DNA of 64,000 bases, from contig NZ_MPCX01000007.1 in the NCBI RefSeq assembly GCF_001874145.1, positions 62,001 to 126,000 on the forward strand, written 5' to 3'. The notes beneath the pieces are model-generated. The model did no database searches. It had not been told where the DNA came from and saw only the letters and a program-made list of their open reading frames with translations. Numbering within the stretch: position 1 is the first letter of the stretch; the number at the start of each line of letters is the position of its first letter. Both the position numbers and the translations under genes were made by a program. This stretch comes from Lacinutrix sp. MedPE-SW. Its GTDB lineage: Bacteria; Bacteroidota; Bacteroidia; Flavobacteriales; Flavobacteriaceae. Shown here piece after piece: positions 1 through 64,000 of the stretch.

Positions 1-680
1 TTTTGTATGTGCTTAAGTTTAGAGGTGCAGGACAAGGCACAAAAGCATTAGTTGCAGAGTTTATTGGTGGAGAATTAGCTCGAGCTATTGGTTTAAAAGT
101 ACCAGAATTGGTGTTTATGAACTTAGACGACTCGTTTAGTAAAACCGAACCAGATGAAGAAATTCAAGATTTATTAAAGTTTAGTGTAGGTTTAAACTTA
201 GGTTTACACTACTTAAGTGGCTCTATAACATACGATCCATTAGCATCTGTAGCAGACGCTCTAACAGCTTCTAAAGTAGTGCTGCTAGATAGTATTATAA
301 GTAATATTGACAGAACAGCAAAAAACCCAAACATATTAAACTGGAATAAAGAACTTTGGGTAATAGATAATGGTGCCAGTTTTTATTTTCATCATAATTG
401 GGATACTTGGAGAAATCACCTAACAAGAACATTTCCATTAATAAAAGATCATGTATTGTTAGATCGCGCTCAACATTTAAAGGAAGCAGCTAGTGAAATA
501 GTTAAAACCTTAGATTTTAAAACAATTGAGAGAATAATTAATAAAATTCCTGAAGATTGGTTAGAAAATGAAGGCGATACAATGTCTCCTAACGAAATTA
601 AATTAGCTTATATAGAATATTTAGAAGCTAAATTGTCAATGATTGATTTATTAGTAAAAGAAGCTGAAGATGCAAGATAA
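1..680 (+). CDS. HipA-like kinase domain protein (5' truncated by window edge)
   Basis: The frame is open to the left edge and the first visible residues (YVLKFRGAGQG) already lie inside the nucleotide-binding fold, so a few tens of N-terminal residues are missing; the TTG at base 3 is not the start. Counting from that TTG, the catalytic-loop-like NIDRTAKNPN (Asp103, Asn108/110) is followed by the metal-binding IDNG (Asp122), as in HipA-type kinases of the HipA_2 group. No HipB-like helix-turn-helix partner is visible. The stop overlaps the start of the DUF3037 gene by 11 bases, so the two are translationally coupled. Substrate unknown; calling it a toxin would be inference. Confidence 0.75.
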   Translation, partial: LYVLKFRGAGQGTKALVAEFIGGELARAIGLKVPELVFMNLDDSFSKTEPDEEIQDLLKFSVGLNLGLHYLSGSITYDPLASVADALTASKVVLLDSIISNIDRTAKNPNILNWNKELWVIDNGASFYFHHNWDTWRNHLTRTFPLIKDHVLLDRAQHLKEAASEIVKTLDFKTIERIINKIPEDWLENEGDTMSPNEIKLAYIEYLEAKLSMIDLLVKEAEDAR

Positions 681-1062
681 AGTTACTTTTGAATATGCTA
701 TAATACGTTTGGTGCCTAGAGTAGAACGTGAAGAGTTTTTTAATATAGGAGTGATTTTATTCTCGAAAAGAAAAAAATTTTTGAGCGTAAAATATAATAT
801 TAACGAAGCCAAACTAGCTGCTTTTTCTTGTGATTTGCAGTTAGAAGATTTAAATAATTATTTAAAATCTTGGGACTTAATTTGCAAAGGTGATAAATCT
901 AGCGGTAAAATAGGTACGTTTGAATTAGCCGATAGGTTTAGGTGGTTAGCAGCATCAAGAAGTACTGTAATACAAAGCTCTAAAACACATTCTGGCTTAA
1001 CAAATAATCCGCAAAAGGAATTAGAAGCTATTTTTAGGCAATATGTTTTATGTGATAATTAA
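670..1062 (+). CDS. DUF3037 family protein
   Basis: 130 residues with the N-terminal pattern FEYAIIRLVPRVEREEFFNIGVILF that is characteristic of DUF3037. No signal peptide or membrane segment, so cytoplasmic. It overlaps the 3' end of the HipA-like kinase gene by 11 bases. In Bacteroidota and other phyla DUF3037 genes are commonly found next to HipA_2-type kinases, so a partner, substrate or regulator of that kinase is the likely role, but no biochemical function is known. It is convergent with the next gene, with only 11 bases between the two stop codons and no visible terminator. Confidence 0.7.
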   Translation: MQDKVTFEYAIIRLVPRVEREEFFNIGVILFSKRKKFLSVKYNINEAKLAAFSCDLQLEDLNNYLKSWDLICKGDKSSGKIGTFELADRFRWLAASRSTVIQSSKTHSGLTNNPQKELEAIFRQYVLCDN

Positions 1063-1073
1063 GAGAAGTTTTT

Positions 1074-2117
1074 TTAATTTTTACTACGTATTACATTTGC
1101 AAGGTAGCTGGCATCTTTTGATACACCACCTAAAGTCGCAGATCCTCGTGTAAACATCCATGGTAAGCCAATAAAATAAAGACCATCTATATTGCTAACA
1201 CCACGATAGTTTTTTGGGTAGCCGTCTGCATCTAATTCTAAACCATTAATCCATTTAAAATTAGGGCGATAACCGGTTGACCAAATCACGTTTTTTATAG
1301 TTGAAATCTTGGTAGATTCAAAAATAATTTCTTGGTTTAAAGCATCTTTAGTTCTTCCTACAGAAATAACATTTTCTCTAGATAAAATTTCTTTTACATC
1401 TGTACCAATAACTGGTTGAGTAGAAGAGTTTATTTTTTTTCCAATCCAACTATATTTATTATAGCTTAAAAAACCAATTTTAGTAAACCACCACCATAAG
1501 GTTTTACCTAAAAACTGTTGAGGTAAAGACTTTACTTTTGTATCTCCAGAAAAATAAACAGTTCTTGTTTTGTCTTTAGATATTTCATTTAATATTTGGT
1601 ATCCAGAATCTCCACCACCAACAACTAAGGTATCACCATCTTGTAATTGTTTAACATTTTTATAGTAATTACTATGCATTTGTAAAACACTATTGTCGAT
1701 TTTTGTATGGCAAGGTGGCGTATATGGTATATGAAAAGGTCCAGTGGCAACAATAACATTGTTAGCAATCAATTGTTCGTTATTGTATGAGATTTCAAAA
1801 CCTTTTTCGGTTTTATTTATTTTAGTTACAAGAGTATTTAACTGTACAGGAATATTAAAAGTGTCTACGTATTTTTTAAAATAATTAGCAACTTCAACTT
1901 TAGAAGGATAATGACCTTTTGGAGCGTTAAATGGTAAACCAGGTAAATGATTGTATTCTGTTGGTGTAAATAATTTTAAAGAATCCCATCTGTTTAACCA
2001 AGAGGCACCAATTTCAGATTCGCCATCAAGAACTATAAACTTTTTATTCATTTTTTTTAAATGATAAGCTATAGCTAATCCTGCTTGTGCACCACCAATA
2101 ATCACATAATCAATCAT
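1074..2117 (-). CDS. FAD/NAD(P)-binding flavoprotein monooxygenase-like protein
   Basis: About 347 residues. The N-terminal FAD-binding Rossmann motif GGAQAG is at residues 8-13 from the chosen start (MIDYVIIGG); an upstream ATG at 2156 would add 13 Lys-rich residues before the beta strand and is less likely. A second dinucleotide-binding motif (VVGGGDSG) lies mid-protein, with ATG motifs (ATGPFHIPY, STGYRPNF) typical of class B flavin monooxygenases and CzcO-like proteins. Cytoplasmic; probably uses NADPH and O2 on an unknown substrate. It stands alone, divergent from the CPBP protease gene. Confidence 0.8.
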   Translation of the reverse strand: MIDYVIIGGAQAGLAIAYHLKKMNKKFIVLDGESEIGASWLNRWDSLKLFTPTEYNHLPGLPFNAPKGHYPSKVEVANYFKKYVDTFNIPVQLNTLVTKINKTEKGFEISYNNEQLIANNVIVATGPFHIPYTPPCHTKIDNSVLQMHSNYYKNVKQLQDGDTLVVGGGDSGYQILNEISKDKTRTVYFSGDTKVKSLPQQFLGKTLWWWFTKIGFLSYNKYSWIGKKINSSTQPVIGTDVKEILSRENVISVGRTKDALNQEIIFESTKISTIKNVIWSTGYRPNFKWINGLELDADGYPKNYRGVSNIDGLYFIGLPWMFTRGSATLGGVSKDASYLANVIRSKN

Positions 2118-2272
2118 TAAATCCTTCTTTTTTATCTTTTGCAAAAGTAGAAACAATTTATTGATTAGCGTAAGTTTCTTAATGTTAGATTTTTATTTAT
2201 ACAGTAAAGCAACCATTGTAAATTTTATTACGTCTATAATAATATAATAACCAACGTAATATATTTATTTTA

Positions 2273-3055
2273 ATGAAATCTAAACTCAAATTTTGGAACC
2301 AGCTTTTTCTATTTGTTTTAATTCTTTTAATATTATTATTTACAAGAGCGTTTTTTTGGCATCTGTTAATAAGGCTTAAAATTGATTCCTACAATTATCA
2401 TACATTAATAAGTATTATTACTAATTTAATTTTAATTATAGTTTCATATGTATTTATAAAACGAAACAACCTTTTTGTCATTGCAGGTTTAAAACAAGTG
2501 AAATTAAAACGTGCTTATTTACTATTATTTCCTGTACTTTATTTGTGTGCTCTTAATGGTATTTTTATGGATGATTTAAATGCTAATATTTCATTTACTA
2601 ATATCTTAATTTTTTCACTTTATGTTATTACAATTGGATTTGCCGAAGAATTAAGTATTAGAGGTTTTTTACAATCTTATTTTATAAACCATTTAGGAAA
2701 CTCTAAAAAAGGCGTTATAATTTCGGTTTTTTTAGCCTCACTTTTTTTTGGGTTAATACATATAATAAATTTTGATAAAGGTATTTATGGAGAGCTGTCC
2801 CAAATTGGATTTGCAACATTTATTGGTGTTATGTTTGGTTTTTTATTGATTGTAACAAAAAGAATTTACCCGTTAGTTATTATTCATGCAATAATTGATT
2901 TTGTAGGAGATCTTGATGAAGTAGGTGCAAAAATCACAACAAAAATTGTTGAACCAGTTTCTTTGGAGAATAGTATTTTTATTACGCTTTTTACGCTACC
3001 ATGTTTACTTTATGGTTTGTTTTTAATGAAAAAGTATATTTTAAAAGCAGAGTAA
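2273..3055 (+). CDS. CPBP family intramembrane glutamic endopeptidase
   Basis: 260 residues with about seven to eight hydrophobic segments. The CPBP (Abi) signature is complete: the EExxxR motif (Glu125, Glu126, Arg130 in FAEELSIRGF), FxxxH (FGLIHI, His163) and HxxxD (His205, Asp209). This family includes Rce1-type CaaX proteases and bacterial membrane proteases of mostly unknown substrate. It is followed by a terminator shared with the convergent subtilase gene. Inner-membrane location; the substrate cannot be deduced from context. Confidence 0.85.
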   Translation: MKSKLKFWNQLFLFVLILLILLFTRAFFWHLLIRLKIDSYNYHTLISIITNLILIIVSYVFIKRNNLFVIAGLKQVKLKRAYLLLFPVLYLCALNGIFMDDLNANISFTNILIFSLYVITIGFAEELSIRGFLQSYFINHLGNSKKGVIISVFLASLFFGLIHIINFDKGIYGELSQIGFATFIGVMFGFLLIVTKRIYPLVIIHAIIDFVGDLDEVGAKITTKIVEPVSLENSIFITLFTLPCLLYGLFLMKKYILKAE

Positions 3056-3073
3056 AATAATTTGTAAAAAAAA

Positions 3074-3107
3074 AGCCTCCTTAATAAGGAAGCTTAAATT
3101 TTTTTAA
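3074..3107. terminator. Bidirectional intrinsic terminator
   Basis: Inverted repeat AGC-C-TCCTT / AAGGA-A-GCT with a 3-base loop, an A-run on the left and a T-run on the right, between the convergent CPBP protease and subtilase genes. It can serve both strands. Confidence 0.7.
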
Positions 3108-3114
3108 AGATATT

Positions 3115-4626
3115 TTATTGCACAGCTTGTAGTGCATTAATATTACCATAACCAAAGCTTGAGTTTTTGTTAGGGTAAAATTCTGATGATTGTTTTAATT
3201 TATTTAAAACTTGAGTTCTGCTCCAGCTTGGGTGTCTAGACCAAACTAATGCAGCAATACCTGCTGTTGTTGCTGTTGCTACAGAAGAGCCACCAGTGTA
3301 ACGTCTTTGGTTATTATAAAAACCTAAAACTGGAGGTGCTTTACTTGTATTGTTATTACCTTCCATAATAATTGTAAAATCAATTTTGCTACCACTATGG
3401 CAAGTGTCACAACGCTCGTAATTAGACCCATCATTTACACCAGTAACAGCTACAGTTTCACTCATTGTAGCAGGAAAAATTACACCATAACCATTTGTAA
3501 AACTAGTAGAAGTACCACCAGCTGCAAATATTAATTTACCTTTACTATAAGCATATTTTACAGCATCTTTAATATTACCAATAGACCAAACATAACCAAT
3601 AGACATAGAGATTATTTTAACATCGTTTCTGTTAGCTAATTCTGTTAATGCTTTAGATACACCTTTACGTTCATGATAATCGTTTAGTAATACATCTTCA
3701 GTAGCTCTATAGGCTACTAAATTCGAATTATAGGCAACACCTACAGGCATGCCATTATCGTTTCTTGGTGCAGCCATTGTAGAAGCCATTGCTGTACCGT
3801 GACCACATTTATCATGTGGTCCATCATAATTGCTTGACCACCACCAATTAGAGTCTATAAACGTACCGTATTTTTGTACAAATCTTGAGTTTGATGAGTA
3901 ACCATCTTTAAAACCATTACCATTTAATAAAGATTGTGATTGTGATACTCCAGTATCTATTAAGCCTATAGTAATGCCAGCGCCTGTACTATAATTCCAT
4001 GCTTGTGGTATATTATGCTGGTTAAAATGCCAACTTACCTGTGCATTATTAGGTGCAATTGTAGAGTAGTGTGCGCTGTTAATAGATTCACCATCTTTGC
4101 TACATCCAGAACTAGAACGCATAGCATTATTAGTGCCATAGTGATTGTAACCATTTGGTTCTAAATAGCGAATACCATCCATTTTTCTTAAACGGGTAAT
4201 AGATTCTAGGTTTTCAATTTTTACATCGATAACATTGATAATTTCATATTCTACGACAGTTTCTTTACTGCGTGTGTAGTTTTCTGTAGCTTCAATAGAT
4301 TTTATAATATTTTCTTTTTTATCAAGTAATTCTTTAGATCTATTTTCGCTAAAATTTTCGTTTTCATTACCGTAGCCTATGGTAAGAATATTATTTCCGT
4401 GTACAACTGCACTCCATAAAAAATGATCGGTTTCATTTTTCCATTCAAATGTTTCGCCTTTATTAAGTTGCATCTCAATTTCGGCATTAATTTCTTCTAT
4501 TGTAAGAGGTTTAGATTGGTCAAGAAGTTGTTGTTCTTGTTCTTTAATATCACTTGTAGTGTCTTCAGCACAAGATGAAAAGATTACTAATACTACTAAA
4601 AGTAGTTTAAAGGGAGTTGTTTTCAT
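3115..4626 (-). CDS. S8 family (subtilisin-like) serine peptidase, lipoprotein
   Basis: 503 residues. The signal sequence ends in a lipobox (FSSC, Cys19), so it is probably an anchored outer-envelope lipoprotein. An acidic propeptide-like region (about 25-165) precedes the catalytic domain: Asp224 in LIDTG, His276 in CGHGT and Ser448 in GSSVATA form the subtilase triad. The position that normally carries the oxyanion-hole Asn (AAGN) reads AAGG (Gly371), which is unusual. Cysteines cluster at 175, 274, 406 and 409 and may form disulfides. The gene stands alone between a terminator and tatA. Likely secreted proteolysis; activity is not certain given the missing Asn. Confidence 0.85.
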   Translation of the reverse strand: MKTTPFKLLLVVLVIFSSCAEDTTSDIKEQEQQLLDQSKPLTIEEINAEIEMQLNKGETFEWKNETDHFLWSAVVHGNNILTIGYGNENENFSENRSKELLDKKENIIKSIEATENYTRSKETVVEYEIINVIDVKIENLESITRLRKMDGIRYLEPNGYNHYGTNNAMRSSSGCSKDGESINSAHYSTIAPNNAQVSWHFNQHNIPQAWNYSTGAGITIGLIDTGVSQSQSLLNGNGFKDGYSSNSRFVQKYGTFIDSNWWWSSNYDGPHDKCGHGTAMASTMAAPRNDNGMPVGVAYNSNLVAYRATEDVLLNDYHERKGVSKALTELANRNDVKIISMSIGYVWSIGNIKDAVKYAYSKGKLIFAAGGTSTSFTNGYGVIFPATMSETVAVTGVNDGSNYERCDTCHSGSKIDFTIIMEGNNNTSKAPPVLGFYNNQRRYTGGSSVATATTAGIAALVWSRHPSWSRTQVLNKLKQSSEFYPNKNSSFGYGNINALQAVQ

Positions 4627-4726
4627 ATTTAATAATTAAAGGTTAGACCTTCAAGATATTAAATATTTCGCAATATATATATCACGAAATTATGAAATTT
4701 TAAAATTAAGCTTTTAAAATTGAGAA

Positions 4727-5014
4727 TTACATTTTACGACTTATTGAGCCTGTAAAGTCTTCAAGGTCGTCTTTTACTTTTTTAAGTTCGTCTTGTACAT
4801 CTTTTGTAATACTGGTATCAATACCATTTTGCTCGGCACTTTTAGTTATTTCGCCTTTAATATCGTTAGATGCATCTTTTAGCATACGCATGCCTTTACC
4901 AAGACCTCTAGCGATTTCTGGAATGTTTTTGGCACCAAATATCATGACTACTGCAAGAATAATTAAAATTGCTTCTTGGCCACCAATAAATAAGAATGTT
5001 GTTAATTTTATCAC
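4727..5014 (-). CDS. tatA: Twin-arginine translocase subunit TatA/TatE-type
   Basis: 95 residues: one N-terminal membrane helix (about 6-24), the FGAKNIPEIARGLGKGMR amphipathic segment with the conserved FG hinge and Pro-Glu, then a charged tail. This is the TatA/B family; length and helix match TatA. It would oligomerise in the inner membrane to export folded Tat substrates together with a TatC encoded elsewhere. It lies downstream of ppa on the same strand, but a strong terminator separates them, so it probably has its own promoter. Confidence 0.85.
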   Translation of the reverse strand: MIKLTTFLFIGGQEAILIILAVVMIFGAKNIPEIARGLGKGMRMLKDASNDIKGEITKSAEQNGIDTSITKDVQDELKKVKDDLEDFTGSISRKM

Positions 5015-5034
5015 GGTACAAATATAATAATAAA

Positions 5035-5067
5035 AAAGCCTTTCAAATATACTTTGAAAGGCTTTTA
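5035..5067 (-). terminator. Intrinsic terminator of ppa
   Basis: 14-bp perfect arms (AAAAGCCTTTCAAA / TTTGAAAGGCTTTT) with a 5-base loop. Read on the minus strand it follows the ppa stop and ends in a T-run (TTTTTTATTATTA), so it should separate ppa from tatA. Confidence 0.85.
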
Positions 5068-5086
5068 ACTATTTTAATATAATAGA

Positions 5087-5614
5087 TTATATTGTAAAGT
5101 TACCATTGGTTTTATGCTCACTATTTTCGTAGCGTTCAACACATTTGTTAAGAATCTCGTAAGCTTCTTTTGCGTCTCCCCAACCACCAACATCTACTTT
5201 TTTCTTTTCTAGATCTTTATACACTTGGAAAAAGTGTGTAATTTCCTTAATACGGTGAGGATTTAAATCATCAATATCATTGTAGCTATTCCAAATAGGA
5301 TCTGTAACAGGAACACAAATTAATTTCTCGTCAGGACCTTTTTCGTCTGCCATATGGAAAACGCCAATTGGTTTAACTTCTACAACACACATAGGAAAAG
5401 TAGGTTCTGTACCCATTACTAAAACATCTAATGGATCTCCATCTAATGCTAATGTTTCTGGTATAAAACCGTAATCTCCTGGATACATCATTGATGAAAA
5501 TAACATACGATCGAAACGAATTTTATTTAATTCAAAATCGTATTCATACTTGTTTCTGCTTCCTTTTGGTATTTCTATTAAAACATCAAAAGTTAATTTT
5601 CCTTCTGGACTCAT
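5087..5614 (-). CDS. ppa: Inorganic pyrophosphatase (family I)
   Basis: 175 residues, a normal length for bacterial family I PPase. The signature DGDPLDVLV (Asp58, Asp60, Asp63) binds Mg2+, and the upstream EIPKGSRNKYEYD and YPGDYGFIP segments are typical. It hydrolyses pyrophosphate in the cytoplasm and drives biosynthetic reactions forward. Monocistronic by the terminator that follows. The start gives MSPEGKLTFDVLIEIPKG, which fits the family N-terminus. Confidence 0.95.
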   Translation of the reverse strand: MSPEGKLTFDVLIEIPKGSRNKYEYDFELNKIRFDRMLFSSMMYPGDYGFIPETLALDGDPLDVLVMGTEPTFPMCVVEVKPIGVFHMADEKGPDEKLICVPVTDPIWNSYNDIDDLNPHRIKEITHFFQVYKDLEKKKVDVGGWGDAKEAYEILNKCVERYENSEHKTNGNFTI

Positions 5615-5754
5615 GAAATATTATTTGTTTATTCCCGAAAATGGGATGCTAATTATTGTTTATAAACGAAAAACTAAGGTTTTTCGGGCAGCAAAAATAC
5701 ATATTCATTTGAGTTTTAACAAGTATTATATAAAATCTTATTATTAAGTTTAAT

Positions 5755-6348
5755 TTAAAAGTCGAAACCTAATGTAAACTGCCAAACTCTATTTTTTGGT
5801 TTTCCTTCATCATATATGTCTCCTAGGCCTAAATGATATCTTACACCAAAGCTTACTCCAGAGTCTGTTTTAAAACCTGCTCCGAAATTAACTCCGTAAT
5901 CAAATTTATTTGGTTCAAACTCTTCTTCGTTATCAAAGAGATTAAATTCACTATCAAATTCTTCTTTATGAGAAATTGCTAAACCTGCTTGTGGTCCTGC
6001 TTCTAGGAAGAAATTTTGAGTTGGATAGATTTTTAATAGTAATGGTAAATTAATATAATTTACTTTTTGTGTAAATGTAGAATTGTCATTTTTAATTTCG
6101 TAGCCTTGTTGAGAGTATTGTAACTCTACTTGTATTGCTACGGCGTTATTAACAAATGATTCGCCATAAAAGCCTATATTAAAGCCGCTACGTTGTCCAG
6201 TTTCACCATCGCCATCAAAACTTACAGAGGCTAAACTGTAACCTCCTTTAATTCCTGCATGCGATTTGTTTTTACTTTCTGCATCTTGTGCATTTATTGT
6301 TATTGCAGCTATTACTATTAGCGCAAATGATAAGATTTGTTTTTTCAT
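5755..6348 (-). CDS. Porin-family outer membrane beta-barrel protein
   Basis: 197 residues. A signal peptide (LIVIAAITINAQ) ends at about residue 20, followed by HAGIKGGYSLASVSF and alternating amphipathic strands ending in an aromatic C-terminal residue (WQFTLGFDF). This matches the small OMP_b-brl_2 group of Bacteroidota outer-membrane barrels, predicted at eight strands. No ligand is implied by sequence. It lies 24 bases downstream of a zinc-protease lipoprotein gene on the same strand and may be co-transcribed. Confidence 0.75.
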   Translation of the reverse strand: MKKQILSFALIVIAAITINAQDAESKNKSHAGIKGGYSLASVSFDGDGETGQRSGFNIGFYGESFVNNAVAIQVELQYSQQGYEIKNDNSTFTQKVNYINLPLLLKIYPTQNFFLEAGPQAGLAISHKEEFDSEFNLFDNEEEFEPNKFDYGVNFGAGFKTDSGVSFGVRYHLGLGDIYDEGKPKNRVWQFTLGFDF

Positions 6349-6372
6349 TTTGTAAATATTTATTTAGGGTTT

Positions 6373-7143
6373 TTATTTTCCTCCGTTTGCTTGCAAATCT
6401 GCAATGCATTGTGCATCTAATTGTGGTATTTCATCTCCAGAAACCATATCCATAACGCCATTTGTTGTTTCGGTTTTCCAGAACATTAAACAATTTGTTT
6501 CATCGCAATGTTTTGGGTGCGCTTCATCTTCATGATTAGATTGTAATGGTGCACCTAAATTTGTTAGTCCAAATATATGGCCTATTTCATGTAAAGTTAC
6601 TGTTGTTTCTAAGGCTTGCCTACTAGGTTCAAAAGCATCATCACTCAAGTTGTGTATACTTTCTTCGTATATAACAAATGATGTATTTCTATAAGCAGTA
6701 CCTAAAACAGAACTGTTTTGAGAGTTGCTTGCAGATAAACCATCTATATATAATGCCCAAACGGCTAATTGATCTTCTGTATTAAAAATGGTTCTATTGT
6801 TATCTTCAATTGTTCTAACTTCATTGGTAGTGTATGGAGATAAACCTGGTGATGGAATACTTCTTTTTTGTACAGTTATTCCATTGGGTTTGTAAGTTCG
6901 TTCATTAAAAAAAGCAACTATATTATTAACTGCTTGTTGTGTTGGTTCAAAACCTTCAACATAAATTAATTCTATTACTAAACTTTTATATTGAGTATCT
7001 GAAAGTAAATCTTTAGATGATGCTCCAACGTTTTGTAAATGATAATCTATAGTGTTTTCTGTTCCGTTACTTTCATCGTCTTTAGAACAAGAAAAACTGG
7101 TAATAAATAATAAAATAATAATAAAATAAGTGTTCTTTTTCAT
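6373..7143 (-). CDS. Zinc metalloprotease-like lipoprotein (HExxH)
   Basis: 256 residues with a lipobox (TSFSC, Cys19). The zinc motif HEIGHIFGL (His185, Glu186, His189) is the first part of a metzincin signature, but the residue where the third His would sit is Asn195. About 17 residues later comes HCDETNCLM (His212, Cys213, Cys218), which has the HC-x4-C-x-M spacing seen after the zinc motif in archaemetzincins. The third ligand is therefore probably His212, with an insertion between. It belongs to a group seen in Flavobacteria, usually labelled membrane metalloprotease. Substrate unknown. Confidence 0.7.
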   Translation of the reverse strand: MKKNTYFIIILLFITSFSCSKDDESNGTENTIDYHLQNVGASSKDLLSDTQYKSLVIELIYVEGFEPTQQAVNNIVAFFNERTYKPNGITVQKRSIPSPGLSPYTTNEVRTIEDNNRTIFNTEDQLAVWALYIDGLSASNSQNSSVLGTAYRNTSFVIYEESIHNLSDDAFEPSRQALETTVTLHEIGHIFGLTNLGAPLQSNHEDEAHPKHCDETNCLMFWKTETTNGVMDMVSGDEIPQLDAQCIADLQANGGK

Positions 7144-7160
7144 GATATAAATATACTTTA

Positions 7161-7196
7161 AATAAGCTACTGTCTCAATTGAGATAGTAGCTTATT
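7161..7196 (-). terminator. Long hairpin, probable terminator of the repeat lipoprotein gene
   Basis: A 36-base inverted repeat (AATAAGCTACT / AGTAGCTTATT outer arms, GTCTC / GAGAT inner arms) with one imperfect pair. It lies between the stop of the 7254-8321 gene and the start of the metalloprotease gene. The T-run on the minus strand is short, so termination may be partial. Confidence 0.5.
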
Positions 7197-7253
7197 TTCA
7201 ACAATCAACTTATTATTTACGATAAATTTGGGGTAATAGGTTTTATTTTGAGA

Positions 7254-8321
7254 TTAAATTTGTTGTAATACTAGTGTTGCTGCAGCATTAGTCGTACTTT
7301 GTAAAGATATGCTTGTGTTGTTAAAACTTGTTACTTCCCAGTTTTGGTTAAGTAAACTAAAATTAGCATTACTTGTAAAGTTTAGGTTTAAAAACACTTC
7401 TGTTTGAGAGGTTACTTGATAAGTACCTTCTACATTTTCAACTGTTGAATTTACTGTGTTTTCTGCTACTAGAGATAAGTCATTTGCAAAATCGATAGTG
7501 AATTCTACATAATCATTTGCAGTATCTACACCAGAGTTTACAAAAGATTCTACTTGAAATAATCCATCAACTAATATTTCTTCTAAGTTGTTTGCGTTTC
7601 CTTCTGCATCTTCCATAGTGTCTTCTTGCATTACACAGTCTTCTACGCTTGATTGTAAATCTGCATCACTTGAGATAGTAACAGTGTTTCCTCCTGCACC
7701 AGTAACTGTAATTGGGTAGTTTACAGAAAATAATTCGTCTTCATTAAAATTATTAATATAGTTATACAGTTGCTCTTCACTTTCTATAACAACACTTCCT
7801 GTTTGTTCTGCATTTATATTGTAAGTAAAAATTGTAATTGGAAAATTAATATCTACACAAGATAAAGCGTTTTCTGCATTAGCTTCGGCTTGTTCACAGG
7901 CTTCATTTATAGCATCATATTCTGCTTGGTTTGTTACAACAACCTCTGTATAGTTACTTAATGCAACTGTAACAGGAAATTGTAATACAACGGTATCATC
8001 ATCTGTATTAAATTCTGCTAAAATATCTAATACTTGTTGGTAATCTGCTTGGCTAATTATTGTAACTTCTGTGTTGTTAACTGTAGCAGTTACTGGTAGT
8101 AAAATTGAAGAACATGATACACCATCTAAAAAGTCATCAAACGAACCATCGTACATAGATGAACGTTCTAAATTGTTTGCTGTTTGAGAATTTGCGGTAT
8201 TTGTGTTAGTGTTTGGGTTTTCGCCTGTTTCATTATCTATCTCATCTTGGCATGAAGTAAAAGTTAATAAGGCTGTTAAAAATACTGTGGCAATTAATTT
8301 TAAATTTTTCATTGTTTTCAT
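7254..8321 (-). CDS. Repeat-containing lipoprotein of the ECF signalling locus
   Basis: 355 residues. A lipobox (FTSC, Cys24) and an Asn/Thr-rich linker are followed by four related units of about 30-40 residues starting near 75, 115, 160 and 202, each with a [LFY]P[VI]T strand, a V-x-[IV] strand and a helix containing D/E. Cys70, Cys142, Cys155 and Cys229 bracket the repeats and could pair. The C-terminal part (about 250-355) looks like a separate beta domain. I recognise no named family. An ECF-type promoter element lies 48 bases upstream of the start, and the gene is divergent from the ECF sigma gene, so it is probably a cell-surface output or ligand-binding part of that system. Confidence 0.75.
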   Translation of the reverse strand: MKTMKNLKLIATVFLTALLTFTSCQDEIDNETGENPNTNTNTANSQTANNLERSSMYDGSFDDFLDGVSCSSILLPVTATVNNTEVTIISQADYQQVLDILAEFNTDDDTVVLQFPVTVALSNYTEVVVTNQAEYDAINEACEQAEANAENALSCVDINFPITIFTYNINAEQTGSVVIESEEQLYNYINNFNEDELFSVNYPITVTGAGGNTVTISSDADLQSSVEDCVMQEDTMEDAEGNANNLEEILVDGLFQVESFVNSGVDTANDYVEFTIDFANDLSLVAENTVNSTVENVEGTYQVTSQTEVFLNLNFTSNANFSLLNQNWEVTSFNNTSISLQSTTNAAATLVLQQI

Positions 8322-8368
8322 TTTTAAATTTGTTTTTCTTTTTCTAGCGATTTTCGCCCATTTGTAAG

Positions 8369-8400
8369 TAAGACAATTGTAAATTATTTTACCCTACTTT
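8369..8400 (-). promoter_or_regulatory. ECF-type promoter P1 facing the repeat lipoprotein gene
   Basis: On the minus strand it reads AAAGTAGGGTA, then a spacer, then GTCTTA, with 20 bases from the first G of GGG (8394) to the first G of GTC (8374). The GTC fits an ECF -10 core. The predicted start site lies about 40 bases before the lipoprotein ATG at 8321. The same element with the same spacing occurs at 8519-8550 and 9116-9147. Function is inferred from the repetition and placement. Confidence 0.7.
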
Positions 8401-8492
8401 TAATTTATTAAAATTATAGCATAGCTTAATAAAAACACTAATGCTATGGTTAATACAATTTCTACGACTTCTAATATTTTGATTGGTATCAT
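8400..8492 (-). CDS. Predicted 30-residue hydrophobic membrane peptide
   Basis: A small ORF on the minus strand with ATG at 8490-8492 and TAA at 8400-8402. It starts MIPIKILEVVEIVLTIALVF and ends in a hydrophobic stretch, so it could form one membrane helix (about residues 6-28). Evidence that it is real: the predicted start site of ECF-type promoter P2 lies about 20 bases before its ATG, and its stop abuts promoter P1. So the interval between the two promoters is almost exactly this ORF. No Shine-Dalgarno is visible, as usual here. No homologue is recognised; it could also be a chance ORF. Confidence 0.5.
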   Translation of the reverse strand: MIPIKILEVVEIVLTIALVFLLSYAIILIN

Positions 8493-8518
8493 GGTCAATG
8501 GATTTATAATTATAATAG

Positions 8519-8550
8519 TTAGACAATAGAAAAAGAATATACCCTACTTT
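8519..8550 (-). promoter_or_regulatory. ECF-type promoter P2 facing the small peptide ORF
   Basis: Minus strand AAAGTAGGGTA, then GTCTAA, with the GGG at 8544 and GTC at 8524 (20 bases, identical to P1 and P3). It lies exactly 150 bases upstream of P1. The first gene downstream is the 30-codon hydrophobic ORF at 8400-8492; read-through would reach the 355-residue lipoprotein gene. Confidence 0.65.
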
Positions 8551-8599
8551 TAAATTAACTTTTTTTATAACTAACTTGTTTTTACTTTATTTGCAAACA

Positions 8600-9112
8600 A
8601 TGAGGAACGATAAAAAACTTTGTGAAGACAGTTACTTTAATAACTTTTATTTAGAGTATATACAACAGGCAAGTAATTTTGCTTACTATAAATGTGGAGA
8701 TAAGGATACAGCTTTAGATTTGGTACAAGATGCGTTTTCTAAAATTTGGGAAAATTGTTCTAAAATTGATTTTACTAAAGCAAAAACGTATTTGTTTACT
8801 ACGGTTAACAATCTTTTTTTAAATAAAATTAAACATGAAAAGGTTGTTATGGAATATGCTAAAGCAGCTCCATATCTAGATATTAATAATCAAAACCCAG
8901 AATATATCTTAGAAGAAGAAGAGTTTAAAGCAAAGCTTCAAAATGCTATTTCTTTATTAACAGATAAACAGCGTGAGGTATTTTTATTAAATAGAATTGA
9001 AGGAAAGAAATATAGAGAGATAGCCGAAATGTTAGGTGTTTCTCAAAAAGCTGTAGAAAAACGAATGTCTTTAGCATTAACTATTCTTAGAGAGAAAATA
9101 GATATTTTATAA
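8600..9112 (+). CDS. ECF RNA polymerase sigma factor (FecI-like)
   Basis: 170 residues from the ATG at 8600 (a TTG at 8576 would add eight unlikely residues). Region 2 contains DLVQDAFSKIWE and region 4 contains the helix-turn-helix KYREIAEMLGVSQKAVEKRM, typical of Bacteroidota ECF sigmas paired with FecR. It would direct RNA polymerase to a small set of promoters when released by the FecR protein encoded 54 bases downstream. Three copies of one ECF-type promoter element surround this gene and are its likely targets; none drives the sigma gene itself, so sigma synthesis is presumably independent. Confidence 0.9.
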   Translation: MRNDKKLCEDSYFNNFYLEYIQQASNFAYYKCGDKDTALDLVQDAFSKIWENCSKIDFTKAKTYLFTTVNNLFLNKIKHEKVVMEYAKAAPYLDINNQNPEYILEEEEFKAKLQNAISLLTDKQREVFLLNRIEGKKYREIAEMLGVSQKAVEKRMSLALTILREKIDIL

Positions 9113-9115
9113 AAA

Positions 9116-9147
9116 AAAGTAGGGTAAATATAAAATTAACTGTCTTA
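9116..9147 (+). promoter_or_regulatory. ECF-type promoter P3 driving FecR-receptor
   Basis: AAAGTAGGGTA followed by GTCTTA, GGG at 9122 and GTC at 9142 (20 bases). It lies between the sigma stop (9112) and the FecR ATG (9167), leaving a predicted leader of only about 13-15 bases. This would let the sigma factor amplify its anti-sigma and receptor genes separately from itself. Confidence 0.75.
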
Positions 9148-9166
9148 GAGGTGAAGCACTTATAAA

Positions 9167-10072
9167 ATGAAAGATGAAAATAAAATACTAAAATGGTTAA
9201 ATAATGAGCTTTCTCATGAAGAAATTGATGATTTAAAAAAATCGGGAAATTTTAAAGATTTAGAGAAAATAGCACATTACTCAACGCAATTAGAAGCTCC
9301 AAAAGTAGATGCTGAAGCTGCATTACATGCTTTTAGACTAAAACAAAAGCAAAAACCAAAAGTTCGCACTTTAAATTTTAAGCCATACTTAAAATATGCC
9401 GCTATTTTAGTTGTTATGCTAAGTGTAACTTTTTTAACTTTTTTTAATAATAATAAAAGTTTTAATACTAGCATTGCAGAAACCCAAACCATTACATTAC
9501 CAGACAACTCTCAAGTAATGCTAAGTGCAGTTTCTAGCCTTAGTTACAATAAGAAGAAATGGAAAAACGATAGAGATTTAGAACTTGATGGTGAAGCTTT
9601 TTTTAAAGTAAGTAAAGGTAAGAAGTTTACAGTAAAAACAAGTGTTGGTGAGATACAAGTTTTAGGAACCCAGTTTAATGTAAAAGAACGTGATAACTAT
9701 TTTGAAGTGCAATGCTACGAAGGTTTAGTTGCTGTTACATTTAATGGAGAAACCGTAAAATTATCTAAAGGAAAATCGTTTAGAGTAGTAAATAATGCAA
9801 TAGAGTTAGTAGACGATTTTTCAAGCATACAACCTTCTTGGTTAAGCCAAGAATCTACCTTTGTTAAAGTGCCACTTAAATACGTAATAGCAGATTTAGA
9901 AAATTATTATAATATAAAAGTGATTACACAATCTATTAATACAGAAAAACTTTTTACAGGTACTTTTACACATAATAATAAAGATATAGCACTACAATCT
10001 ATAACAATACCATTAAAATTAAGTTACAAAACTGAAGGTGATACAGTTACTTTCTATACCTATGAAAATTAA
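9167..10072 (+). CDS. FecR family anti-sigma/signal-transfer protein
   Basis: 301 residues. A short cytoplasmic N-terminus (1-70), predicted to bind the sigma factor, is followed by a single membrane helix at about 76-95 and a periplasmic FecR domain (ITLPDNSQVMLSAVSSLSY, then the GEAFFKV and LGTQFNV strands). A C-terminal DUF4974-type domain (VPLKYVIADLENYYNIKV) follows. It carries the signal from the outer-membrane receptor to the ECF sigma. Its 3' end overlaps the receptor start by 11 bases, indicating translational coupling. An ECF-type promoter lies just upstream. Confidence 0.9.
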   Translation: MKDENKILKWLNNELSHEEIDDLKKSGNFKDLEKIAHYSTQLEAPKVDAEAALHAFRLKQKQKPKVRTLNFKPYLKYAAILVVMLSVTFLTFFNNNKSFNTSIAETQTITLPDNSQVMLSAVSSLSYNKKKWKNDRDLELDGEAFFKVSKGKKFTVKTSVGEIQVLGTQFNVKERDNYFEVQCYEGLVAVTFNGETVKLSKGKSFRVVNNAIELVDDFSSIQPSWLSQESTFVKVPLKYVIADLENYYNIKVITQSINTEKLFTGTFTHNNKDIALQSITIPLKLSYKTEGDTVTFYTYEN

Positions 10073-12599
10073 AACTTGGCTTGTTTATTCTTTTATTTTT
10101 TTAACCAGTATTTGTTTTAGTCAACAAAAAGATAAAACTATTGATTTAATCAAGTTTTTAGAAGCAACCGAAATTAAATACAATGTAAAATTCTCGTATG
10201 CGTTTGAAGATGTTTCAAATATTGATATAAAACAACCAGAAAATAATTTAAGTTTAAGTGAGACTTTAGCCTATTTAAACGCAAATACATTATTAAACTT
10301 TAAGACTTTAGACAACCGTTATATAACAGTTTCTGTTTTAGAAAAAACCATTACTATATGTGGTTTTATAGTTAATAAAGATAATAAGCCTCTTTTAGGA
10401 GCAACAATAAAACATACAACAACTTCAAAGGGAGTAATTACAAATGCAAAAGGAAAATTTGAGTTAAAAAATATTCCTTTAAATGCTATTATAGAAATAT
10501 CTTATTTAGGTTTTAATACAGAAAAACATTTAGCAAAAACTTTTTTTTCAACAAATAATACTTGTAAAACAATTGTTTTGGAGGAAGCTCAAATTAGCTT
10601 GAATCAAGTTTATATTACAAAGTTTTTAACCACAGGATTACAAAAAAGTTTCGACGGAAGTACCATTTTAAACACTAAAAAATTTGGCATTCTTCCAGGA
10701 TTAATAGATCCAGATATATTACAATCGATACAAGCACTTCCTGGTGTAGAAAGTAAAAATGAAAGTATAGCAAACATAAATATTAGAGGTGGTTCTAACG
10801 ACGAAAATTTAATGCTTTGGGATGATATTAAAATGTATCACTCAGGACACTTTTTTGGTTTAATTTCTGCTTACAATCCATATTTAACTAATAAAGTAAT
10901 AGTAAGTAAAAATGGTACCAGTAGTCAATATAGTGATGGCGTTTCTAGTACTATTAATATGTTTACCAAAAATAAAATTACAAATACATTTTCTGGCGGA
11001 GCAGGAATAAACCTTATTAGTGGTGATGCTTTTTTAGAAATCCCATTAGCAAAAAATTTAGAGCTACATGTATCTGGAAGACGTTCTTTTACAGATGTAT
11101 TTTTAACTCCAACGTATAATAATTACTTCGATAAAAGTTTTCAAGACAGTGATTTAAATAATAATGAAACTACTTTTAATGGAGAGTCTAATTCTAATTT
11201 TTCATTTTACGATTATAGTGCAAAACTTTTATTTGATTTAGGTGAAAACCATGAATTTAGAAGTAATATTATAGTAATTGATAATAATCTTGACTATGCC
11301 GAAACAACTATAAATAATAGTGAAACAACAACAAAATCTAGTAATCTAAATCAAAAAAACATTGGTATGGGAGGACATTGGAAAGCAAATTGGAACAATC
11401 ACTTTTCTACTAAACTAATTGGTTATTATTCTAAATACAATGTTGATGCTTCAGATTTACGAGTTGAAACCAATCAATTATTATTTCAGTCTAACGAAGT
11501 TTTAGAAACAGGAGTAAAGCTAAATGCTAATTATAAATTAAATTCAAAATTATCACTTTTAGCAGGCTATCAATTTAATGAAACAGGAATATTAAACGAG
11601 ACTAATGTTTCTATTCCTGCATTTAACCGTACTAAAAAAGATGTATTATTAAACCATGCCTTTTATACAGAAACAGAATTTAAAAATGCCAAAACTTATT
11701 TACGAGTAGGAGCTAGGCTTAATTATTTTCAAAAATTTAATAAACTTTTAGTAGAGCCAAGAATTAACATTAAACAAAAAATTTCAAGACAGTTTGCTTT
11801 AAACTTAAAAGGAGAATTTAAAAACCAAACTGCAACACAAAAAATAGATTTTCAAGACGATTTTTTAGGTGTGGAAAATAGACGTTGGGTTCTGGCTAAC
11901 GAAAAAGATATACCTATTACAACAAGTAAACAAGCGTCGTTTGGTATAGATTATAAGCAAAACAATTTAAATATAGAAGCAACCGCTTTTTATAAATTAG
12001 TAAATGGTATTACAGCCAGTAATCAAGGGTTTTATAATAACTTTCAGTTTTTAAGTGCAACAGGAGATTACACTGCTAGAGGTGTAGAGTTTTTAATAAA
12101 TAAATCTTCTAGTAACTATAGCACGTGGTTGAGTTACACATATAGTATTAATGATTATAATTTTGAGAGTTTTACACCTTCAGTTTTTCCTAATAATGTA
12201 GATATTAGGCATTCTATATCATTAGCTTTTAATTATAATATTTTAGAAAATTTAAAAGCATCTCTAGGTGGAGTTTGGCGTTCTGGTGTTCCTTATACAA
12301 AACCAGTAGAAGGTAACGAAACAGTACAAGATGGAAATGTAACCTTTGTAAATTATGATTTACCTAATAACGAAACCTTAGATTCGTTTTTTAGGCTTGA
12401 TGCATCTTTGGCTTATAATTTTAGTTTTTTAAATACTACTAAAGCAACTATAAATTTGGGTGTTAGAAACGTAACTAATCAAAATAATACAATTAGTCGT
12501 TATTATGAGGTTGATACAAATAATCAAGAACAAACTATAGAAATTGATAACAAATCGCTAAAGTTAACTCCAAATGTGAGTTTTAGAGTTCAATTTTAA
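10062..12599 (+). CDS. FecA-like TonB-dependent receptor with STN and carboxypeptidase-like domains
   Basis: 845 residues from the ATG at 10062, overlapping the FecR stop. Order: signal peptide (ending ICFSQ), a secretin/TonB N-terminal-like (STN) signalling domain at about 25-95, a carboxypeptidase regulatory-like beta sandwich (ITICGFIVNKDNKPLLGATI) at about 105-190, a plug with INIRGGSNDENLMLWDD, and a 22-strand barrel ending in a C-terminal Phe (VSFRVQF). The STN domain with upstream FecR and ECF sigma is the classic cell-surface signalling arrangement. The ligand is not evident; no SusD-like partner is present. It converges with the next gene, with one base between stops. Confidence 0.88.
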   Translation: MKIKTWLVYSFIFLTSICFSQQKDKTIDLIKFLEATEIKYNVKFSYAFEDVSNIDIKQPENNLSLSETLAYLNANTLLNFKTLDNRYITVSVLEKTITICGFIVNKDNKPLLGATIKHTTTSKGVITNAKGKFELKNIPLNAIIEISYLGFNTEKHLAKTFFSTNNTCKTIVLEEAQISLNQVYITKFLTTGLQKSFDGSTILNTKKFGILPGLIDPDILQSIQALPGVESKNESIANINIRGGSNDENLMLWDDIKMYHSGHFFGLISAYNPYLTNKVIVSKNGTSSQYSDGVSSTINMFTKNKITNTFSGGAGINLISGDAFLEIPLAKNLELHVSGRRSFTDVFLTPTYNNYFDKSFQDSDLNNNETTFNGESNSNFSFYDYSAKLLFDLGENHEFRSNIIVIDNNLDYAETTINNSETTTKSSNLNQKNIGMGGHWKANWNNHFSTKLIGYYSKYNVDASDLRVETNQLLFQSNEVLETGVKLNANYKLNSKLSLLAGYQFNETGILNETNVSIPAFNRTKKDVLLNHAFYTETEFKNAKTYLRVGARLNYFQKFNKLLVEPRINIKQKISRQFALNLKGEFKNQTATQKIDFQDDFLGVENRRWVLANEKDIPITTSKQASFGIDYKQNNLNIEATAFYKLVNGITASNQGFYNNFQFLSATGDYTARGVEFLINKSSSNYSTWLSYTYSINDYNFESFTPSVFPNNVDIRHSISLAFNYNILENLKASLGGVWRSGVPYTKPVEGNETVQDGNVTFVNYDLPNNETLDSFFRLDASLAYNFSFLNTTKATINLGVRNVTNQNNTISRYYEVDTNNQEQTIEIDNKSLKLTPNVSFRVQF

Positions 12600-12600
12600 A

Positions 12601-15120
12601 TTAGAAATAAAAACCAAAACTACCTGTAACACCAAATTTTCTAGCATCTGGATTAAAACTTGGATCTAAGTAATTACCTCTAAAGTTAAAATCTATTCTA
12701 AACACTTTAAAAATATTGCCAACGCCTATACTGTATTCGTAGTAAGCTTCTTTATTTGGAGCAACATAAACAAATGGCGTTCCGTCTGGATTAAACGATG
12801 CATTTATATCTCTATTTTCTTGAGAGACATCTCCCATAACACCTCTAAAACCAACAATAGCTCTAAGGTTTAGTTTTTTAAGTAATGGAATTCTAGAAAA
12901 TAATCTCCCATTAAAATTATGCTCTACGTGTAATGTTGCGTATTCATCGGTTACAAACTCATAAAAATCTAACTGTGAAAAGGTGTTATAAATTGAAAAA
13001 TACGATTGGTTTCCAGGAACAACACTCATTAAGGCTAATGGTATTTGCCCATATGTTTTACCAACTTCTATAGACGTAGTTAAGCGACCAAAGCCACCAA
13101 CAGCTATGGGTTGTATATACGAAAACTGAAGCTTTGTGTAATCAAAATCACTATCAAAAACACCTTTGTCTCCGCGAGTTACTTGAGCGAATAACTGTGC
13201 GAAATCGCTGTTTTTTACACGACGTTCTACACCAAAACCTGTCATTTCTCGTTTTGGCATATAGCGAACAGAAAAAGCAGATTCGTATTGCTTTATTTCT
13301 GATGCTGTAGTTGTTTGTGTAGCATCTGTATAATAATCTAAACTAAAGGTTGGTGAGGCAGACTCTAAGGTTTTGTAAGTACCACTAACTCGTGTTACTA
13401 AATTTCTAACAAGTTCTGCTTCAATAGCAATTGTACTTAGGTTTATATTGGTAAGCTTATCGTTAGTTCCTGTGCCAACTATAGAAGACGAAGCTAAACT
13501 TCTTCCTAAAACATCTGTAGATGAGGTTAAACTGGCTCCAATTTGTTCTACATCACGCCTGTTACCACCAGAAATTATAAACCTGTTTTTTTTGTCTAAT
13601 AACCATTTTCCAGAAATACCGTATTTAAACTTATTGTCTTTAAAACCGTAGGCTGTAAAACCTTCTAACCTCCAAAGGTCATTTTGTCCAAAATAGGTAC
13701 GACCACCAGCACGTAAACGTAAACCTTCTACTTCGTTAAAACCAAAGGTTGAAAATACGCTACCATAGTCTAGGTTTAGTTCATCAAATTCAATATATCC
13801 AGATGCTAATATGCTTCCTATATTATAAAGACGTTTAAATTTTTTGGTTTTCTTTAAAGAGTCTAACATGACGTAAACACCTTTTTCGTCTTTACTAAGC
13901 TTTTCCATTCTGTTTTCTTCCCAGAAAGCATCGTCTTGATTGTATAAATCTTCATCAAAACTATAGACTTTTTCTTTGTAAAATTTTGGGTCTTTTTCAA
14001 TGTCAAACTTGTAATTATTATACAATGAAGTACGTTTACCATAAATACCTTGGGACTTTTCCTTTTTATTAAAAGCAAAATCCGACATAAAATAATCACG
14101 TTTAATTAAAAATACAGAATCATTAAGTACCTCATATTCCTGTTCAATATATATTTCTTTTACCCAGTTTATATTTGCACTTTTAGAGGCTTGCATATTT
14201 ATATCTTTAATAGCAAAAGTGGTATCTGCAACCCAAAAGTCTCCTTTAAAGGTTAACTCGTTTTTACGTCGTGGGTAATAAATAATATTATAACACCATT
14301 TGTTGTCTATATATGCGCTATCTGCTAGCACATAATTGTACACATTAATTCCTGTTCTTGAAATAGGACTTGTAAAGCTTTTATCAAAAAACTTCAAATA
14401 GTTATCATAAACATCAAAATCGCTGTATAAGTCGTCAACAAAATCTATAATAATCTGGTTGTTACTAAAACCAGAGTTTTTATTGCCTTTTAGTATTTCA
14501 CGTTTTTCGTTAATTATATTATCGCCATAAACTTCGCTAGACGACTCGTTAATAAACATTGGTAAATAGGTTTTACCTGTTATGTTAGAGGTGTCTACCT
14601 GCTCAAAAACAAACTCCATACCTTTAAACAGTTTGCTTTTCATTGTTGCACTGTCAATAGTATTTAAATCAAACTCTACCTTTTCGTAGCGATCGTATTG
14701 GTATTGGTTGTATTGCTTTAAACCATTACTTCTTTTGTTGGCCCATATTTTTCGTAAAATATCTATTGCTGGATTGTTTTTTTTAGGTTGCTTGCCAGAA
14801 ACAATAAGTACTTCGTCTAGAGCTGCAACATCTTCTTTTAAAACAATATCAAAATCGTAAGTTACCTTTTGTTTTAAAGGTACAGTTTGCGTGACGTAAC
14901 TAATAAATGAAAAAACTACAGTGTCGTGATTGCCATCATCTTCTAGATAGTACGTTCCGTTTTCGTCTGTTATAGTTCCAATACTTGTACCTTGAAAATA
15001 GACGTTTGCATAGGCTATAGGTTCATTACTTTCATCGTAAATGTGACCGCTAATTTTTGTTTGAGCTAAAACTGTAACACTAGCTAATAAAAACAAAAAG
15101 GATAATATTCTATATTTCAT
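12601..15120 (-). CDS. DUF5686 / carboxypeptidase-like regulatory domain outer-membrane protein
   Basis: 839 residues. The signal peptide ends at about residue 19 (VTVLAQ). A carboxypeptidase regulatory-like domain follows (TKISGHIYDESNEPIAYANV) at about 21-110, then the large DUF5686 region with amphipathic strands and a C-terminal GSFGFYF typical of outer-membrane barrels. The family is widespread in Bacteroidota and its function is unknown. It lies downstream of pdhB on the same strand, but a terminator hairpin separates them. Its stop is one base from that of the FecA-like receptor on the other strand, so neither gene has room for its own terminator. Confidence 0.8.
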   Translation of the reverse strand: MKYRILSFLFLLASVTVLAQTKISGHIYDESNEPIAYANVYFQGTSIGTITDENGTYYLEDDGNHDTVVFSFISYVTQTVPLKQKVTYDFDIVLKEDVAALDEVLIVSGKQPKKNNPAIDILRKIWANKRSNGLKQYNQYQYDRYEKVEFDLNTIDSATMKSKLFKGMEFVFEQVDTSNITGKTYLPMFINESSSEVYGDNIINEKREILKGNKNSGFSNNQIIIDFVDDLYSDFDVYDNYLKFFDKSFTSPISRTGINVYNYVLADSAYIDNKWCYNIIYYPRRKNELTFKGDFWVADTTFAIKDINMQASKSANINWVKEIYIEQEYEVLNDSVFLIKRDYFMSDFAFNKKEKSQGIYGKRTSLYNNYKFDIEKDPKFYKEKVYSFDEDLYNQDDAFWEENRMEKLSKDEKGVYVMLDSLKKTKKFKRLYNIGSILASGYIEFDELNLDYGSVFSTFGFNEVEGLRLRAGGRTYFGQNDLWRLEGFTAYGFKDNKFKYGISGKWLLDKKNRFIISGGNRRDVEQIGASLTSSTDVLGRSLASSSIVGTGTNDKLTNINLSTIAIEAELVRNLVTRVSGTYKTLESASPTFSLDYYTDATQTTTASEIKQYESAFSVRYMPKREMTGFGVERRVKNSDFAQLFAQVTRGDKGVFDSDFDYTKLQFSYIQPIAVGGFGRLTTSIEVGKTYGQIPLALMSVVPGNQSYFSIYNTFSQLDFYEFVTDEYATLHVEHNFNGRLFSRIPLLKKLNLRAIVGFRGVMGDVSQENRDINASFNPDGTPFVYVAPNKEAYYEYSIGVGNIFKVFRIDFNFRGNYLDPSFNPDARKFGVTGSFGFYF

Positions 15121-15137
15121 CTATTAGTTTTAAATAA

Positions 15138-15173
15138 AAAAACTTCATCAACAATCATGCTAATGAAGTTTTT
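15138..15173 (-). terminator. Intrinsic terminator after pdhB
   Basis: 11-bp arms AAAAACTTCAT / ATGAAGTTTTT with a 14-base loop. On the minus strand the T-run extends into TTTTTTTATTT. It lies between pdhB and the DUF5686 gene. Confidence 0.75.
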
Positions 15174-15195
15174 ATAAAGGTAATTTTTTTTTTAA

Positions 15196-16173
15196 TTACT
15201 TGTACATAACTTTTTTAACAGCTTTAATTACAGACTCATGGTTAGGTAACCACTCTTCTAATAAAACTGGAGAATAAGGTGCAGGAGTATCTGCTGTGTT
15301 AATTTTTACAACAGGCGCATCTAAATAATCAAAAGCTTCAGACTGCACAATATATGTTAGCTCTGTAGAAACGTTACCAAATGGCCAAGCTTCTTCTAAA
15401 ACTACTAAACGGTTTGTTTTCTTAACAGATTCTAAAACGGCTTTTTTGTCTAATGGACGTACAGTTCTTAAATCAATTATTTCACAAGAAATACCATCTT
15501 TTGCTAATTCATCTGCTGCTTTGTAAGCTTCTTTAATAATCTTTCCAAAAGAAACAATAGTTACATCTGTTCCTTCTCTTTTAATATCGGCAACACCTAA
15601 TGGTATAGTGTATTCTCCTTCTGGTACTTCACCTTTATCACCATACATTTGCTCACTTTCCATAAAAATAACTGGATCGTCGTCACGTATTGCAGATTTT
15701 AATAAACCTTTTGCATCGTAAGGGTTAGATGGAACAACAACTTTTAAACCAGGCGTGTTTGCAAACCAACTCTCGAAAGCTTGAGAGTGTGTAGCAGCTA
15801 ATTGTCCTGCAGAAGCGGTTGGCCCACGAAAAACGATAGGACATTTAAATTGCCCACCAGACATTTGTCTAATTTTTGCAGCGTTGTTAATAATTTGGTC
15901 AATTCCTACTAAAGAGAAATTAAATGTCATATATTCTACAATAGGTCTGTTTCCTGTCATGGTAGAACCTATAGCTATACCAGCAAATCCAAGCTCGGCA
16001 ATTGGTGTATCTATAACACGTTTAGCACCAAATTCGTCTAACATACCTTTAGATGCTTTGTAAGCACCGTTATATTCTGCTACTTCTTCACCCATTAAAT
16101 AAATGCTCTCATCACGGCGCATTTCTTCGCTCATGGCTTCACAAATAGCTTCTCTAAATTGAATTGTCTTCAT
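15196..16173 (-). CDS. pdhB: Pyruvate dehydrogenase E1 component, beta subunit
   Basis: 325 residues from MKTIQFREAICEAMSEEM (ATG at 16173; an upstream in-frame start adds 11 unlikely residues). The thiamine-dependent transketolase-like pyrimidine domain is marked by MGEEVAEYNGAYKASKG and the FxxPIAE-type TPIAELGFAGIAIG. The C-terminal domain has IDLRTVRPLDKKAVLESVKKT. It forms the E1 heterotetramer with an alpha subunit encoded outside this window, converting pyruvate to acetyl groups on E2. It is divergent from etfB across a 210-base region. Confidence 0.93.
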   Translation of the reverse strand: MKTIQFREAICEAMSEEMRRDESIYLMGEEVAEYNGAYKASKGMLDEFGAKRVIDTPIAELGFAGIAIGSTMTGNRPIVEYMTFNFSLVGIDQIINNAAKIRQMSGGQFKCPIVFRGPTASAGQLAATHSQAFESWFANTPGLKVVVPSNPYDAKGLLKSAIRDDDPVIFMESEQMYGDKGEVPEGEYTIPLGVADIKREGTDVTIVSFGKIIKEAYKAADELAKDGISCEIIDLRTVRPLDKKAVLESVKKTNRLVVLEEAWPFGNVSTELTYIVQSEAFDYLDAPVVKINTADTPAPYSPVLLEEWLPNHESVIKAVKKVMYK

Positions 16174-16383
16174 AAAATTTGTAAAATTGAGTAGCAAAAA
16201 TAACAATTACTGTAAACTAATACTGAACAATTTATTTAAAATTTATTATGCATGCATAGTATATTTTTGAAATAAATGAATTATCTTCGTATCCTGAAAA
16301 AGAGAAGTATTAGATGAATGTCTTACGATAACGTTATAGTTCTAAGCTTCCAAGAAAATAATCAAAAATTTAATAATAAAAAT

Positions 16384-17130
16384 ATGAAGATTTTAGTGTG
16401 TATTAGTCACGTGCCAGACACAACGTCAAAAATTAATTTTACAGACGGAGATTCTAAATTCGACACAAATGGTGTGCAATTTGTTATCAATCCAAACGAT
16501 GAGTTTGGTTTAACACGTGCAATGTGGTTTAAAGAAAAGCAAGGAGCAAGTGTAGATGTTGTAAATGTAGGTGGTGCAGAAACAGAACCAACATTACGTA
16601 AAGCATTAGCAATTGGCGCAGACAATGCAATTAGAGTAAATGCAGAAGCTAAAGATGGTTTTCAGGTTGCTAAAGAATTAGCTAAAGTAGTACAAGATGG
16701 AGGTTACGATTTAGTAATTGCAGGTCGTGAGTCTATAGATTATAATGGAGGTATGGTACCAGGAATGTTATCTGAATTAATAGGAGCAAACTTTGTAACA
16801 AACTGTATTAACTTAGAAATAGATGGAACTAACGCTACCGCTACAAGAGAAATAGATGGTGGTAAAGAAACTGTAACAACAGCTTTACCATTAGTTATTG
16901 CTGGTCAAAAAGGATTAGTAGAGGAAAGCGATTTACGTATTCCTAATATGAGAGGAATCATGATGGCTAGAAAAAAACCTTTAAATGTTGTAGAAGCTGC
17001 TAATGCTGAAACTGAAACAACTTCGGTTAAATTTGAAAAGCCAGCACCAAAAGGAGCTGTAACTTTAGTAGATGCAGGTAACTTAGACGAGTTAGTAAAC
17101 TTACTTCATAACGAAGCAAAGGTGATTTAA
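16384..17130 (+). CDS. etfB: Electron transfer flavoprotein, beta subunit
   Basis: 248 residues from MKILVCISHVPDTTSKINF; the longer frame from 16318 adds 22 residues that do not fit the family. The AMP-binding and alpha-contact features are visible (NPNDEFGLTRA, AGRESIDYNGGMVPGMLSE, and the recognition-loop segment LRIPNMRGIMMARKKPL). It forms a heterodimer with EtfA and passes electrons from acyl-CoA dehydrogenases to the quinone pool. A TATCTTCG box at 16282-16289 resembles a Bacteroidota -7 element about 95 bases upstream. It forms an operon with etfA. Confidence 0.95.
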   Translation: MKILVCISHVPDTTSKINFTDGDSKFDTNGVQFVINPNDEFGLTRAMWFKEKQGASVDVVNVGGAETEPTLRKALAIGADNAIRVNAEAKDGFQVAKELAKVVQDGGYDLVIAGRESIDYNGGMVPGMLSELIGANFVTNCINLEIDGTNATATREIDGGKETVTTALPLVIAGQKGLVEESDLRIPNMRGIMMARKKPLNVVEAANAETETTSVKFEKPAPKGAVTLVDAGNLDELVNLLHNEAKVI

Positions 17131-17144
17131 TAATAAGTTAAATC

Positions 17145-17165
17145 ATTCCGAACTTGTTTCGGAAT
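17145..17165. repeat. Short palindromic hairpin between etfB and etfA
   Basis: ATTCCGA / TCGGAAT arms around a 7-base loop, followed at about 17192-17212 by a weaker CCTG / CAGG pair. Small hairpins of this kind recur in flavobacterial intergenic regions. It could act as a stability element or attenuator between the two subunit genes, which is inference. Confidence 0.5.
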
Positions 17166-17233
17166 CTTTTGAAATTAAAGTAAAGATTAACGAGTTCCTG
17201 GTATAAAGTCAGGATTTCAAAAAAGAAAAAATT

Positions 17234-18196
17234 ATGTCAGTTTTAGTATATACAGAATCAGAAAACGGAAAATTTAAAAAAACAGCTCTAGAAGTAGCAT
17301 CTTACGCTAAAGCCGTAGCAGACCAATTAGGAACAACGGTAACAGCAGTAGCAGTAAATGCAGATGACACTAGCGAGTTAGGAAAATATGGAGTAGATAA
17401 AGTTTTAAATGTATCAAATTCAGGATTAGATAAATTTAATGCGAAATCTTACGCTTCAGTAATTAAACAAGCAGTAGAAAAAGAAGATGCAAAAGTGGTA
17501 GTTGTTAGCCAAACAGCAGATAGTAAGTATTTAGCACCAGTTTTAGCAGTAGGTTTAAATGCAGGTTACGCATCTAACGTAGTAGAAGCGCCATCAAACA
17601 CAGCGCCATTTACAGTAAAACGTACAGCATTTACAAATAAAGCTTTTAATGTAACAGCAATTAATACAGATGTAAAAGTTGTAGGTGTTTCAAATAACGC
17701 TTTTGGTTTAGTTGAAAATACAGCAAGTGCAACAGCAGAAGATTTTTCTCCAACAGTTGAAGATTCTGGAGTAACAGTACAATCTGTAGATAAAGCAACA
17801 GATAAAGTAACTATTGCAGATGCAGAAATAGTAGTATCTGCAGGACGCGGATTAAAAGGTCCAGAAAATTGGGGAATGGTAGAAGAATTAGCAGAAGTTC
17901 TTGGAGCAGCAACAGCTTGTTCTAAGCCAGTTTCAGATTTAGGATGGAGACCACACAGTGAACACGTTGGGCAAACTGGTAAGCCTGTAGCTTCAAACCT
18001 ATATATTGCAATAGGTATTTCTGGAGCAATACAGCATTTAGCAGGAATCAACGCTTCTAAAGTAAAAGTTGTAGTAAATACAGATCCAGAAGCACCTTTC
18101 TTTAAGGCTGCAGATTATGGAGTTGTAGGAGACGCTTTTGAGGTTGTTCCAGCTCTAATTGAAAAATTAAAAGCATTTAAAGCGGCAAACGCTTAA
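17234..18196 (+). CDS. etfA: Electron transfer flavoprotein, alpha subunit
   Basis: 320 residues. The C-terminal FAD domain is clear: SAGRGLKGPENWGMVEELA, ACSKPVSDLGWRPHSEHVGQTG, and IGISGAIQHLAGI followed by NTDPEAPFFKAADYGVVGD. The N-terminal domain is the usual ETF alpha/beta fold. It pairs with EtfB from the upstream gene. The 103-base gap holds a small palindromic hairpin. A strong intrinsic terminator follows the stop, so the operon ends here. Confidence 0.95.
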   Translation: MSVLVYTESENGKFKKTALEVASYAKAVADQLGTTVTAVAVNADDTSELGKYGVDKVLNVSNSGLDKFNAKSYASVIKQAVEKEDAKVVVVSQTADSKYLAPVLAVGLNAGYASNVVEAPSNTAPFTVKRTAFTNKAFNVTAINTDVKVVGVSNNAFGLVENTASATAEDFSPTVEDSGVTVQSVDKATDKVTIADAEIVVSAGRGLKGPENWGMVEELAEVLGAATACSKPVSDLGWRPHSEHVGQTGKPVASNLYIAIGISGAIQHLAGINASKVKVVVNTDPEAPFFKAADYGVVGDAFEVVPALIEKLKAFKAANA

Positions 18197-18221
18197 TTTT
18201 TTATAAATTGTGCTCGTAAAG

Positions 18222-18262
18222 AAGCGGTTTAAATTCCTATTTACAATTTAAACCGCTTTTTC
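18222..18262 (+). terminator. Intrinsic terminator of etfBA
   Basis: 14-bp perfect arms (AAGCGGTTTAAATT / AATTTAAACCGCTT) with a 9-base loop, followed by a T-run. Confidence 0.9.
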
Positions 18263-18277
18263 GATTTTTTTATACTT

Positions 18278-18901
18278 ATGAGTTTAGTTCGACTAAAAAT
18301 AAAAGGAATATCTTATAGCCAAACGCAAAATGGCGCCTATGCTTTAATTTTAAATGAAGTAGATGGTGAACGTAAATTACCTATAGTTATTGGTGCTTTT
18401 GAAGCGCAGTCTATAGCCATTGCACTTGAAAAAGAAATTAGACCACCAAGGCCATTAACTCACGATTTGTTTAAAAATTTTGCAGATAGGTTTGATATTG
18501 TTGTAAAACAAGTAATAATACATAAACTTGTTGATGGTGTTTTTTATTCAAGTTTAATTTGTGAAAGAGATAAAATAGAAGAAATAATTGATGCCAGAAC
18601 AAGTGATGCTATAGCATTAGCTTTACGTTTTCAAGCACCAATTTTTACCTATAAAAATATTTTAGATAAAGCTGGAATTTATTTAAAAGTCGACCCTAGT
18701 AAAGAAGAAGATGAAACGGAACACACCGAAGACAATATTTTTGTAGAAGATATTGTAAATGAAGAGCTTGAAATAACTTTGTCTCAAGATGATTATCAAT
18801 CTCATACTTTAAAAGAGTTAAATAGCATGCTCGACGAAGCTGTTGCAAATGAAGATTACGAAAAAGCAGCAAAAATTCGAGACGAGATTTCTAAACGCTA
18901 A
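18278..18901 (+). CDS. Bifunctional nuclease family protein (DUF151 + UVR motif)
   Basis: 207 residues. The BFN/DUF151 domain occupies about 1-140 (LPIVIGAFEAQSIAIALE, RPLTHDLFKNF, DARTSDAIALALR). The C-terminal UVR-type helical hairpin (ELNSMLDEAVANEDYEKAAK) is at about 172-207. The family has been described as an RNase/DNase in plants and occurs with the UVR motif in Bacteroidota. Cytoplasmic. It lies 3 bases upstream of the nucleoside transporter gene and is probably co-transcribed with it; a functional link to nucleotide salvage is inference. Confidence 0.85.
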   Translation: MSLVRLKIKGISYSQTQNGAYALILNEVDGERKLPIVIGAFEAQSIAIALEKEIRPPRPLTHDLFKNFADRFDIVVKQVIIHKLVDGVFYSSLICERDKIEEIIDARTSDAIALALRFQAPIFTYKNILDKAGIYLKVDPSKEEDETEHTEDNIFVEDIVNEELEITLSQDDYQSHTLKELNSMLDEAVANEDYEKAAKIRDEISKR

Positions 18902-18904
18902 CTT

Positions 18905-20665
18905 ATGATTAAAAATATACTCATAGCTGTTGCAGCTATTTTTTTTGCAACAACTTCTGTGTTTGCTCAAGACCTTGAAAAAACATGGCAAATTCAAAAA
19001 ATAGAATCTCAAAATAATATTCCTGTAGATGCTAATAAATTATCTTACGATAAGTTAGTTTTAAACAAAGGAGAATTTAAACTACTTACATCTCAAAACA
19101 ATGTAAGTGATAATGGAGATTATATATACCAAAACAAATTATTGGTATTTTATTATAACGATTCTTTAAACACAACAGTTAGATATAAAATATCTAAACT
19201 AACAGACTCTACTTTAGTCTTTAAAGATAAAAATTTAGTTTATAAACTTAAAAGCGAAGCACACACTAAAGAAGCGCTTGTTGTAACCAGTGATGTTGTG
19301 AAAAACGATATTATACCTAGCCAAGGTTTCTCAATCGGTAGCTTATGGCGAGGCGCTTTAGGTATGTTTTCACTTATATTTATAGCCTTTTTATTTAGTT
19401 CTAATAGAAAGAATATTAATTGGAAAACAGTAGGTTTAGGTTTAGCATTACAATTAGTAATTGCTATAGGTGTATTAAAAATAGGATTTGTAAAAACAGT
19501 TTTCGAGTTTATAGGATTAGGCTTTATTAAAATCTTAGGATTTACACAAGCTGGTAGTGAGTTTCTATTTGGAGGCATGCTAGACGTTACATCTTTCGGA
19601 TTTATTTTTGCATTTCAAGTATTACCTACTATTATATTCTTTTCGGCATTAACCTCAGTATTATTTTATTTAGGTTTAATTCAAAAATTAGTAAAACTAA
19701 TGGGATTATTGTTAACTAAAATATTAGGAATTTCTGGAGCCGAAAGTTTAAGTGTTGCAGGTAATATATTTCTAGGTCAAACCGAAGCACCTCTTTTAAT
19801 TAAGGCTTATTTAGAAAAGATGAATAAGTCTGAAATTCTTCTAGTTATGATTGGAGGTATGGCTACTGTAGCAGGAGCAGTATTAGCTGCATATATTGGT
19901 TTTTTAGGAGGTGAAGACGAAGCTTTAAAATTATTTTATGCTAAACATTTACTAGCTGCATCTGTAATGGCAGCGCCAGGAGCAATTGTGATTTCAAAAA
20001 TATTATTTCCTCAAACCGAAGAAATTAATACTAATGTAGAAGTTTCTCAAGAAAAAATAGGCTCTAACATACTAGAAGCTATAGCAAACGGAACAACAGA
20101 AGGTTTAAGGCTAGCTGTAAATGTAGGAGCAATGTTATTAGTATTTGTAGCTTTTATAGCTATGATAAATGGTATACTTGGCGGTATTGCAAGTTTTGAT
20201 GGTATTGTAATAGATGCATTAAACATTAAATGGCAGTTTACCTCTTTAAATGAGGTTATTGCAGCAAATACACCATATGATGGTTTATCTTTAGAGTTTG
20301 TTTTAGGTTATATTTTTGCGCCATTAATGTGGTTAATAGGTGTAGCAAAAGAAGATATGGCACTAATGGGCCAATTATTAGGCATCAAGCTAGCAGCAAG
20401 TGAGTTTATTGGTTACATACAATTAGCAGAACTTAAAAATGCAGCAAATGCAACGCATTTAAAATTTGAAAAATCTATAATCATGGCAACTTATATGTTA
20501 TGTGGTTTTGCAAATTTTGCTTCTATAGGAATACAAATTGGAGGTATTGGATCTTTAGCACCAGGACAGCGTGCCCAATTATCAAGATTTGGAATGAAAG
20601 CTTTAATTGGAGGTACAATTGCATCATTAATATCTGCAACTATTGCTGGTATGATAATAGGGTAA
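18905..20665 (+). CDS. Concentrative nucleoside transporter (CNT) with N-terminal lipocalin-like domain
   Basis: 586 residues, about 170 longer than a typical bacterial NupC. The N-terminus has a signal peptide (ending SVFAQ, about residue 21) and a beta-rich extracytoplasmic region at about 22-120 that resembles a small lipocalin-like domain. The CNT transporter follows from about 148, with the nucleoside-binding segment GNIFLGQTEAPLLIKAYL and the closing ICGFANFASIGIQIGG-type region (CGFANFASIG). It imports nucleosides with a cation gradient. A terminator follows. The added domain might capture ligand or regulate transport; this is not known. Confidence 0.88.
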   Translation: MIKNILIAVAAIFFATTSVFAQDLEKTWQIQKIESQNNIPVDANKLSYDKLVLNKGEFKLLTSQNNVSDNGDYIYQNKLLVFYYNDSLNTTVRYKISKLTDSTLVFKDKNLVYKLKSEAHTKEALVVTSDVVKNDIIPSQGFSIGSLWRGALGMFSLIFIAFLFSSNRKNINWKTVGLGLALQLVIAIGVLKIGFVKTVFEFIGLGFIKILGFTQAGSEFLFGGMLDVTSFGFIFAFQVLPTIIFFSALTSVLFYLGLIQKLVKLMGLLLTKILGISGAESLSVAGNIFLGQTEAPLLIKAYLEKMNKSEILLVMIGGMATVAGAVLAAYIGFLGGEDEALKLFYAKHLLAASVMAAPGAIVISKILFPQTEEINTNVEVSQEKIGSNILEAIANGTTEGLRLAVNVGAMLLVFVAFIAMINGILGGIASFDGIVIDALNIKWQFTSLNEVIAANTPYDGLSLEFVLGYIFAPLMWLIGVAKEDMALMGQLLGIKLAASEFIGYIQLAELKNAANATHLKFEKSIIMATYMLCGFANFASIGIQIGGIGSLAPGQRAQLSRFGMKALIGGTIASLISATIAGMIIG

Positions 20666-20671
20666 ACATTT

Positions 20672-20683
20672 CTGCCTTCGCAG
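20672..20683. repeat. Small palindrome, copy 1 of CTGC-CTTC-GCAG element
   Basis: CTGC CTTC GCAG directly after the transporter stop. A second, longer copy is at 20865-20880. Short hairpins of this sequence are a familiar repetitive motif in flavobacterial genomes. Confidence 0.55.
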
Positions 20684-20724
20684 GAACCTCTTAACATAAG
20701 ATAAATTAAACATAAATAATAAAA

Positions 20725-20760
20725 GGCTCTTAATATTTTATTAAGAGCCTTCTTTTTTTT
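20725..20760 (+). terminator. Intrinsic terminator of the nucleoside transporter gene
   Basis: GGCTCTTAATA / TATTAAGAGCC arms, 3-base loop, flanking A-run and an eight-base T-run. Confidence 0.9.
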
Positions 20761-20864
20761 GAACATATTTATAATCAAAAATGAACTTATAAACTCACTT
20801 CTAAGTAAATTTGTTTTAGTTATTTTTGTTTAAATTACAACATTATTATTAATAATTAAGAGAC

Positions 20865-20880
20865 TCCTGCCTTCGCAGGA
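20865..20880. repeat. Small palindrome, copy 2 of CTGC-CTTC-GCAG element
   Basis: TCCTGC CTTC GCAGGA, ending 11 bases before the thyA ATG, so it would sit in the thyA leader. It shares the 12-base core with the copy at 20672-20683, about 190 bases upstream. Confidence 0.55.
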
Positions 20881-20891
20881 ATGTGTACACT

Positions 20892-21716
20892 ATGAAACAA
20901 TACCACGAATTAGTAAAACATGTTTTAGAAAACGGAAACGAAAAAGGAGACAGAACGGGAACAGGTACAAAAAGTGTATTTGGTTATCAAATGAGGTTCG
21001 ATTTAAGTGAAGGTTTTCCTATGGTTACCACTAAAAAACTTCATCTAAAATCAATTATATATGAATTGCTTTGGTTTTTAAAAGGCGATACCAATATTAA
21101 TTACTTAACAGAGAATGGTGTTAAAATTTGGAATTCTTGGGCAGACGAAAAAGGAGATTTAGGTCCAGTTTATGGTCACCAATGGCGTAATTGGAATAGC
21201 GATGAGGTTGACCAAATTACAGAGGTAATAGAAACTCTAAAAAACAATCCAAATAGTCGTAGAATGTTGGTTTCTGCATGGAATCCTTCAGTACTTCCAG
21301 ATACATCAAAATCGTTTAGTGAAAATGTAGCAAATGGAAAAGCAGCATTGCCTCCATGTCATGCTTTTTTTCAGTTTTATGTGGCAGATGGTAAATTATC
21401 TTGCCAGTTGTACCAACGTAGTGCAGATATCTTTTTAGGTGTACCATTTAATATTGCTTCATACGCATTATTTACAATGATGATAGCTCAGGTATGCGGT
21501 TATCAAGCAGGTGAATTTATCCATACATTTGGCGATGCACATATTTATAATAACCATGTACAGCAATTAGAGTTGCAAATGACACGAGATTGTAGACCTT
21601 TACCAAAAATGAAACTTAATCCAGAAGTAAAAGATATTTTCGAGTTTAAATTTGAGGATTTTACTTTAGAAGATTATAATCCGCATCCACATATTAAAGG
21701 AGCAGTTGCTGTATAA
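20892..21716 (+). CDS. thyA: Thymidylate synthase
   Basis: 274 residues from [15 protein letters not shown]; a GTG nine bases earlier is possible but less likely. Catalytic Cys156 lies in [24 protein letters not shown] and the dUMP-binding [13 protein letters not shown] are present. It converts dUMP to dTMP using methylenetetrahydrofolate; the dihydrofolate produced is recycled by the DHFR encoded at 22316. A short insertion (about residues 138-150) precedes the active site. A palindromic repeat lies in its leader and a 40-base perfect palindrome follows the stop. Confidence 0.96.
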
Positions 21717-21720
21717 AATA

Positions 21721-21760
21721 AAATTAAAAAAAGTTTTCTTAAGAAAACTTTTTTTAATTT
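21721..21760. terminator. Perfect 40-base palindrome, bidirectional terminator
   Basis: A loop-free perfect palindrome with 20-base arms centred at 21740/21741, with GTTTTCTT / AAGAAAAC at the core and A/T runs outside. It lies between the convergent thyA and CBM48 genes and overlaps the CBM48 stop codon. It would terminate both transcripts. Confidence 0.85.
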
Positions 21761-22055
21761 ATACATTTATTACACAATTTTCGTCTGCAGCATAATCATT
21801 CCAGGCAAAAGCATCAGCTTCTTCTTCATTTTTCCATTGTCCATCTACTAAATATCTAAACTCATAAGATTTATCTTTTTCTAAATTAACAGTACCTTTA
21901 AAGGTTCCGTTTTTTAATTTTTTTAAAGCAGTTGCTTCAGTATTCCACTCGTTAAAATTTCCTACAACTTTAACTTCGTTTGCATTTTCAGCAGGAACAG
22001 TAAAGGTTACTTTGCAAACAGGTTTCGATTTTAAAAATTGTTTTGTAATAGCCAT
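21759..22055 (-). CDS. CBM48 / isoamylase early-set domain protein
   Basis: 98 residues from MAITKQFLKSKPVCKVTF (ATG at 22055; an upstream in-frame start adds 22 residues that do not resemble the family). It is essentially a single E-set/CBM48 domain: VKVVGNFNEWNTEATALKK, then YEFRYLVDGQWKNEEEADAF. Such domains bind glycogen-like glucans or act as AMPK-beta-like modules. No catalytic domain and no signal peptide, so a small cytoplasmic binding protein. The stop lies inside the shared palindromic terminator. Confidence 0.85.
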   Translation of the reverse strand: MAITKQFLKSKPVCKVTFTVPAENANEVKVVGNFNEWNTEATALKKLKNGTFKGTVNLEKDKSYEFRYLVDGQWKNEEEADAFAWNDYAADENCVINV

Positions 22056-22315
22056 TTTTTTATTGTTTTGTAATTCAAATTTAAATAACAATTTTATGCT
22101 AACAAACTGTTTAATAAACATTTAAAATAAAATTGTTGTTTTAGTAAAATACAATATTGTTATTTTATAATTTTATAAAAAGAAGCTATCTTTTTTATTA
22201 AATTAACACTCTTTTTGGTTGTTAACGTGCTGTAAATCAATCAAAAAAGATTTCGTTTAAAATTTAAAAAACAAATTCATATTAAAACTTTAACTTTACA
22301 TTCTTAATTAAGATT

Positions 22316-23218
22316 ATGTTTAAAAAAAAGAAACAACAGCCTCAAATAGATCCAGACCAGTTAGCATTAATTGAAAATGCACAACGTCGTGTAAAACAGA
22401 AAAAACGCTTATATGCTCACTTTGTAATATTCTTAATTGGAGCTGTTTTTTTAATAGCAGCAAATACCATTTTAGGAATTGGAAAAGATGTGAAAATTTT
22501 TAATTTAGATTGGTTTGTAATAGCAATTTCGCTATGGTTATTTTTCTTCTTATACCATTTATTTAATGTATTTATAACGCATAAGTTTATGGGAAAAGAT
22601 TGGGAAAAAGCTCAAATAGAAAAACTAGTAGCAAAACAAAAAGCTAAAATTGAAAAGTTAGAAGCAAAATTACCAAAATCTAAAACTGATAGTAATTTAA
22701 AATCAAGTTCAACTACGCAGATACCGCATAAAAATCTAACAATGATTGTTGCTGCGGGAGAAAATAATGAAATAGGAAAAGATAATGACTTAATCTGGCA
22801 CTTAAAAGATGATTTAAAACGTTTTAAATCTTTAACCTCAGGACATCATATTATTATGGGTCGTAAAACTTTTGAAAGTTTTCCTAAACCATTACCAAAT
22901 AGAACACACGTTGTAATTTCAAGACAAAAAGATTATCAAGTGCCTGTAGGTGTTTTAGTAGTACACTCTTTAGAAGATGCTATAGACGCGGCAAAAGGAG
23001 ATACTCAGCCATTTATAATTGGAGGCGGCGAAATTTATAAACAAGCTATGCCTTTAGCGGCTAAAATTGAAATAACAAGAGTTCATTCTACTTTTAATGC
23101 AGATACTTTTTTTCCGAAAATAGATACTACAGTTTTTAGTGAAACAAATAGAGTTATGCATCCTCAAGACGAAGACCATAAATATGCATTTTCTTTTATA
23201 ACTTATGAAAGAAAATAA
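22316..23218 (+). CDS. folA: Dihydrofolate reductase fused to an N-terminal 2TM domain
   Basis: 300 residues, about twice the normal DHFR length. Residues 1-95 are a 2TM domain: a basic N-terminus, membrane helices at about 34-54 and 64-86, then a Lys/Glu-rich coiled linker to 139. DHFR starts at about 141: IVAAGENNEIGKDNDLIWHL, the catalytic acid Asp166 in LKDDLKRF, MGRKTFES and the FIIGGGEIYKQ NADPH loop. The frame is uninterrupted. An internal ATG at 22742 could give a soluble DHFR. The fusion would tether folate reduction to the inner membrane. The next gene begins within about 15 bases, suggesting an operon. Confidence 0.9.
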   Translation: MFKKKKQQPQIDPDQLALIENAQRRVKQKKRLYAHFVIFLIGAVFLIAANTILGIGKDVKIFNLDWFVIAISLWLFFFLYHLFNVFITHKFMGKDWEKAQIEKLVAKQKAKIEKLEAKLPKSKTDSNLKSSSTTQIPHKNLTMIVAAGENNEIGKDNDLIWHLKDDLKRFKSLTSGHHIIMGRKTFESFPKPLPNRTHVVISRQKDYQVPVGVLVVHSLEDAIDAAKGDTQPFIIGGGEIYKQAMPLAAKIEITRVHSTFNADTFFPKIDTTVFSETNRVMHPQDEDHKYAFSFITYERK

Positions 23219-23232
23219 TTTTGAAACCAAAA

Positions 23233-23982
23233 ATGATAGATTTTAAAGCGGATACTCTTGAATTTTCAGATACAAATTATCCAGCATTTACTGAAAACGA
23301 TTTTCCTTTAGATTGGTCTATGACTCGTAACGAACGTTATGGGTTTCTCTATTTACTTCAAAAAATAAAACCTAAAGTCGCTATAGAAATTGGTACATTT
23401 AATGGTGGTAGTTTACAGGTTATTAGTAAATATGCAGATAAAGTTTATGCCATTGACACAGATAAAACTATCGTTGAGCGTTTAGGAAATCAATTTTCAA
23501 ACGTCGAGTTTTTAATTGGAGATTCTAAAGAAATACTACCTAAACTTATTAAGCAAATTCAAGACAATGGAGAACAGCTAGAGTTTGCTTTAATAGATGG
23601 TGATCACAGTACAAAAGGTGTTGCTGCAGATATTAAAAATTTAATAAAATATAAGCCACAAAGTAACTTTAGTATTGTATTACACGATAGCTTTAATCCT
23701 AATTGCCGAAAAGGTATGAAGTTGGTAGATTATAACGCCAATAAACACGTTCATTACGTAGAACTAGATTTTATTTCTGGTGTGTTTGCTCCAGATAATT
23801 TAAAGCGTGAAATGTGGGGAGGATTAGCACATATCATCTTGTTACCAGAAGAAAGAATAGATGAATTAATAATAAACGAAAGTCAAAAAAAACTTTTTAA
23901 TATTGCTTACAATCGTTCTATACATTTTATAAAAGATACTTTTGGTTTTTTAAAACCAATAAAACGTTTATTTAAAAAATAG
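23233..23982 (+). CDS. Class I SAM-dependent methyltransferase
   Basis: About 249 residues from the ATG at 23233; a TTG at 23221 three bases after the DHFR stop would add four residues. The SAM-binding motif I is VAIEIGTFNGGSLQVI, with acidic motif II in VYAIDTDKT and LIDGDHSTKGVAADI downstream. The GDHS and CRKG features resemble the CmcI/rhamnosyl O-methyltransferase group, whose members modify sugars or antibiotics. The substrate is not inferable. No signal peptide. It follows the DHFR gene closely and probably shares its transcript. Confidence 0.75.
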   Translation: MIDFKADTLEFSDTNYPAFTENDFPLDWSMTRNERYGFLYLLQKIKPKVAIEIGTFNGGSLQVISKYADKVYAIDTDKTIVERLGNQFSNVEFLIGDSKEILPKLIKQIQDNGEQLEFALIDGDHSTKGVAADIKNLIKYKPQSNFSIVLHDSFNPNCRKGMKLVDYNANKHVHYVELDFISGVFAPDNLKREMWGGLAHIILLPEERIDELIINESQKKLFNIAYNRSIHFIKDTFGFLKPIKRLFKK

Positions 23983-24008
23983 CATTTTATTTTCCATAAC
24001 TTCGCAGC

Positions 24009-25565
24009 ATGGTAGAAAAACTTCAATTAAGAGTTACTTTAAAAGAAGAGGAATTTCAAGATATTTTGTTGGTAAAAGCAGCAAAGTGGTTAAATATTCC
24101 TAAAGAAGAAATTACGAGTATTAAAATACTTCGTAAATCTATAGATGCAAGAAAACCAAAAATAATTTTTAATTATAAAGTTGAAGTTTATATACGTGAA
24201 GTTGCGCCAAAAACGTCAGCATATCAATTTGAATATAAAGATGTATCTAAAGCCAAACCAGTTCACATTATTGGTTTTGGTCCAGCAGGTATGTATGCAG
24301 CATTACGTTGTATAGAGTTAGGCTTTAAGCCTATTGTTTTAGAGCGTGGTGCAAACGTAAAAGACAGACGGCGCGATTTAAAAGCAATAAACCAAGATCA
24401 TCATGTAAATGAAGACTCTAATTACTGTTTTGGTGAAGGTGGCGCAGGAACTTATAGTGATGGTAAATTATACACAAGAAGTTTAAAGCGCGGTGATGTA
24501 AAACGTATTTTTGAAAACTTAGTTTTTCATGGCGCTACAGACCAAATTTTAGTAGATGCACACCCACATATAGGTACAAATAAACTGCCAAAAGTAGTTC
24601 AAAATATTAGAGAAACTATTTTAAATTATGGTGGCGAAGTACATTTTAATACACGAGTTACAGACTTTTCAATAAAAAATAATAAAATTAAAGTCATTCA
24701 ATTGCAAAATGGAGATGAACTTATTACAGAAAAAGTAATATTAGCAACAGGTCATTCTGCAAGAGATATTTTTAATTTGTTACATAATAAAGATATTGCA
24801 ATAGAAGCAAAATCTTTTGCAATGGGTGTACGTGCAGAACATCCTCAACATATTATAGACTCTATACAATACCATTGCGAAGGTCCAAGACCAGAATTAT
24901 TACCCGCAGCATCTTATAGTTTAGTGCAGCAGGTAAACGGTCGTGGTGTTTATAGTTTTTGTATGTGTCCAGGAGGTTTTATTGTGCCTGCAGCTACAGC
25001 AAATGGAGAAGTGGTTGTAAATGGTATGTCACCATCAAGACGAAATAATAAATTTGCAAACTCTGGAATAGTTGTAGAAATTAATGCTGAAAGAGATTTG
25101 AAAAAATACGAAAAATTTGGTCCATTAAAAGCTTTAGAGTTTCAAAAAGATTTAGAACGCTTAGCTTTTACAGCTGGTGGAAGAAGTCAAGTTGCACCTG
25201 CACAACGTATGACGGATTTTGTAGAAGGCATTATATCAAACACTTTAAATGAAACCTCTTATCAACCCGGTTTAAAAAGCGCACCTTTGCATAGTTTATT
25301 TCCAAAATTAATAGGAAGTTCTTTAAGAAAAGGATTTAAAGCATTTGGAGATAAAATGAAAGGGTATTATACCGAAGAAGCTAATATTATTGGAGTAGAA
25401 TCCAGAACATCATCACCAGTAAGTATACCAAGAACCGATACTTTAGAGCATCCAGAAATAACAAATTTATATCCATGTGGTGAAGGTGGTGGTTATGCTG
25501 GCGGAATTATAAGTGCTGCAATGGATGGCGAACGTTGTGCAGAGGCTGCTACAGCTACTTTGTAA
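24009..25565 (+). CDS. FAD-dependent dehydrogenase (COG2509 type)
   Basis: 518 residues. The N-terminal region (1-85) is the small domain typical of COG2509. The FAD Rossmann motif IIGFGPAGMYAAL is at about 90, followed by GEGGAGTYSDGKL and ATGHSARDIF. The C-terminus ends with YPCGEGGGYAGGIISAAMDG, the usual FAD-closing motif. These proteins are annotated as uncharacterised NAD(P)/FAD-dependent oxidoreductases. A TAACTTCG box just upstream of the ATG resembles a -7 promoter element. Cytoplasmic; substrate unknown. Confidence 0.85.
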   Translation: MVEKLQLRVTLKEEEFQDILLVKAAKWLNIPKEEITSIKILRKSIDARKPKIIFNYKVEVYIREVAPKTSAYQFEYKDVSKAKPVHIIGFGPAGMYAALRCIELGFKPIVLERGANVKDRRRDLKAINQDHHVNEDSNYCFGEGGAGTYSDGKLYTRSLKRGDVKRIFENLVFHGATDQILVDAHPHIGTNKLPKVVQNIRETILNYGGEVHFNTRVTDFSIKNNKIKVIQLQNGDELITEKVILATGHSARDIFNLLHNKDIAIEAKSFAMGVRAEHPQHIIDSIQYHCEGPRPELLPAASYSLVQQVNGRGVYSFCMCPGGFIVPAATANGEVVVNGMSPSRRNNKFANSGIVVEINAERDLKKYEKFGPLKALEFQKDLERLAFTAGGRSQVAPAQRMTDFVEGIISNTLNETSYQPGLKSAPLHSLFPKLIGSSLRKGFKAFGDKMKGYYTEEANIIGVESRTSSPVSIPRTDTLEHPEITNLYPCGEGGGYAGGIISAAMDGERCAEAATATL

Positions 25566-25624
25566 TATACAGGAAGATAACGCCGTACTTTTTAAAGAAT
25601 TTATTCCTATTTTTGCCTTTCAAA

Positions 25625-26527
25625 ATGAAACAGATGAAAGCATATATATTTCCAGGTCAAGGCGCTCAATTCTCAGGAATGGGCTTAGATTTATACGAAA
25701 ACTCTCCAGAAGCACAACATTTATTTGAAGATGCTAATAGTATTTTAGGTTTTAATATTACAGATGTAATGTTTGAAGGTACTGCTGAAGCTTTAAAACA
25801 AACCAAAGTAACACAACCTGCAATATTTTTACACTCAGTAATTTTAGCAAAAACATTAGGAGAGAATTTTAAGCCAGATATGGTTGCAGGTCACTCTTTA
25901 GGTGAATTCTCTGCATTAGTAGCTAACGGAGCTTTAACATTTCAAGATGGTTTACGTTTAGTTTCACAACGTGCTTTAGCAATGCAAAAAGCCTGTGAGA
26001 TACAGCCAAGTACAATGGCGGCAGTTTTAGGTTTAGAAGATAGCGTGGTTGAAAATATTTGTGCAGAAACTGAAGGCGTTGTAGTAGCGGCAAACTATAA
26101 TTGTCCAGGACAACTAGTTATTTCTGGTGAAATTGAAGCTATAAACAAAGCATGTGAAAGCATGAAGGCAGCAGGAGCAAGGCGTGCATTAGTATTGCCA
26201 GTTGGTGGCGCTTTTCACTCACCAATGATGGAGCCTGCTCGCGAAGAATTAGCAGCAGCTATAGAAAACACAACATTTAGTAAGCCTAATTGCCCAATAT
26301 ACCAAAACGTAACAGCAAACGCTGTTATTAATGAATCTGAAATTAAGGCTAATTTAATCTCGCAATTAACAGCTCCTGTGCGTTGGACACAATCTGTAGA
26401 ACAAATGATTACAGACGGTGCAACTTTATTTACAGAAGTTGGTCCAGGAAAAGTATTACAAGGTTTAGTAAAGAAAATTAATAGAGCATCTGAAACTGCT
26501 TCTGCAACCTTTGAAAGCGCTTCATAA
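25625..26527 (+). CDS. fabD: Malonyl-CoA:ACP transacylase
   Basis: 300 residues from MKQMKAYIFPGQGAQFSGMG (ATG 25625 or 25634; the longer frame from 25535 lies inside the preceding gene). The nucleophile Ser91 is in GHSLGEFSAL; GQGAQ and the FHSPMM segment with the catalytic His are present. It loads malonyl groups on acyl carrier protein for fatty-acid synthesis. A TATTTTTG box at 25608-25615 fits a -7 promoter element. The next gene, lspA, starts 2 bases after its stop, so they form an operon. Confidence 0.95.
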   Translation: MKQMKAYIFPGQGAQFSGMGLDLYENSPEAQHLFEDANSILGFNITDVMFEGTAEALKQTKVTQPAIFLHSVILAKTLGENFKPDMVAGHSLGEFSALVANGALTFQDGLRLVSQRALAMQKACEIQPSTMAAVLGLEDSVVENICAETEGVVVAANYNCPGQLVISGEIEAINKACESMKAAGARRALVLPVGGAFHSPMMEPAREELAAAIENTTFSKPNCPIYQNVTANAVINESEIKANLISQLTAPVRWTQSVEQMITDGATLFTEVGPGKVLQGLVKKINRASETASATFESAS

Positions 26528-26529
26528 TT

Positions 26530-27015
26530 ATGAAAAACAATAGAACGCTTTTTATTACAATTTTAATTGTTGTTAATATTGCTTTAGATCAAATTTCTAA
26601 ATTTTGGGTGAGAGCTAATGTTCCTGCGGGTAGTAGATCTGAGATTTTAGGTGATTATTTTACACTTCATAATGTTGAAAATACTGGAGCTTTTTTAGGT
26701 TTAGGAAGTGATTTTAATCCTATTTTAAAAATAATTTTACTCAACGTACTTCCTGTTGTGGTGCTAACACTAGTACTCTTTCATATATTTAGAGACAAAA
26801 CCTTAGATAAATTTTCGTTAATTGGTTTTTGCTGTATAATTGGTGGTGGTATAGCTAATTTATACGACAGAATTCTTTATGGACAAGTAACCGACTTTTG
26901 GCATATAGATTTAGGAGGTGTATTTAGAACCGGTATTTTTAATATTGCAGACGTATCTGTAATGGTTGGAATGGGATTACTAATTCTTGGAAATTTTAAA
27001 AAGAAGAAAGCATAA
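26530..27015 (+). CDS. lspA: Lipoprotein signal peptidase (SPase II)
   Basis: 161 residues with four membrane helices. The catalytic aspartates are Asp113 (GGIANLYDRI) and Asp141 (FNIADVSV), and the ENTGAFLGLG segment is typical. It cleaves prolipoprotein signal peptides before the lipidated Cys; the window encodes several lipobox substrates (for example at 3115, 6373, 7254, 32436, 49487 and 59122). Transcribed with fabD. A strong bidirectional terminator follows. Confidence 0.95.
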   Translation: MKNNRTLFITILIVVNIALDQISKFWVRANVPAGSRSEILGDYFTLHNVENTGAFLGLGSDFNPILKIILLNVLPVVVLTLVLFHIFRDKTLDKFSLIGFCCIIGGGIANLYDRILYGQVTDFWHIDLGGVFRTGIFNIADVSVMVGMGLLILGNFKKKKA

Positions 27016-27020
27016 AAAAA

Positions 27021-27047
27021 CCGCGATAATTATATCGCGGTTTTTTT
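27021..27047. terminator. Bidirectional intrinsic terminator
   Basis: CCGCGATA / TATCGCGG arms with a 4-base loop and A/T-runs on both sides, between lspA and the convergent small gene. Confidence 0.92.
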
Positions 27048-27049
27048 AT

Positions 27050-27241
27050 TTATTTGGCTAAAATACAGTCTTCACAGTCTTTTATTTCTCCGTAATATGT
27101 TTCTCTATATTTGTGAATTGTTTTAATGGGAATACCAAAAAAATGTTTTTTCACATAGGTTACATTGGCTTTTAATTCTCCCATTTTGGGTGCAAATCTG
27201 TTTTCTAATTTTGTTTTTCTTCTTACGCTAATCAGTTTCAT
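27050..27241 (-). CDS. Small conserved-type hypothetical protein (63 residues)
   Basis: A very basic N-terminus (MKLISVRRKTKLENRF) is followed by a short aromatic region and CEDC near the C-terminus, which could bind a metal. No signal peptide or membrane segment. Support for reality: it starts with ATG, fills the space up to a shared terminator, and composition is protein-like rather than low-complexity. I do not recognise a named family. It might be a nucleic-acid-associated small protein, but that is only a guess from charge. Confidence 0.55.
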   Translation of the reverse strand: MKLISVRRKTKLENRFAPKMGELKANVTYVKKHFFGIPIKTIHKYRETYYGEIKDCEDCILAK

Positions 27242-27405
27242 AATATCTATTTCATTAAGTACAAAGTAATGAAGATATTAAACCAATCGCAAAATATAAA
27301 TGTTAAGTATTTATTAATCAGCTATTTAATTTAGATATGATATTTATAAGCGCATATTTTTAAGAATATGCCAATTAGAGTGAGCTTAGATTATCAAATC
27401 AATAA

Positions 27406-28683
27406 CTAGTTTTTGTAAATTTTTCCTTCTTTCATTACAAAAACAACTGTTTCCATAGTACTAATGTTTTCTACAGGATTATCATTAGTTGCAACAATAT
27501 CTGCAATAAATCCTGCTTTAAGTTGTCCTAATTGGTTTTCCATTTTTAATATCATAGCGTTTGTTATAGTTGCACTTTGTATAGCTTCTATCTCAGGCAT
27601 TCCTGCTTCTACCATATAGGCAAACTCTTTTGCATTATCACCATGATAAAAAACAGCAGCATCTGTACCAAAGGCAATGCCTACACCAGCTTTGTAAGCG
27701 CGACCAAACATGTCTTGTATTTTTGGGCCAATATCTAAAGCTTTTGGTACTATAATTTCTGGATAATAATTTTTAATTTTTGCTTTGTCTGAAACAAATT
27801 TACCAGCTGTAATAGTAGGCACTAAATAAACATCATGTTTTTTCATAAGCTCCATAGTCTCCTTACTCATTAAAGTACCGTGCTCTATAGTTTTAACGCC
27901 TCCTAAAACGGCACGTTGTATGCCTTCATCACCATGTGCATGTGCAGCAACATGAAACCCATAGTCTTTAGCGGTTTCACAAATAGCCTTGATTTCTTCT
28001 ATGGTAAATTGCGGATTAGAGCCATTCTTAGCAACACTTAATACACCACCTGTAGCGGTTATTTTTATTAAATCGGCACCATTTTTATATCGTTGTCGTA
28101 CTGCTTTTTTTGCATCTTCAACACTATTTACTACGCCTTCTTTTGGTCCAGGATTTCCTGCTAAATCTCTACGGTAACCATTTGTTGGATCTGCGTGACC
28201 ACCAGTTGTAGCTAAAGATTTTTCAGCAGTAAAAATTCTTGGTCCAACAATTTTCCCTGATGCTATTGCTTTTTTTAAAGCTACATTTACACCAGAGCCA
28301 CCTAAATCTCTTACGGTTGTAAAACCACTCATTAATGATGTTTTAGCGTAATTGGTTGATGTAAATGCTACATCTGCTTCATTTTGAGTAAAAACTTCTA
28401 GGTATTTTTTTGGGTTTGTTTCAGACTCTATGTGCACATGCATATCTATTAAGCCAGGCATTACCGTTTTAGTTTTTAAATCTATTATGGTATCGTTTGT
28501 ATTTTCAGTTTTAATATAACCATCTACTATTGCTTTTATTTTTTGGCCAGATACAATTATAGTTTTTTGGGTTAAAACTTTTCCAGATTTAGTGTCTATT
28601 ATTTTTCCGCAATGTAAATAGGTGTCTTGTGCAAAAGTTAAAGTAGAAAATAATAATGTAAAAATTAAAGCTAGTGTTTTCAT
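27406..28683 (-). CDS. Secreted amidohydrolase (metal-dependent, imidazolonepropionase-like)
   Basis: 425 residues with a signal peptide (ending LTFAQ, residue 19), so periplasmic. The amidohydrolase TIM-barrel ligands are visible: His82 and His84 in GLIDMHVHIES, the metal-bridging Lys region IKITATGG, His in AAHAHGDEG, His in IEHGTLM, and Asp in AFGTDAAVF. This subgroup includes Xaa-Pro dipeptidase/prolidase-like and imidazolonepropionase-related enzymes, so peptide or cyclic amide hydrolysis is likely. Its start lies 3 bases after the galE stop; whether they share a transcript is unclear because functions differ. Confidence 0.85.
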   Translation of the reverse strand: MKTLALIFTLLFSTLTFAQDTYLHCGKIIDTKSGKVLTQKTIIVSGQKIKAIVDGYIKTENTNDTIIDLKTKTVMPGLIDMHVHIESETNPKKYLEVFTQNEADVAFTSTNYAKTSLMSGFTTVRDLGGSGVNVALKKAIASGKIVGPRIFTAEKSLATTGGHADPTNGYRRDLAGNPGPKEGVVNSVEDAKKAVRQRYKNGADLIKITATGGVLSVAKNGSNPQFTIEEIKAICETAKDYGFHVAAHAHGDEGIQRAVLGGVKTIEHGTLMSKETMELMKKHDVYLVPTITAGKFVSDKAKIKNYYPEIIVPKALDIGPKIQDMFGRAYKAGVGIAFGTDAAVFYHGDNAKEFAYMVEAGMPEIEAIQSATITNAMILKMENQLGQLKAGFIADIVATNDNPVENISTMETVVFVMKEGKIYKN

Positions 28684-28686
28684 AAT

Positions 28687-29700
28687 TTATAGAGTTTGTT
28701 CCCATTTCCAGGCAGAAAGCATAGCATCATCTAATGACAGTTTAGCTTTCCATCCTAAAACGGTATTTGCTTTTGTTGTATTGGCATAGGCTTCGACAAC
28801 ATCACCGTCACGCCTGTCTACAATTTTGTAATTTAATTTTTGGTTAGATACACGCTCGAAGGATTGTATGACTTCTAATACCGAACTTCCTTTACCAGTT
28901 CCTAAGTTAAAAATTTCAAAATTAGTATCGTTTTTATTTTCTAGTAGTCGCTGCAATGCAATTACATGTGCTTTTGCTAAGTCTACTACATGTATGTAAT
29001 CTCTTATACAAGTTCCATCTGGTGTTGGATAATTGTTTCCAAATACCGAAAGTTGTTCTCGTTTTCCTGCTGCTGTTTGTGTAATGTAAGGTACTAAATT
29101 TAAAGGAACACCTATTGGTAGCTCACCAATTTTTGCACTTTCGTGTGCACCAATTGGGTTAAAATAACGTAAGGCAATGGCTTTAAAATTAGCATTGGAT
29201 TTTGTTACATCTTCTATAATAGCTTCGCCTATTTTTTTTGTGTTACCATATGGAGATTCTGCAGGTTTTGTAGGTGCTAATTCTGTAATTGGCATACTAT
29301 CTGCTTGACCGTAAACGGTACATGAAGAGCTAAATATAAAATTAGCATTTGCTTTTTTATTTAATTCTTGTAAAACATAAACTAGTGTGTTTACATTATT
29401 CTCGTAATAGTATAGTGGTTTTTTTACGCTTTCTCCAACAGCTTTACTTGCGGCAAAATGTATAACACCAATAATGTCTTGATGCTTTTTAAAAAAAGTT
29501 TTTGTTTGTTCTTTATTTTTTAAATCTAAATTTTCAAATTCTGGTGTGATACTAGTAATTGCAGTTATACCATTTAAAACATTTTCTGTAGCGTTAGATA
29601 AATTATCTATAATTATAACTTTGAATCCTGCATTTTGAAGTTCTACTACTGTATGCGAACCAATAAAGCCTAATCCTCCTGTTACTAAAATTTTTGACAT
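28687..29700 (-). CDS. galE: UDP-glucose 4-epimerase
   Basis: 337 residues, the normal length. The NAD-binding motif GGLGFIGSHT is at the N-terminus and the catalytic YxxxK is in SPYGNTK, with FSSSCTVYG supplying the Ser/Thr. RYFNPIGAHESAKIGE and GTCIRDYIHVVDLA are classical GalE segments. It interconverts UDP-glucose and UDP-galactose for cell-surface polysaccharides and galactose use. A 120-base REP-like element separates it from the upstream DegT aminotransferase gene. Confidence 0.93.
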   Translation of the reverse strand: MSKILVTGGLGFIGSHTVVELQNAGFKVIIIDNLSNATENVLNGITAITSITPEFENLDLKNKEQTKTFFKKHQDIIGVIHFAASKAVGESVKKPLYYYENNVNTLVYVLQELNKKANANFIFSSSCTVYGQADSMPITELAPTKPAESPYGNTKKIGEAIIEDVTKSNANFKAIALRYFNPIGAHESAKIGELPIGVPLNLVPYITQTAAGKREQLSVFGNNYPTPDGTCIRDYIHVVDLAKAHVIALQRLLENKNDTNFEIFNLGTGKGSSVLEVIQSFERVSNQKLNYKIVDRRDGDVVEAYANTTKANTVLGWKAKLSLDDAMLSAWKWEQTL

Positions 29701-29743
29701 GTATTAAATTGAATATTTAAATTAAAGTATATGTTTTAATTTT

Positions 29744-29863
29744 GCGAGAAGGATGGAAACGGCATCCTTTTTTTGTTGATAATTGAACTTGTTGAAATTA
29801 TCAACAAAAAAAGATATAGTGTACAGCCTGACTTTTGGCTACTAAAAGCCAAAAGGCTCGCCC
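29744..29863 (-). repeat. REP-like intergenic repeat element (copy A)
   Basis: On the minus strand it begins GGGCGAG, directly at the TAG stop of the upstream aminotransferase gene. A 9-bp hairpin (CTTTTGGCT / AGCCAAAAG) follows, then GGCTGTACACTATATC, a 17-bp perfect AT-rich stem with an 11-base loop, GGATG, and a CATCCTTCTCGC end. The outer ends are complementary (GCGAG / CTCGC). The layout matches the flavobacterial family that starts GGGCGTTACC and ends CCCTAACGC; another member is at 57492-57566. Confidence 0.65.
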
Positions 29864-31020
29864 TAATTGTTATCTAAAAAGTCGATGATTGTTTTAGTTA
29901 TAAATGCTATTTGATCTGTCTCTAACTCTGTATGCATAGGTAATGAGATTACTTCTTTTACCAATTGATTAGTCACAGTAAAATCTGCTTCATTATACCT
30001 TGAGTCTAAATATGCTTTTTGTTTATGTAGTGGTATTGGGTAATACACTCCACAAGGTATATTGTTGTTTTGTAAATGTTGTACTAAAGCGTCTCTATTT
30101 GCATTTTTAATTTTTAAGGTGTATTGATGAAATACATGACAATCGCAAGTATCACAAATACCTTCGCAATTATTTACTGTTTGTGGTGTTGTAATATTTG
30201 GATGGTTTTGTAATGCTTTAGTGTATGCTCTAGCAGCGTCACGACGTTTGTTATTATAAGTGTCTAAATGTGGTAATTTTGCATTTAAAACTGCTGCTTG
30301 TATAGAATCTAATCTAGAATTTACACCTACTACATCATGATGGTAACGTTTGTACATACCGTGATTTACAATACCCCTAATTGTATGTGCTAAATCGTCG
30401 TTATTTGTAAATATAGCACCACCATCACCATAACAGCCTAAATTTTTTGATGGAAAAAATGATGTAGAAGCGACATCTCCAATGGTTCCAGACATTGCTT
30501 TTTCGCCCTTAGAATTGGTATATTTTGCACCAATGGCTTGTGCATTATCTTCAATTACATATAAATTATGCTCTTTTGCTATTGCCATTAAAGCTTCCAT
30601 ATTTGCACATTGCCCAAATAAATGAACTGGCACTATTGCTTTTGTGTTGGGTGTAATCGCTTTTTTAACTGCTTCTATATCTATATTAAAATTATCTGGG
30701 TCTACATCAACAAGAACAGGCGTTAAATTTAATAATGCAATAACTTCTACTGTTGCGGCAAATGTAAAATCTGCAGTAATGACTTCGTCACCAGGTTTTA
30801 AACCTAATCCCATCATGGCTATTTGTAAAGCATCTGTACCATTTGCACATGGTATTACATGTTTTACACCTAAATATTTTTCTAAATTTTCTTGAAACTC
30901 ATGAACCTTTGGTCCATTTACAAAGGCGGTTGTTTCTAATACTTCTTGAATAGAATCGTTAACCTCTTTTTTTATTTCTGCGTATTGACCTTTTAAGTCA
31001 ACCATCTGTATTTTCTTCAT
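29863..31020 (-). CDS. DegT/DnrJ/EryC1/StrS family PLP aminotransferase
   Basis: 385 residues. The PLP lysine is Lys192 in STSFFPSKNLGCYGDGGA; VIEDNAQAIG (Asp158) and GTDALQIAM are the other cofactor segments. The family makes amino sugars from keto-sugars for LPS, capsule or glycoproteins. Odd feature: an inserted cysteine cluster Cys285-x3-Cys289-x2-Cys292-x-Cys294 just before HVFHQYTLKI, which could bind a metal. Its neighbours galE and waaA fit a cell-envelope glycan role. It is divergent from waaA. Confidence 0.88.
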   Translation of the reverse strand: MKKIQMVDLKGQYAEIKKEVNDSIQEVLETTAFVNGPKVHEFQENLEKYLGVKHVIPCANGTDALQIAMMGLGLKPGDEVITADFTFAATVEVIALLNLTPVLVDVDPDNFNIDIEAVKKAITPNTKAIVPVHLFGQCANMEALMAIAKEHNLYVIEDNAQAIGAKYTNSKGEKAMSGTIGDVASTSFFPSKNLGCYGDGGAIFTNNDDLAHTIRGIVNHGMYKRYHHDVVGVNSRLDSIQAAVLNAKLPHLDTYNNKRRDAARAYTKALQNHPNITTPQTVNNCEGICDTCDCHVFHQYTLKIKNANRDALVQHLQNNNIPCGVYYPIPLHKQKAYLDSRYNEADFTVTNQLVKEVISLPMHTELETDQIAFITKTIIDFLDNN

Positions 31021-31044
31021 AAAACGAATTTACAAAATTAGCTA

Positions 31045-32325
31045 ATGCTATACAATGAATTATGTATTTTAGCGCAAAGCATTTTAAAGTTGAATTTATT
31101 TTATACAATACTAATATACTTAGTCGATTTTGCACTAAAGATTATTGCCTTTTTTAATAAAAAAATTAAATTAGGTGTTAATGGCCGTAAGCAAACATTT
31201 AAAATTTTAAATAATCACCTTAGTGAAGCTGATAAAAAAATATGGTTTCATTGTGCATCTTTAGGTGAGTATGAACAAGGTTTGCCTGTTTTTAATGAGC
31301 TTAGATTGGCTTATCCAAACCATAAAATTGTACTTTCTTTTTTTTCACCTTCGGGTTTTGAAATAAGAAAAAATGCACCTTTTGCAGATGTTGTAGTGTA
31401 TTTACCTCTAGATACTATAAGTAATGCAAAACGTTTTTTAAATATTGTAAATCCAGAATTAACTGTTTTTGTTAAGTATGAAATCTGGCCTAATTTTTTA
31501 AATGAAATTAAGAGAAGAAACCATAGAGCGATTTTAATTTCGGCTGTTTTTAGAGAAAATCAATCGTTTTTTAAATGGTATGGTAAACATACAAAAAAAG
31601 CCTTGTTTGCTTTTGAGCATATTTTTACTCAAAACACAAAGTCTAAAAAGCTATTAGAGTCTATTAATTATAGTTCGGTAACTGTTTCTGGAGATACACG
31701 TTTTGATCGTGTTACTAACCAGCTTAAACAAGATAATACTATAGATTTTATATCTAAATTTAAAAGCGATAATCTCTGTGTAGTTGTTGGTAGCTCATGG
31801 CCTGAAGACGAAAAACTAATAGTAAACTATATAAATAATCATGCCAGTGAGACAACAAAATTTATTATAGCTCCACATAATATAAAAAAGTCTCAAATTG
31901 AAAATTTAAAACGAAGTATTACAAAAAGTTGTGTTCTTTATACAGAAAAAAATAATGAAACCATTGCGTCTAACCAGGTACTTATTTTAAATACTATTGG
32001 ATTGCTTACAAAGGTTTATAGTTATGCAGATGTAGCCTATGTTGGAGGAGCAATGGGAACAACAGGTTTGCATAATACACTAGAAGCAGCAGTTTTTGGA
32101 GTGCCAATAATTATAGGTAAAAATCATGAAAAGTTTCCAGAAGCTCAACGTATGATTGATAATATGGGATTGGTTTCAATTAAAAATCAAGAAGAACTTA
32201 ATTCTAGTTTAAAAGATTTTATAGAAAATATAGAAAAACGATCGTTGTTTGGCGCCAATAATAAAACTTTTATTAATAAAAATGCTGGTGCCGTAATCCA
32301 AATACTAAACTATTTACGTATTTAA
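31045..32325 (+). CDS. waaA: 3-deoxy-D-manno-octulosonic acid (Kdo) transferase
   Basis: 426 residues from the ATG at 31045; a TTG at 31090 gives a start (LNLFYTILIYLVDFALK) closer to family length and may be the true one. An N-terminal membrane anchor is followed by the GT30 fold: IWFHCASLGEYEQGLPV, FVKYEIWPNF, VVGSSWPEDE and the C-terminal AYVGGAMGTTGLHNTLEAAVFG nucleotide-sugar site. It transfers Kdo from CMP-Kdo to lipid A precursor at the inner membrane, showing that this organism makes LPS. Confidence 0.92.
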   Translation: MLYNELCILAQSILKLNLFYTILIYLVDFALKIIAFFNKKIKLGVNGRKQTFKILNNHLSEADKKIWFHCASLGEYEQGLPVFNELRLAYPNHKIVLSFFSPSGFEIRKNAPFADVVVYLPLDTISNAKRFLNIVNPELTVFVKYEIWPNFLNEIKRRNHRAILISAVFRENQSFFKWYGKHTKKALFAFEHIFTQNTKSKKLLESINYSSVTVSGDTRFDRVTNQLKQDNTIDFISKFKSDNLCVVVGSSWPEDEKLIVNYINNHASETTKFIIAPHNIKKSQIENLKRSITKSCVLYTEKNNETIASNQVLILNTIGLLTKVYSYADVAYVGGAMGTTGLHNTLEAAVFGVPIIIGKNHEKFPEAQRMIDNMGLVSIKNQEELNSSLKDFIENIEKRSLFGANNKTFINKNAGAVIQILNYLRI

Positions 32326-32435
32326 ACTAAATAAATAACTAAAAATCGAAAATAAATTAAAATGTTAATTTTTTTTATTTTATATGAATCAAAATGTTAA
32401 ATTTGTTTCGATTAATAACTTAAACTTAAAAACCA

Positions 32436-32705
32436 ATGAAAAAATTAGTATTAAGCTCAGCTTTATTATTAGCATTAGCAGTTTCTTTTACATCTTGTAG
32501 AGAAGAGAATAAAAATGATGCAGAAAACGCAATCGAAAACGCAGGAGATGCAATTGAAAATGCAGCTGAAGAAACTGAAGAAGCTGTTGAAGGTGGATTT
32601 GAAGCAGCAGGAGAAGCTATTGACAATGCAGTAGAAGAAACTGAAGAAGCTGGAGAAGCTGTTGAAGAAGCAGTTGAAGAAGCAACTGATGACGACAAAA
32701 ACTAA
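32436..32705 (+). CDS. Small acidic lipoprotein with Ala/Glu repeats
   Basis: 89 residues. Signal peptide with lipobox (SFTSC, Cys21), then almost only Ala, Glu, Asp, Asn, Gly and Thr in a degenerate repeat (ENAIENAGDAIENAAEETEE). The pattern predicts a long, highly acidic amphipathic helix on the outer face of a membrane. Strongly expressed-looking: isolated gene with its own terminator. I do not recognise a family beyond similar acidic lipoproteins in Flavobacteria. The opposite-strand frame over the same bases is an artefact of this composition. Confidence 0.75.
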   Translation: MKKLVLSSALLLALAVSFTSCREENKNDAENAIENAGDAIENAAEETEEAVEGGFEAAGEAIDNAVEETEEAGEAVEEAVEEATDDDKN

Positions 32706-32731
32706 TTAGAGTTTTCTAATAGATTTAAAAT

Positions 32732-32762
32732 AAAGCCCAATCTCTTGATTGGGCTTTTTTAT
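32732..32762 (+). terminator. Intrinsic terminator of the acidic lipoprotein gene
   Basis: 11-bp arms AAAGCCCAATC / GATTGGGCTTT, 4-base loop TCTT, then a T-run. Confidence 0.92.
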
Positions 32763-32782
32763 TTATATTGACATTTTTAAAT

Positions 32783-33592
32783 ATGTCTAGAAAAACAACA
32801 TACTCCATTTTAACAGCATTAATCTTAATTGCTGTTTACTCTTACAACTTTTACACAGAAAGAAAAGTACAACAAGAAATTGTTGCTACTGGAAAAGAAG
32901 TAAAATCGAATACTAACGCGTATTTCTTACCAACCAGTACTACTGGACAAATTGTGCATCACAATGGTTATTCGCTTTCTTATAGCGAACCACATGAACA
33001 AGCAGAATGGGTGGCTTACGAATTAAAAAAATCACACTTAAGCAATACGAATTTTAAACGACCTTATTTTGAAATAGATAATGCGGTAAAAACAAAAGCT
33101 GCACATTGGAGAAATTATAAAAAATCGGGTTACGATCGCGGTCATTTATGTCCTGCTGGAGATAGAAAGTATAGTAAAGCTGCACATGATGAAACATTTT
33201 TAACAAGTAATATTTCACCGCAAAAGCACGATTTTAATGCTGGTATTTGGAATAGGTTAGAACAAAAAGTTCGCTATTGGGCAAATAAATATGATGGAGT
33301 GTTTGTTGTTTCGGGTGGAGTTTTAAAAGGAAGAATGAAAACCATTGGAGATGAAGCTGTTTCTGTACCAAATCAATTTTATAAAATAGTAATCGATAAT
33401 AATAATGGAGAAACAAAAATGCTTGCCTTTTTAATGGATCATGAAGCTTCTAATCTTCCGTTATATAAATTTGTTGTTCCTGTAGATACAATTGAAAATT
33501 TAACTGGTATTGATTTTTTTGCAGAATTAGATGATAGTTTAGAAAATAGACTTGAAGCCTCGAATAGTTTTAAAAATTGGAGTTTTAATTAA
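32783..33592 (+). CDS. DNA/RNA non-specific endonuclease (NUC1 family)
   Basis: 269 residues from MSRKTTYSILTALIL (ATG 32783). An N-terminal hydrophobic segment (about 5-23) acts as an uncleaved anchor or signal, so it works outside the cytoplasm. The beta-beta-alpha-Me catalytic motif DRGHLCPAGD (His121) is present, with the metal-binding Asn in SNISPQKHDFNAGIW. Such enzymes degrade extracellular nucleic acids for nutrition or defence. It stands alone; the nucleoside transporter at 18.9 kb could use its products, but that link is inference. Confidence 0.9.
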   Translation: MSRKTTYSILTALILIAVYSYNFYTERKVQQEIVATGKEVKSNTNAYFLPTSTTGQIVHHNGYSLSYSEPHEQAEWVAYELKKSHLSNTNFKRPYFEIDNAVKTKAAHWRNYKKSGYDRGHLCPAGDRKYSKAAHDETFLTSNISPQKHDFNAGIWNRLEQKVRYWANKYDGVFVVSGGVLKGRMKTIGDEAVSVPNQFYKIVIDNNNGETKMLAFLMDHEASNLPLYKFVVPVDTIENLTGIDFFAELDDSLENRLEASNSFKNWSFN

Positions 33593-33602
33593 TTTGTAAA
33601 AA

Positions 33603-34454
33603 TTAAAACCCTAATTTACTTTTAACACCTTGCCATCTTAATTTTCTAATAAATATTCCTTGCTCTTTTGAGACCAAAGGTTGTATATTTTTTTGTTTAG
33701 CTTTTAAATAGCCAATAACTGTGTTTTTAAAATATGAAAAACTACGTTTACTAATAGCGCTTTTTAAAGCCGAAAGTATAGTGAGAGTTATTCCGAAACG
33801 CATTTTGTATAAAGCTTCACCTTGTAAATATTTACTGCTTTTATGGTAGGTTTTTCCGGTTGGTTTTAAGTGCTTAACATGTAAAGATTTATCTGTTTTT
33901 ATCATCCAGCCATAGTATTGAGCTAATAAAACATCCATAGTGTCCCAACCAATACTATGTTTTAAACCGCCAATTTCTTTAAAACAAGCTTTTCTATAAG
34001 CTTTAAATGGACCACGTACATGATTTTTAGATGCAATAGTTTCATAAACCCATTGGTTATTTTTTTCTATGTAAGCTAATCCGCCAGCAACACCAACTTT
34101 ACTGTTAGATTTAAACAAAGAAATTATAGACTCTAAATAGTTTTCTGGTAAAATAATATCTGCATCAAACTTGCAAATAACATCGTAAGTATCATCTAAT
34201 GTTTCTAAGCCTTTATAAAATGCATTTATTACTTTACTTCCTGGAATATGTTGACTTGAAGATTTAATTTTAATAGATTCAATCCATTTATATTGTGCTG
34301 AAAAGCCATTAATTATTTGCTGAGTATTATCTGTAGAATTATCATTAACTACTACAATTTTTTCTGGCAAATAAGTTTGATTAACTAAGGAGTTAAGCAT
34401 TAACTTAATACAATCTTCTTCGTTATGAGCAGGTATTATAATATAGATTTTCAT
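33603..34454 (-). CDS. Family 2 glycosyltransferase
   Basis: 283 residues. GT-A fold: IIPAHNEEDCIKLMLNSL at the N-terminus, VVNDNSTDNT, and the metal/nucleotide-sugar motif FDADIILP. The mid-part GWDTMDVLLAQYYG corresponds to the acceptor-side ED-type region. No membrane span, so cytosolic face. It is the last gene of a three-gene minus-strand cassette after a KAS III-like gene and an FkbM methyltransferase gene, with only six bases between it and the latter. Donor and acceptor unknown; a cell-surface or secondary glycolipid product is likely. Confidence 0.85.
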   Translation of the reverse strand: MKIYIIIPAHNEEDCIKLMLNSLVNQTYLPEKIVVVNDNSTDNTQQIINGFSAQYKWIESIKIKSSSQHIPGSKVINAFYKGLETLDDTYDVICKFDADIILPENYLESIISLFKSNSKVGVAGGLAYIEKNNQWVYETIASKNHVRGPFKAYRKACFKEIGGLKHSIGWDTMDVLLAQYYGWMIKTDKSLHVKHLKPTGKTYHKSSKYLQGEALYKMRFGITLTILSALKSAISKRSFSYFKNTVIGYLKAKQKNIQPLVSKEQGIFIRKLRWQGVKSKLGF

Positions 34455-34460
34455 TTAATA

Positions 34461-35366
34461 TTAAATCACAAATTTTTGCACTAAATCTAACTTTGAAGCT
34501 GGTACAAAAAAACAATTTCTAATACCATTATCTTGTACTCTTTCAATAGAGCCAACTTGCAAGAGTCCTTTTTTAGTGTGATTATAAAACGTATAACCTA
34601 AATCTGAAAAAAAATTATTTAAATTAGTTTCTGTTGTATTAAATAAAGTTTCACAAATAATAATGGGCTGATGTTTTTTTATACTTTCTATACCAGATTT
34701 TAATATATTAAATTCAGTGCCTTCTGTATCAAGTTTTATTAAATCTACAGATTTTAATTTATTTAACTCAATAAAGTTATCGAGAGTATTTGTATTTACT
34801 GTGTTTATTACAAAGTTTCTAGATGTTTTTTTTGTTCCAGTATTGCCTTCTCCGGCTAAATTATGTTCTAGATACTTGTATTTTAAATTGTCAACTTCGT
34901 AAAAATCTATAATCCCTTTTTTATTTGATAATGCTAGATCTACTGCCGTAATTTTACTTTCAAAATTATTGATTGCTATATTTTTTTTTAAAAAATATTT
35001 TGGTCCTTTTGCAGGTTCAAAAGCATGGATTTTAATTTTAGAATTTGCTTTAGCTGCTAATAAGGAATAAAAACCAATATTTGCTCCAATATCTAGAAAT
35101 GAGTTTGTTTCTTTAACTAGAGATTCAAATATTTTAGCATACTCAAAATTTTTATAGCCATTCCAGTAAATTAATTGTGTAATATAGCTGGTTTGGTTTG
35201 TTACTATTTTAATATTTCCAGAATTTGTTTTTAGCTTTATAGTTCCGCTAGGAGGAAGTTTTATTTTAGTTTTAAAGATGGTATTTAATGCATAATTAAT
35301 ATTTCTTAAAAAGTAATTTATGACACTATTATAAATTGTTTTGTAAATTATTTGAGACAATGCCAT
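34461..35366 (-). CDS. FkbM family methyltransferase
   Basis: 301 residues. SAM site SFLDIGANIGFYSLLAAK, then HAFEPAKGPKYFLKKN and LIKLDTEGTEFNILKSG, the FkbM signature. FkbM enzymes O-methylate sugars or polyketides. Its ATG overlaps the stop of the upstream KAS III-like gene by one base, indicating translational coupling, and the GT2 gene follows six bases later. The three probably build or decorate one envelope compound. Confidence 0.85.
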   Translation of the reverse strand: MALSQIIYKTIYNSVINYFLRNINYALNTIFKTKIKLPPSGTIKLKTNSGNIKIVTNQTSYITQLIYWNGYKNFEYAKIFESLVKETNSFLDIGANIGFYSLLAAKANSKIKIHAFEPAKGPKYFLKKNIAINNFESKITAVDLALSNKKGIIDFYEVDNLKYKYLEHNLAGEGNTGTKKTSRNFVINTVNTNTLDNFIELNKLKSVDLIKLDTEGTEFNILKSGIESIKKHQPIIICETLFNTTETNLNNFFSDLGYTFYNHTKKGLLQVGSIERVQDNGIRNCFFVPASKLDLVQKFVI

Positions 35367-36424
35367 TAATATTTATATACAATACAATTAATATTCATAC
35401 CGGCGCCAACACTTGCAAATAAAATTATGTCACCTTTATTAATTTCTTGACCATCTAATTTTCCTTTTAAAATTAAATCGTATAGGGTAGGAACTGTTGC
35501 AACGCTAGAATTTCCTAAGGTGTTTATTATCATTGGCATTATACCTTCTGGCATGTCCATATCATGTAATTTGTAAAAGCGCTTAACAATTGCCTCGTCC
35601 ATTTTTTCGTTGGCTTGATGTATCAATATTTTTTTTACATCTTTTATATTATAACCGCTTTTTTCTAGGCAGGATTTAATAGCTAACGGTACATTAGTTA
35701 ATGCAAATTCGTAGATTTTTCTACCGTACATTTTTATATAACGTCTTTGGCTTGTGTTTTCGGGATTATTAGTTTCTCCAAAATAGATAAAATGAGCTTC
35801 GTCTAGAGAAAATGTAGCTGTTTCGTGTGCTATAATTCCAGAGTCTTCATTTGTTTGTTCTACAATAACTGCTCCTGCGCCATCGCTATAAATCATAGAG
35901 TCACGATCGTGTTTATCGACAACTCTTGATAGTGTTTCACTACCTATTACCAAGCACTTTTTTGCGATTCCAGATTTTATAAAAGCATTAGCTTGAATAA
36001 CACCTTCAATCCAGCCAGGACAACCAAAAAGCAAATCGTAACCAATGCATTTTGGATTTTTTATTTTTAGTAAATGTTTTACTCGTGATGCTATACTTGG
36101 TACGGTATCACTTTGCATAGTTTCGTTTTTTACATCACCATAGTTGTGAGCAACAATAATATAATCTAAAGTTTCTTTATCTATTTTTGCATCTTCAATG
36201 GCTTTTTCTGCAGCATAAAATGCTATATCAGAATTTAGTAATTCTGGTTTTATATAACGTCTTTCTTGAATGCCTGTTATTGCTTTAAATTTATTTACAA
36301 TAACTTCATTAGAACTATTTATTTTGGAGCCATCTGGATTTAAAAATTCATGATTATAGAAATCTTCATTTTTTTCAACAGTACTTGGAATATAGCTTCC
36401 GGTTCCAGTAATTTTAATATTCAT
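35366..36424 (-). CDS. 3-oxoacyl-ACP synthase III-like protein
   Basis: 352 residues with the thiolase fold of KAS III. The triad is Cys135 (LFGCPGWIEGV), His in ILIHQANEKMDEAI and Asn in INTLGNSSVATVP. The ILIHQAN motif identifies the FabH branch. However it sits with an FkbM methyltransferase and a glycosyltransferase rather than other fab genes, so it may be a specialised condensing or acyl-transfer enzyme rather than the housekeeping FabH. The first gene of the cassette; a hairpin separates it from gcvP. Confidence 0.85.
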   Translation of the reverse strand: MNIKITGTGSYIPSTVEKNEDFYNHEFLNPDGSKINSSNEVIVNKFKAITGIQERRYIKPELLNSDIAFYAAEKAIEDAKIDKETLDYIIVAHNYGDVKNETMQSDTVPSIASRVKHLLKIKNPKCIGYDLLFGCPGWIEGVIQANAFIKSGIAKKCLVIGSETLSRVVDKHDRDSMIYSDGAGAVIVEQTNEDSGIIAHETATFSLDEAHFIYFGETNNPENTSQRRYIKMYGRKIYEFALTNVPLAIKSCLEKSGYNIKDVKKILIHQANEKMDEAIVKRFYKLHDMDMPEGIMPMIINTLGNSSVATVPTLYDLILKGKLDGQEINKGDIILFASVGAGMNINCIVYKY

Positions 36425-36433
36425 ATAAAAAGA

Positions 36434-36490
36434 AAATTGCCTTTAATTAGTTACTCTGCTAATATAAGCATCACAAACTAAAGGCAATTT
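36434..36490 (-). terminator. Large stem-loop between gcvP and the KAS III-like gene
   Basis: 12-bp arms AAATTGCCTTTA / TAAAGGCAATTT with a 33-base loop, followed on the minus strand by TTTTCTTTTTATA. It could terminate gcvP or act as an attenuator ahead of the downstream cassette, since it ends 10 bases before that ATG. Confidence 0.6.
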
Positions 36491-36524
36491 ATAATTATAA
36501 AATTTTTACGATGTTCAACGTTAA

Positions 36525-39374
36525 TTATGCATCCATATAATCCTCTATAGGAGCACAAGTACAAATTAAATTTCTGTCTCCATAAGCATCGTCAACACGT
36601 CTAACACTAGGCCAAAACTTAGAGTCTTTAACGTATTCTAAAGGAAAAGCTGCTGCTTCTCGAGAATATGGTAAGCTCCACTCATCGCTTGTTGCCATAG
36701 CCATAGTATGTGGTGCATTTTTTAAAATATTATTAGGTTCATCTTTATTTGCAGCATCAATTTCTTTTCTAATAGAAATCATTGCATCACAAAATCTATC
36801 CATTTCTGCTTTACTTTCGCTTTCTGTAGGTTCAATCATCATTGTTCCTGCAACCGGAAATGATACTGTTGGTGCATGAAAACCATAATCCATTAAACGT
36901 TTTGCGATATCAACTACTTCTATGCCATTAGCTTTAAATGGTCTACAATCAATAATCATCTCGTGTGCGGCTCTACCTTTTTCGCCAGAATATAAAGTAT
37001 CGTACGATCCTTTTAAGCGTTCTTTAATGTAGTTTGCATTTAAAATTGCAATTTCGGTAGCTTTTTTAAGTCCTTTAGAACCTAACATTTTAATGTAGCC
37101 ATAAGAAATTAAGCAAGCCAAAGCAGAACCATAAGGTGCAGCAGATATAGCTGAAATTGCTTGGTGACCACCAGTTTTTACAATTGGACTTCCTGGTAAA
37201 AATGGCACTAATTGTTCTGCAACACAAATTGGTCCAACTCCTGGTCCACCACCACCATGAGGTATGGCGAATGTTTTGTGTAAATTTAAATGGCAAACAT
37301 CTGCACCAATATTTCCTGGGTTTGTTAAGCCTACTTGAGCATTCATGTTGGCGCCATCCATATAGACTTGGCCACCATTATCATGTATAATTTTTGTGAT
37401 GTCTTTTATTGCAGATTCATACACTCCATGAGTAGAAGGATATGTTACCATTAAGGCAGATAAATTATCTTTGTGTAATTCTGCTTTTTTTCTTAAATCT
37501 TCAACATCAATATTTCCGTTTTCTGAAGCTTTAGTAACTACAACTTTCATTCCTGCCATTACTGCACTCGCAGGATTTGTACCGTGAGCAGAAGATGGTA
37601 TTAAACAAATGTTTCTATGGTGATCACCACGAGATTCATGATATGCTTTTATTACCATTAAACCAGCAAATTCTCCTTGTGCACCAGAGTTAGGTTGTAA
37701 TGATGTTGCAGCAAAACCTGTAATTTCTGTTAGTTGATTTTCTAAAGCATTTAGCATTAACTTATAACCTCTAGGTTGATCTTGCGGTACAAATGGGTGA
37801 ATGCTTCCCCAATTTGTTGAACTTAATGGAAGCATCTCTGCAGCGGCATTAAGTTTCATTGTACAAGACCCTAAAGAAATCATAGAATGATTTAAAGCTA
37901 AATCTTTACGCTCTAAATTTTTAATATAACGCATTAATTCTGTCTCAGAATGGTATGTGTTAAAAACATCTACTGTTAAGAAATCTGATTCTCTTTTTAA
38001 ATGATTAGGAATGGTTTTGTTAGCCTCTAGAGTTTCAATTTTATCTGTTGTAGTTTCTGTTATCGTTTCAAAAATTGAAATAATTTCATTTAAATCTGAA
38101 ATTGAAGTAGTTTCATTTATAGAAATAGTAACAGTGTTAGTATCTGGATAATGAAAGTTTACTTCTTTTTTTTCTGCTTCAAATTTAATTTTAACAGCAT
38201 CAGCTTTTATTTGAATAGTATCAAAATAATGTGTATTAGTTTGTTCTAGGCCTAAATTTTCTAATGCTTTGGCTAAAGTTGATGCCGTGTTTTTAATTTT
38301 ATCTGCAATAAAAGTTAAGCCTTTTGGCCCGTGATACACTGCGTACATACCTGCCATTACCGCTAAAAGCACTTGAGCTGTACAAATGTTAGATGTGGCT
38401 TTATCACGTTTTATATGTTGCTCACGTGTTTGTAATGCCATACGTAAAGCTCTATTACCGTTTACATCTTTAGTAACACCAATAATTCGACCTGGAACAT
38501 CACGTTTGTATGCTTCTTTTGTTGCAAAATAAGCTGCATGTGGTCCACCAAATCCCATTGGAATTCCAAAACGTTGCGTAGTACCAACAACTACATCTGC
38601 ACCAAATTTTCCTGGAGCTTCAAGTTTTACTAAGCTTAAAATATCTGCAGCAACGGCAACTTTAATATTTTTTTCGTTTGCTTTTTCTATAAAAGACTTT
38701 ATATCTGTTATTTGCCCGTTTTTTCCTGGGTATTGAAGTAGAGCACCAAAATACTCGTCCGATAAATTGTATTCAGCCTCATTACCAATTGTTAATTCTA
38801 TTCCAATTGGGTTTGCTCTGGTTTCTAACAAATCTATAGTTTGTGGTAAAACTAAATCTGAAACAAAAAATTTATTGACTTTAGCTTTCTTTTGTTCGCG
38901 ACTTCTAAGTGCAAATAGCATTCCCATAGCTTCTGCAGCAGCAGTACTTTCGTCTAATAGTGAAGCGTTTGCAATTTCCATTCCGGTTAAATCTATAACC
39001 ATAGTTTGAAAATTTAATAAGGCTTCCAAACGGCCTTGAGCAATTTCTGCTTGGTATGGTGTGTAGGCTGTATACCAACCTGGGTTTTCAAGTATATTAC
39101 GTTGAATAACAGCAGGTAAAATAGTTGGGTGATACCCTAAGCCAATGTATGTTTTATATATTTTGTTTAGTTTAGATAACTCGTTTATATGAGAAGAATA
39201 TTCATATTCACTCATAGCAACATCTAGGTCTAAATCTTTTTTTAATCGAATATCATCTGGAACAGTCTCGTTTATAAGTTGTTCTATAGAATCTACACCA
39301 ATTGTTTTTAACATTTGGTTTTGATCGTTTTCTCTTGGCCCAATATGGCGTAATGCAAAAGAGGTAGTATTCAT
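36525..39374 (-). CDS. gcvP: Glycine dehydrogenase (decarboxylating), P-protein
   Basis: 949 residues, the fused single-chain form. The PLP lysine is in HLNLHKTFAIPHGGGGPG at about residue 700, with the glycine-rich loop after it. The N-terminal half is the catalytically inactive homologue (FALRHIGPRENDQNQML start, SLLDESTAAAEAMG). It decarboxylates glycine and transfers aminomethyl to the H-protein of the glycine cleavage system. gcvT and gcvH are not in the window. I looked for a glycine riboswitch in the 120 bases upstream and saw none. Confidence 0.96.
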   Translation of the reverse strand: MNTTSFALRHIGPRENDQNQMLKTIGVDSIEQLINETVPDDIRLKKDLDLDVAMSEYEYSSHINELSKLNKIYKTYIGLGYHPTILPAVIQRNILENPGWYTAYTPYQAEIAQGRLEALLNFQTMVIDLTGMEIANASLLDESTAAAEAMGMLFALRSREQKKAKVNKFFVSDLVLPQTIDLLETRANPIGIELTIGNEAEYNLSDEYFGALLQYPGKNGQITDIKSFIEKANEKNIKVAVAADILSLVKLEAPGKFGADVVVGTTQRFGIPMGFGGPHAAYFATKEAYKRDVPGRIIGVTKDVNGNRALRMALQTREQHIKRDKATSNICTAQVLLAVMAGMYAVYHGPKGLTFIADKIKNTASTLAKALENLGLEQTNTHYFDTIQIKADAVKIKFEAEKKEVNFHYPDTNTVTISINETTSISDLNEIISIFETITETTTDKIETLEANKTIPNHLKRESDFLTVDVFNTYHSETELMRYIKNLERKDLALNHSMISLGSCTMKLNAAAEMLPLSSTNWGSIHPFVPQDQPRGYKLMLNALENQLTEITGFAATSLQPNSGAQGEFAGLMVIKAYHESRGDHHRNICLIPSSAHGTNPASAVMAGMKVVVTKASENGNIDVEDLRKKAELHKDNLSALMVTYPSTHGVYESAIKDITKIIHDNGGQVYMDGANMNAQVGLTNPGNIGADVCHLNLHKTFAIPHGGGGPGVGPICVAEQLVPFLPGSPIVKTGGHQAISAISAAPYGSALACLISYGYIKMLGSKGLKKATEIAILNANYIKERLKGSYDTLYSGEKGRAAHEMIIDCRPFKANGIEVVDIAKRLMDYGFHAPTVSFPVAGTMMIEPTESESKAEMDRFCDAMISIRKEIDAANKDEPNNILKNAPHTMAMATSDEWSLPYSREAAAFPLEYVKDSKFWPSVRRVDDAYGDRNLICTCAPIEDYMDA

Positions 39375-39494
39375 GTATAAAATAGTTGTGTTTAATTTTG
39401 CAAAAATACTGAAAACTTAAGGTATAATTATTTAAAAAAACGAAAGTTTTTAACCAAATTATATGGTTATGAACAGTTTGCTTAACTTTGTTTA

Positions 39495-40325
39495 ATGCGA
39501 ATAATTAAACAGCTTTTTGATTTTTACTTAAACAGTAGTATTCACGTGGCTTTAGCTGTTTGTGCATTAAGTTGTATTACCTTGTTTGAGTTCAACATTA
39601 TTTATGATGAAACTATAATTTATTTTAATTTTTTTGCTACTATAACAGGTTACAATTTTGTTAAGTATTTTGGTATTGCAAAATTTCATCATAGAAGTTT
39701 AACAAATGCTTTAAAAGTTATTCAAGTTTTTTCTTTTTTATGCTTTGTATTATTGTGTTTTTATGCTACAAAATTACCTTTAAAAACACTTTTTTATATT
39801 TTAATTTTTGGAGTAATTACATTTTTATATGCCATACCATTTATACCTAAAAATTTATATATAGATAGCCAGCAAAACTTAAGAGATATTAGTGGTGTAA
39901 AGGTTTATATAATAGCAATGGTTTGGGTTGGTGTTACTGTATTTATACCGCTTTTAAATAACGCGGTTAGTTTAACTGCAGATGTTTATATAGTTGCTAT
40001 ACAGCGGTTTTTATTTGTTGTTGTTTTAATGTTGCCTTTTGAAATTAGAGATTTAAAATTTGATAGTTTAAAATTGGCTACCATACCACAAAAAATAGGA
40101 GTGAGGCGAACTAAATTACTGGGTTTAGTTTTATTAGTTTTATTTTTCTTTTTAAATTATTTTAAAGATTTTATAAGTGTAAAATCTATAGTTACTTATG
40201 CTTTTGTTACTTTGATTACATTGTTGTTTTTAACATTGTCGCATAAAAAAAGAAGCTATTATTTTAGCTCCTTTTGGGTTGAAAGTATACCAATTTTATG
40301 GTTACTAATTATTTTGTTTTGCTAA
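39495..40325 (+). CDS. Multi-span membrane protein, UbiA-prenyltransferase-like
   Basis: 276 residues with about eight to nine hydrophobic helices. The segment FEIRDLKFDSLKLATIPQKIG has the D-x3-D followed by T-x-P-x3-G pattern of the second aspartate motif of UbiA-type prenyltransferases. The expected first motif (N-x-x-D-x3-D) is not seen; the corresponding region reads TGYNFVKYFGIAK. It may therefore be a divergent or inactive relative. A TAACTTTG box at 39483-39490 resembles a -7 element. Its last 21 bases overlap the 3' end of the anti-sigma gene on the other strand. Confidence 0.55.
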   Translation: MRIIKQLFDFYLNSSIHVALAVCALSCITLFEFNIIYDETIIYFNFFATITGYNFVKYFGIAKFHHRSLTNALKVIQVFSFLCFVLLCFYATKLPLKTLFYILIFGVITFLYAIPFIPKNLYIDSQQNLRDISGVKVYIIAMVWVGVTVFIPLLNNAVSLTADVYIVAIQRFLFVVVLMLPFEIRDLKFDSLKLATIPQKIGVRRTKLLGLVLLVLFFFLNYFKDFISVKSIVTYAFVTLITLLFLTLSHKKRSYYFSSFWVESIPILWLLIILFC

Positions 40326-40559
40326 CTCTTTTTCTAAAGAATTTTGCATTTCTGTTTTTTCTGAAGTTTGAAGGTTTACAGACTTTCTTTTTAATAATTT
40401 AGTAAGTTTGCCATTGTTTTTACTGTATTTTCTGCATGCGGCACAAAACACTAAATGTAAATTAAGTTTTATTTTCTCTAACAAAGTAGCCTCTTTATAC
40501 TGCGATTTATCGCAAGTATGGTTTGCTTCTTCACAACTTAAAAATAATTTATTACTCAT
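40305..40559 (-). CDS. Zinc-binding anti-sigma factor-like protein
   Basis: 84 residues from MSNKLFLSCEEANHTCDKSQ (ATG 40559; a longer frame overlapping the sigma gene is less likely). Cys9, His14, Cys16, and HLVFCAAC (His35, Cys39, Cys42) form a ZAS-like zinc site common in short anti-sigmas. No membrane helix, so cytoplasmic. It starts two bases after the ECF sigma stop, as expected for a sigma/anti-sigma pair. The 3' end overlaps the convergent membrane-protein gene by 21 bases. Confidence 0.75.
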   Translation of the reverse strand: MSNKLFLSCEEANHTCDKSQYKEATLLEKIKLNLHLVFCAACRKYSKNNGKLTKLLKRKSVNLQTSEKTEMQNSLEKELAKQNN

Positions 40560-40560
40560 T

Positions 40561-41115
40561 TTAAAACCAATTTTTTTCAAGACAACCAGCCATGGCAGTT
40601 CGTGCTCTGTGAATGATTACCCATAGGTTAGACGCAGTAATATTCAATTCATTACAAATAGCTTCGGTGTCGTAATTTAATATAGTTTTCATTTCGAAAA
40701 CCTGAGCTTGTTTTGCCGGAAGTTTATCTAAACAGTTATTTATAGCGACGCCTAATTCTGTGTTTTCTATAGAATCTTCAGCAGTTTTATCAAATGGGTC
40801 TGCTACACGTTCTTCTAACCAATCGCCTTCAGTTTCTGTATCGTTATTGTAAGTCATTCTAACTTCGGCTTTACCTTTATTAGAGTTAATTTTACGATAG
40901 TAATCTATAATTTTTCGTTTTAAAATTGAAATTAACCAAGTACGTTCGCTAGCTTCACCTTTAAAATTTTTCATAGATTTTAATCCTGCTAAAAAGGTTT
41001 CAGAAACTAAATCTTTAGCCATATCTCTATCGCTAACTCGAGAAACTGTATAGTTAAATAAGTAATCACTATATAAAGTAATCCATTGATTTGGATCTAT
41101 TTTGTGATTTGGCAT
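40561..41115 (-). CDS. ECF RNA polymerase sigma factor
   Basis: 184 residues. Region 2: DMAKDLVSETFLAGLKSMKNF and RTWLISILKRKIIDYYRK. Region 4: QAQVFEMKTILNYDTEAICNELNITASNLWVIIHRAR. It belongs to a different ECF group from the FecI-like factor at 8600, since it pairs with a soluble zinc-type anti-sigma. Its targets are unknown. A TACTTTTG box (TAnnTTTG type) lies in the 43-base region upstream of its start. Stress, possibly redox, sensing is an inference from the zinc-thiol partner. Confidence 0.88.
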   Translation of the reverse strand: MPNHKIDPNQWITLYSDYLFNYTVSRVSDRDMAKDLVSETFLAGLKSMKNFKGEASERTWLISILKRKIIDYYRKINSNKGKAEVRMTYNNDTETEGDWLEERVADPFDKTAEDSIENTELGVAINNCLDKLPAKQAQVFEMKTILNYDTEAICNELNITASNLWVIIHRARTAMAGCLEKNWF

Positions 41116-41158
41116 TAGATAGAATTTTTTTCAAAAGTAAATAAAAAATACTTATTAT

Positions 41159-42034
41159 TTATTTTGTACAACTTATTATATAATATCCAAAGCTTTTTAA
41201 GTGTAATCCAGATAAAAGCGCGTAAAATGAACCTTTTAAATTATGTAAACTTTCACGCTTTAAAGGCTTAAAATTTATTAGTTTTTTTAAAATAAATGTA
41301 ACAATAGCAAAAGGCACATGTAATACTGAAGGCGCAACTCTATAACTTATATCTTCAATTTTAATGTTTTTAAAACCTGTTTGCTCTAAGTGTTTTTTTA
41401 CATTATTTATTGAGCCTAAATTTGTTAAACTCCAATGGTCGCATAATCTTCTGTGAGAATATTGAGCACCATAACAAAGCTCTTGCTCCTCTTTTTTTAA
41501 AAAAGCATCTGCTATTACAAATCTTCCTCCTGGTTTTAAAATGCGATAAGCTTCTTTAAGTGATTCTTTTTTGTGGCCTGAATGGCACAAACTTTCTATT
41601 GCTAATGCAGCATTAAAAGTGTTGTCCTGAAATGAGGTTTTATTATAATTTTCGTTTAAAATGGTAGCTGGTTTACCTTCTAATAAAGCATTGCCTTTTT
41701 CGACTTGAAAACTTGATAAGGTTACACCAAAAGCTGAAAGATTTTTGTGCTTTTTAAGTGCATATCTAATTGTGCCACCAACTCCACAACCTAAATCTAT
41801 TAAATTGGTTTTTTTTGTTGATATATTTAAACGTTTTAAAACTTGATTATTCATTTCGTTTAACATAGAGTTACGCTTGAACACACTGTTTGTAAAAGGT
41901 TTGTAATACCCAAAATGCATGTTTAAATCTTTACTCCAAAACTCGTAATCCTCTGTGGCTTCGTTATAGAAGTCCACCATTTCTATTTTTATCTTTTCTT
42001 CTTTTTCTTGATGTTTTAATGCTATATTTTCCAT
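41159..42034 (-). CDS. Class I SAM-dependent methyltransferase
   Basis: 291 residues. Motif I LIDLGCGVGGTIRYALKK, then AFGVTLSSFQVEKGNALL, AALAIESLCHSGHKKESL and AYRILKPGGRFVIADAF. The layout resembles small-molecule C-, N- or O-methyltransferases related to cyclopropane synthase and tocopherol methyltransferases; the N-terminal EFWSKDLNMHFGYY fits this group. It lies 27 bases after a four-helix membrane protein gene and downstream of a GbsR-type regulator, with a probable operator ahead of the pair. Substrate unknown. Confidence 0.8.
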   Translation of the reverse strand: MENIALKHQEKEEKIKIEMVDFYNEATEDYEFWSKDLNMHFGYYKPFTNSVFKRNSMLNEMNNQVLKRLNISTKKTNLIDLGCGVGGTIRYALKKHKNLSAFGVTLSSFQVEKGNALLEGKPATILNENYNKTSFQDNTFNAALAIESLCHSGHKKESLKEAYRILKPGGRFVIADAFLKKEEQELCYGAQYSHRRLCDHWSLTNLGSINNVKKHLEQTGFKNIKIEDISYRVAPSVLHVPFAIVTFILKKLINFKPLKRESLHNLKGSFYALLSGLHLKSFGYYIISCTK

Positions 42035-42061
42035 AATACCTTGTCTTTTTGGATTATCTGT

Positions 42062-42391
42062 TTAGTTACTATATTTTTTAATTTTATATGTGATATATAA
42101 ATGAAAACATGCCAAGATTATGGAAATTAAAATCCATAAAAACAAAATTTCAAGACTTGCTTTACTGATTGTTTTAAAAAATAAGATTAATGAAATTGTG
42201 GAAGTAATGTAAGTTATGAATAAAAGCTTGGTAGTTTTGTTTATTCTTTTCATATGCATTGCAATAATACAAGACATGATAATTTGTGAAAGCCCAAGAA
42301 TAGGTAATGCAATTATACCTCCCCATAAAGTGAAGCAAAGTAGGACAGTGATTGTCACTAATACTCTATTTATTTTAAATAAATTTATCAT
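42062..42391 (-). CDS. Small four-helix membrane protein
   Basis: 109 residues with hydrophobic segments at about 8-28, 30-45, 57-75 and 82-104 and a Lys-rich C-terminus. I recognise no named family. It sits between the GbsR-type regulator and the methyltransferase gene. A 26-base inverted-repeat operator (AAACTTTC-N10-GAAAGTTT) ends 15 bases upstream of its ATG, so it is likely a direct regulatory target. A transporter or membrane partner of the methyltransferase product is possible. Confidence 0.65.
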   Translation of the reverse strand: MINLFKINRVLVTITVLLCFTLWGGIIALPILGLSQIIMSCIIAMHMKRINKTTKLLFITYITSTISLILFFKTISKASLEILFLWILISIILACFHLYITYKIKKYSN

Positions 42392-42405
42392 TTTTCATAT
42401 GTATT

Positions 42406-42431
42406 AAACTTTCAGAAAAAATTGAAAGTTT
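42406..42431. promoter_or_regulatory. Probable GbsR-family operator O2
   Basis: AAACTTTC (42406-42413), 10-base spacer, GAAAGTTT (42424-42431). Arms and spacing are identical to the site at 42974-42999. It lies between the regulator stop and the start of the membrane-protein/methyltransferase pair. On the minus strand no T-run follows, so it is not a good terminator for the regulator gene. Confidence 0.65.
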
Positions 42432-42444
42432 TGTTTAAATTTTT

Positions 42445-42948
42445 TTATTTAAAGAATTTTAAAACAGACTTGGTGATCCAGTTTTGTTTCTGGTTAACTA
42501 ATTTATTTATAACAGCATCCATGGTTTCTGTTAGTTCATGTAATGCTTTTGTTTGTTTTATAAGTTCTTTTGTTTTTTCACTACCGTCGTCTTTAATGGA
42601 TGAGACTTCATCTAGAATTTTTATTACTGGCTGTATTTCACGTCTGCTTCTTTCTTTAGCTACAATTCTAGCTAATTCTTGCACATCTTTTTCGGTAGTA
42701 AAAAACTCTTTTCTTTCTCCTGCTACTATTGTTTTACTTACAATTCCCCAATCTATTAATTGGCGTAAATTCATAGATGTATTACCACGAGAGATTTTAA
42801 GTTCGTCCATAATCTCTTCCATAGATAGTGGTTTTGTAGAAATAAAAAGTAAGGCTTGAATTTGAGCCATTGCTTTGTTAATTCCCCAAAGAGAGCCTAA
42901 ACTTCCCCAAGTACTAATAAATTTATCTTTTGCTTCTTGATATTGCAT
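42445..42948 (-). CDS. GbsR/MarR-type transcriptional regulator
   Basis: 167 residues. The N-terminus FISTWGSLGSLWGINKAMAQ and winged helix (PLSMEEIMDELKISRGNTSMNLRQLIDWGIV, about 40-75) match the GbsR subfamily of MarR-fold regulators. The C-terminal helices probably form the dimer. Upstream, a perfect AAACTTTC-N10-GAAAGTTT palindrome overlaps the -33 box of its own predicted promoter, so autorepression is likely, and a second copy precedes the adjacent operon. In Bacillus, GbsR responds to choline; ligand here unknown. Confidence 0.85.
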   Translation of the reverse strand: MQYQEAKDKFISTWGSLGSLWGINKAMAQIQALLFISTKPLSMEEIMDELKISRGNTSMNLRQLIDWGIVSKTIVAGERKEFFTTEKDVQELARIVAKERSRREIQPVIKILDEVSSIKDDGSEKTKELIKQTKALHELTETMDAVINKLVNQKQNWITKSVLKFFK

Positions 42949-42952
42949 AGCA

Positions 42953-42983
42953 CAAATATATATAATAATTTTTAAACTTTCAA
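42953..42983 (-). promoter_or_regulatory. Predicted housekeeping promoter of the GbsR-type gene
   Basis: Minus strand TTG (42983-42981), 20-base spacer, TATATTTG (42960-42953), matching the Bacteroidota TTG / TAnnTTTG consensus. The -7 box lies a few bases before the ATG at 42948, so the leader would be very short or absent. Confidence 0.6.
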
Positions 42984-42999
42984 TAATTATTGAAAGTTT
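42974..42999. promoter_or_regulatory. Probable GbsR-family operator O1 (perfect palindrome)
   Basis: AAACTTTC (42974-42981), AATAATTATT, GAAAGTTT (42992-42999): a perfect 26-base palindrome. It covers the -33 TTG of the regulator promoter, which suits repression by steric exclusion of sigma. Confidence 0.75.
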
Positions 43000-43007
43000 G
43001 TTTTTAG

Positions 43008-43040
43008 AAAAAAGACCAACTTCGCTAGCTGGCCTTTTTT
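43008..43040 (-). terminator. Terminator of the M3 peptidase gene
   Basis: Imperfect arms AAAAGACCA / TGGCCTTTT with T-runs on both strands, directly after the M3 peptidase stop (minus strand). Confidence 0.7.
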
Positions 43041-43048
43041 GTGAAAAG

Positions 43049-45082
43049 TTATTTTATTAAGCCTGCTCTTTTTAATAAGGCTTCTGGTTTAGGTTCTTGA
43101 CCTCTAAAGCGTTTATATAAAGTCATTGGATTTTCAGTTCCGCCTTGAGACAATACATTATCTTTAAATTTGTTTGCAATTTCCTTATTAAAAATACCGT
43201 TTTGTTTAAAATAATCGAAAGCATCTGCATCTAATACTTCTGCCCATTTGTAGCTGTAATAACCAGAACTGTAACCGCCTTGAAATATGTGTGAAAAAGC
43301 TGTGCTCATACAGTTTTCTTCTACATCTGGATATAGTTTTGTGTCTTGAAAAGCTTTATTTTCAAAGGTTTTTACATTTTTAATAGTTTCTAGAGATTCG
43401 CCACCATGCCATGACATGTCTAGTAGCCCAAAACTAATTTGCCTTAAGGTTTGCATACCTTCATGAAATGTTGCAGACTCTTTAATTTTGTTTATTAAAT
43501 CCATTGGTATTACTTCTCCTGTTTCATAATGTTTTGCAAACAGTTCTAAAGCTTCTTTTTCGTAACACCAGTTTTCCATAACTTGACTTGGTAATTCTAC
43601 AAAATCCCAATATACGCTAGTTCCAGATAAACTTGGGTAAATTGTATTGGCAAGCATACCGTGTAATGCGTGACCAAATTCATGAAATAGAGTAGTAACT
43701 TCGTTAAACGTTAATAATGATGGTTTGCTTTTTGTTGGTTTAGTAAAATTACATACTATAGATACGTGAGGTCTTTCTTGATTACCATCTTTCACAAATT
43801 GAGGTTTGTAACTTGTCATCCAGGCACCGTTTCTTTTGCCTTTTCTAGGAAAGAAATCTGCATAGAATATAGAGACTAATTCACCATTGGTATTTGTTAC
43901 TTTATATGTTAATACATCTTCATGATATTTATCTATATCATGTATTATTTCAAAATGAAGTCCAAATAATTTTTTAGCTATTGTAAATGCACCATCAATT
44001 ACATTTTCTAATTTAAAATATGGTTTTAGTTGTTCGTCGTCTAAATTAAACAGTTTTTGTTTTAGCTTTTCGGCATAGTAGGCAGAGTCCCATTTTTGTA
44101 ATTGGTCTATGTTGTCTAATTCTTTAGCAAAGTTTTCTAAAGTTTTAAATTCATTTTTTGCAGCAGGTTTGGCTTTAGAAAGTAAATCGTTTAAAAAAGT
44201 AAGTACTTTTTCTGGTGTTTGTGCCATGCGCTCTTCTAAAACAAAATTTGCATGTGTTTTATAGCCTAAAATGTTAGCGCGTTTATGGCGTAGGTTTGCA
44301 ATTTCTAAAACAATATTTTGGTTGTCTAAATCATCGCCCTTAAAAGCTTTGCTTCCAGCTGCTTTAGATAATTTTTCTCTAAGTTCACGATTATCTGCGT
44401 AAGTCATAAACGGTATATAGCTTGGGTAGTCAAGCGTTATAATATAGCCGTCTTTGTTTTTGCTTTCTGCAAGTTGTTTTGCTGCTTCTTTAGCGCCATC
44501 TGGTAAACCAGAGACATCACTTTCTTTTGTTAAGTGTAATTCGTATTTATTAGTTTCTGCTAAAACATTTTCTCCAAATTTAAGCTTTAACTGTGCTAGT
44601 TTTTTGTCTATGTCGCGTAGTTTAGCTTTATCTTCTTCGTTTAAATTAGCACCATTTCTAGAAAAGCTTTTGTATTTTTTGTCTAATAATGTTTTTTGCT
44701 CTGTTGTTAAGTCTAAATTATCTTTTTGCTTGTAAACAGCTTTAACACGTTTAAATAAGTCTTCGTTTAAAGTAATATCATTACCAAACTCTGTAAGTAT
44801 AGGAGATATTTCCTGCGCTATTTTTTGAATTTCGTCATTTGTTTCGGCAGAGTTTAAATTAAAAAATATACTAGTAACGCGGTCTAATTGTTGTCCAGAA
44901 AACTCTAATGCTTCAATTGTATTTTCAAAATTAGGAGCATCAGGATTATTTGTAATAGCGTCAATTTCTAACTTCGCTTTTTCAATAAGCGATAGTATGG
45001 CTGGCTTATAGTCGCTATTTGAAATAGATTGAAAAGGTGCAGAGTTATATTTTGTTGAAAATTTATTTTCTAATATGTTCAT
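43049..45082 (-). CDS. M3 family zinc metallopeptidase (oligopeptidase A / Dcp-like)
   Basis: 677 residues, the usual size for bacterial M3A peptidases. The zinc motif HEFGH lies at about residue 466 in TLFHEFGHALHGML, followed by the third-ligand Glu region ELPSQVMENWCYEKE and the C-terminal HIFQGGYSSGYYSYKWAEVLDADAF that closes the substrate channel. It degrades short peptides in the cytoplasm. No signal peptide. Own terminator; the 392-base region upstream of its start holds two small-RNA-like units on the other strand. Confidence 0.93.
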   Translation of the reverse strand: MNILENKFSTKYNSAPFQSISNSDYKPAILSLIEKAKLEIDAITNNPDAPNFENTIEALEFSGQQLDRVTSIFFNLNSAETNDEIQKIAQEISPILTEFGNDITLNEDLFKRVKAVYKQKDNLDLTTEQKTLLDKKYKSFSRNGANLNEEDKAKLRDIDKKLAQLKLKFGENVLAETNKYELHLTKESDVSGLPDGAKEAAKQLAESKNKDGYIITLDYPSYIPFMTYADNRELREKLSKAAGSKAFKGDDLDNQNIVLEIANLRHKRANILGYKTHANFVLEERMAQTPEKVLTFLNDLLSKAKPAAKNEFKTLENFAKELDNIDQLQKWDSAYYAEKLKQKLFNLDDEQLKPYFKLENVIDGAFTIAKKLFGLHFEIIHDIDKYHEDVLTYKVTNTNGELVSIFYADFFPRKGKRNGAWMTSYKPQFVKDGNQERPHVSIVCNFTKPTKSKPSLLTFNEVTTLFHEFGHALHGMLANTIYPSLSGTSVYWDFVELPSQVMENWCYEKEALELFAKHYETGEVIPMDLINKIKESATFHEGMQTLRQISFGLLDMSWHGGESLETIKNVKTFENKAFQDTKLYPDVEENCMSTAFSHIFQGGYSSGYYSYKWAEVLDADAFDYFKQNGIFNKEIANKFKDNVLSQGGTENPMTLYKRFRGQEPKPEALLKRAGLIK

Positions 45083-45164
45083 TTTTAGTCTTGTAAGTTG
45101 TTTTAATAATAAAAGTTATAAAATTACTTGTAAAAAATCGAAACTTGTAGTTACTTTGCTCAGA

Positions 45165-45248
45165 TTTTTTCTCGAGAGTTGGTTACTCTCTTAAAAATTA
45201 TTGATTAATAGCGATGAAAAGCCTCAAATTTATTTGAGGCTTTTTTTT
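45165..45248 (+). ncRNA. Candidate small RNA, unit 1
   Basis: Promoter-like TTG (45128-45130), 20 bases, TTACTTTG (45151-45158). The predicted transcript contains hairpin GAGAGT-tggtt-ACTCTC (45174-45190), the box GATTAATAGCGA (45203-45214), an AAAAGCC lead and terminator GCCTCAAA / TTTGAGGC (45221-45240) with an eight-base T-run. The start site is estimated. The resemblance to unit 2 supports a real RNA. Possibly related to flavobacterial ncRNA families such as flavo-1, which I cannot test. Confidence 0.6.
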
Positions 45249-45386
45249 ATTTCAAAATTTTGATTGTTTTTATCAAAACGAAACAAATTAAGCTTTTAAT
45301 CGGTTAAAAATGCATTTCACCTAAAAAGTTAATCGATTTTAATTGGCATTCTTTGATTTTCTATGTTTTGTTGACCTTTGACTTAA

Positions 45387-45470
45387 GTTTTTTTGATGTG
45401 AGTACTATATACTCATTATATAGAAAGATTAATAGCGAGAGAAAGCCTGGGAGACCAGGCTTTCTTATTT
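45387..45470 (+). ncRNA. Candidate small RNA, unit 2
   Basis: Promoter-like TTG (45353-45355), 17 bases, GACCTTTG (45373-45380). Hairpin TGAGT-actatat-ACTCA (45399-45415), the box GATTAATAGCGA (45427-45438), then a 10-bp terminator stem GAAAGCCTGG / CCAGGCTTTC with a GAGA tetraloop and TTATTTT tail. Same order and spacing of elements as unit 1, 224 bases downstream. It points toward purE but ends before the purE stop, so it could be a weak antisense terminator zone as an alternative. Confidence 0.6.
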
Positions 45471-45474
45471 TATG

Positions 45475-45957
45475 CTATTTAATATTTTTAGATGCAGCTT
45501 CTACTTTTAATTTTAATCCTTCTTTATAAGCTATAATTTTATCAAGTACACATTGGTCGCTAGAGCCAATAATTTGAGCTGCTAAAATGCCAGCATTTTT
45601 AGCTCCATTTAAAGCAACCGTTGCTACAGGAACGCCACCAGGCATTTGTAAAATAGATAAAACAGAATCCCAACCATCTATAGAGTTTCTGCTTTTTACA
45701 GGAACACCAATAACAGGTAAAGGTGATAGTGAAGCTACCATTCCTGGTAAATGTGCAGCACCACCAGCGCCAGCAACGATAACTTTAATACCTCGTGTGT
45801 GTGCATTTTTACTGTAATTATATAGTTTTTCTGGAGTTCTGTGAGCAGATACAATATCTACTTCAACTTCAATGTCAAAACCATTTAAAATATCTATTGC
45901 TTCTTGCATAATAGGAAGATCACTATCGCTTCCCATAATAACGCCTACTTTACTCAT
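45475..45957 (-). CDS. purE: N5-carboxyaminoimidazole ribonucleotide mutase
   Basis: 160 residues, normal for class I PurE. VGVIMGSDSDLPIMQEA at the N-terminus, then SAHRTPEKLYNYSKNA, VAGAGGAAHLPGMVAS and GVPVKSRNSIDGWDSVLSILQMP, all active-site segments. It moves the carboxyl group from N5 to C4 of CAIR in purine synthesis. purK lies directly upstream, with two bases between the genes, so they form an operon. Confidence 0.96.
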   Translation of the reverse strand: MSKVGVIMGSDSDLPIMQEAIDILNGFDIEVEVDIVSAHRTPEKLYNYSKNAHTRGIKVIVAGAGGAAHLPGMVASLSPLPVIGVPVKSRNSIDGWDSVLSILQMPGGVPVATVALNGAKNAGILAAQIIGSSDQCVLDKIIAYKEGLKLKVEAASKNIK

Positions 45958-45959
45958 AA

Positions 45960-47114
45960 TTATTTACTTATTACTTTAATTGTGTTTTTTACTTTTTCAG
46001 CAACTTCTCTTGCAACATTTAAATCTTTATTTACAATAGTTACATGTCCCATTTTACGAAATGGTCGCGTTTGTTTTTTTCCATAAATATGTGGTGTTAC
46101 ACCGTCCATTTTCATGATGTCTGCAATGTTTTCATAAACAACGTCTCCAGTGTGATTTTCTGCTCCAACTAGATTTACCATAATACCTCCAACTTTACTG
46201 TCTGTATTTCCTAATGGTAGATTTAATATGGCACGAATATGCTGTTCAAATTGTGAGGTGTAACTAGCCTCAATAGTTTGGTGACCAGAATTGTGAGGTC
46301 TTGGAGCCACTTCGTTTATTAATATATTATCGTCTTTAGTTAAAAACATTTCGACAGCTAATAAACCAACATGATTATAAGCTTTAGAAACATTTAAGGC
46401 AACCTCTTGTGCTTTTTTAGCAATATCTATTGGTATTCTTGCAGGACAAATTACGTATTCTACCTGGTTGGCTTCTGGATGAAACTCCATTTCTACAACA
46501 GGATAAGTTTTAATATCACCATTTGGATTTCTGGCAACAATTACAGCTAATTCATTTTTAAAATCAATAAGTTCTTCTGCAATACATTCACCTTTAGGTA
46601 AATCTTTTAAATCCTCTAAACTGCGTACAACTTTTACGCCAGTGCCATCATACCCAAATTGAGCACTTTTCCATACAAAAGGAAACTTTAAACCACCGTT
46701 TAAAATAGCATCTTCTATTTCTGATGCATATGCAAATCGCGAAAATTGAGATGTAGGTAAATTATGATCTAAATAAAATAATTTTTGCTTAGCTTTATTT
46801 TGAATAGTTCTTAGATTTTTAGAGCTTGGATATACTTTTACACCTTCATTTTCAAGCTTTTCAAGCGCATCTACATTAACATTTTCTATTTCAAAAGTTA
46901 AAATATCTACTTGTTTTCCAAAATTATAAACGGTATCAAAATCCATTAAATCTCCTTGAGTAAAAGCATTGCATGCTAATTTACAAGGTGCTTGATCGCT
47001 AGGATCTAAAACAAAGGTTGTAATGTCAAATTTTCTTGTGTCGTAAAGCATCATTTTGCCCAATTGTCCACCACCAAGAATACCTAATTTAAAATTTGAA
47101 GAAAAGTAATTCAT
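45960..47114 (-). CDS. purK: N5-carboxyaminoimidazole ribonucleotide synthase
   Basis: 384 residues from MNYFSSNFKLGILGGGQLGK (ATG 47114; the frame extends eight residues further with less fit). ATP-grasp enzyme: GILGGGQLGKMML, FVWKSAQFGYDGTGVKVV, CIAEELIDFKNELAVIVARN and NEVAPRPHNSGHQTIEAS. It carboxylates AIR with bicarbonate and ATP, handing CAIR to PurE. It is divergent from the HPRT-adenylate kinase gene, which is also purine metabolism, so the intergenic 123 bases could be co-regulated. Confidence 0.95.
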   Translation of the reverse strand: MNYFSSNFKLGILGGGQLGKMMLYDTRKFDITTFVLDPSDQAPCKLACNAFTQGDLMDFDTVYNFGKQVDILTFEIENVNVDALEKLENEGVKVYPSSKNLRTIQNKAKQKLFYLDHNLPTSQFSRFAYASEIEDAILNGGLKFPFVWKSAQFGYDGTGVKVVRSLEDLKDLPKGECIAEELIDFKNELAVIVARNPNGDIKTYPVVEMEFHPEANQVEYVICPARIPIDIAKKAQEVALNVSKAYNHVGLLAVEMFLTKDDNILINEVAPRPHNSGHQTIEASYTSQFEQHIRAILNLPLGNTDSKVGGIMVNLVGAENHTGDVVYENIADIMKMDGVTPHIYGKKQTRPFRKMGHVTIVNKDLNVAREVAEKVKNTIKVISK

Positions 47115-47237
47115 TTTATTGCCAAAAATTTTACACAAAAATACAGTTTATAATGAAAAGATAACCAATAAAACCGTGTCAAAATGGTATAACGATTAAC
47201 AAAATTGTATCTTTGCCTCTTTCTTAAAATTAAGACA

Positions 47238-48347
47238 ATGATAAAGTTACATGACAAATATTTTAAGCCATACATTTCAGCAGAAGAAATTGACGATGCT
47301 GTTACTAAAATGGTACAAGATATTGCAGACGATTTAGGCGACGAAGTACCAGTTTTTATTGGCATTTTAAATGGTTCGTTTATGTTAGTAAGTGATTTTG
47401 TAAAAAAATACCCAAAACCTTGCGAAGTAACATTTATTAAATTAGCCTCTTATGAAGGTGTTAAATCTACCGAAGACATACAGCGTCTTATTGGTTTAAC
47501 ACAAGATTTAACAGGAAGAACAGTTGTAATTCTTGAAGATATTATAGATACAGGTAATACGCTTCACGAAGTACATAGAATTTTTAATAACGAAGGCGTA
47601 AAGCAACTACTAATTGCCACACTGTTTTACAAGCCAGAAGCATATAAAAAAGATTTTAAAATTCATTATATAGGTAAAGATATCCCTAATAAATTTATAG
47701 TTGGTTACGGCTTAGATTATGATGGGTTAGGAAGAGATTTACCTCAAGTATATCAATTAAAAACAACACAACACATGACTAATTTAGTATTATTTGGTCC
47801 TCCGGGAGCAGGTAAAGGTACACAAGCTAACTTTTTAAAAGAAAAATATAATTTAGTACACATTTCTACAGGAGATGTATTTAGATATAATATTAAAAAC
47901 GAAACTGCTTTAGGAAATTTAGCAAAATCGTATATAGATAAAGGCGCATTGGTACCAGATCAAGTAACTATTGATATGCTGGAAGCCGAAGTTGAAAAAA
48001 ATGCAGATGCAAAAGGGTTTATTTTTGATGGTTTTCCTAGAAATGAAACACAAGCTGAAGCTTTAGATAAAATTTTAGAAAGCAAAGACTCTAAAGTAAA
48101 TGCAATGGTTGCTTTAGAAGTTGAAGATGAAGTATTAGTAAAACGTTTATTAGAAAGAGGGAAAACTAGCGGAAGAAAAGACGACTCAGACGAGAGTATA
48201 ATTAGAAACCGCATTAAAGTATACTATAACGAAACAGCCATTTTAAAAGATTATTACTCTGCACAAGATAAATATTTTGGTGTTGATGGAGTTGGTAATA
48301 TTGAAGATATTACAGAACGTTTGTGCAATACAATAGATAAATTGTAA
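47238..48347 (+). CDS. adk: Fused hypoxanthine phosphoribosyltransferase - adenylate kinase
   Basis: 369 residues from MIKLHDKYFKPYISAEEIDD. Residues 1-178 are HPRT with the PRPP motif VVILEDIIDTGNTL (97-110) and IGILNGSF. Residues 180-369 are adenylate kinase with P-loop GPPGAGKGT (187-195), ISTGDVFR, FDGFPRN and LLERGKTSGRKDD. The joint QLKTTQHMTN is in frame, with an ATG at 47775 that might allow separate adenylate kinase. It is the short-LID form. A TATCTTTG box (47208-47215) precedes the start. The fusion links purine salvage to adenylate balance; similar fusions occur in Flavobacteriaceae. Confidence 0.92.
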   Translation: MIKLHDKYFKPYISAEEIDDAVTKMVQDIADDLGDEVPVFIGILNGSFMLVSDFVKKYPKPCEVTFIKLASYEGVKSTEDIQRLIGLTQDLTGRTVVILEDIIDTGNTLHEVHRIFNNEGVKQLLIATLFYKPEAYKKDFKIHYIGKDIPNKFIVGYGLDYDGLGRDLPQVYQLKTTQHMTNLVLFGPPGAGKGTQANFLKEKYNLVHISTGDVFRYNIKNETALGNLAKSYIDKGALVPDQVTIDMLEAEVEKNADAKGFIFDGFPRNETQAEALDKILESKDSKVNAMVALEVEDEVLVKRLLERGKTSGRKDDSDESIIRNRIKVYYNETAILKDYYSAQDKYFGVDGVGNIEDITERLCNTIDKL

Positions 48348-48448
48348 ATTATACATTTACAATAAACCAGGATTTCAATTAAAATTATTAGCTAGAGAAG
48401 TATAAAAGAACAACTTTTAATTTTTAAGCTACACTTATAACTTAGACA

Positions 48449-49444
48449 ATGACAGAAGGAAATTTCGTTGATTACGTAAAAATGCATGTAACCTCTGGAA
48501 AAGGAGGAAAAGGATCTACACACTTACACCGTGAAAAGTATATCGCAAAAGGTGGACCAGATGGAGGTGATGGTGGTCGCGGAGGTCATATAATTATAAA
48601 AGGAAATTCGAATCTCTGGACTTTATTACACTTAAAATTTAAACGTCACATTCGTGCAGGACATGGCGAACATGGTAGTAGTGGTAGAAGCACAGGAGCA
48701 GATGGTGAAGATATGTATGTTGAAGTGCCATTGGGAACTGTAGTTCGTGATACCGAAACAAATGAAATTCTTTTTGAAATAACAAAAGATGGTGAAGAAC
48801 GTATAGTTGCTGAAGGTGGAAAAGGTGGTCGAGGAAATTGGCACTTTAAAAGTTCTACAAACCAAACACCTCGTTATGCGCAACCTGGTATCCCTCAAGA
48901 GGAAAAAGACATTACTTTAGAGCTTAAAGTACTAGCAGATGTAGGATTGGTTGGTTTTCCAAATGCAGGAAAATCTACACTATTATCTGTAGTAACCTCT
49001 GCAAAACCAAAAATTGCAGATTACGAGTTTACAACACTTAAACCCAATTTAGGTATTGTAAAATATCGTGATTACCAAACATTTGTAATGGCAGATATAC
49101 CTGGAATTATAGAAGGTGCAGCCGAAGGTAAAGGTCTTGGTTATTACTTTTTACGCCATATAGAACGTAATTCTATTTTATTATTTTTAATACCTGCAGA
49201 TGCACCAGATATTAAAAAACAATACGATGTTCTGTTAGATGAGTTGCGCCGTTATAATCCAGAAATGTTAGACAAAGAAAGGCTAATTGCAATTTCTAAA
49301 AGTGATATGTTGGATGACGAGTTAAAAGCAGAAATGAAAGTAGAATTGGATAACGAATTACCAATTCCTTATTTATTTATCTCATCGGTTGCACAACAAG
49401 GTTTAACAGAGCTAAAAGATATGCTTTGGAAATCTTTAAACTAG
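48449..49444 (+). CDS. obg: GTPase Obg
   Basis: 331 residues. The glycine-rich Obg domain (1-160: [30 protein letters not shown]) is followed by the G domain: G1 [10 protein letters not shown]2 around [12 protein letters not shown]3 DIPGIIEGA, and SKSD as G4. It lacks the C-terminal OCT domain found in some homologues. A ribosome-associated GTPase in 50S assembly and stress response. Preceded by the HPRT-Adk gene with a 101-base gap that shows no terminator, so co-transcription is possible. Confidence 0.96.
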
Positions 49445-49486
49445 TTTAGGAATAATTTTTGCTTACATTTAAATAAAATTGAAGCA

Positions 49487-50014
49487 ATGAAACATCTTAA
49501 AATTCTACTCTTATTATTGTGTGTCGCTTCTTGCGCACCAATTTATGTAAATCACGATTACGAAAAATCTGTTGATTTCTCAGAGTATAAAACCTATAAC
49601 TTTTTTACAGATATACATTCTGGCTTAAGCGCATTAGACGAAAAACGTTTAATTGCTGCTTTAGATGCTAAACTAACGGCTATGGGTTTTCAAAAAACCG
49701 AAAACGCAAGTTTTTTAATAGACATTAAAAGCGATGAGTTTCAGGAGAATTCTAGAAACACTGTTGGTGTAGGTCTTGGTGGTGGTAATCGAGGTATTGG
49801 CGGAGGTATATCTATTGGTATTCCAATTGGTCAAGCCAACGTTAATAAAAGAATTGTTGTTGAATTTGTAGACGATTCTAAAATGGGATTATTTTGGCAA
49901 GCAACTAGCGAAAGCGGTTTTAAGCCTAATGAAAAACCTGAAAAAAGAGAAGCTAAGTTTGTTGCAATTGTAGATAAAATGCTTGAGAATTTTCCGTCAG
50001 AAACTAATAAATAA
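49487..50014 (+). CDS. DUF4136 lipoprotein
   Basis: 175 residues. Lipobox VASC (Cys16) then the DUF4136 pattern: VDFSEYKTYNFF, DEKRLIAALDAKLTAMGFQ, FLIDIKSDEF, a Gly-rich loop (GVGLGGGNRGIGGGISIG) and a C-terminal strand-helix. The family consists of envelope lipoproteins of unknown function in Bacteroidota and Proteobacteria. It follows obg by 42 bases. A bidirectional terminator lies downstream. Confidence 0.85.
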   Translation: MKHLKILLLLLCVASCAPIYVNHDYEKSVDFSEYKTYNFFTDIHSGLSALDEKRLIAALDAKLTAMGFQKTENASFLIDIKSDEFQENSRNTVGVGLGGGNRGIGGGISIGIPIGQANVNKRIVVEFVDDSKMGLFWQATSESGFKPNEKPEKREAKFVAIVDKMLENFPSETNK

Positions 50015-50036
50015 ATATTGAGTGATTAATAAATAT

Positions 50037-50066
50037 AAAGACCTGATATAAAATATCAGGTCTTTT
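50037..50066. terminator. Bidirectional intrinsic terminator
   Basis: 12-bp arms AAAGACCTGATA / TATCAGGTCTTT with a 5-base loop between the convergent DUF4136 and alpha-2-macroglobulin genes. Confidence 0.9.
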
Positions 50067-50081
50067 CTTTTTTATAGCTTG

Positions 50082-53000
50082 TTATTCTACATTTATACGA
50101 GAGCCTTCACTATGGCTACTAAATTCTGGCGCATACATACTTTGTATGGTTGTAATACCATTACTCATATTTCCTGCATTATTAACACGTAAATCGTATT
50201 CAAATACGTAAACACCTTTTGGTAAATAGTCGAAAAAGAAATTAGTTGAAGCATCTTTGGTTGCTTCATAATAACCTAAACCATCTTGGTATTTGTATTG
50301 TGACAATACATTAATAGGTTCTAGTCCTGCAGCGCGCATATCTTTCATGTGTACAAACTCCATGGCACGATCACTACGTAATTCTATACGAACGCGAACT
50401 AAATCTCCAATTTCAAGTTTTGTATCTTTTGTAATATCAGTTATTACTTCACCTTTATCTGTATTTGTTTTTTTAAAGAGTTTTTTCTTCAGTTTTAAAG
50501 GTGTTTCAGCTGAGGTTATTTTATCTAAATCTTCAAAATATTGCCAGTACATACTTCCCCAAGCAATACCATTTCCTTTTTTAGAAATTTTTACTTCGGC
50601 CATTTCTGGCTTAATTTCATTGCCAGACCAACTGGTTTTATAATAACCGGTTCCTGCTTCTACTTTAACTGCTTCTAATTTTGATGGCGATATAGGTTGG
50701 TTTCCTACAATAACCTCTACCATATCTGTTACGCTTAACCAATTGTTACCTTGTAATAATAAAGCATAAACAGCTTCTGTTGTTGCTTTAGTGGTTTTCC
50801 AACGGTTAGTTTGTTTGTTTTTAAGTAACCAGATTTTAAGTTCGTCTATGATAGCAATATTTTCAGCTTCGGTTTGAATTGTTGTTCCTGCTTCAGAGAA
50901 TGCTTCAATCATTAAAGCTTGTGTTTCAATAGGTGCTTGATACCAATGCCATGAACTAGTATTTGCTTTCCAATACATGCCTAATTCTTCCGAAGTTATA
51001 CTTGTTTCTTTTAATGAGTTTAAAATCTTTTTAGAGGTTACTTCATCTTTATTTCTGTGTGTTACTAAAGCCATCATTCCTTTTGCATACAATGGTCTTT
51101 TTAGCCAATAGTTTTTAATTTGAGAATGGTAATAATCCATAATCTCACTAACTTCTTTGCTTGGTTTTTTTTCTTGAAAGAAACTACGCATGTACAAGTA
51201 ATGTAGTTGTGTATTACTTAATCTATCTAAGCTTAAATCGGCATCCTTATCATATTTTCTAATGTCTTTGTATTCTTGTATAAATTCTGCATCAAGGTAG
51301 TTTAATGCTTTATCAATCATTTTAGACGTCTCGATTGCACTCGACGAGACATCGAGTTTTTCTAAATGTCCAAAACCTGCAACTATATGTTGTGTTATAA
51401 AACGGTTTGCACGATAGTCTCCAAACCAAGACCAAGCACCACTGGCAAGTTGGTTTTGCTCAAGTTTTCTTTTGGTTCGAGATAATTCGTTATTCATTTT
51501 ATTTAAATCGAATAGCAAAGCAATACGTTTTTTTTGTTCGGTTTCGCTTTGTGCATCACGTAACCAAGGTGTTTCTTGAATTAAAATAGATTTTAATTCT
51601 TCGTTTTTTTCTAAGTTGCTTAATACAGCCTCTGTATTTTTCCATTGGTTAAATACCTCTTGAATTCTTGGGTTTGAATTTGCAATATGGCTTGCCAAAG
51701 CATTGGCATAATATCTTGAGAATGTTTGCTCGTTACACTCGTAAGGATATTCCATTAAATAAGGTAACGCTTGTACTGCATACCAAGCAGGATTACTAGT
51801 CATTTCCAGAGTTAACTTATGATTTTTAAGTGTTGTTGAGGTGTTGTTTTTAAGCTTATCTAAAGTGAATGTTTTTGTTTGGTTACTACGAATCCACATT
51901 GGTAAACTCTCTGTTACTAACATTCTATTGGTTAAAACAGGTAATGCATTTTGTTCGCCATCACTATAATCACCAGATTTTGCTATTATTTTATATTGAA
52001 TAGCTTGTACATTATCAGTTACATTTAAATTCCAAGTCACACTTGTATTGCCTTTGGCATCGACTGTAAAGTTTTTATTGTTATTTACATTAGATAATTC
52101 TGAATCTATAGATTTTCCTGTTAAAGCATCAAACAATTGAAGCACTGTAATACCATTTAAATCTTTATTTGTAAGATTAGAAATTTTAGTAGAAATACTA
52201 ATTTTATCACCTTGACGTAAAAAACGTGGCACATTAGGTAATACCATTAATTCTTTTTGAGTCACTGTTGCTAGTGATGTTGTAGCGTGTTCTAAAGTTT
52301 TGGTATGTGCTAATAACTGCAATTTCCATTTGGTTAAAGCTTCAGGAGTGGTAAAGCTAAAAGACACTTCACCTTTTTCATTTGTTTGTAATTGCGGAAA
52401 AAAGAATGCTGTTTCTTTTAGGTTTTTACGTATTTGCACCTTATCAAAATTAGCATTTGGATTGTTTTTGGTAGTAATAATTACAACACCGTTTTTTCCT
52501 TTACTGCCATAAATTGCTGTAGCTTCATCACCTTTAAGTATTTTAACCGAGAGAATATCGTCTTGTTTTAGCGTTTTAAAATCACTTTCAGTTAAAATAT
52601 TACCATCTACAACAAAAAGAGGTTCAGTGTTGCCATTAATAGAACTAACACCTCTTAAGATAATATCGGTTTCTGCTCCTGGTTGCCCACTTGCGGTACT
52701 AATATTTAGTCCTGGAACTTGACCTTGTAATGTTTGAGCAAGATCTGCATTTACTTCAGCTTCAGCTGGAGCAGAAATCTCTAAAAGATCTTCATTATAA
52801 TATATATCTTTTTTTAATGAGCGTCTCAAGTATCTATTATTTCCAAAATAAAATCCAAACCAATTTAATTGGTCGTAATTTTGGTAAGTGTAATTATATT
52901 TAAAATTAGTATTTCTATTAACATTAAAATTAGTATTACTAAAACTTCTGTGCGCATTTACTCTAAATCTTGAGCGGTACGTACTACGATAAATAGGATT

Positions 53001-56000
53001 GAAACTCCAATTATGAGTTTTAAACTCGTCTAAAGAAGCATCATACATACTTGCTAAAAGTTCTGCAGAAACTTTATCGCCTTTTGGGCCTTTAATTTTA
53101 AATTTCCAAGTTTCATCTGTTCCAGGTTGCAGTTTATCTCTAAAAGTTAAAGTTTCAATTTCTAAATCTGTTTTTGGATAAGGTACATTTATATTTAAAG
53201 TACCACTTTTAAAACTATTAAATGCGGCAAAACTATAGTGTACAGCAAAACCACCAATATCTTTAGAAGATACAGGAATTTCTATCGTTTTTTTATTTTG
53301 GTTTAAAGCAACAATATATGTATTTGTAATTTTTTGGTTTTTTTCAATTTCTACGGTAACTAAAATATTTTTAGCCGAAGTAGCAAGCGTTATTTCTGCT
53401 GTATCGTTAATAGCATATTGTTCTTTATTTGTAGTTATTTGAAACAATTGATTATCTGCTAGAACTTTATCTTTTTCGCTAAAAACACGTGTTCTAGCTT
53501 CATCTTTAACGGCTTGACCAAATTTATCTTTAGTTTCTAAAACAATACTATATTGTCCAGAATTCCATTTTTTAATGTTTTTTAAAGTGATAGTTTTAGA
53601 CTTTTCTGTATCAAACGTTTCATTAAAAACAAGTTCGCCTTTTTTCCAGTGTTCCGGATTATGTTCTTTTTTATAAGCCTCATGAGGGAATAAGGTTTTA
53701 AATTCCTCTTTTGTGAAATTTTGATAGTCTGGCGCTTGCCAAGGTCTTGATCTTAAAACATGTTCTGGAGCTTTTAATTTGTAAATTTTAAGTGTGCCTT
53801 GCGCAGCAACAAACTCGCCATTTAAATTTTTTGTTTCTATTATAATTTCATGATTTTTTTCAGCTTTATCTAAAGTACTATTTATACTTATTGATGCTGT
53901 TAATGCATGATACCCAACATTAACTGTTGTGGTGGTGCTTCGTGTTTCTCCATTTATATCTGTAACGTCTGCAGTCACTTCATATTTAAAAATAGGTAGT
54001 CCTTTTTTATCTGCGCTTTCGTCTGGTATGGCTTTAAAAACAACTTTGTAGTTTCCGTCACTATCGGTTGTAGTTTCACCATGTGTAATTTCTTGGCCTT
54101 GGTCTTGAAACATTGGACGACTCCAAGAATACCAAAGCGGATATTGCACATTACGTTTAACGCGATAAACAACTTTAGCGTTGCTAATTTTAGAGCCTGC
54201 AAAGGCTAACGCTTCACCGTTTACGGTAACACTGTCGTTAACCTTTATTGTTTCGGTTATTGGTTTAAAGTTAGTTTCAAATTTTGGTCTCTTATATTCT
54301 TCAACCGAAAAATTAGTATGACCTCGTAAGTTGTTTTTTCCGTTTATTTCAATTTCAAAATCACCTGTTAATCCATTGTTTGGTAAAATAAATTCTCCAG
54401 CGACAGATCCAAATGCATTAGTTTTTAAGTTTAAGGTTTTAACTGTTTCGCCATTTACATTATATAAAACAACATCTACCGTAACATTTTCTAAAACTGA
54501 AGACTTCTCGTCTTTAGTTTTAATTGCTATGCCTTTAAAATAGACTGTTTGTCCAGGTCTGTAAATACTCCTATCTGTAAATAAAAAGGCGTTATACCTT
54601 GTAGTATTTTTATTATTATTAGAACTGTAATAACTGTTTATGTAAAGGTTGTTGAAATAAGCAACATCTCCAGAATTAGTTATTTTTATATTAGCATTAT
54701 TACGTTTGTTTCGAGCTTTATTAATTGTTATTTTTCCAAACTCATTGGTAGTTTTTGTAGTAGATTCTGTTAATTTATTTCTATAATAATATTCTATTTC
54801 AACTTTAGCATTAGTAATAGGTTTACCATTATTTCTATCTATAAATTGTATGTGTTTTTTTTGAGAATCGTCATACTCTGTAATAGCAATGTTTGTAACT
54901 AGAATAGTTGTATGTGCAGTGAAATTTTCTTTTAACTCATTAGATTTAGCATAAATTAAATAGCGACCATTATCAAGTTTGGGTATTAAAACCTCGGTAG
55001 TATGTGTTTGGTAATCTTGTTCGTTTTTAAGTGTTGCTTCCCAGTTTTTTGTAGCTTTTAGTTTAGCTATAAAGTCTTCTTTTTCGTTTTGTCTGTAAAT
55101 TTTAGAAAAAGTTTTGTGCTGTTTTTCGGTTAGCTTAAAGATTGAAAATTCTAAATTATTTAAGGCTTTGTAAGTAACTAATACGCGATTATTTGTATTA
55201 ATTGGCAAAAAGCCTTCAGTAGTTAACTGTAAACTTGGATTTTCAATTTGCTGTTTTAAAACACGACATTTTTGGGCACCTTTACTATTTGGGAACTTAT
55301 TAATTGTTGTATTACAAATGCTAATAGCATCTTTAATTTTCCATCTTACTTCAGTATTAGTTTCAGTATTATATTCATTACCTTGAGTATTATAGATAGA
55401 AGCTAAGTTATAATTGTATAAAGCAGAAACTTCGTGAGTTTTGTTTTTTTCAATTTCAGTTTTAAGTGTATTAATGTAAATAGAATCCTTATCGATAAAA
55501 GTAGCATGATTATGTACAAAATTTAAACGTTCAATATTTACATTGGTTAAAGCAAAAGACTCTGTATCTTTTAAATGAAATTTTATAAGTTCTTGATATA
55601 GTTTTAATGCATTTAGAGTAAGTGAACTTGAGTCTTTAGAGGTTATGTTTAAATTCGCAAATGTATTTGCTGGAGCTAAATAATTAGTGTCATCAACAAT
55701 AAATTTGTAAGCAGGTTTGGCAATGTTGTTTTCTTGATGCTTATAAAAATCTAGGGCATTGTGTGCTAATAAATCAAATACAGTAGGTCTGTAAATTTTA
55801 GAGTCTTTTTGTGTGGTTAAAATAACATCAAAATCTTTTAAATCTGTTTGCTGTAATATTAAACCATTAGCCAGTGAGTTTTTGTAGTGTAAATTAATTT
55901 CTTGAAATAAAGTTTCTAAATCCCAGGTTCTAAAATCTTCGGTATCAACTTTTTCGTTGGTTTTTGTACGGTTATAAAACTTCCAACGGTTTTGTTTAAA

Positions 56001-56345
56001 ATACTGCCAGTACAACGTGGCTAATATATTTTCTAGTACATTTTTAGTGGGAGCCTTACTTGTTTTTATTTCGGTTTTAAAAGTGTTAATAATGTTAAGT
56101 TGGGCTTCTTCTTCAAGCACTAACATAAACTTACTTTTAAAAAGTAGCGTTTTAATTACCTGTGGCGAATTGCTTTCTGCCTTCGCTTTATTTTCAATAG
56201 TTTCAACAATTTTTAATGCCGATTTTGGCAAACCTTCAATTTCTAGCTTTTCTACATCATTCCATAATTTGGAATAATTATTGGTTTGAGAGAAAGAAGT
56301 ATTTGCAAAAAGTATAATCATTAATAGGCTAACTAATTTGTTCAT
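50082..56345 (-). CDS. Bacterial alpha-2-macroglobulin with inserted TonB-plug-like domain
   Basis: 2087 residues, signal peptide ending at about 20 (FANTSFSQ). An N-terminal helical region is followed by MG domains (TDRSIYRPGQTVYFKG at about 590), the bait-region domain (about 1075), and the A2M core starting with FFFPQLQTNEKGEVSF at about 1310. The thioester motif is Cys1537-Asn-Glu-Gln in YPYECNEQTF, so it can trap proteases covalently. Unusual: at about 1190-1290 there is a complete SusC-type plug (GQVPGLNIS, IILRGVSSINGN, ILKGDEATAIYGSKG), preceded by an Asn/Arg/Tyr-rich stretch, but no barrel. Periplasmic or surface protease inhibitor is likely; the plug role is unknown. Confidence 0.85.
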   Translation of the reverse strand: MNKLVSLLMIILFANTSFSQTNNYSKLWNDVEKLEIEGLPKSALKIVETIENKAKAESNSPQVIKTLLFKSKFMLVLEEEAQLNIINTFKTEIKTSKAPTKNVLENILATLYWQYFKQNRWKFYNRTKTNEKVDTEDFRTWDLETLFQEINLHYKNSLANGLILQQTDLKDFDVILTTQKDSKIYRPTVFDLLAHNALDFYKHQENNIAKPAYKFIVDDTNYLAPANTFANLNITSKDSSSLTLNALKLYQELIKFHLKDTESFALTNVNIERLNFVHNHATFIDKDSIYINTLKTEIEKNKTHEVSALYNYNLASIYNTQGNEYNTETNTEVRWKIKDAISICNTTINKFPNSKGAQKCRVLKQQIENPSLQLTTEGFLPINTNNRVLVTYKALNNLEFSIFKLTEKQHKTFSKIYRQNEKEDFIAKLKATKNWEATLKNEQDYQTHTTEVLIPKLDNGRYLIYAKSNELKENFTAHTTILVTNIAITEYDDSQKKHIQFIDRNNGKPITNAKVEIEYYYRNKLTESTTKTTNEFGKITINKARNKRNNANIKITNSGDVAYFNNLYINSYYSSNNNKNTTRYNAFLFTDRSIYRPGQTVYFKGIAIKTKDEKSSVLENVTVDVVLYNVNGETVKTLNLKTNAFGSVAGEFILPNNGLTGDFEIEINGKNNLRGHTNFSVEEYKRPKFETNFKPITETIKVNDSVTVNGEALAFAGSKISNAKVVYRVKRNVQYPLWYSWSRPMFQDQGQEITHGETTTDSDGNYKVVFKAIPDESADKKGLPIFKYEVTADVTDINGETRSTTTTVNVGYHALTASISINSTLDKAEKNHEIIIETKNLNGEFVAAQGTLKIYKLKAPEHVLRSRPWQAPDYQNFTKEEFKTLFPHEAYKKEHNPEHWKKGELVFNETFDTEKSKTITLKNIKKWNSGQYSIVLETKDKFGQAVKDEARTRVFSEKDKVLADNQLFQITTNKEQYAINDTAEITLATSAKNILVTVEIEKNQKITNTYIVALNQNKKTIEIPVSSKDIGGFAVHYSFAAFNSFKSGTLNINVPYPKTDLEIETLTFRDKLQPGTDETWKFKIKGPKGDKVSAELLASMYDASLDEFKTHNWSFNPIYRSTYRSRFRVNAHRSFSNTNFNVNRNTNFKYNYTYQNYDQLNWFGFYFGNNRYLRRSLKKDIYYNEDLLEISAPAEAEVNADLAQTLQGQVPGLNISTASGQPGAETDIILRGVSSINGNTEPLFVVDGNILTESDFKTLKQDDILSVKILKGDEATAIYGSKGKNGVVIITTKNNPNANFDKVQIRKNLKETAFFFPQLQTNEKGEVSFSFTTPEALTKWKLQLLAHTKTLEHATTSLATVTQKELMVLPNVPRFLRQGDKISISTKISNLTNKDLNGITVLQLFDALTGKSIDSELSNVNNNKNFTVDAKGNTSVTWNLNVTDNVQAIQYKIIAKSGDYSDGEQNALPVLTNRMLVTESLPMWIRSNQTKTFTLDKLKNNTSTTLKNHKLTLEMTSNPAWYAVQALPYLMEYPYECNEQTFSRYYANALASHIANSNPRIQEVFNQWKNTEAVLSNLEKNEELKSILIQETPWLRDAQSETEQKKRIALLFDLNKMNNELSRTKRKLEQNQLASGAWSWFGDYRANRFITQHIVAGFGHLEKLDVSSSAIETSKMIDKALNYLDAEFIQEYKDIRKYDKDADLSLDRLSNTQLHYLYMRSFFQEKKPSKEVSEIMDYYHSQIKNYWLKRPLYAKGMMALVTHRNKDEVTSKKILNSLKETSITSEELGMYWKANTSSWHWYQAPIETQALMIEAFSEAGTTIQTEAENIAIIDELKIWLLKNKQTNRWKTTKATTEAVYALLLQGNNWLSVTDMVEVIVGNQPISPSKLEAVKVEAGTGYYKTSWSGNEIKPEMAEVKISKKGNGIAWGSMYWQYFEDLDKITSAETPLKLKKKLFKKTNTDKGEVITDITKDTKLEIGDLVRVRIELRSDRAMEFVHMKDMRAAGLEPINVLSQYKYQDGLGYYEATKDASTNFFFDYLPKGVYVFEYDLRVNNAGNMSNGITTIQSMYAPEFSSHSEGSRINVE

Positions 56346-56529
56346 TTTATCAATTTTTTAAGCAATTTAAATACATGGTTTTAAAAATAAAACACTAAAT
56401 ATGTAAGGTAAGCGTTTTATTGAGTAAACGATACTAATTTAAAAGTAAAGCTTTTATTTTTGTTTTTTAAATCAAAATTTATACCATTAAAATAATATTA
56501 CATTAGCTATAATTTAATAAAAATCTTCA

Positions 56530-57486
56530 ATGAAACATATTACATATTTTTTATTATTTCTTCCTTTTTTTTTAATTGGACAAACAGCTGTTAATCAGGC
56601 AGAAATATATATAAATAATAAGCAGTTTTCTCAAGCAGAAAATAGTTTAAAGCCTTATGTCGAAGAAAATCCAAATAATTTAAAAGCTATAGAACTGTTG
56701 GGCGATGCTTATGGGCATCAAAAAAAATGGGATGATGCAATTACATATTATAAACAATTAGTAGTGCAAAAACCTAATGTAGCAAATTACCATTATAAAT
56801 ACGGTGGTGCATTAGGTATGAAAGCGTTAACAGTTAGTAAAATCTCTGCTTTAATGATTATTGGAGATATAAAAACTTCATTTTTAAAAGCAGTAGAATT
56901 AGACCCAAAACATATAGACGCACATTGGGCTTTAGTAGAATTGTATATGCAATTACCAGGCGTTGTTGGTGGTAGTAAAAATAAAAGTTTAAAATATGCA
57001 GATGCTTTACAAAACCTCTCTAAAGTTGATGGGTATTTAGCAAAAGGCTATATTTATGAATACGATAATGAACCAGAATTAGCCGAAAAATTTTACAAAA
57101 AAGCCATACAAACTGGAGGCTCTGTAACTTGTTACGATAAGCTTACAAAGCTTTACGAAAAAGAAGGAAAAACAAACCTAGCAATATCTAATTTAGAAGC
57201 TGCAAACCTTAAACATAAACGAAACGCTATGCATTATCAAATAGGCAAGGTATGCGCAGATTATAACGTGCAACTCGAAAAAGGAGAGTTTTGTTTAAAA
57301 ATATATTTAGAAAATTATAGCGCTAAAGATGGTGTCCCAAAAGCTTGGGCTTATTATAGATTGGCTCAAATTTACAAGCATAAAAATAATAAAACCGAAG
57401 CTTTAAAATGGATAGATAAAGCCATTGTAGATTTACCTAAAATAGAAGTTTTTAAAACCGAAAAACAAAAAATAAATATGCTTTAA
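56530..57486 (+). CDS. Secreted tetratricopeptide repeat protein
   Basis: 318 residues. Signal peptide (ending FFLIGQ, about 18), then several TPR units: AEIYINNKQFSQAENSLKPY, IELLGDAYGHQKKWDDAITYY, EKFYKKAIQ, and a final unit YRLAQIYKHKNNKTEALKW. A scaffold for protein binding in the periplasm; no enzymatic motif. It is divergent from the alpha-2-macroglobulin gene with a 184-base AT-rich gap in which I see no clear element. A REP-like repeat begins five bases after its stop. Confidence 0.8.
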   Translation: MKHITYFLLFLPFFLIGQTAVNQAEIYINNKQFSQAENSLKPYVEENPNNLKAIELLGDAYGHQKKWDDAITYYKQLVVQKPNVANYHYKYGGALGMKALTVSKISALMIIGDIKTSFLKAVELDPKHIDAHWALVELYMQLPGVVGGSKNKSLKYADALQNLSKVDGYLAKGYIYEYDNEPELAEKFYKKAIQTGGSVTCYDKLTKLYEKEGKTNLAISNLEAANLKHKRNAMHYQIGKVCADYNVQLEKGEFCLKIYLENYSAKDGVPKAWAYYRLAQIYKHKNNKTEALKWIDKAIVDLPKIEVFKTEKQKINML

Positions 57487-57491
57487 ATCTT

Positions 57492-57566
57492 GGGCGTTAC
57501 CTAAAGGTCGCGCTCGCGCAAGTCGCTATCAAAGATGAGCTCCAACAATTGCTTGATCCCTAACGC
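57492..57566 (+). repeat. REP-like intergenic repeat element (copy B)
   Basis: It starts GGGCGTTACC, contains the GC-rich core GGTCGCGCTCGCGC and ends GATCCCTAACGC, with complementary GCGTTA / TAACGC ends. It is clearly richer in G+C than its surroundings and abuts the stop of the TPR gene. The form matches a widespread flavobacterial intergenic repeat; copy A at 29744-29863 is a diverged, longer relative. Confidence 0.65.
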
Positions 57567-57633
57567 ATAAATCTCAAATCCATATAAAAAATAGTATTAC
57601 AATTACTATCTTTGACTACTTCAAAAAAAAACC

Positions 57634-58989
57634 ATGAATGTACATTTTATAGCTATTGGCGGTAGTGCAATGCATAACCTAGCATTAGCCTTACATAATA
57701 AAGGATATCAAGTAACAGGAAGCGACGATACTATTTTCGAACCTTCAAAATCAAGATTGGAAGCAAAAGGATTACTTCCAGAAAACTTTGGTTGGTTTCC
57801 AGAAAAAGTAACTTCAAATTTAGATGCAATTGTTTTAGGCATGCATGCTAAAGCAGACAACCCAGAATTATTAAAAGCACAAGATTTAGGTTTAAAAATA
57901 TACAGTTATCCAGAGTTTTTATACGAGCAATCTAAACACAAAACAAGAGTTGTAATAGGAGGAAGTCATGGTAAAACAACAATAACCTCCATGATTTTGC
58001 ATGTTATGCATTACCATGATCGTGATGTAGATTACATGGTTGGCGCTCAACTAGAAGGTTTTGATGTTATGGTAAAACTAACCAAAGACAATGACTTTAT
58101 TGTATTAGAAGGCGATGAGTATTTAAGCTCACCAATAGATCGCAGACCAAAGTTTCACTTATACAAGCCAAATATTGCATTATTAAGTGGTATTGCTTGG
58201 GATCATATAAATGTGTTTCCAACCTACAAGAATTATGTAGAACAGTTTAAAATATTTGTAGATTCTATAGTTCAAGGCGGAAGTATTAACTATAACGAAG
58301 AAGATGCCGAAGTAAAAAAAGTAGTAGAAGCAAGCGAAAACCCTATAAGAAAAATTGCATACCAAACACCAGAATATACTGTAGAAAATGGTGAAACCTT
58401 ATTAGAAACACCAGAAGGACCTTTACCAATAGAAATTTTTGGGCAACATAATCTTAATAACTTAGCAGGTGCAAAGTGGATTTGTCAACATATGGGAATC
58501 GATGAAGACGATTTTTACGAAGCCATTTCAAGTTTTAGCGGTGCAAGTAAAAGACTTGAAAAAATTGCCGAAAATACTAACAGTGTCGCCTATAAAGATT
58601 TTGCACATTCACCAAGTAAAGTAGAAGCTACAACAAAAGCAGTAAAAGAACAGTATAAAGACAAAACTTTAGTCGCGTGTTTAGAGTTACATACATACAG
58701 TAGTCTAAATGCTGAGTTTTTAAATGAATACAAAGGCGCTTTAGATGCAGCAGATGTGGCCGTTGTATTTTACTCACCACAAGCTGTTGAAATAAAAAAA
58801 TTAGAAAAGGTTACACAAGAGCAAATAGCAAATGCTTTTAAACGTGACGATTTAATTGTTTATACAAATCCAGAAGCATTTAAAGATTTTTTATTCTCAC
58901 AAGATTTTAATAATAAAGCATTATTGTTAATGAGTTCTGGAAATTATGGAGGTTTAGATTTCGATGAGGTTAAAAAGTTAATCCAGTAA
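57634..58989 (+). CDS. mpl: Mpl-like UDP-MurNAc tripeptide ligase
   Basis: 451 residues, Mur ligase fold. N-terminal domain HFIAIGGSAMHNLALALHNKG, ATP site GGSHGKTTITSM, LEGDEYLSSPIDRRPKFH in the central domain, and DFAHSPSKVEATTKAV in the C-terminal domain. The N-terminal motif and AMHN rather than MSGL point to Mpl, which re-attaches the tripeptide L-Ala-gamma-D-Glu-meso-DAP to UDP-MurNAc in peptidoglycan recycling, rather than MurC. A TATCTTTG box at 57607-57614 may be its promoter. Confidence 0.87.
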   Translation: MNVHFIAIGGSAMHNLALALHNKGYQVTGSDDTIFEPSKSRLEAKGLLPENFGWFPEKVTSNLDAIVLGMHAKADNPELLKAQDLGLKIYSYPEFLYEQSKHKTRVVIGGSHGKTTITSMILHVMHYHDRDVDYMVGAQLEGFDVMVKLTKDNDFIVLEGDEYLSSPIDRRPKFHLYKPNIALLSGIAWDHINVFPTYKNYVEQFKIFVDSIVQGGSINYNEEDAEVKKVVEASENPIRKIAYQTPEYTVENGETLLETPEGPLPIEIFGQHNLNNLAGAKWICQHMGIDEDDFYEAISSFSGASKRLEKIAENTNSVAYKDFAHSPSKVEATTKAVKEQYKDKTLVACLELHTYSSLNAEFLNEYKGALDAADVAVVFYSPQAVEIKKLEKVTQEQIANAFKRDDLIVYTNPEAFKDFLFSQDFNNKALLLMSSGNYGGLDFDEVKKLIQ

Positions 58990-59121
58990 ATTTTCTGTTT
59001 CTAATTTAGGTTTTAGATTATACAATAAAAATTTTAGCGTAACGTTTTAAGGTTGAGTAACTTTAAAGCTTATTTTTTTTGAAAAAAATTACGTTCTATT
59101 AATCAATTAAAACCAATTTTT

Positions 59122-59772
59122 ATGAAACGTATTATTTTTTCATTATGCATTGCTGCATTCTTATTTTCTTGTGCTTCAGACGATGACACTCAACAAGTAA
59201 CACAACAACCACCAGTTTCTAATTTTTATGCATTAACCGTAGGTAATACTTGGGTATATAAAAGTTTTGAGTATAACAGTAATACAATGGAGTATGAAGA
59301 TTCGGGTATTGTAGATACAGTGACAATTATTAATACAGAAATGCTTAATGGAGAAACGTATTTTAAATTTAAAACAGTAACAACAGGTAACGACTCACAA
59401 AACCCTCATTTTAATCAAAACGGAGAACAATTTAATCTATATCGTGAAACAGAAGGCAATTTAGTTAATAATACAGGAGATACAGTGTATACAAATAATA
59501 ATTATCAAGAACGGTTAGTAGCTACAAATACTTGGGGAAACATTTACGATAAACTTAAAGAAAACACTGTAACTATTACTGTTAATGCAGGTAATTTTAC
59601 ATGTTTAGACATGGAACGTTATGCAAAATCGCCAGATAACTCAGAGGTTTTTCCAGGTTTAGACCATATTTATTATTCAGATGGAATAGGTTTAATATCA
59701 GAATCAATATCGTTTGTATCTCAAAATTATCCAATAGGAATAAGACGATTAGAATCTTATACCTTACAATAA
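59122..59772 (+). CDS. Hypothetical lipoprotein
   Basis: 216 residues. Lipobox LFSC (Cys17) followed by an acidic/Gln-rich linker (SDDDTQQVTQQPP) and a beta-rich domain starting FYALTVGNTWVYKSFEY. The VGNTWVYK opening is common to a group of Bacteroidota surface lipoproteins of unknown function. Monocistronic by appearance, between mpl and a terminator. No enzymatic motif seen. Confidence 0.7.
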   Translation: MKRIIFSLCIAAFLFSCASDDDTQQVTQQPPVSNFYALTVGNTWVYKSFEYNSNTMEYEDSGIVDTVTIINTEMLNGETYFKFKTVTTGNDSQNPHFNQNGEQFNLYRETEGNLVNNTGDTVYTNNNYQERLVATNTWGNIYDKLKENTVTITVNAGNFTCLDMERYAKSPDNSEVFPGLDHIYYSDGIGLISESISFVSQNYPIGIRRLESYTLQ

Positions 59773-59777
59773 CTAAT

Positions 59778-59807
59778 AAAGCTTCTATTAATTTAGGAGC
59801 TTTTTTT
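59778..59807. terminator. Bidirectional intrinsic terminator
   Basis: 10-bp arms AAAGCTTCTA / TAGGAGCTTT (one G-U) with a 6-base loop and T-run, between the lipoprotein gene and rodA. Confidence 0.75.
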
Positions 59808-59820
59808 AATTAAACACTAA

Positions 59821-61095
59821 CTACCATTCGTTAATTCTATTACTATCTAGCTTTATAAATATAAACAGTAAAATAGTAAATCCCCAAAGTCCAGAACCAC
59901 CATAACTAAAAAAGGGTAATGGTATTCCAATAGTGGGAATTAAACCCATAACCATCCCAATATTAATCATGAAATGAAAAAAGAATATAGCAGCTACGCT
60001 ATAACCATATACGCGACTAAACTGTGATTTTTGAAGTTCGGCAAGATGTAGAATTCGTATAATTAAAATTACAAATACAAGAACAACTGCAAAACTTCCT
60101 AAAAATCCCCATTCTTCACCAACAGTTGTAAAAATATAATCGGTGTCTTGTTCTGGTACAAATTTCCCAGTTGTTCTAGTGCCTTCCAAAAACCCTTTTC
60201 CTTTTAATCCGCCAGAGCTAATTGCTTTTTCAGATTCATTAAGGTTATAAGCGAATGTTTTTTTCATTCGTTCTAATTTTTCAGGATCTTTTTCTAAGCG
60301 TAACCAAAGGCTAATACGATCTTGTTGGTGTGGTTGTAAAATGTTATTATAAAAGAATTTTACACTAAAAGACAATGCTAAACAAAGTAATAATAAACCA
60401 ATAGGTAGCGATATTTTAACCTTTTTTCGCTTAAAAAAGTAAAACCCAAATAGTAAAATAGTGACTACTAATATTGTTGGTAATACATTAAATTTTAATG
60501 CTGAAATAGATACAACAGCAATAAATATAATAATCCATAAATAGTACTTAGGTAAACCTTCTCGATATAAAACAAAGAAAAATGCACCATAAACTAACAT
60601 ACTTCCAGTGTCATTTTGTAATAAAATTAATAGGGCAGGAATAGCTATTATTAGTATGGTTCTAAGTTGGTCTTTAAGTTTTGCAATATCTGTATTTAAA
60701 TCACTTATATATTTAGCCACGGCAAGTGCTGTTGCAGCTTTTACAAATTCACTGGGTTGCAACGTCATTGGTCCAATAGCATACCAAGATGTTGCACCAT
60801 TAATTGTTTTGCCAAAAAGTAATACACCAACTAATAATGCCAATCCTATAATGTATATTATACTGGAAAAACGTTCGTAAAATTTAGAATCAATTGCTAA
60901 AATTAATAAAATAAGTATGCAGGTTAACCCAATAAAAACCAATTGCTTTCCGTAGGAAGTTGTAAAGTTTAGTATTGTAATTTCGTCACCGTTTTGAGAT
61001 GCAGAAAGTATATTTAACCATCCAAAACCAACTAATAAAAAAAATAGAAATATAGTAAGCCAGTCAAATTTAAAATGTCTATCTGTTTGTCTCAT
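59821..61095 (-). CDS. rodA: Rod-shape SEDS glycosyltransferase RodA
   Basis: 424 residues with about ten membrane helices. SEDS features: WYAIGPMTLQPSEFVKAATA near the middle (catalytic Asp region upstream is less clear to me), LQNDTGSMLVYGAFF, and GIPLPFFSYGGSGLWGF at the C-terminus. It polymerises lipid II during elongation together with PBP2. Last gene of the mreC-mreD-mrdA-rodA operon, seven bases after mrdA. Confidence 0.93.
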   Translation of the reverse strand: MRQTDRHFKFDWLTIFLFFLLVGFGWLNILSASQNGDEITILNFTTSYGKQLVFIGLTCILILLILAIDSKFYERFSSIIYIIGLALLVGVLLFGKTINGATSWYAIGPMTLQPSEFVKAATALAVAKYISDLNTDIAKLKDQLRTILIIAIPALLILLQNDTGSMLVYGAFFFVLYREGLPKYYLWIIIFIAVVSISALKFNVLPTILVVTILLFGFYFFKRKKVKISLPIGLLLLCLALSFSVKFFYNNILQPHQQDRISLWLRLEKDPEKLERMKKTFAYNLNESEKAISSGGLKGKGFLEGTRTTGKFVPEQDTDYIFTTVGEEWGFLGSFAVVLVFVILIIRILHLAELQKSQFSRVYGYSVAAIFFFHFMINIGMVMGLIPTIGIPLPFFSYGGSGLWGFTILLFIFIKLDSNRINEW

Positions 61096-61102
61096 TTAAA
61101 TT

Positions 61103-63025
61103 TTACTTTGGTATAATATTATCTGGTAGTGGTTTTACCTCTTCCATTGGAATTATTTGATATTGCGTTTCTCTATTTATTTTAAAAGGTTCTCCAGAAT
61201 ATGGTTTAGCATATTCATTTTCAAGACTATGTGTTAACAACCATTTTTCTAAATCTTTACGTGTAATTTTGTTATTAACGTATTTTTCAATCATTAAACT
61301 GGCAATTTTTCCGGCAAACCTACTTCCAAAGTAGCCATTTTCTACAAAAACCGCTAAAGCAATTTTTGGATTATCTTTAGGTGCAAAAGCAACAAAAATG
61401 GAGTGATCTGTTAATTGTGTTTTTACACTATCTATTATTGCAAAGTTTTCTACAGTACCAGTTTTTCCACATATTTCAAGTCCTTTAACTTGTAAACCAC
61501 TAGCAGTTCCTTTTTTATAAACATTTAGCATGCCTTCAATAACAGGTTCAAAGTGTTTTTTATCTATGGTTGTATATTTAGGTGTTGTAAATTTTTTAGG
61601 TAAAGATTCACCTTCTATAGCTTTTACAATATGTGGCGTATAATAATAACCTCTATTTGCAATTGCTGCAACCATATTAGCAAGTTGTATTGGTGTTGTT
61701 GCAACTTCACCTTGACCAATAGCATTAGAAATAGTATATGTAGAATAAAAACGCTCTGGATATGCTTTTTGGTAGTATGCTTTATCTGGAATACGTCCTT
61801 TTTGGCCAACATATAAATCGTTATTTAAAAAGTTGCCTAAGCCAAAGCTTTTAGCATGGTTACTCCATAACTCAATTCCATCTCTCGCATTTCCTGGTTT
61901 TTCTAAAATTCTACGATATGTAGTAGCAAAATATGCATTACAAGATTCTTGAATACCTCTACTAACATCGTTTCTTGCACCATAATGGCAGTGGCATTTC
62001 ATAAACCTATTTCCATATTTATAGCCTGAATAACAAGTTATTTTTTCATCAGTGGTAATTACATTTTCTTGTAAACCAATTAAAGCATTCATTAATTTAA
62101 AAGGAGATCCAGGCTCATAGACACCTTGTAAACTTCTATTAAATAAAGGTTTTGCTATAGAGTCGTTAAATAGTTTTGTGTAGTTTTTAGAGCGCTTCCT
62201 ACCTACTAAATCGTTAGGATTATATGTTGGTGCGGCAATCATAGCTAAAATCTCTCCAGAACTTGGCTCTATGGCAATTACGCCGCCACGTTTATTTTGC
62301 ATTAACCATTCGCCGTAGGCCTGAAGCTCATAATCTATTGTAATTTTTATATCCTTACCAGGTTTAGGTAGCGTGTCTAAAGTTCCATCTTTGTATGGAC
62401 CAATATTTCTATTAAATCTATCTTTTTGAATAAATTTAATGCCTTTTCTACCACGTAAGGTATTCTCGTATGACGCTTCAACACCTGCTTTACCAATTAA
62501 ATCACCACGTTTGTAATAAGGGTCATTTTTAATATTGCGATTATTTACTTCACCAATATCTCCTAACACATTGGCTCCAATTGTAGTTTCGTATTTTCTT
62601 AGTGATCTTTTTTGAATATAAAAACCATGATATTTTCTCATTTTTTCTTGTAAAATAGCATAGTCTTCTTTCGATAAACTAGATACCATTACAGATGGTA
62701 ATCGCCAAGAATAATGTTTTGCTTTATCGATTTGTTTTATAAAATGTTCCTTGTCTATTTTTAAAAGATTACAAAACTCTAAGGTGTCTAGTGGTTCTAC
62801 TTCTCTTGGTATTACCATGACATCGTAAGATGGTTGGTTGGCAACTAAAAGTTTTCCATTTCTATCATAAACAAAGCCACGTTTTGGGTAGTCGTATACT
62901 TTTCTAATAGCATTGTCTTCAAAAATACTATCGTTATTAGATTTGTAAACTTGTAAATAGAAAAGCCTCGCAGTAAAGACGATACCAACGATTATAACAG
63001 AAATAAAGAGTAAAAATTGTCTCAT
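61103..63025 (-). CDS. mrdA: Penicillin-binding protein 2 (elongation transpeptidase)
   Basis: 640 residues. An N-terminal membrane anchor (4-22), a pedestal domain (KRGFVYDRNGKLLVANQPSYDV), then the transpeptidase: SxxK in YEPGSPFKLMNAL (about 305), SCN in QESCNAYFATT (about 360) and KTG in ICGKTGTVEN (about 516). It cross-links new peptidoglycan in partnership with RodA. Its ATG overlaps the mreD stop by four bases, consistent with coupled translation. Confidence 0.95.
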   Translation of the reverse strand: MRQFLLFISVIIVGIVFTARLFYLQVYKSNNDSIFEDNAIRKVYDYPKRGFVYDRNGKLLVANQPSYDVMVIPREVEPLDTLEFCNLLKIDKEHFIKQIDKAKHYSWRLPSVMVSSLSKEDYAILQEKMRKYHGFYIQKRSLRKYETTIGANVLGDIGEVNNRNIKNDPYYKRGDLIGKAGVEASYENTLRGRKGIKFIQKDRFNRNIGPYKDGTLDTLPKPGKDIKITIDYELQAYGEWLMQNKRGGVIAIEPSSGEILAMIAAPTYNPNDLVGRKRSKNYTKLFNDSIAKPLFNRSLQGVYEPGSPFKLMNALIGLQENVITTDEKITCYSGYKYGNRFMKCHCHYGARNDVSRGIQESCNAYFATTYRRILEKPGNARDGIELWSNHAKSFGLGNFLNNDLYVGQKGRIPDKAYYQKAYPERFYSTYTISNAIGQGEVATTPIQLANMVAAIANRGYYYTPHIVKAIEGESLPKKFTTPKYTTIDKKHFEPVIEGMLNVYKKGTASGLQVKGLEICGKTGTVENFAIIDSVKTQLTDHSIFVAFAPKDNPKIALAVFVENGYFGSRFAGKIASLMIEKYVNNKITRKDLEKWLLTHSLENEYAKPYSGEPFKINRETQYQIIPMEEVKPLPDNIIPK

Positions 63026-63531
63026 TTTTTTTCGTTTCGACTAAAAATAATAGTTACTAAAACACACAAAATAATAGTGAATATACTTGAGAATAACGTG
63101 TTTTTGAGGATTAAAATTATCTTAGAAAAGTTAAAAAAGTCTAATGAAAATAAAACAAAGTGGTGTATTATGGTTAATATAGTTAAATAGCTAAGTCTTT
63201 GTCCAAAATCGGTATTTCCAAATTTTACAGCTTGATGCTCATAAATGGCACCAAAACTAAATTTAAGTGCTGCAGGACGAATAAAAGCAATAGTAACAGC
63301 TGCTGCTGCGTGCATACCACCGGAATCTAAAAACATATCTATAAACAAACCAAGTAAAAAACTTAATAATATAAAAAGCATTCTATTGTTTTTTATTGGA
63401 TATAGTGCAATAAATAAAATGTACAAATATGGATTTATATAACCTAGAAAATTAACGTGGCTTAACACCCATACTTGTAAAAGTAACAAGACAATAAACC
63501 TTACAGTATGTATTGAAAATAGACTAGTCAT
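63022..63531 (-). CDS. mreD: Rod shape-determining protein MreD
   Basis: 169 residues with about five membrane helices. The sequence is weakly conserved but position (between mreC and mrdA), length and the segment LLGLFIDMFLDSGGMHAAAAVTIAFIRP match MreD. It is a membrane part of the elongasome. Its start overlaps the mreC stop by eight bases. Confidence 0.85.
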   Translation of the reverse strand: MTSLFSIHTVRFIVLLLLQVWVLSHVNFLGYINPYLYILFIALYPIKNNRMLFILLSFLLGLFIDMFLDSGGMHAAAAVTIAFIRPAALKFSFGAIYEHQAVKFGNTDFGQRLSYLTILTIIHHFVLFSLDFFNFSKIILILKNTLFSSIFTIILCVLVTIIFSRNEKK

Positions 63532-64000
63532 TTGTTGCGTTTAATAAATTATTAATAGCCTCACTGTCTTTGTTTTCAATTATATATACATGCTCAATAT
63601 TTGTCATGTCGTTAAAAAGCTTCACATTTATTTCGTAATAATTCTCAGCATTGTCCAATTTAAAATTTGAAACTACACCTATAGGAACACCTTTAGGAAA
63701 TATTGCCGATCTTCCCGATGTAATAATAGTATCTCCTTTTTGCACAGGAGCTATTTTAGGTATTTCTGTTAATTGTATTTCACTTGGAGAAGCTGTATTC
63801 CAACTTAATGATCCAAAATGGTCTGTTTTTTTTAATTGTGCACTAATACGACTTGTTGTATTTAAAATGGATAATACCGTTGCGTATTTAGAGCTTGTAC
63901 TTTCTATAATTCCTAAAATACCTTTAGAGGTTATAACACCAAAATCTTGTTTAATACTGTCCTTTTTTCCTCTATTAACTAGTAAAATATTATTAGAAGT
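63524..64000 (-). CDS. mreC: Rod shape-determining protein MreC (N-terminus beyond window)
   Basis: The frame is open to the right edge; 158 residues of the C-terminal part are visible, starting inside the beta-barrel region (SNNILLVNRGKKDSIKQDFG). MreC signatures: GVITSKGILGIIESTSSKYATVL, GDTIITSGRSAIFPKGVPIGVV. It forms periplasmic filaments that bind PBP2. mreB is expected just outside the window. The GTG at 63745 is internal, not the start. Confidence 0.92.
   Translation of the reverse strand, partial: TSNNILLVNRGKKDSIKQDFGVITSKGILGIIESTSSKYATVLSILNTTSRISAQLKKTDHFGSLSWNTASPSEIQLTEIPKIAPVQKGDTIITSGRSAIFPKGVPIGVVSNFKLDNAENYYEINVKLFNDMTNIEHVYIIENKDSEAINNLLNATND

Follow-up and report, generated by a model that had tools for sequence, protein, structure and literature searches.

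The window, i.e., the whole 64,000-nt stretch of DNA that was analysed, carries a locus in which the genes for an ECF sigma factor, a FecR-type regulator and a TonB-dependent receptor lie divergently to a group of lipoprotein-associated genes, with three copies of a two-box motif in the gaps. The genes and features of this locus, with the promoters and transcription starts being predicted, are as follows:

5755-6348, minus strand: outer-membrane beta-barrel of 197 aa (Pfam OMP_b-brl_2)
6373-7143, minus strand: metzincin-like metalloprotease lipoprotein of 256 aa, according to weak Reprolysin_5/Zincin_1 and archaemetzincin matches
7160-7197, minus strand: strong stem-loop between the lipoprotein and protease genes, predicted by folding
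7254-8321, minus strand: lipoprotein of 355 aa with beta-beta-alpha repeats and a lipocalin-like C-terminal domain in the AlphaFold2 model
8346-8358, minus strand: predicted hairpin GGCGA-AAA-TCGCT at the 5' side of the lipoprotein message, about 5 nt downstream of the putative start
8369-8397, minus strand: putative ECF promoter of the lipoprotein operon, probable start at about 8363
8400-8492, minus strand: probable microprotein gene of 30 aa with one membrane segment predicted from hydropathy, supported by homologs and amino-acid constraint
8519-8547, minus strand: putative upstream tandem ECF promoter before the microprotein gene, ending in GTCTAA, probable start at about 8513
8545-8552, plus strand: TACTTTTA, 7/8 to TAnnTTTG and overlapping the -35 box of the divergent ECF site, putative promoter of the sigma gene
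8600-9112, plus strand: ECF sigma factor of 170 aa, by family profile match to TIGR02985 (Sig70_bacteroi1)
9119-9147, plus strand: putative ECF promoter of fecR-receptor, GTAGGGTA-N15-GTCTTA, probable start at about 9153
9167-10072, plus strand: FecR-type anti/pro-sigma factor of 301 aa (Pfam FecR, FecR_C)
10062-12599, plus strand: TonB-dependent receptor of 845 aa with CarbopepD_reg and plug domain matches

The sigma factor scored 128.9 bits against TIGR02985, which has a cut-off of 126.4, and its Sigma70_r2 and Sigma70_r4_2 domains were both above the cut-off; many flavobacterial genomes carry several such FecI-like sigma genes each. Both FecR domains of the following protein also exceeded their cut-offs, and its matches in the PDB were the putative anti-sigma factors 4m0n/4m0h. 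The Pfam STN model matched neither the receptor of the window nor its orthologs, and no FecR_C match was listed for the former in the domain scan. An N-terminus similar to FecR_C, which we take to be an STN-like fold, was found in 6/10 orthologous receptors, in all of them below the cut-off, and was absent in 4/10. The score of the receptor against the SusC/RagA model TIGR04056 was 54.2 bits, far under the cut-off of 368.25; no SusD family member or glycan enzyme was found among the eight locus proteins that were scanned, and no ABC transporter was seen at the locus. After the receptor lies a convergent gene, the DUF5686 product of which contains a CarbopepD_reg domain (12601-15120, minus strand), which is probably outside the regulon because several relatives carry other genes in its place.

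On the other side of the locus, the lipoprotein appears to head an operon with the metzincin-like protease and usually the beta-barrel: a homolog of the protease was present in 37/37 of the ortholog loci that were checked, that of the barrel in 33/37 (it was missing in L084, L085, L086 and L185), and the order lipoprotein-protease-barrel was found in 32/37. The lipoprotein has an SCQDEID lipobox, as judged by eye, and its CQDEID start, which we take to be a lipoprotein export signal, would predict export to the surface. It had no match in Pfam or NCBIfam, and a sequence search of the PDB found nothing. The AlphaFold2 model (alignment A1, 25 sequences) had a mean pLDDT of 76.7 and a pTM of 0.61, and the fold search against the PDB returned no match at E<=0.001; the best matches, which were weak (E 1.7e-3), were an uncharacterised protein and a lipocalin-like protein. 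Potempin E, which is a protease inhibitor, reached a TM of 0.72 on the target but an E of only 0.038 and was kept as a lead only. The matches of the adjacent protease were below the curated cut-offs; its HEIGH and C-x4-C-x-M are presumably the archaemetzincin motif. A protease beside a lipocalin-like lipoprotein brings a protease-inhibitor pair to mind, which is mentioned here as a thought. Four loci (L077, L087, L097 and L099) have two tandem copies of the lipoprotein gene, each with an ECF site of its own that has at most one mismatch. The message itself has conserved structure. A leader hairpin near the putative start was found in 31/38 leaders (mean of 4.8 and maximum of 9 in mononucleotide-shuffled sequences) and its stem changes in ways that preserve pairing, e.g., GCGA/TCGC, GCAAA/TTTGC and AGCAC/GTGCT. 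A stem-loop after the lipoprotein was predicted in 22/22 loci that were folded, without a shuffled control and weakly in L076; that of the window was not flagged by the terminator scan and is a candidate attenuator or message protector. Perhaps the lipoprotein message is abundant and is kept so by these hairpins. No Rfam family was matched in a scan of positions 5000-13000.

The motif GTAGGGTA-N15-GTCTWA occurs in exactly three copies in the window, and 100 shuffled versions of it (dinucleotide-preserving) contained none. A preliminary description of this DNA had reported three copies with a constant distance of 20 bases from GGG to GTC, measured from start to start, and this was confirmed in 3/3; its coordinates pointed to the same three sites, while the ranges were slightly too wide and took in the preceding A's. 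Its statement that each copy faces a different unit holds for the copy before fecR and the receptor; the two copies on the minus strand are a tandem and probably do not serve separate units. Many random matches unrelated to FecR loci would have spoken against a regulon of this sigma factor, and they were not seen: the window copies were the only ones in the whole genome (3.04 Mb, 22 contigs), in which the reversed-motif control gave no match. When up to two mismatches were allowed, 14 matches, the three copies included, were obtained versus 18 for the reversed control, so nothing beyond the three copies stands out, and the 11 further two-mismatch sites were rejected as targets since they were fewer than the matches of the control. 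The regulon that is defined by this motif thus looks local in this genome.

Across genomes, the motif follows the sigma ortholog. Within the genus, it was present in 4/13 genomes, which were exactly the four with a sigma match at 84-100% identity; in the other nine the best sigma match was only 54% identical and the motif was absent. In the family, sigma matches of at least 66% were found in 15/149 genomes (the next best genome had 57%), and the N15 motif occurred in 14 of these 15, with no exact copy in G144, compared with 2/134 of the genomes without such an ortholog (G041 and G057, in both beside a related sigma gene). A larger set of 397 family genomes contained 62 with a match at a spacer of 14-16; a spacer of 15 stands out there because, by manual count, it gave 101 matches compared with 8 for N14, 14 for N16 and about 69 for the reversed control over the three spacings together. 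An order-wide draw of 395 genomes yielded 12 matching genomes (counted manually), all among the 76 of the same family, and none among the 319 genomes of other families. The search also worked in the opposite direction: in one genus (g127), 11 motif matches formed seven regions that were picked by motif alone, five of which turned out to be the sigma-fecR-receptor/lipoprotein locus with a sigma factor 69.9-71.5% identical, and two to belong to a 150-aa protein family that is known with the same site elsewhere. The motif matches G082:C1 and G229:C17 were left out of the fetched loci.

The proposal of the preliminary description that these are the promoters of the adjacent sigma factor is supported by this co-occurrence of motif and ortholog, from which we infer that the sigma factor binds the motif. 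Alternatively, the sites may be read by a different ECF sigma factor or by several related ones that share the regulon. The motif may be common to several sigma factors because distant paralogous sigma loci (G041, G057, G278 and G199) carry it before their divergent lipoproteins, and G020 has a site next to a paralogous sigma gene, ahead of a 91-aa ORF. We consider such a shared regulon improbable, as the motif is absent in all nine genus genomes that lack the ortholog although eight of them carry paralogs at E<=1e-30, and as the closest paralogous sigma/FecR locus of the same genome (L128, G000:C21:109500-118500) has a different, related motif, GTAGGAATTT...TTGTTATA, before its fecR instead. 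A motif similar to the latter was also seen before the divergent lipoprotein of L128, and the two loci form a natural pair for studies of sigma specificity.

The two minus-strand copies enclose an ORF of 30 codons, which is very probably a real gene for a single-pass microprotein. Homologs that share its hydrophobic pattern, 20 in all and 30-42 aa long, were found at the same place; in 16 of them the ATG lies 55-59 nt from the start of the site. Tandem sites 141-171 bp apart were detected in 18 stretches of GTDB genomes; the lipoprotein lies downstream in 16 of these, with the sigma ortholog on the fetched stretch in 14/16, and the pairs in Colwellia and a Bacteroidales MAG were discarded as unrelated repeats. 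Between the sites of 14 of the 16 lipoprotein-linked pairs lies an ORF of 32-42 aa that has a single hydrophobic segment, and no intact microprotein homolog was found between the tandem sites of L137 and L150. Moreover, pN was lower than pS in 174/190 pairs of homologs. Five pairs that we chose had 48 amino-acid differences versus 67.1 +- 3.7 in a neutral simulation, in which 0/2000 runs were as low, and the third codon positions changed most (58 versus 37 and 12). The constraint argument rests on this simulation because the shifted-frame control was not clean, the mean pN/pS being 0.39 for the true frame compared with 0.50 for frame +1 and 0.55 for antisense. A microprotein profile matched 27/149 genomes at E<=0.1; at E<1e-4 it matched 6/149, in all six at this locus. 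As rows from five of these six genomes had gone into the profile, the result is evidence more of confinement to this locus than of an independent recovery.

It could be argued that the ORF is spurious and that the upstream tandem site is merely a second promoter of the lipoprotein operon. The ORF stops at 8400, immediately before the second minus-strand site, and a terminator scan found nothing between it and the lipoprotein gene; the upstream site therefore probably reads on into the lipoprotein. The frame is also interrupted or eroded in L087a, L098, L078 and L102, and neither an intact ORF nor the upstream site is present in many relatives, including the five g127 loci, which, like the control in shifted frames, fits a spurious ORF. 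The shared hydrophobic pattern and spacing of the homologs, the deficit of amino-acid differences and the excess of changes at third positions nevertheless make this explanation unlikely. The microprotein reading is thus preferred, and the gene was very probably often lost together with its promoter.

The position and structure of the sites agree with a role as promoters. When compared with other loci of the fecI-fecR type, as the preliminary description had proposed, the gap between sigma and fecR contained a site with at most two mismatches in 33/33 ortholog loci (19 exact, 12 with one and 2 with two), 19 of these loci having been chosen for their motif matches; in an unselected set of 15 orthologs that were found by protein alone (14 from the 33 loci and G135, which was inspected separately), the fecR site was present at the same threshold in 15/15. 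The same applied to the divergent lipoprotein in 32/33 loci, the exception being L076 with four mismatches. The spacer of the sites between sigma and fecR was 15 nt in 33/33 loci, and with a -35 box and a GTC (-10) box at such a fixed spacing the sites fit the ECF promoter class. Before fecR, the GTC box starts 22-29 nt ahead of the ATG (14 in L080). In a profile of 145 sites, the core letters of which were required by the search itself, a pyrimidine-purine step, T-[AG], follows 9-11 nt after GTC; it is suggestive of the transcription start, and the start positions given above were placed by it. As had been claimed, the sigma gene has no copy of its own, the best match upstream of it on its own strand having 4-6 mismatches in the 33 loci; by promoter position, the sigma factor would thus control the receptor gene and not its own gene. 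A conserved two-box element can equally be an operator, but binding of a transcription factor is a very remote explanation given that the fecR and lipoprotein sites point towards their genes with a fixed spacer, an ECF-type GTC box and a downstream T-[AG] step, that they lie close to the start codon and that no such regulator was seen in the locus except sigma and FecR.

Promoters of the sigma factor may also occur away from the locus in the relatives. Of 117 distinct sites, 98 lie within 180 nt before an ORF of at least 100 aa, a count without a random control; the remainder comprises 12 upstream tandem sites, three inside ORFs, which look like chance matches (L120, L125 and L129), and four that are neither (L095, L113, L116 and L130), that of L130 having no near gene and also resembling chance. 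In L116, L120 and L124, the ORF downstream of the site has no relatives in the compared set. Elsewhere, the same families recur: a 298-aa protein behind three sites (L091, L092 and L106), an N-terminally hydrophobic protein of 126-149 aa behind four (L100, L117, L126 and L127) and a 150-aa SYYxxRAxEDAKFEQ protein behind nine, some close to the locus and others away from it. That identical families follow the site at different genomic places supports promoter function. No Pfam match above the cut-off was found for the eight extra-target proteins that were scanned. By eye, the first of these families (298-299 aa) is coiled-coil-like and has an SPFH-like gene nearby, and its ECF site lies 28-29 nt upstream. 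Two genomes that belong to one genus have a site (L095:4261-4289, minus strand; L113:4138-4166, plus strand) that is followed by no ORF of at least 28 aa within 200 nt. In both, it precedes a similar stretch of about 300 nt that ends in terminator-like hairpins, as seen by eye; this stretch is possibly an ECF-driven small RNA.

The sigma gene itself is probably read by the housekeeping sigma-A, as its upstream sequence suggests. The housekeeping -7 box TAnnTTTG, a consensus taken from the promoter description in PMC9723704, had an exact match in the 100 nt before the sigma gene in 25/38 loci (shuffled mean 5.7, maximum 12). In the 15 loci that also have the divergent ECF site there, it overlaps the -35 element of this site in nine; the overlapping box of the window is one base off the consensus. 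The five g127 loci had no such box before sigma, and a scan with the sigma-70 consensus showed no enrichment (21 found versus 20.7 in shuffles). We hypothesise that the sigma-gene promoter and the divergent ECF promoter are mutually exclusive.

Taken together, the locus is very likely a self-contained cell-surface-signalling regulon, the sigma factor of which reads the GTAGGGTA-N15-GTCTTA promoters. This reading is based on sequence, namely, the motif, its conservation and genomic specificity, the gene content, the amino-acid constraint and the hairpins; from these we infer the binding of the motif by sigma, the direction of the signal, the feedback and the ligand. A ligand would bind the TonB-dependent receptor, the receptor would signal through its N-terminal domain to FecR, and FecR would then free or activate the ECF sigma factor, which would direct RNA polymerase to the promoters. 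One promoter would raise FecR and the receptor, and the tandem pair the membrane microprotein and the lipoprotein-metzincin-barrel operon. Because the sigma gene lacks such a promoter and is probably read by sigma-A, induction would raise FecR relative to sigma and limit the response. A more tentative idea, which we hold to be possible but rather doubtful, is that the microprotein (about 30-37 aa) is a dedicated component of the FecI/FecR/receptor circuit that is made on the order of sigma and, from within the inner membrane, targets FecR, the processing of FecR or the TonB machinery, and that its promoter, which is back to back with the housekeeping promoter of sigma and has bases in common with it, silences the sigma gene once sigma binds. 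If true, this would be a new feedback layer in ECF surface signalling.

Among known systems, the locus resembles FecI/FecR/FecA of E. coli in its ECF sigma factor, its FecR-type regulator with FecR_C and its TonB-dependent receptor. The relevant part of PMC9249621 describes the fecIR genes of E. coli as not autoregulated and read by sigma-70; for the window, we would likewise expect a sigma gene that lacks autoregulation and depends on a housekeeping sigma factor. Unlike in E. coli, a target promoter is placed between the sigma gene and fecR, and FecR should therefore rise with the response; the -35 box is GTAGGGTA, the ABC transporter was not seen and a lipoprotein, a protease, a barrel and a microprotein are added. 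The Bacteroidetes ECF/anti-sigma systems of SusC/D polysaccharide loci, as described in a section of PMC3878776, are similar in their TIGR02985-type sigma factor, FecR-type regulator and CarbopepD_reg receptor, whereas here the receptor is below the SusC/RagA cut-off and the scanned proteins comprise neither SusD nor a glycan enzyme. The same section regards the prediction of ECF-controlled promoters as challenging and mapped starts as needed. A flavobacterial set of ECF-type promoters that share a conserved -10 region box, SM6 of Flavobacterium psychrophilum, is also known from the promoter description in PMC9723704; compared by that description, the box of SM6 is CGT and its targets include several of the T9SS, and the window has GTAGGGTA/GTCTTA and a lipoprotein operon. 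Neither the motif nor the microprotein was found in the literature that was searched, subscription journals being mostly outside its reach. The likely promoter code of one sigma factor could here be read from sequence, followed the ortholog across genomes and allowed targets to be predicted in another genus; the motif also exposed a probable microprotein gene that is kept in several genera and makes it testable whether a FecI/FecR switch is tuned by so small a membrane protein and by promoter overlap. The switch thus looks to be of the known FecI/FecR/FecA kind, and its promoter code and microprotein look new.
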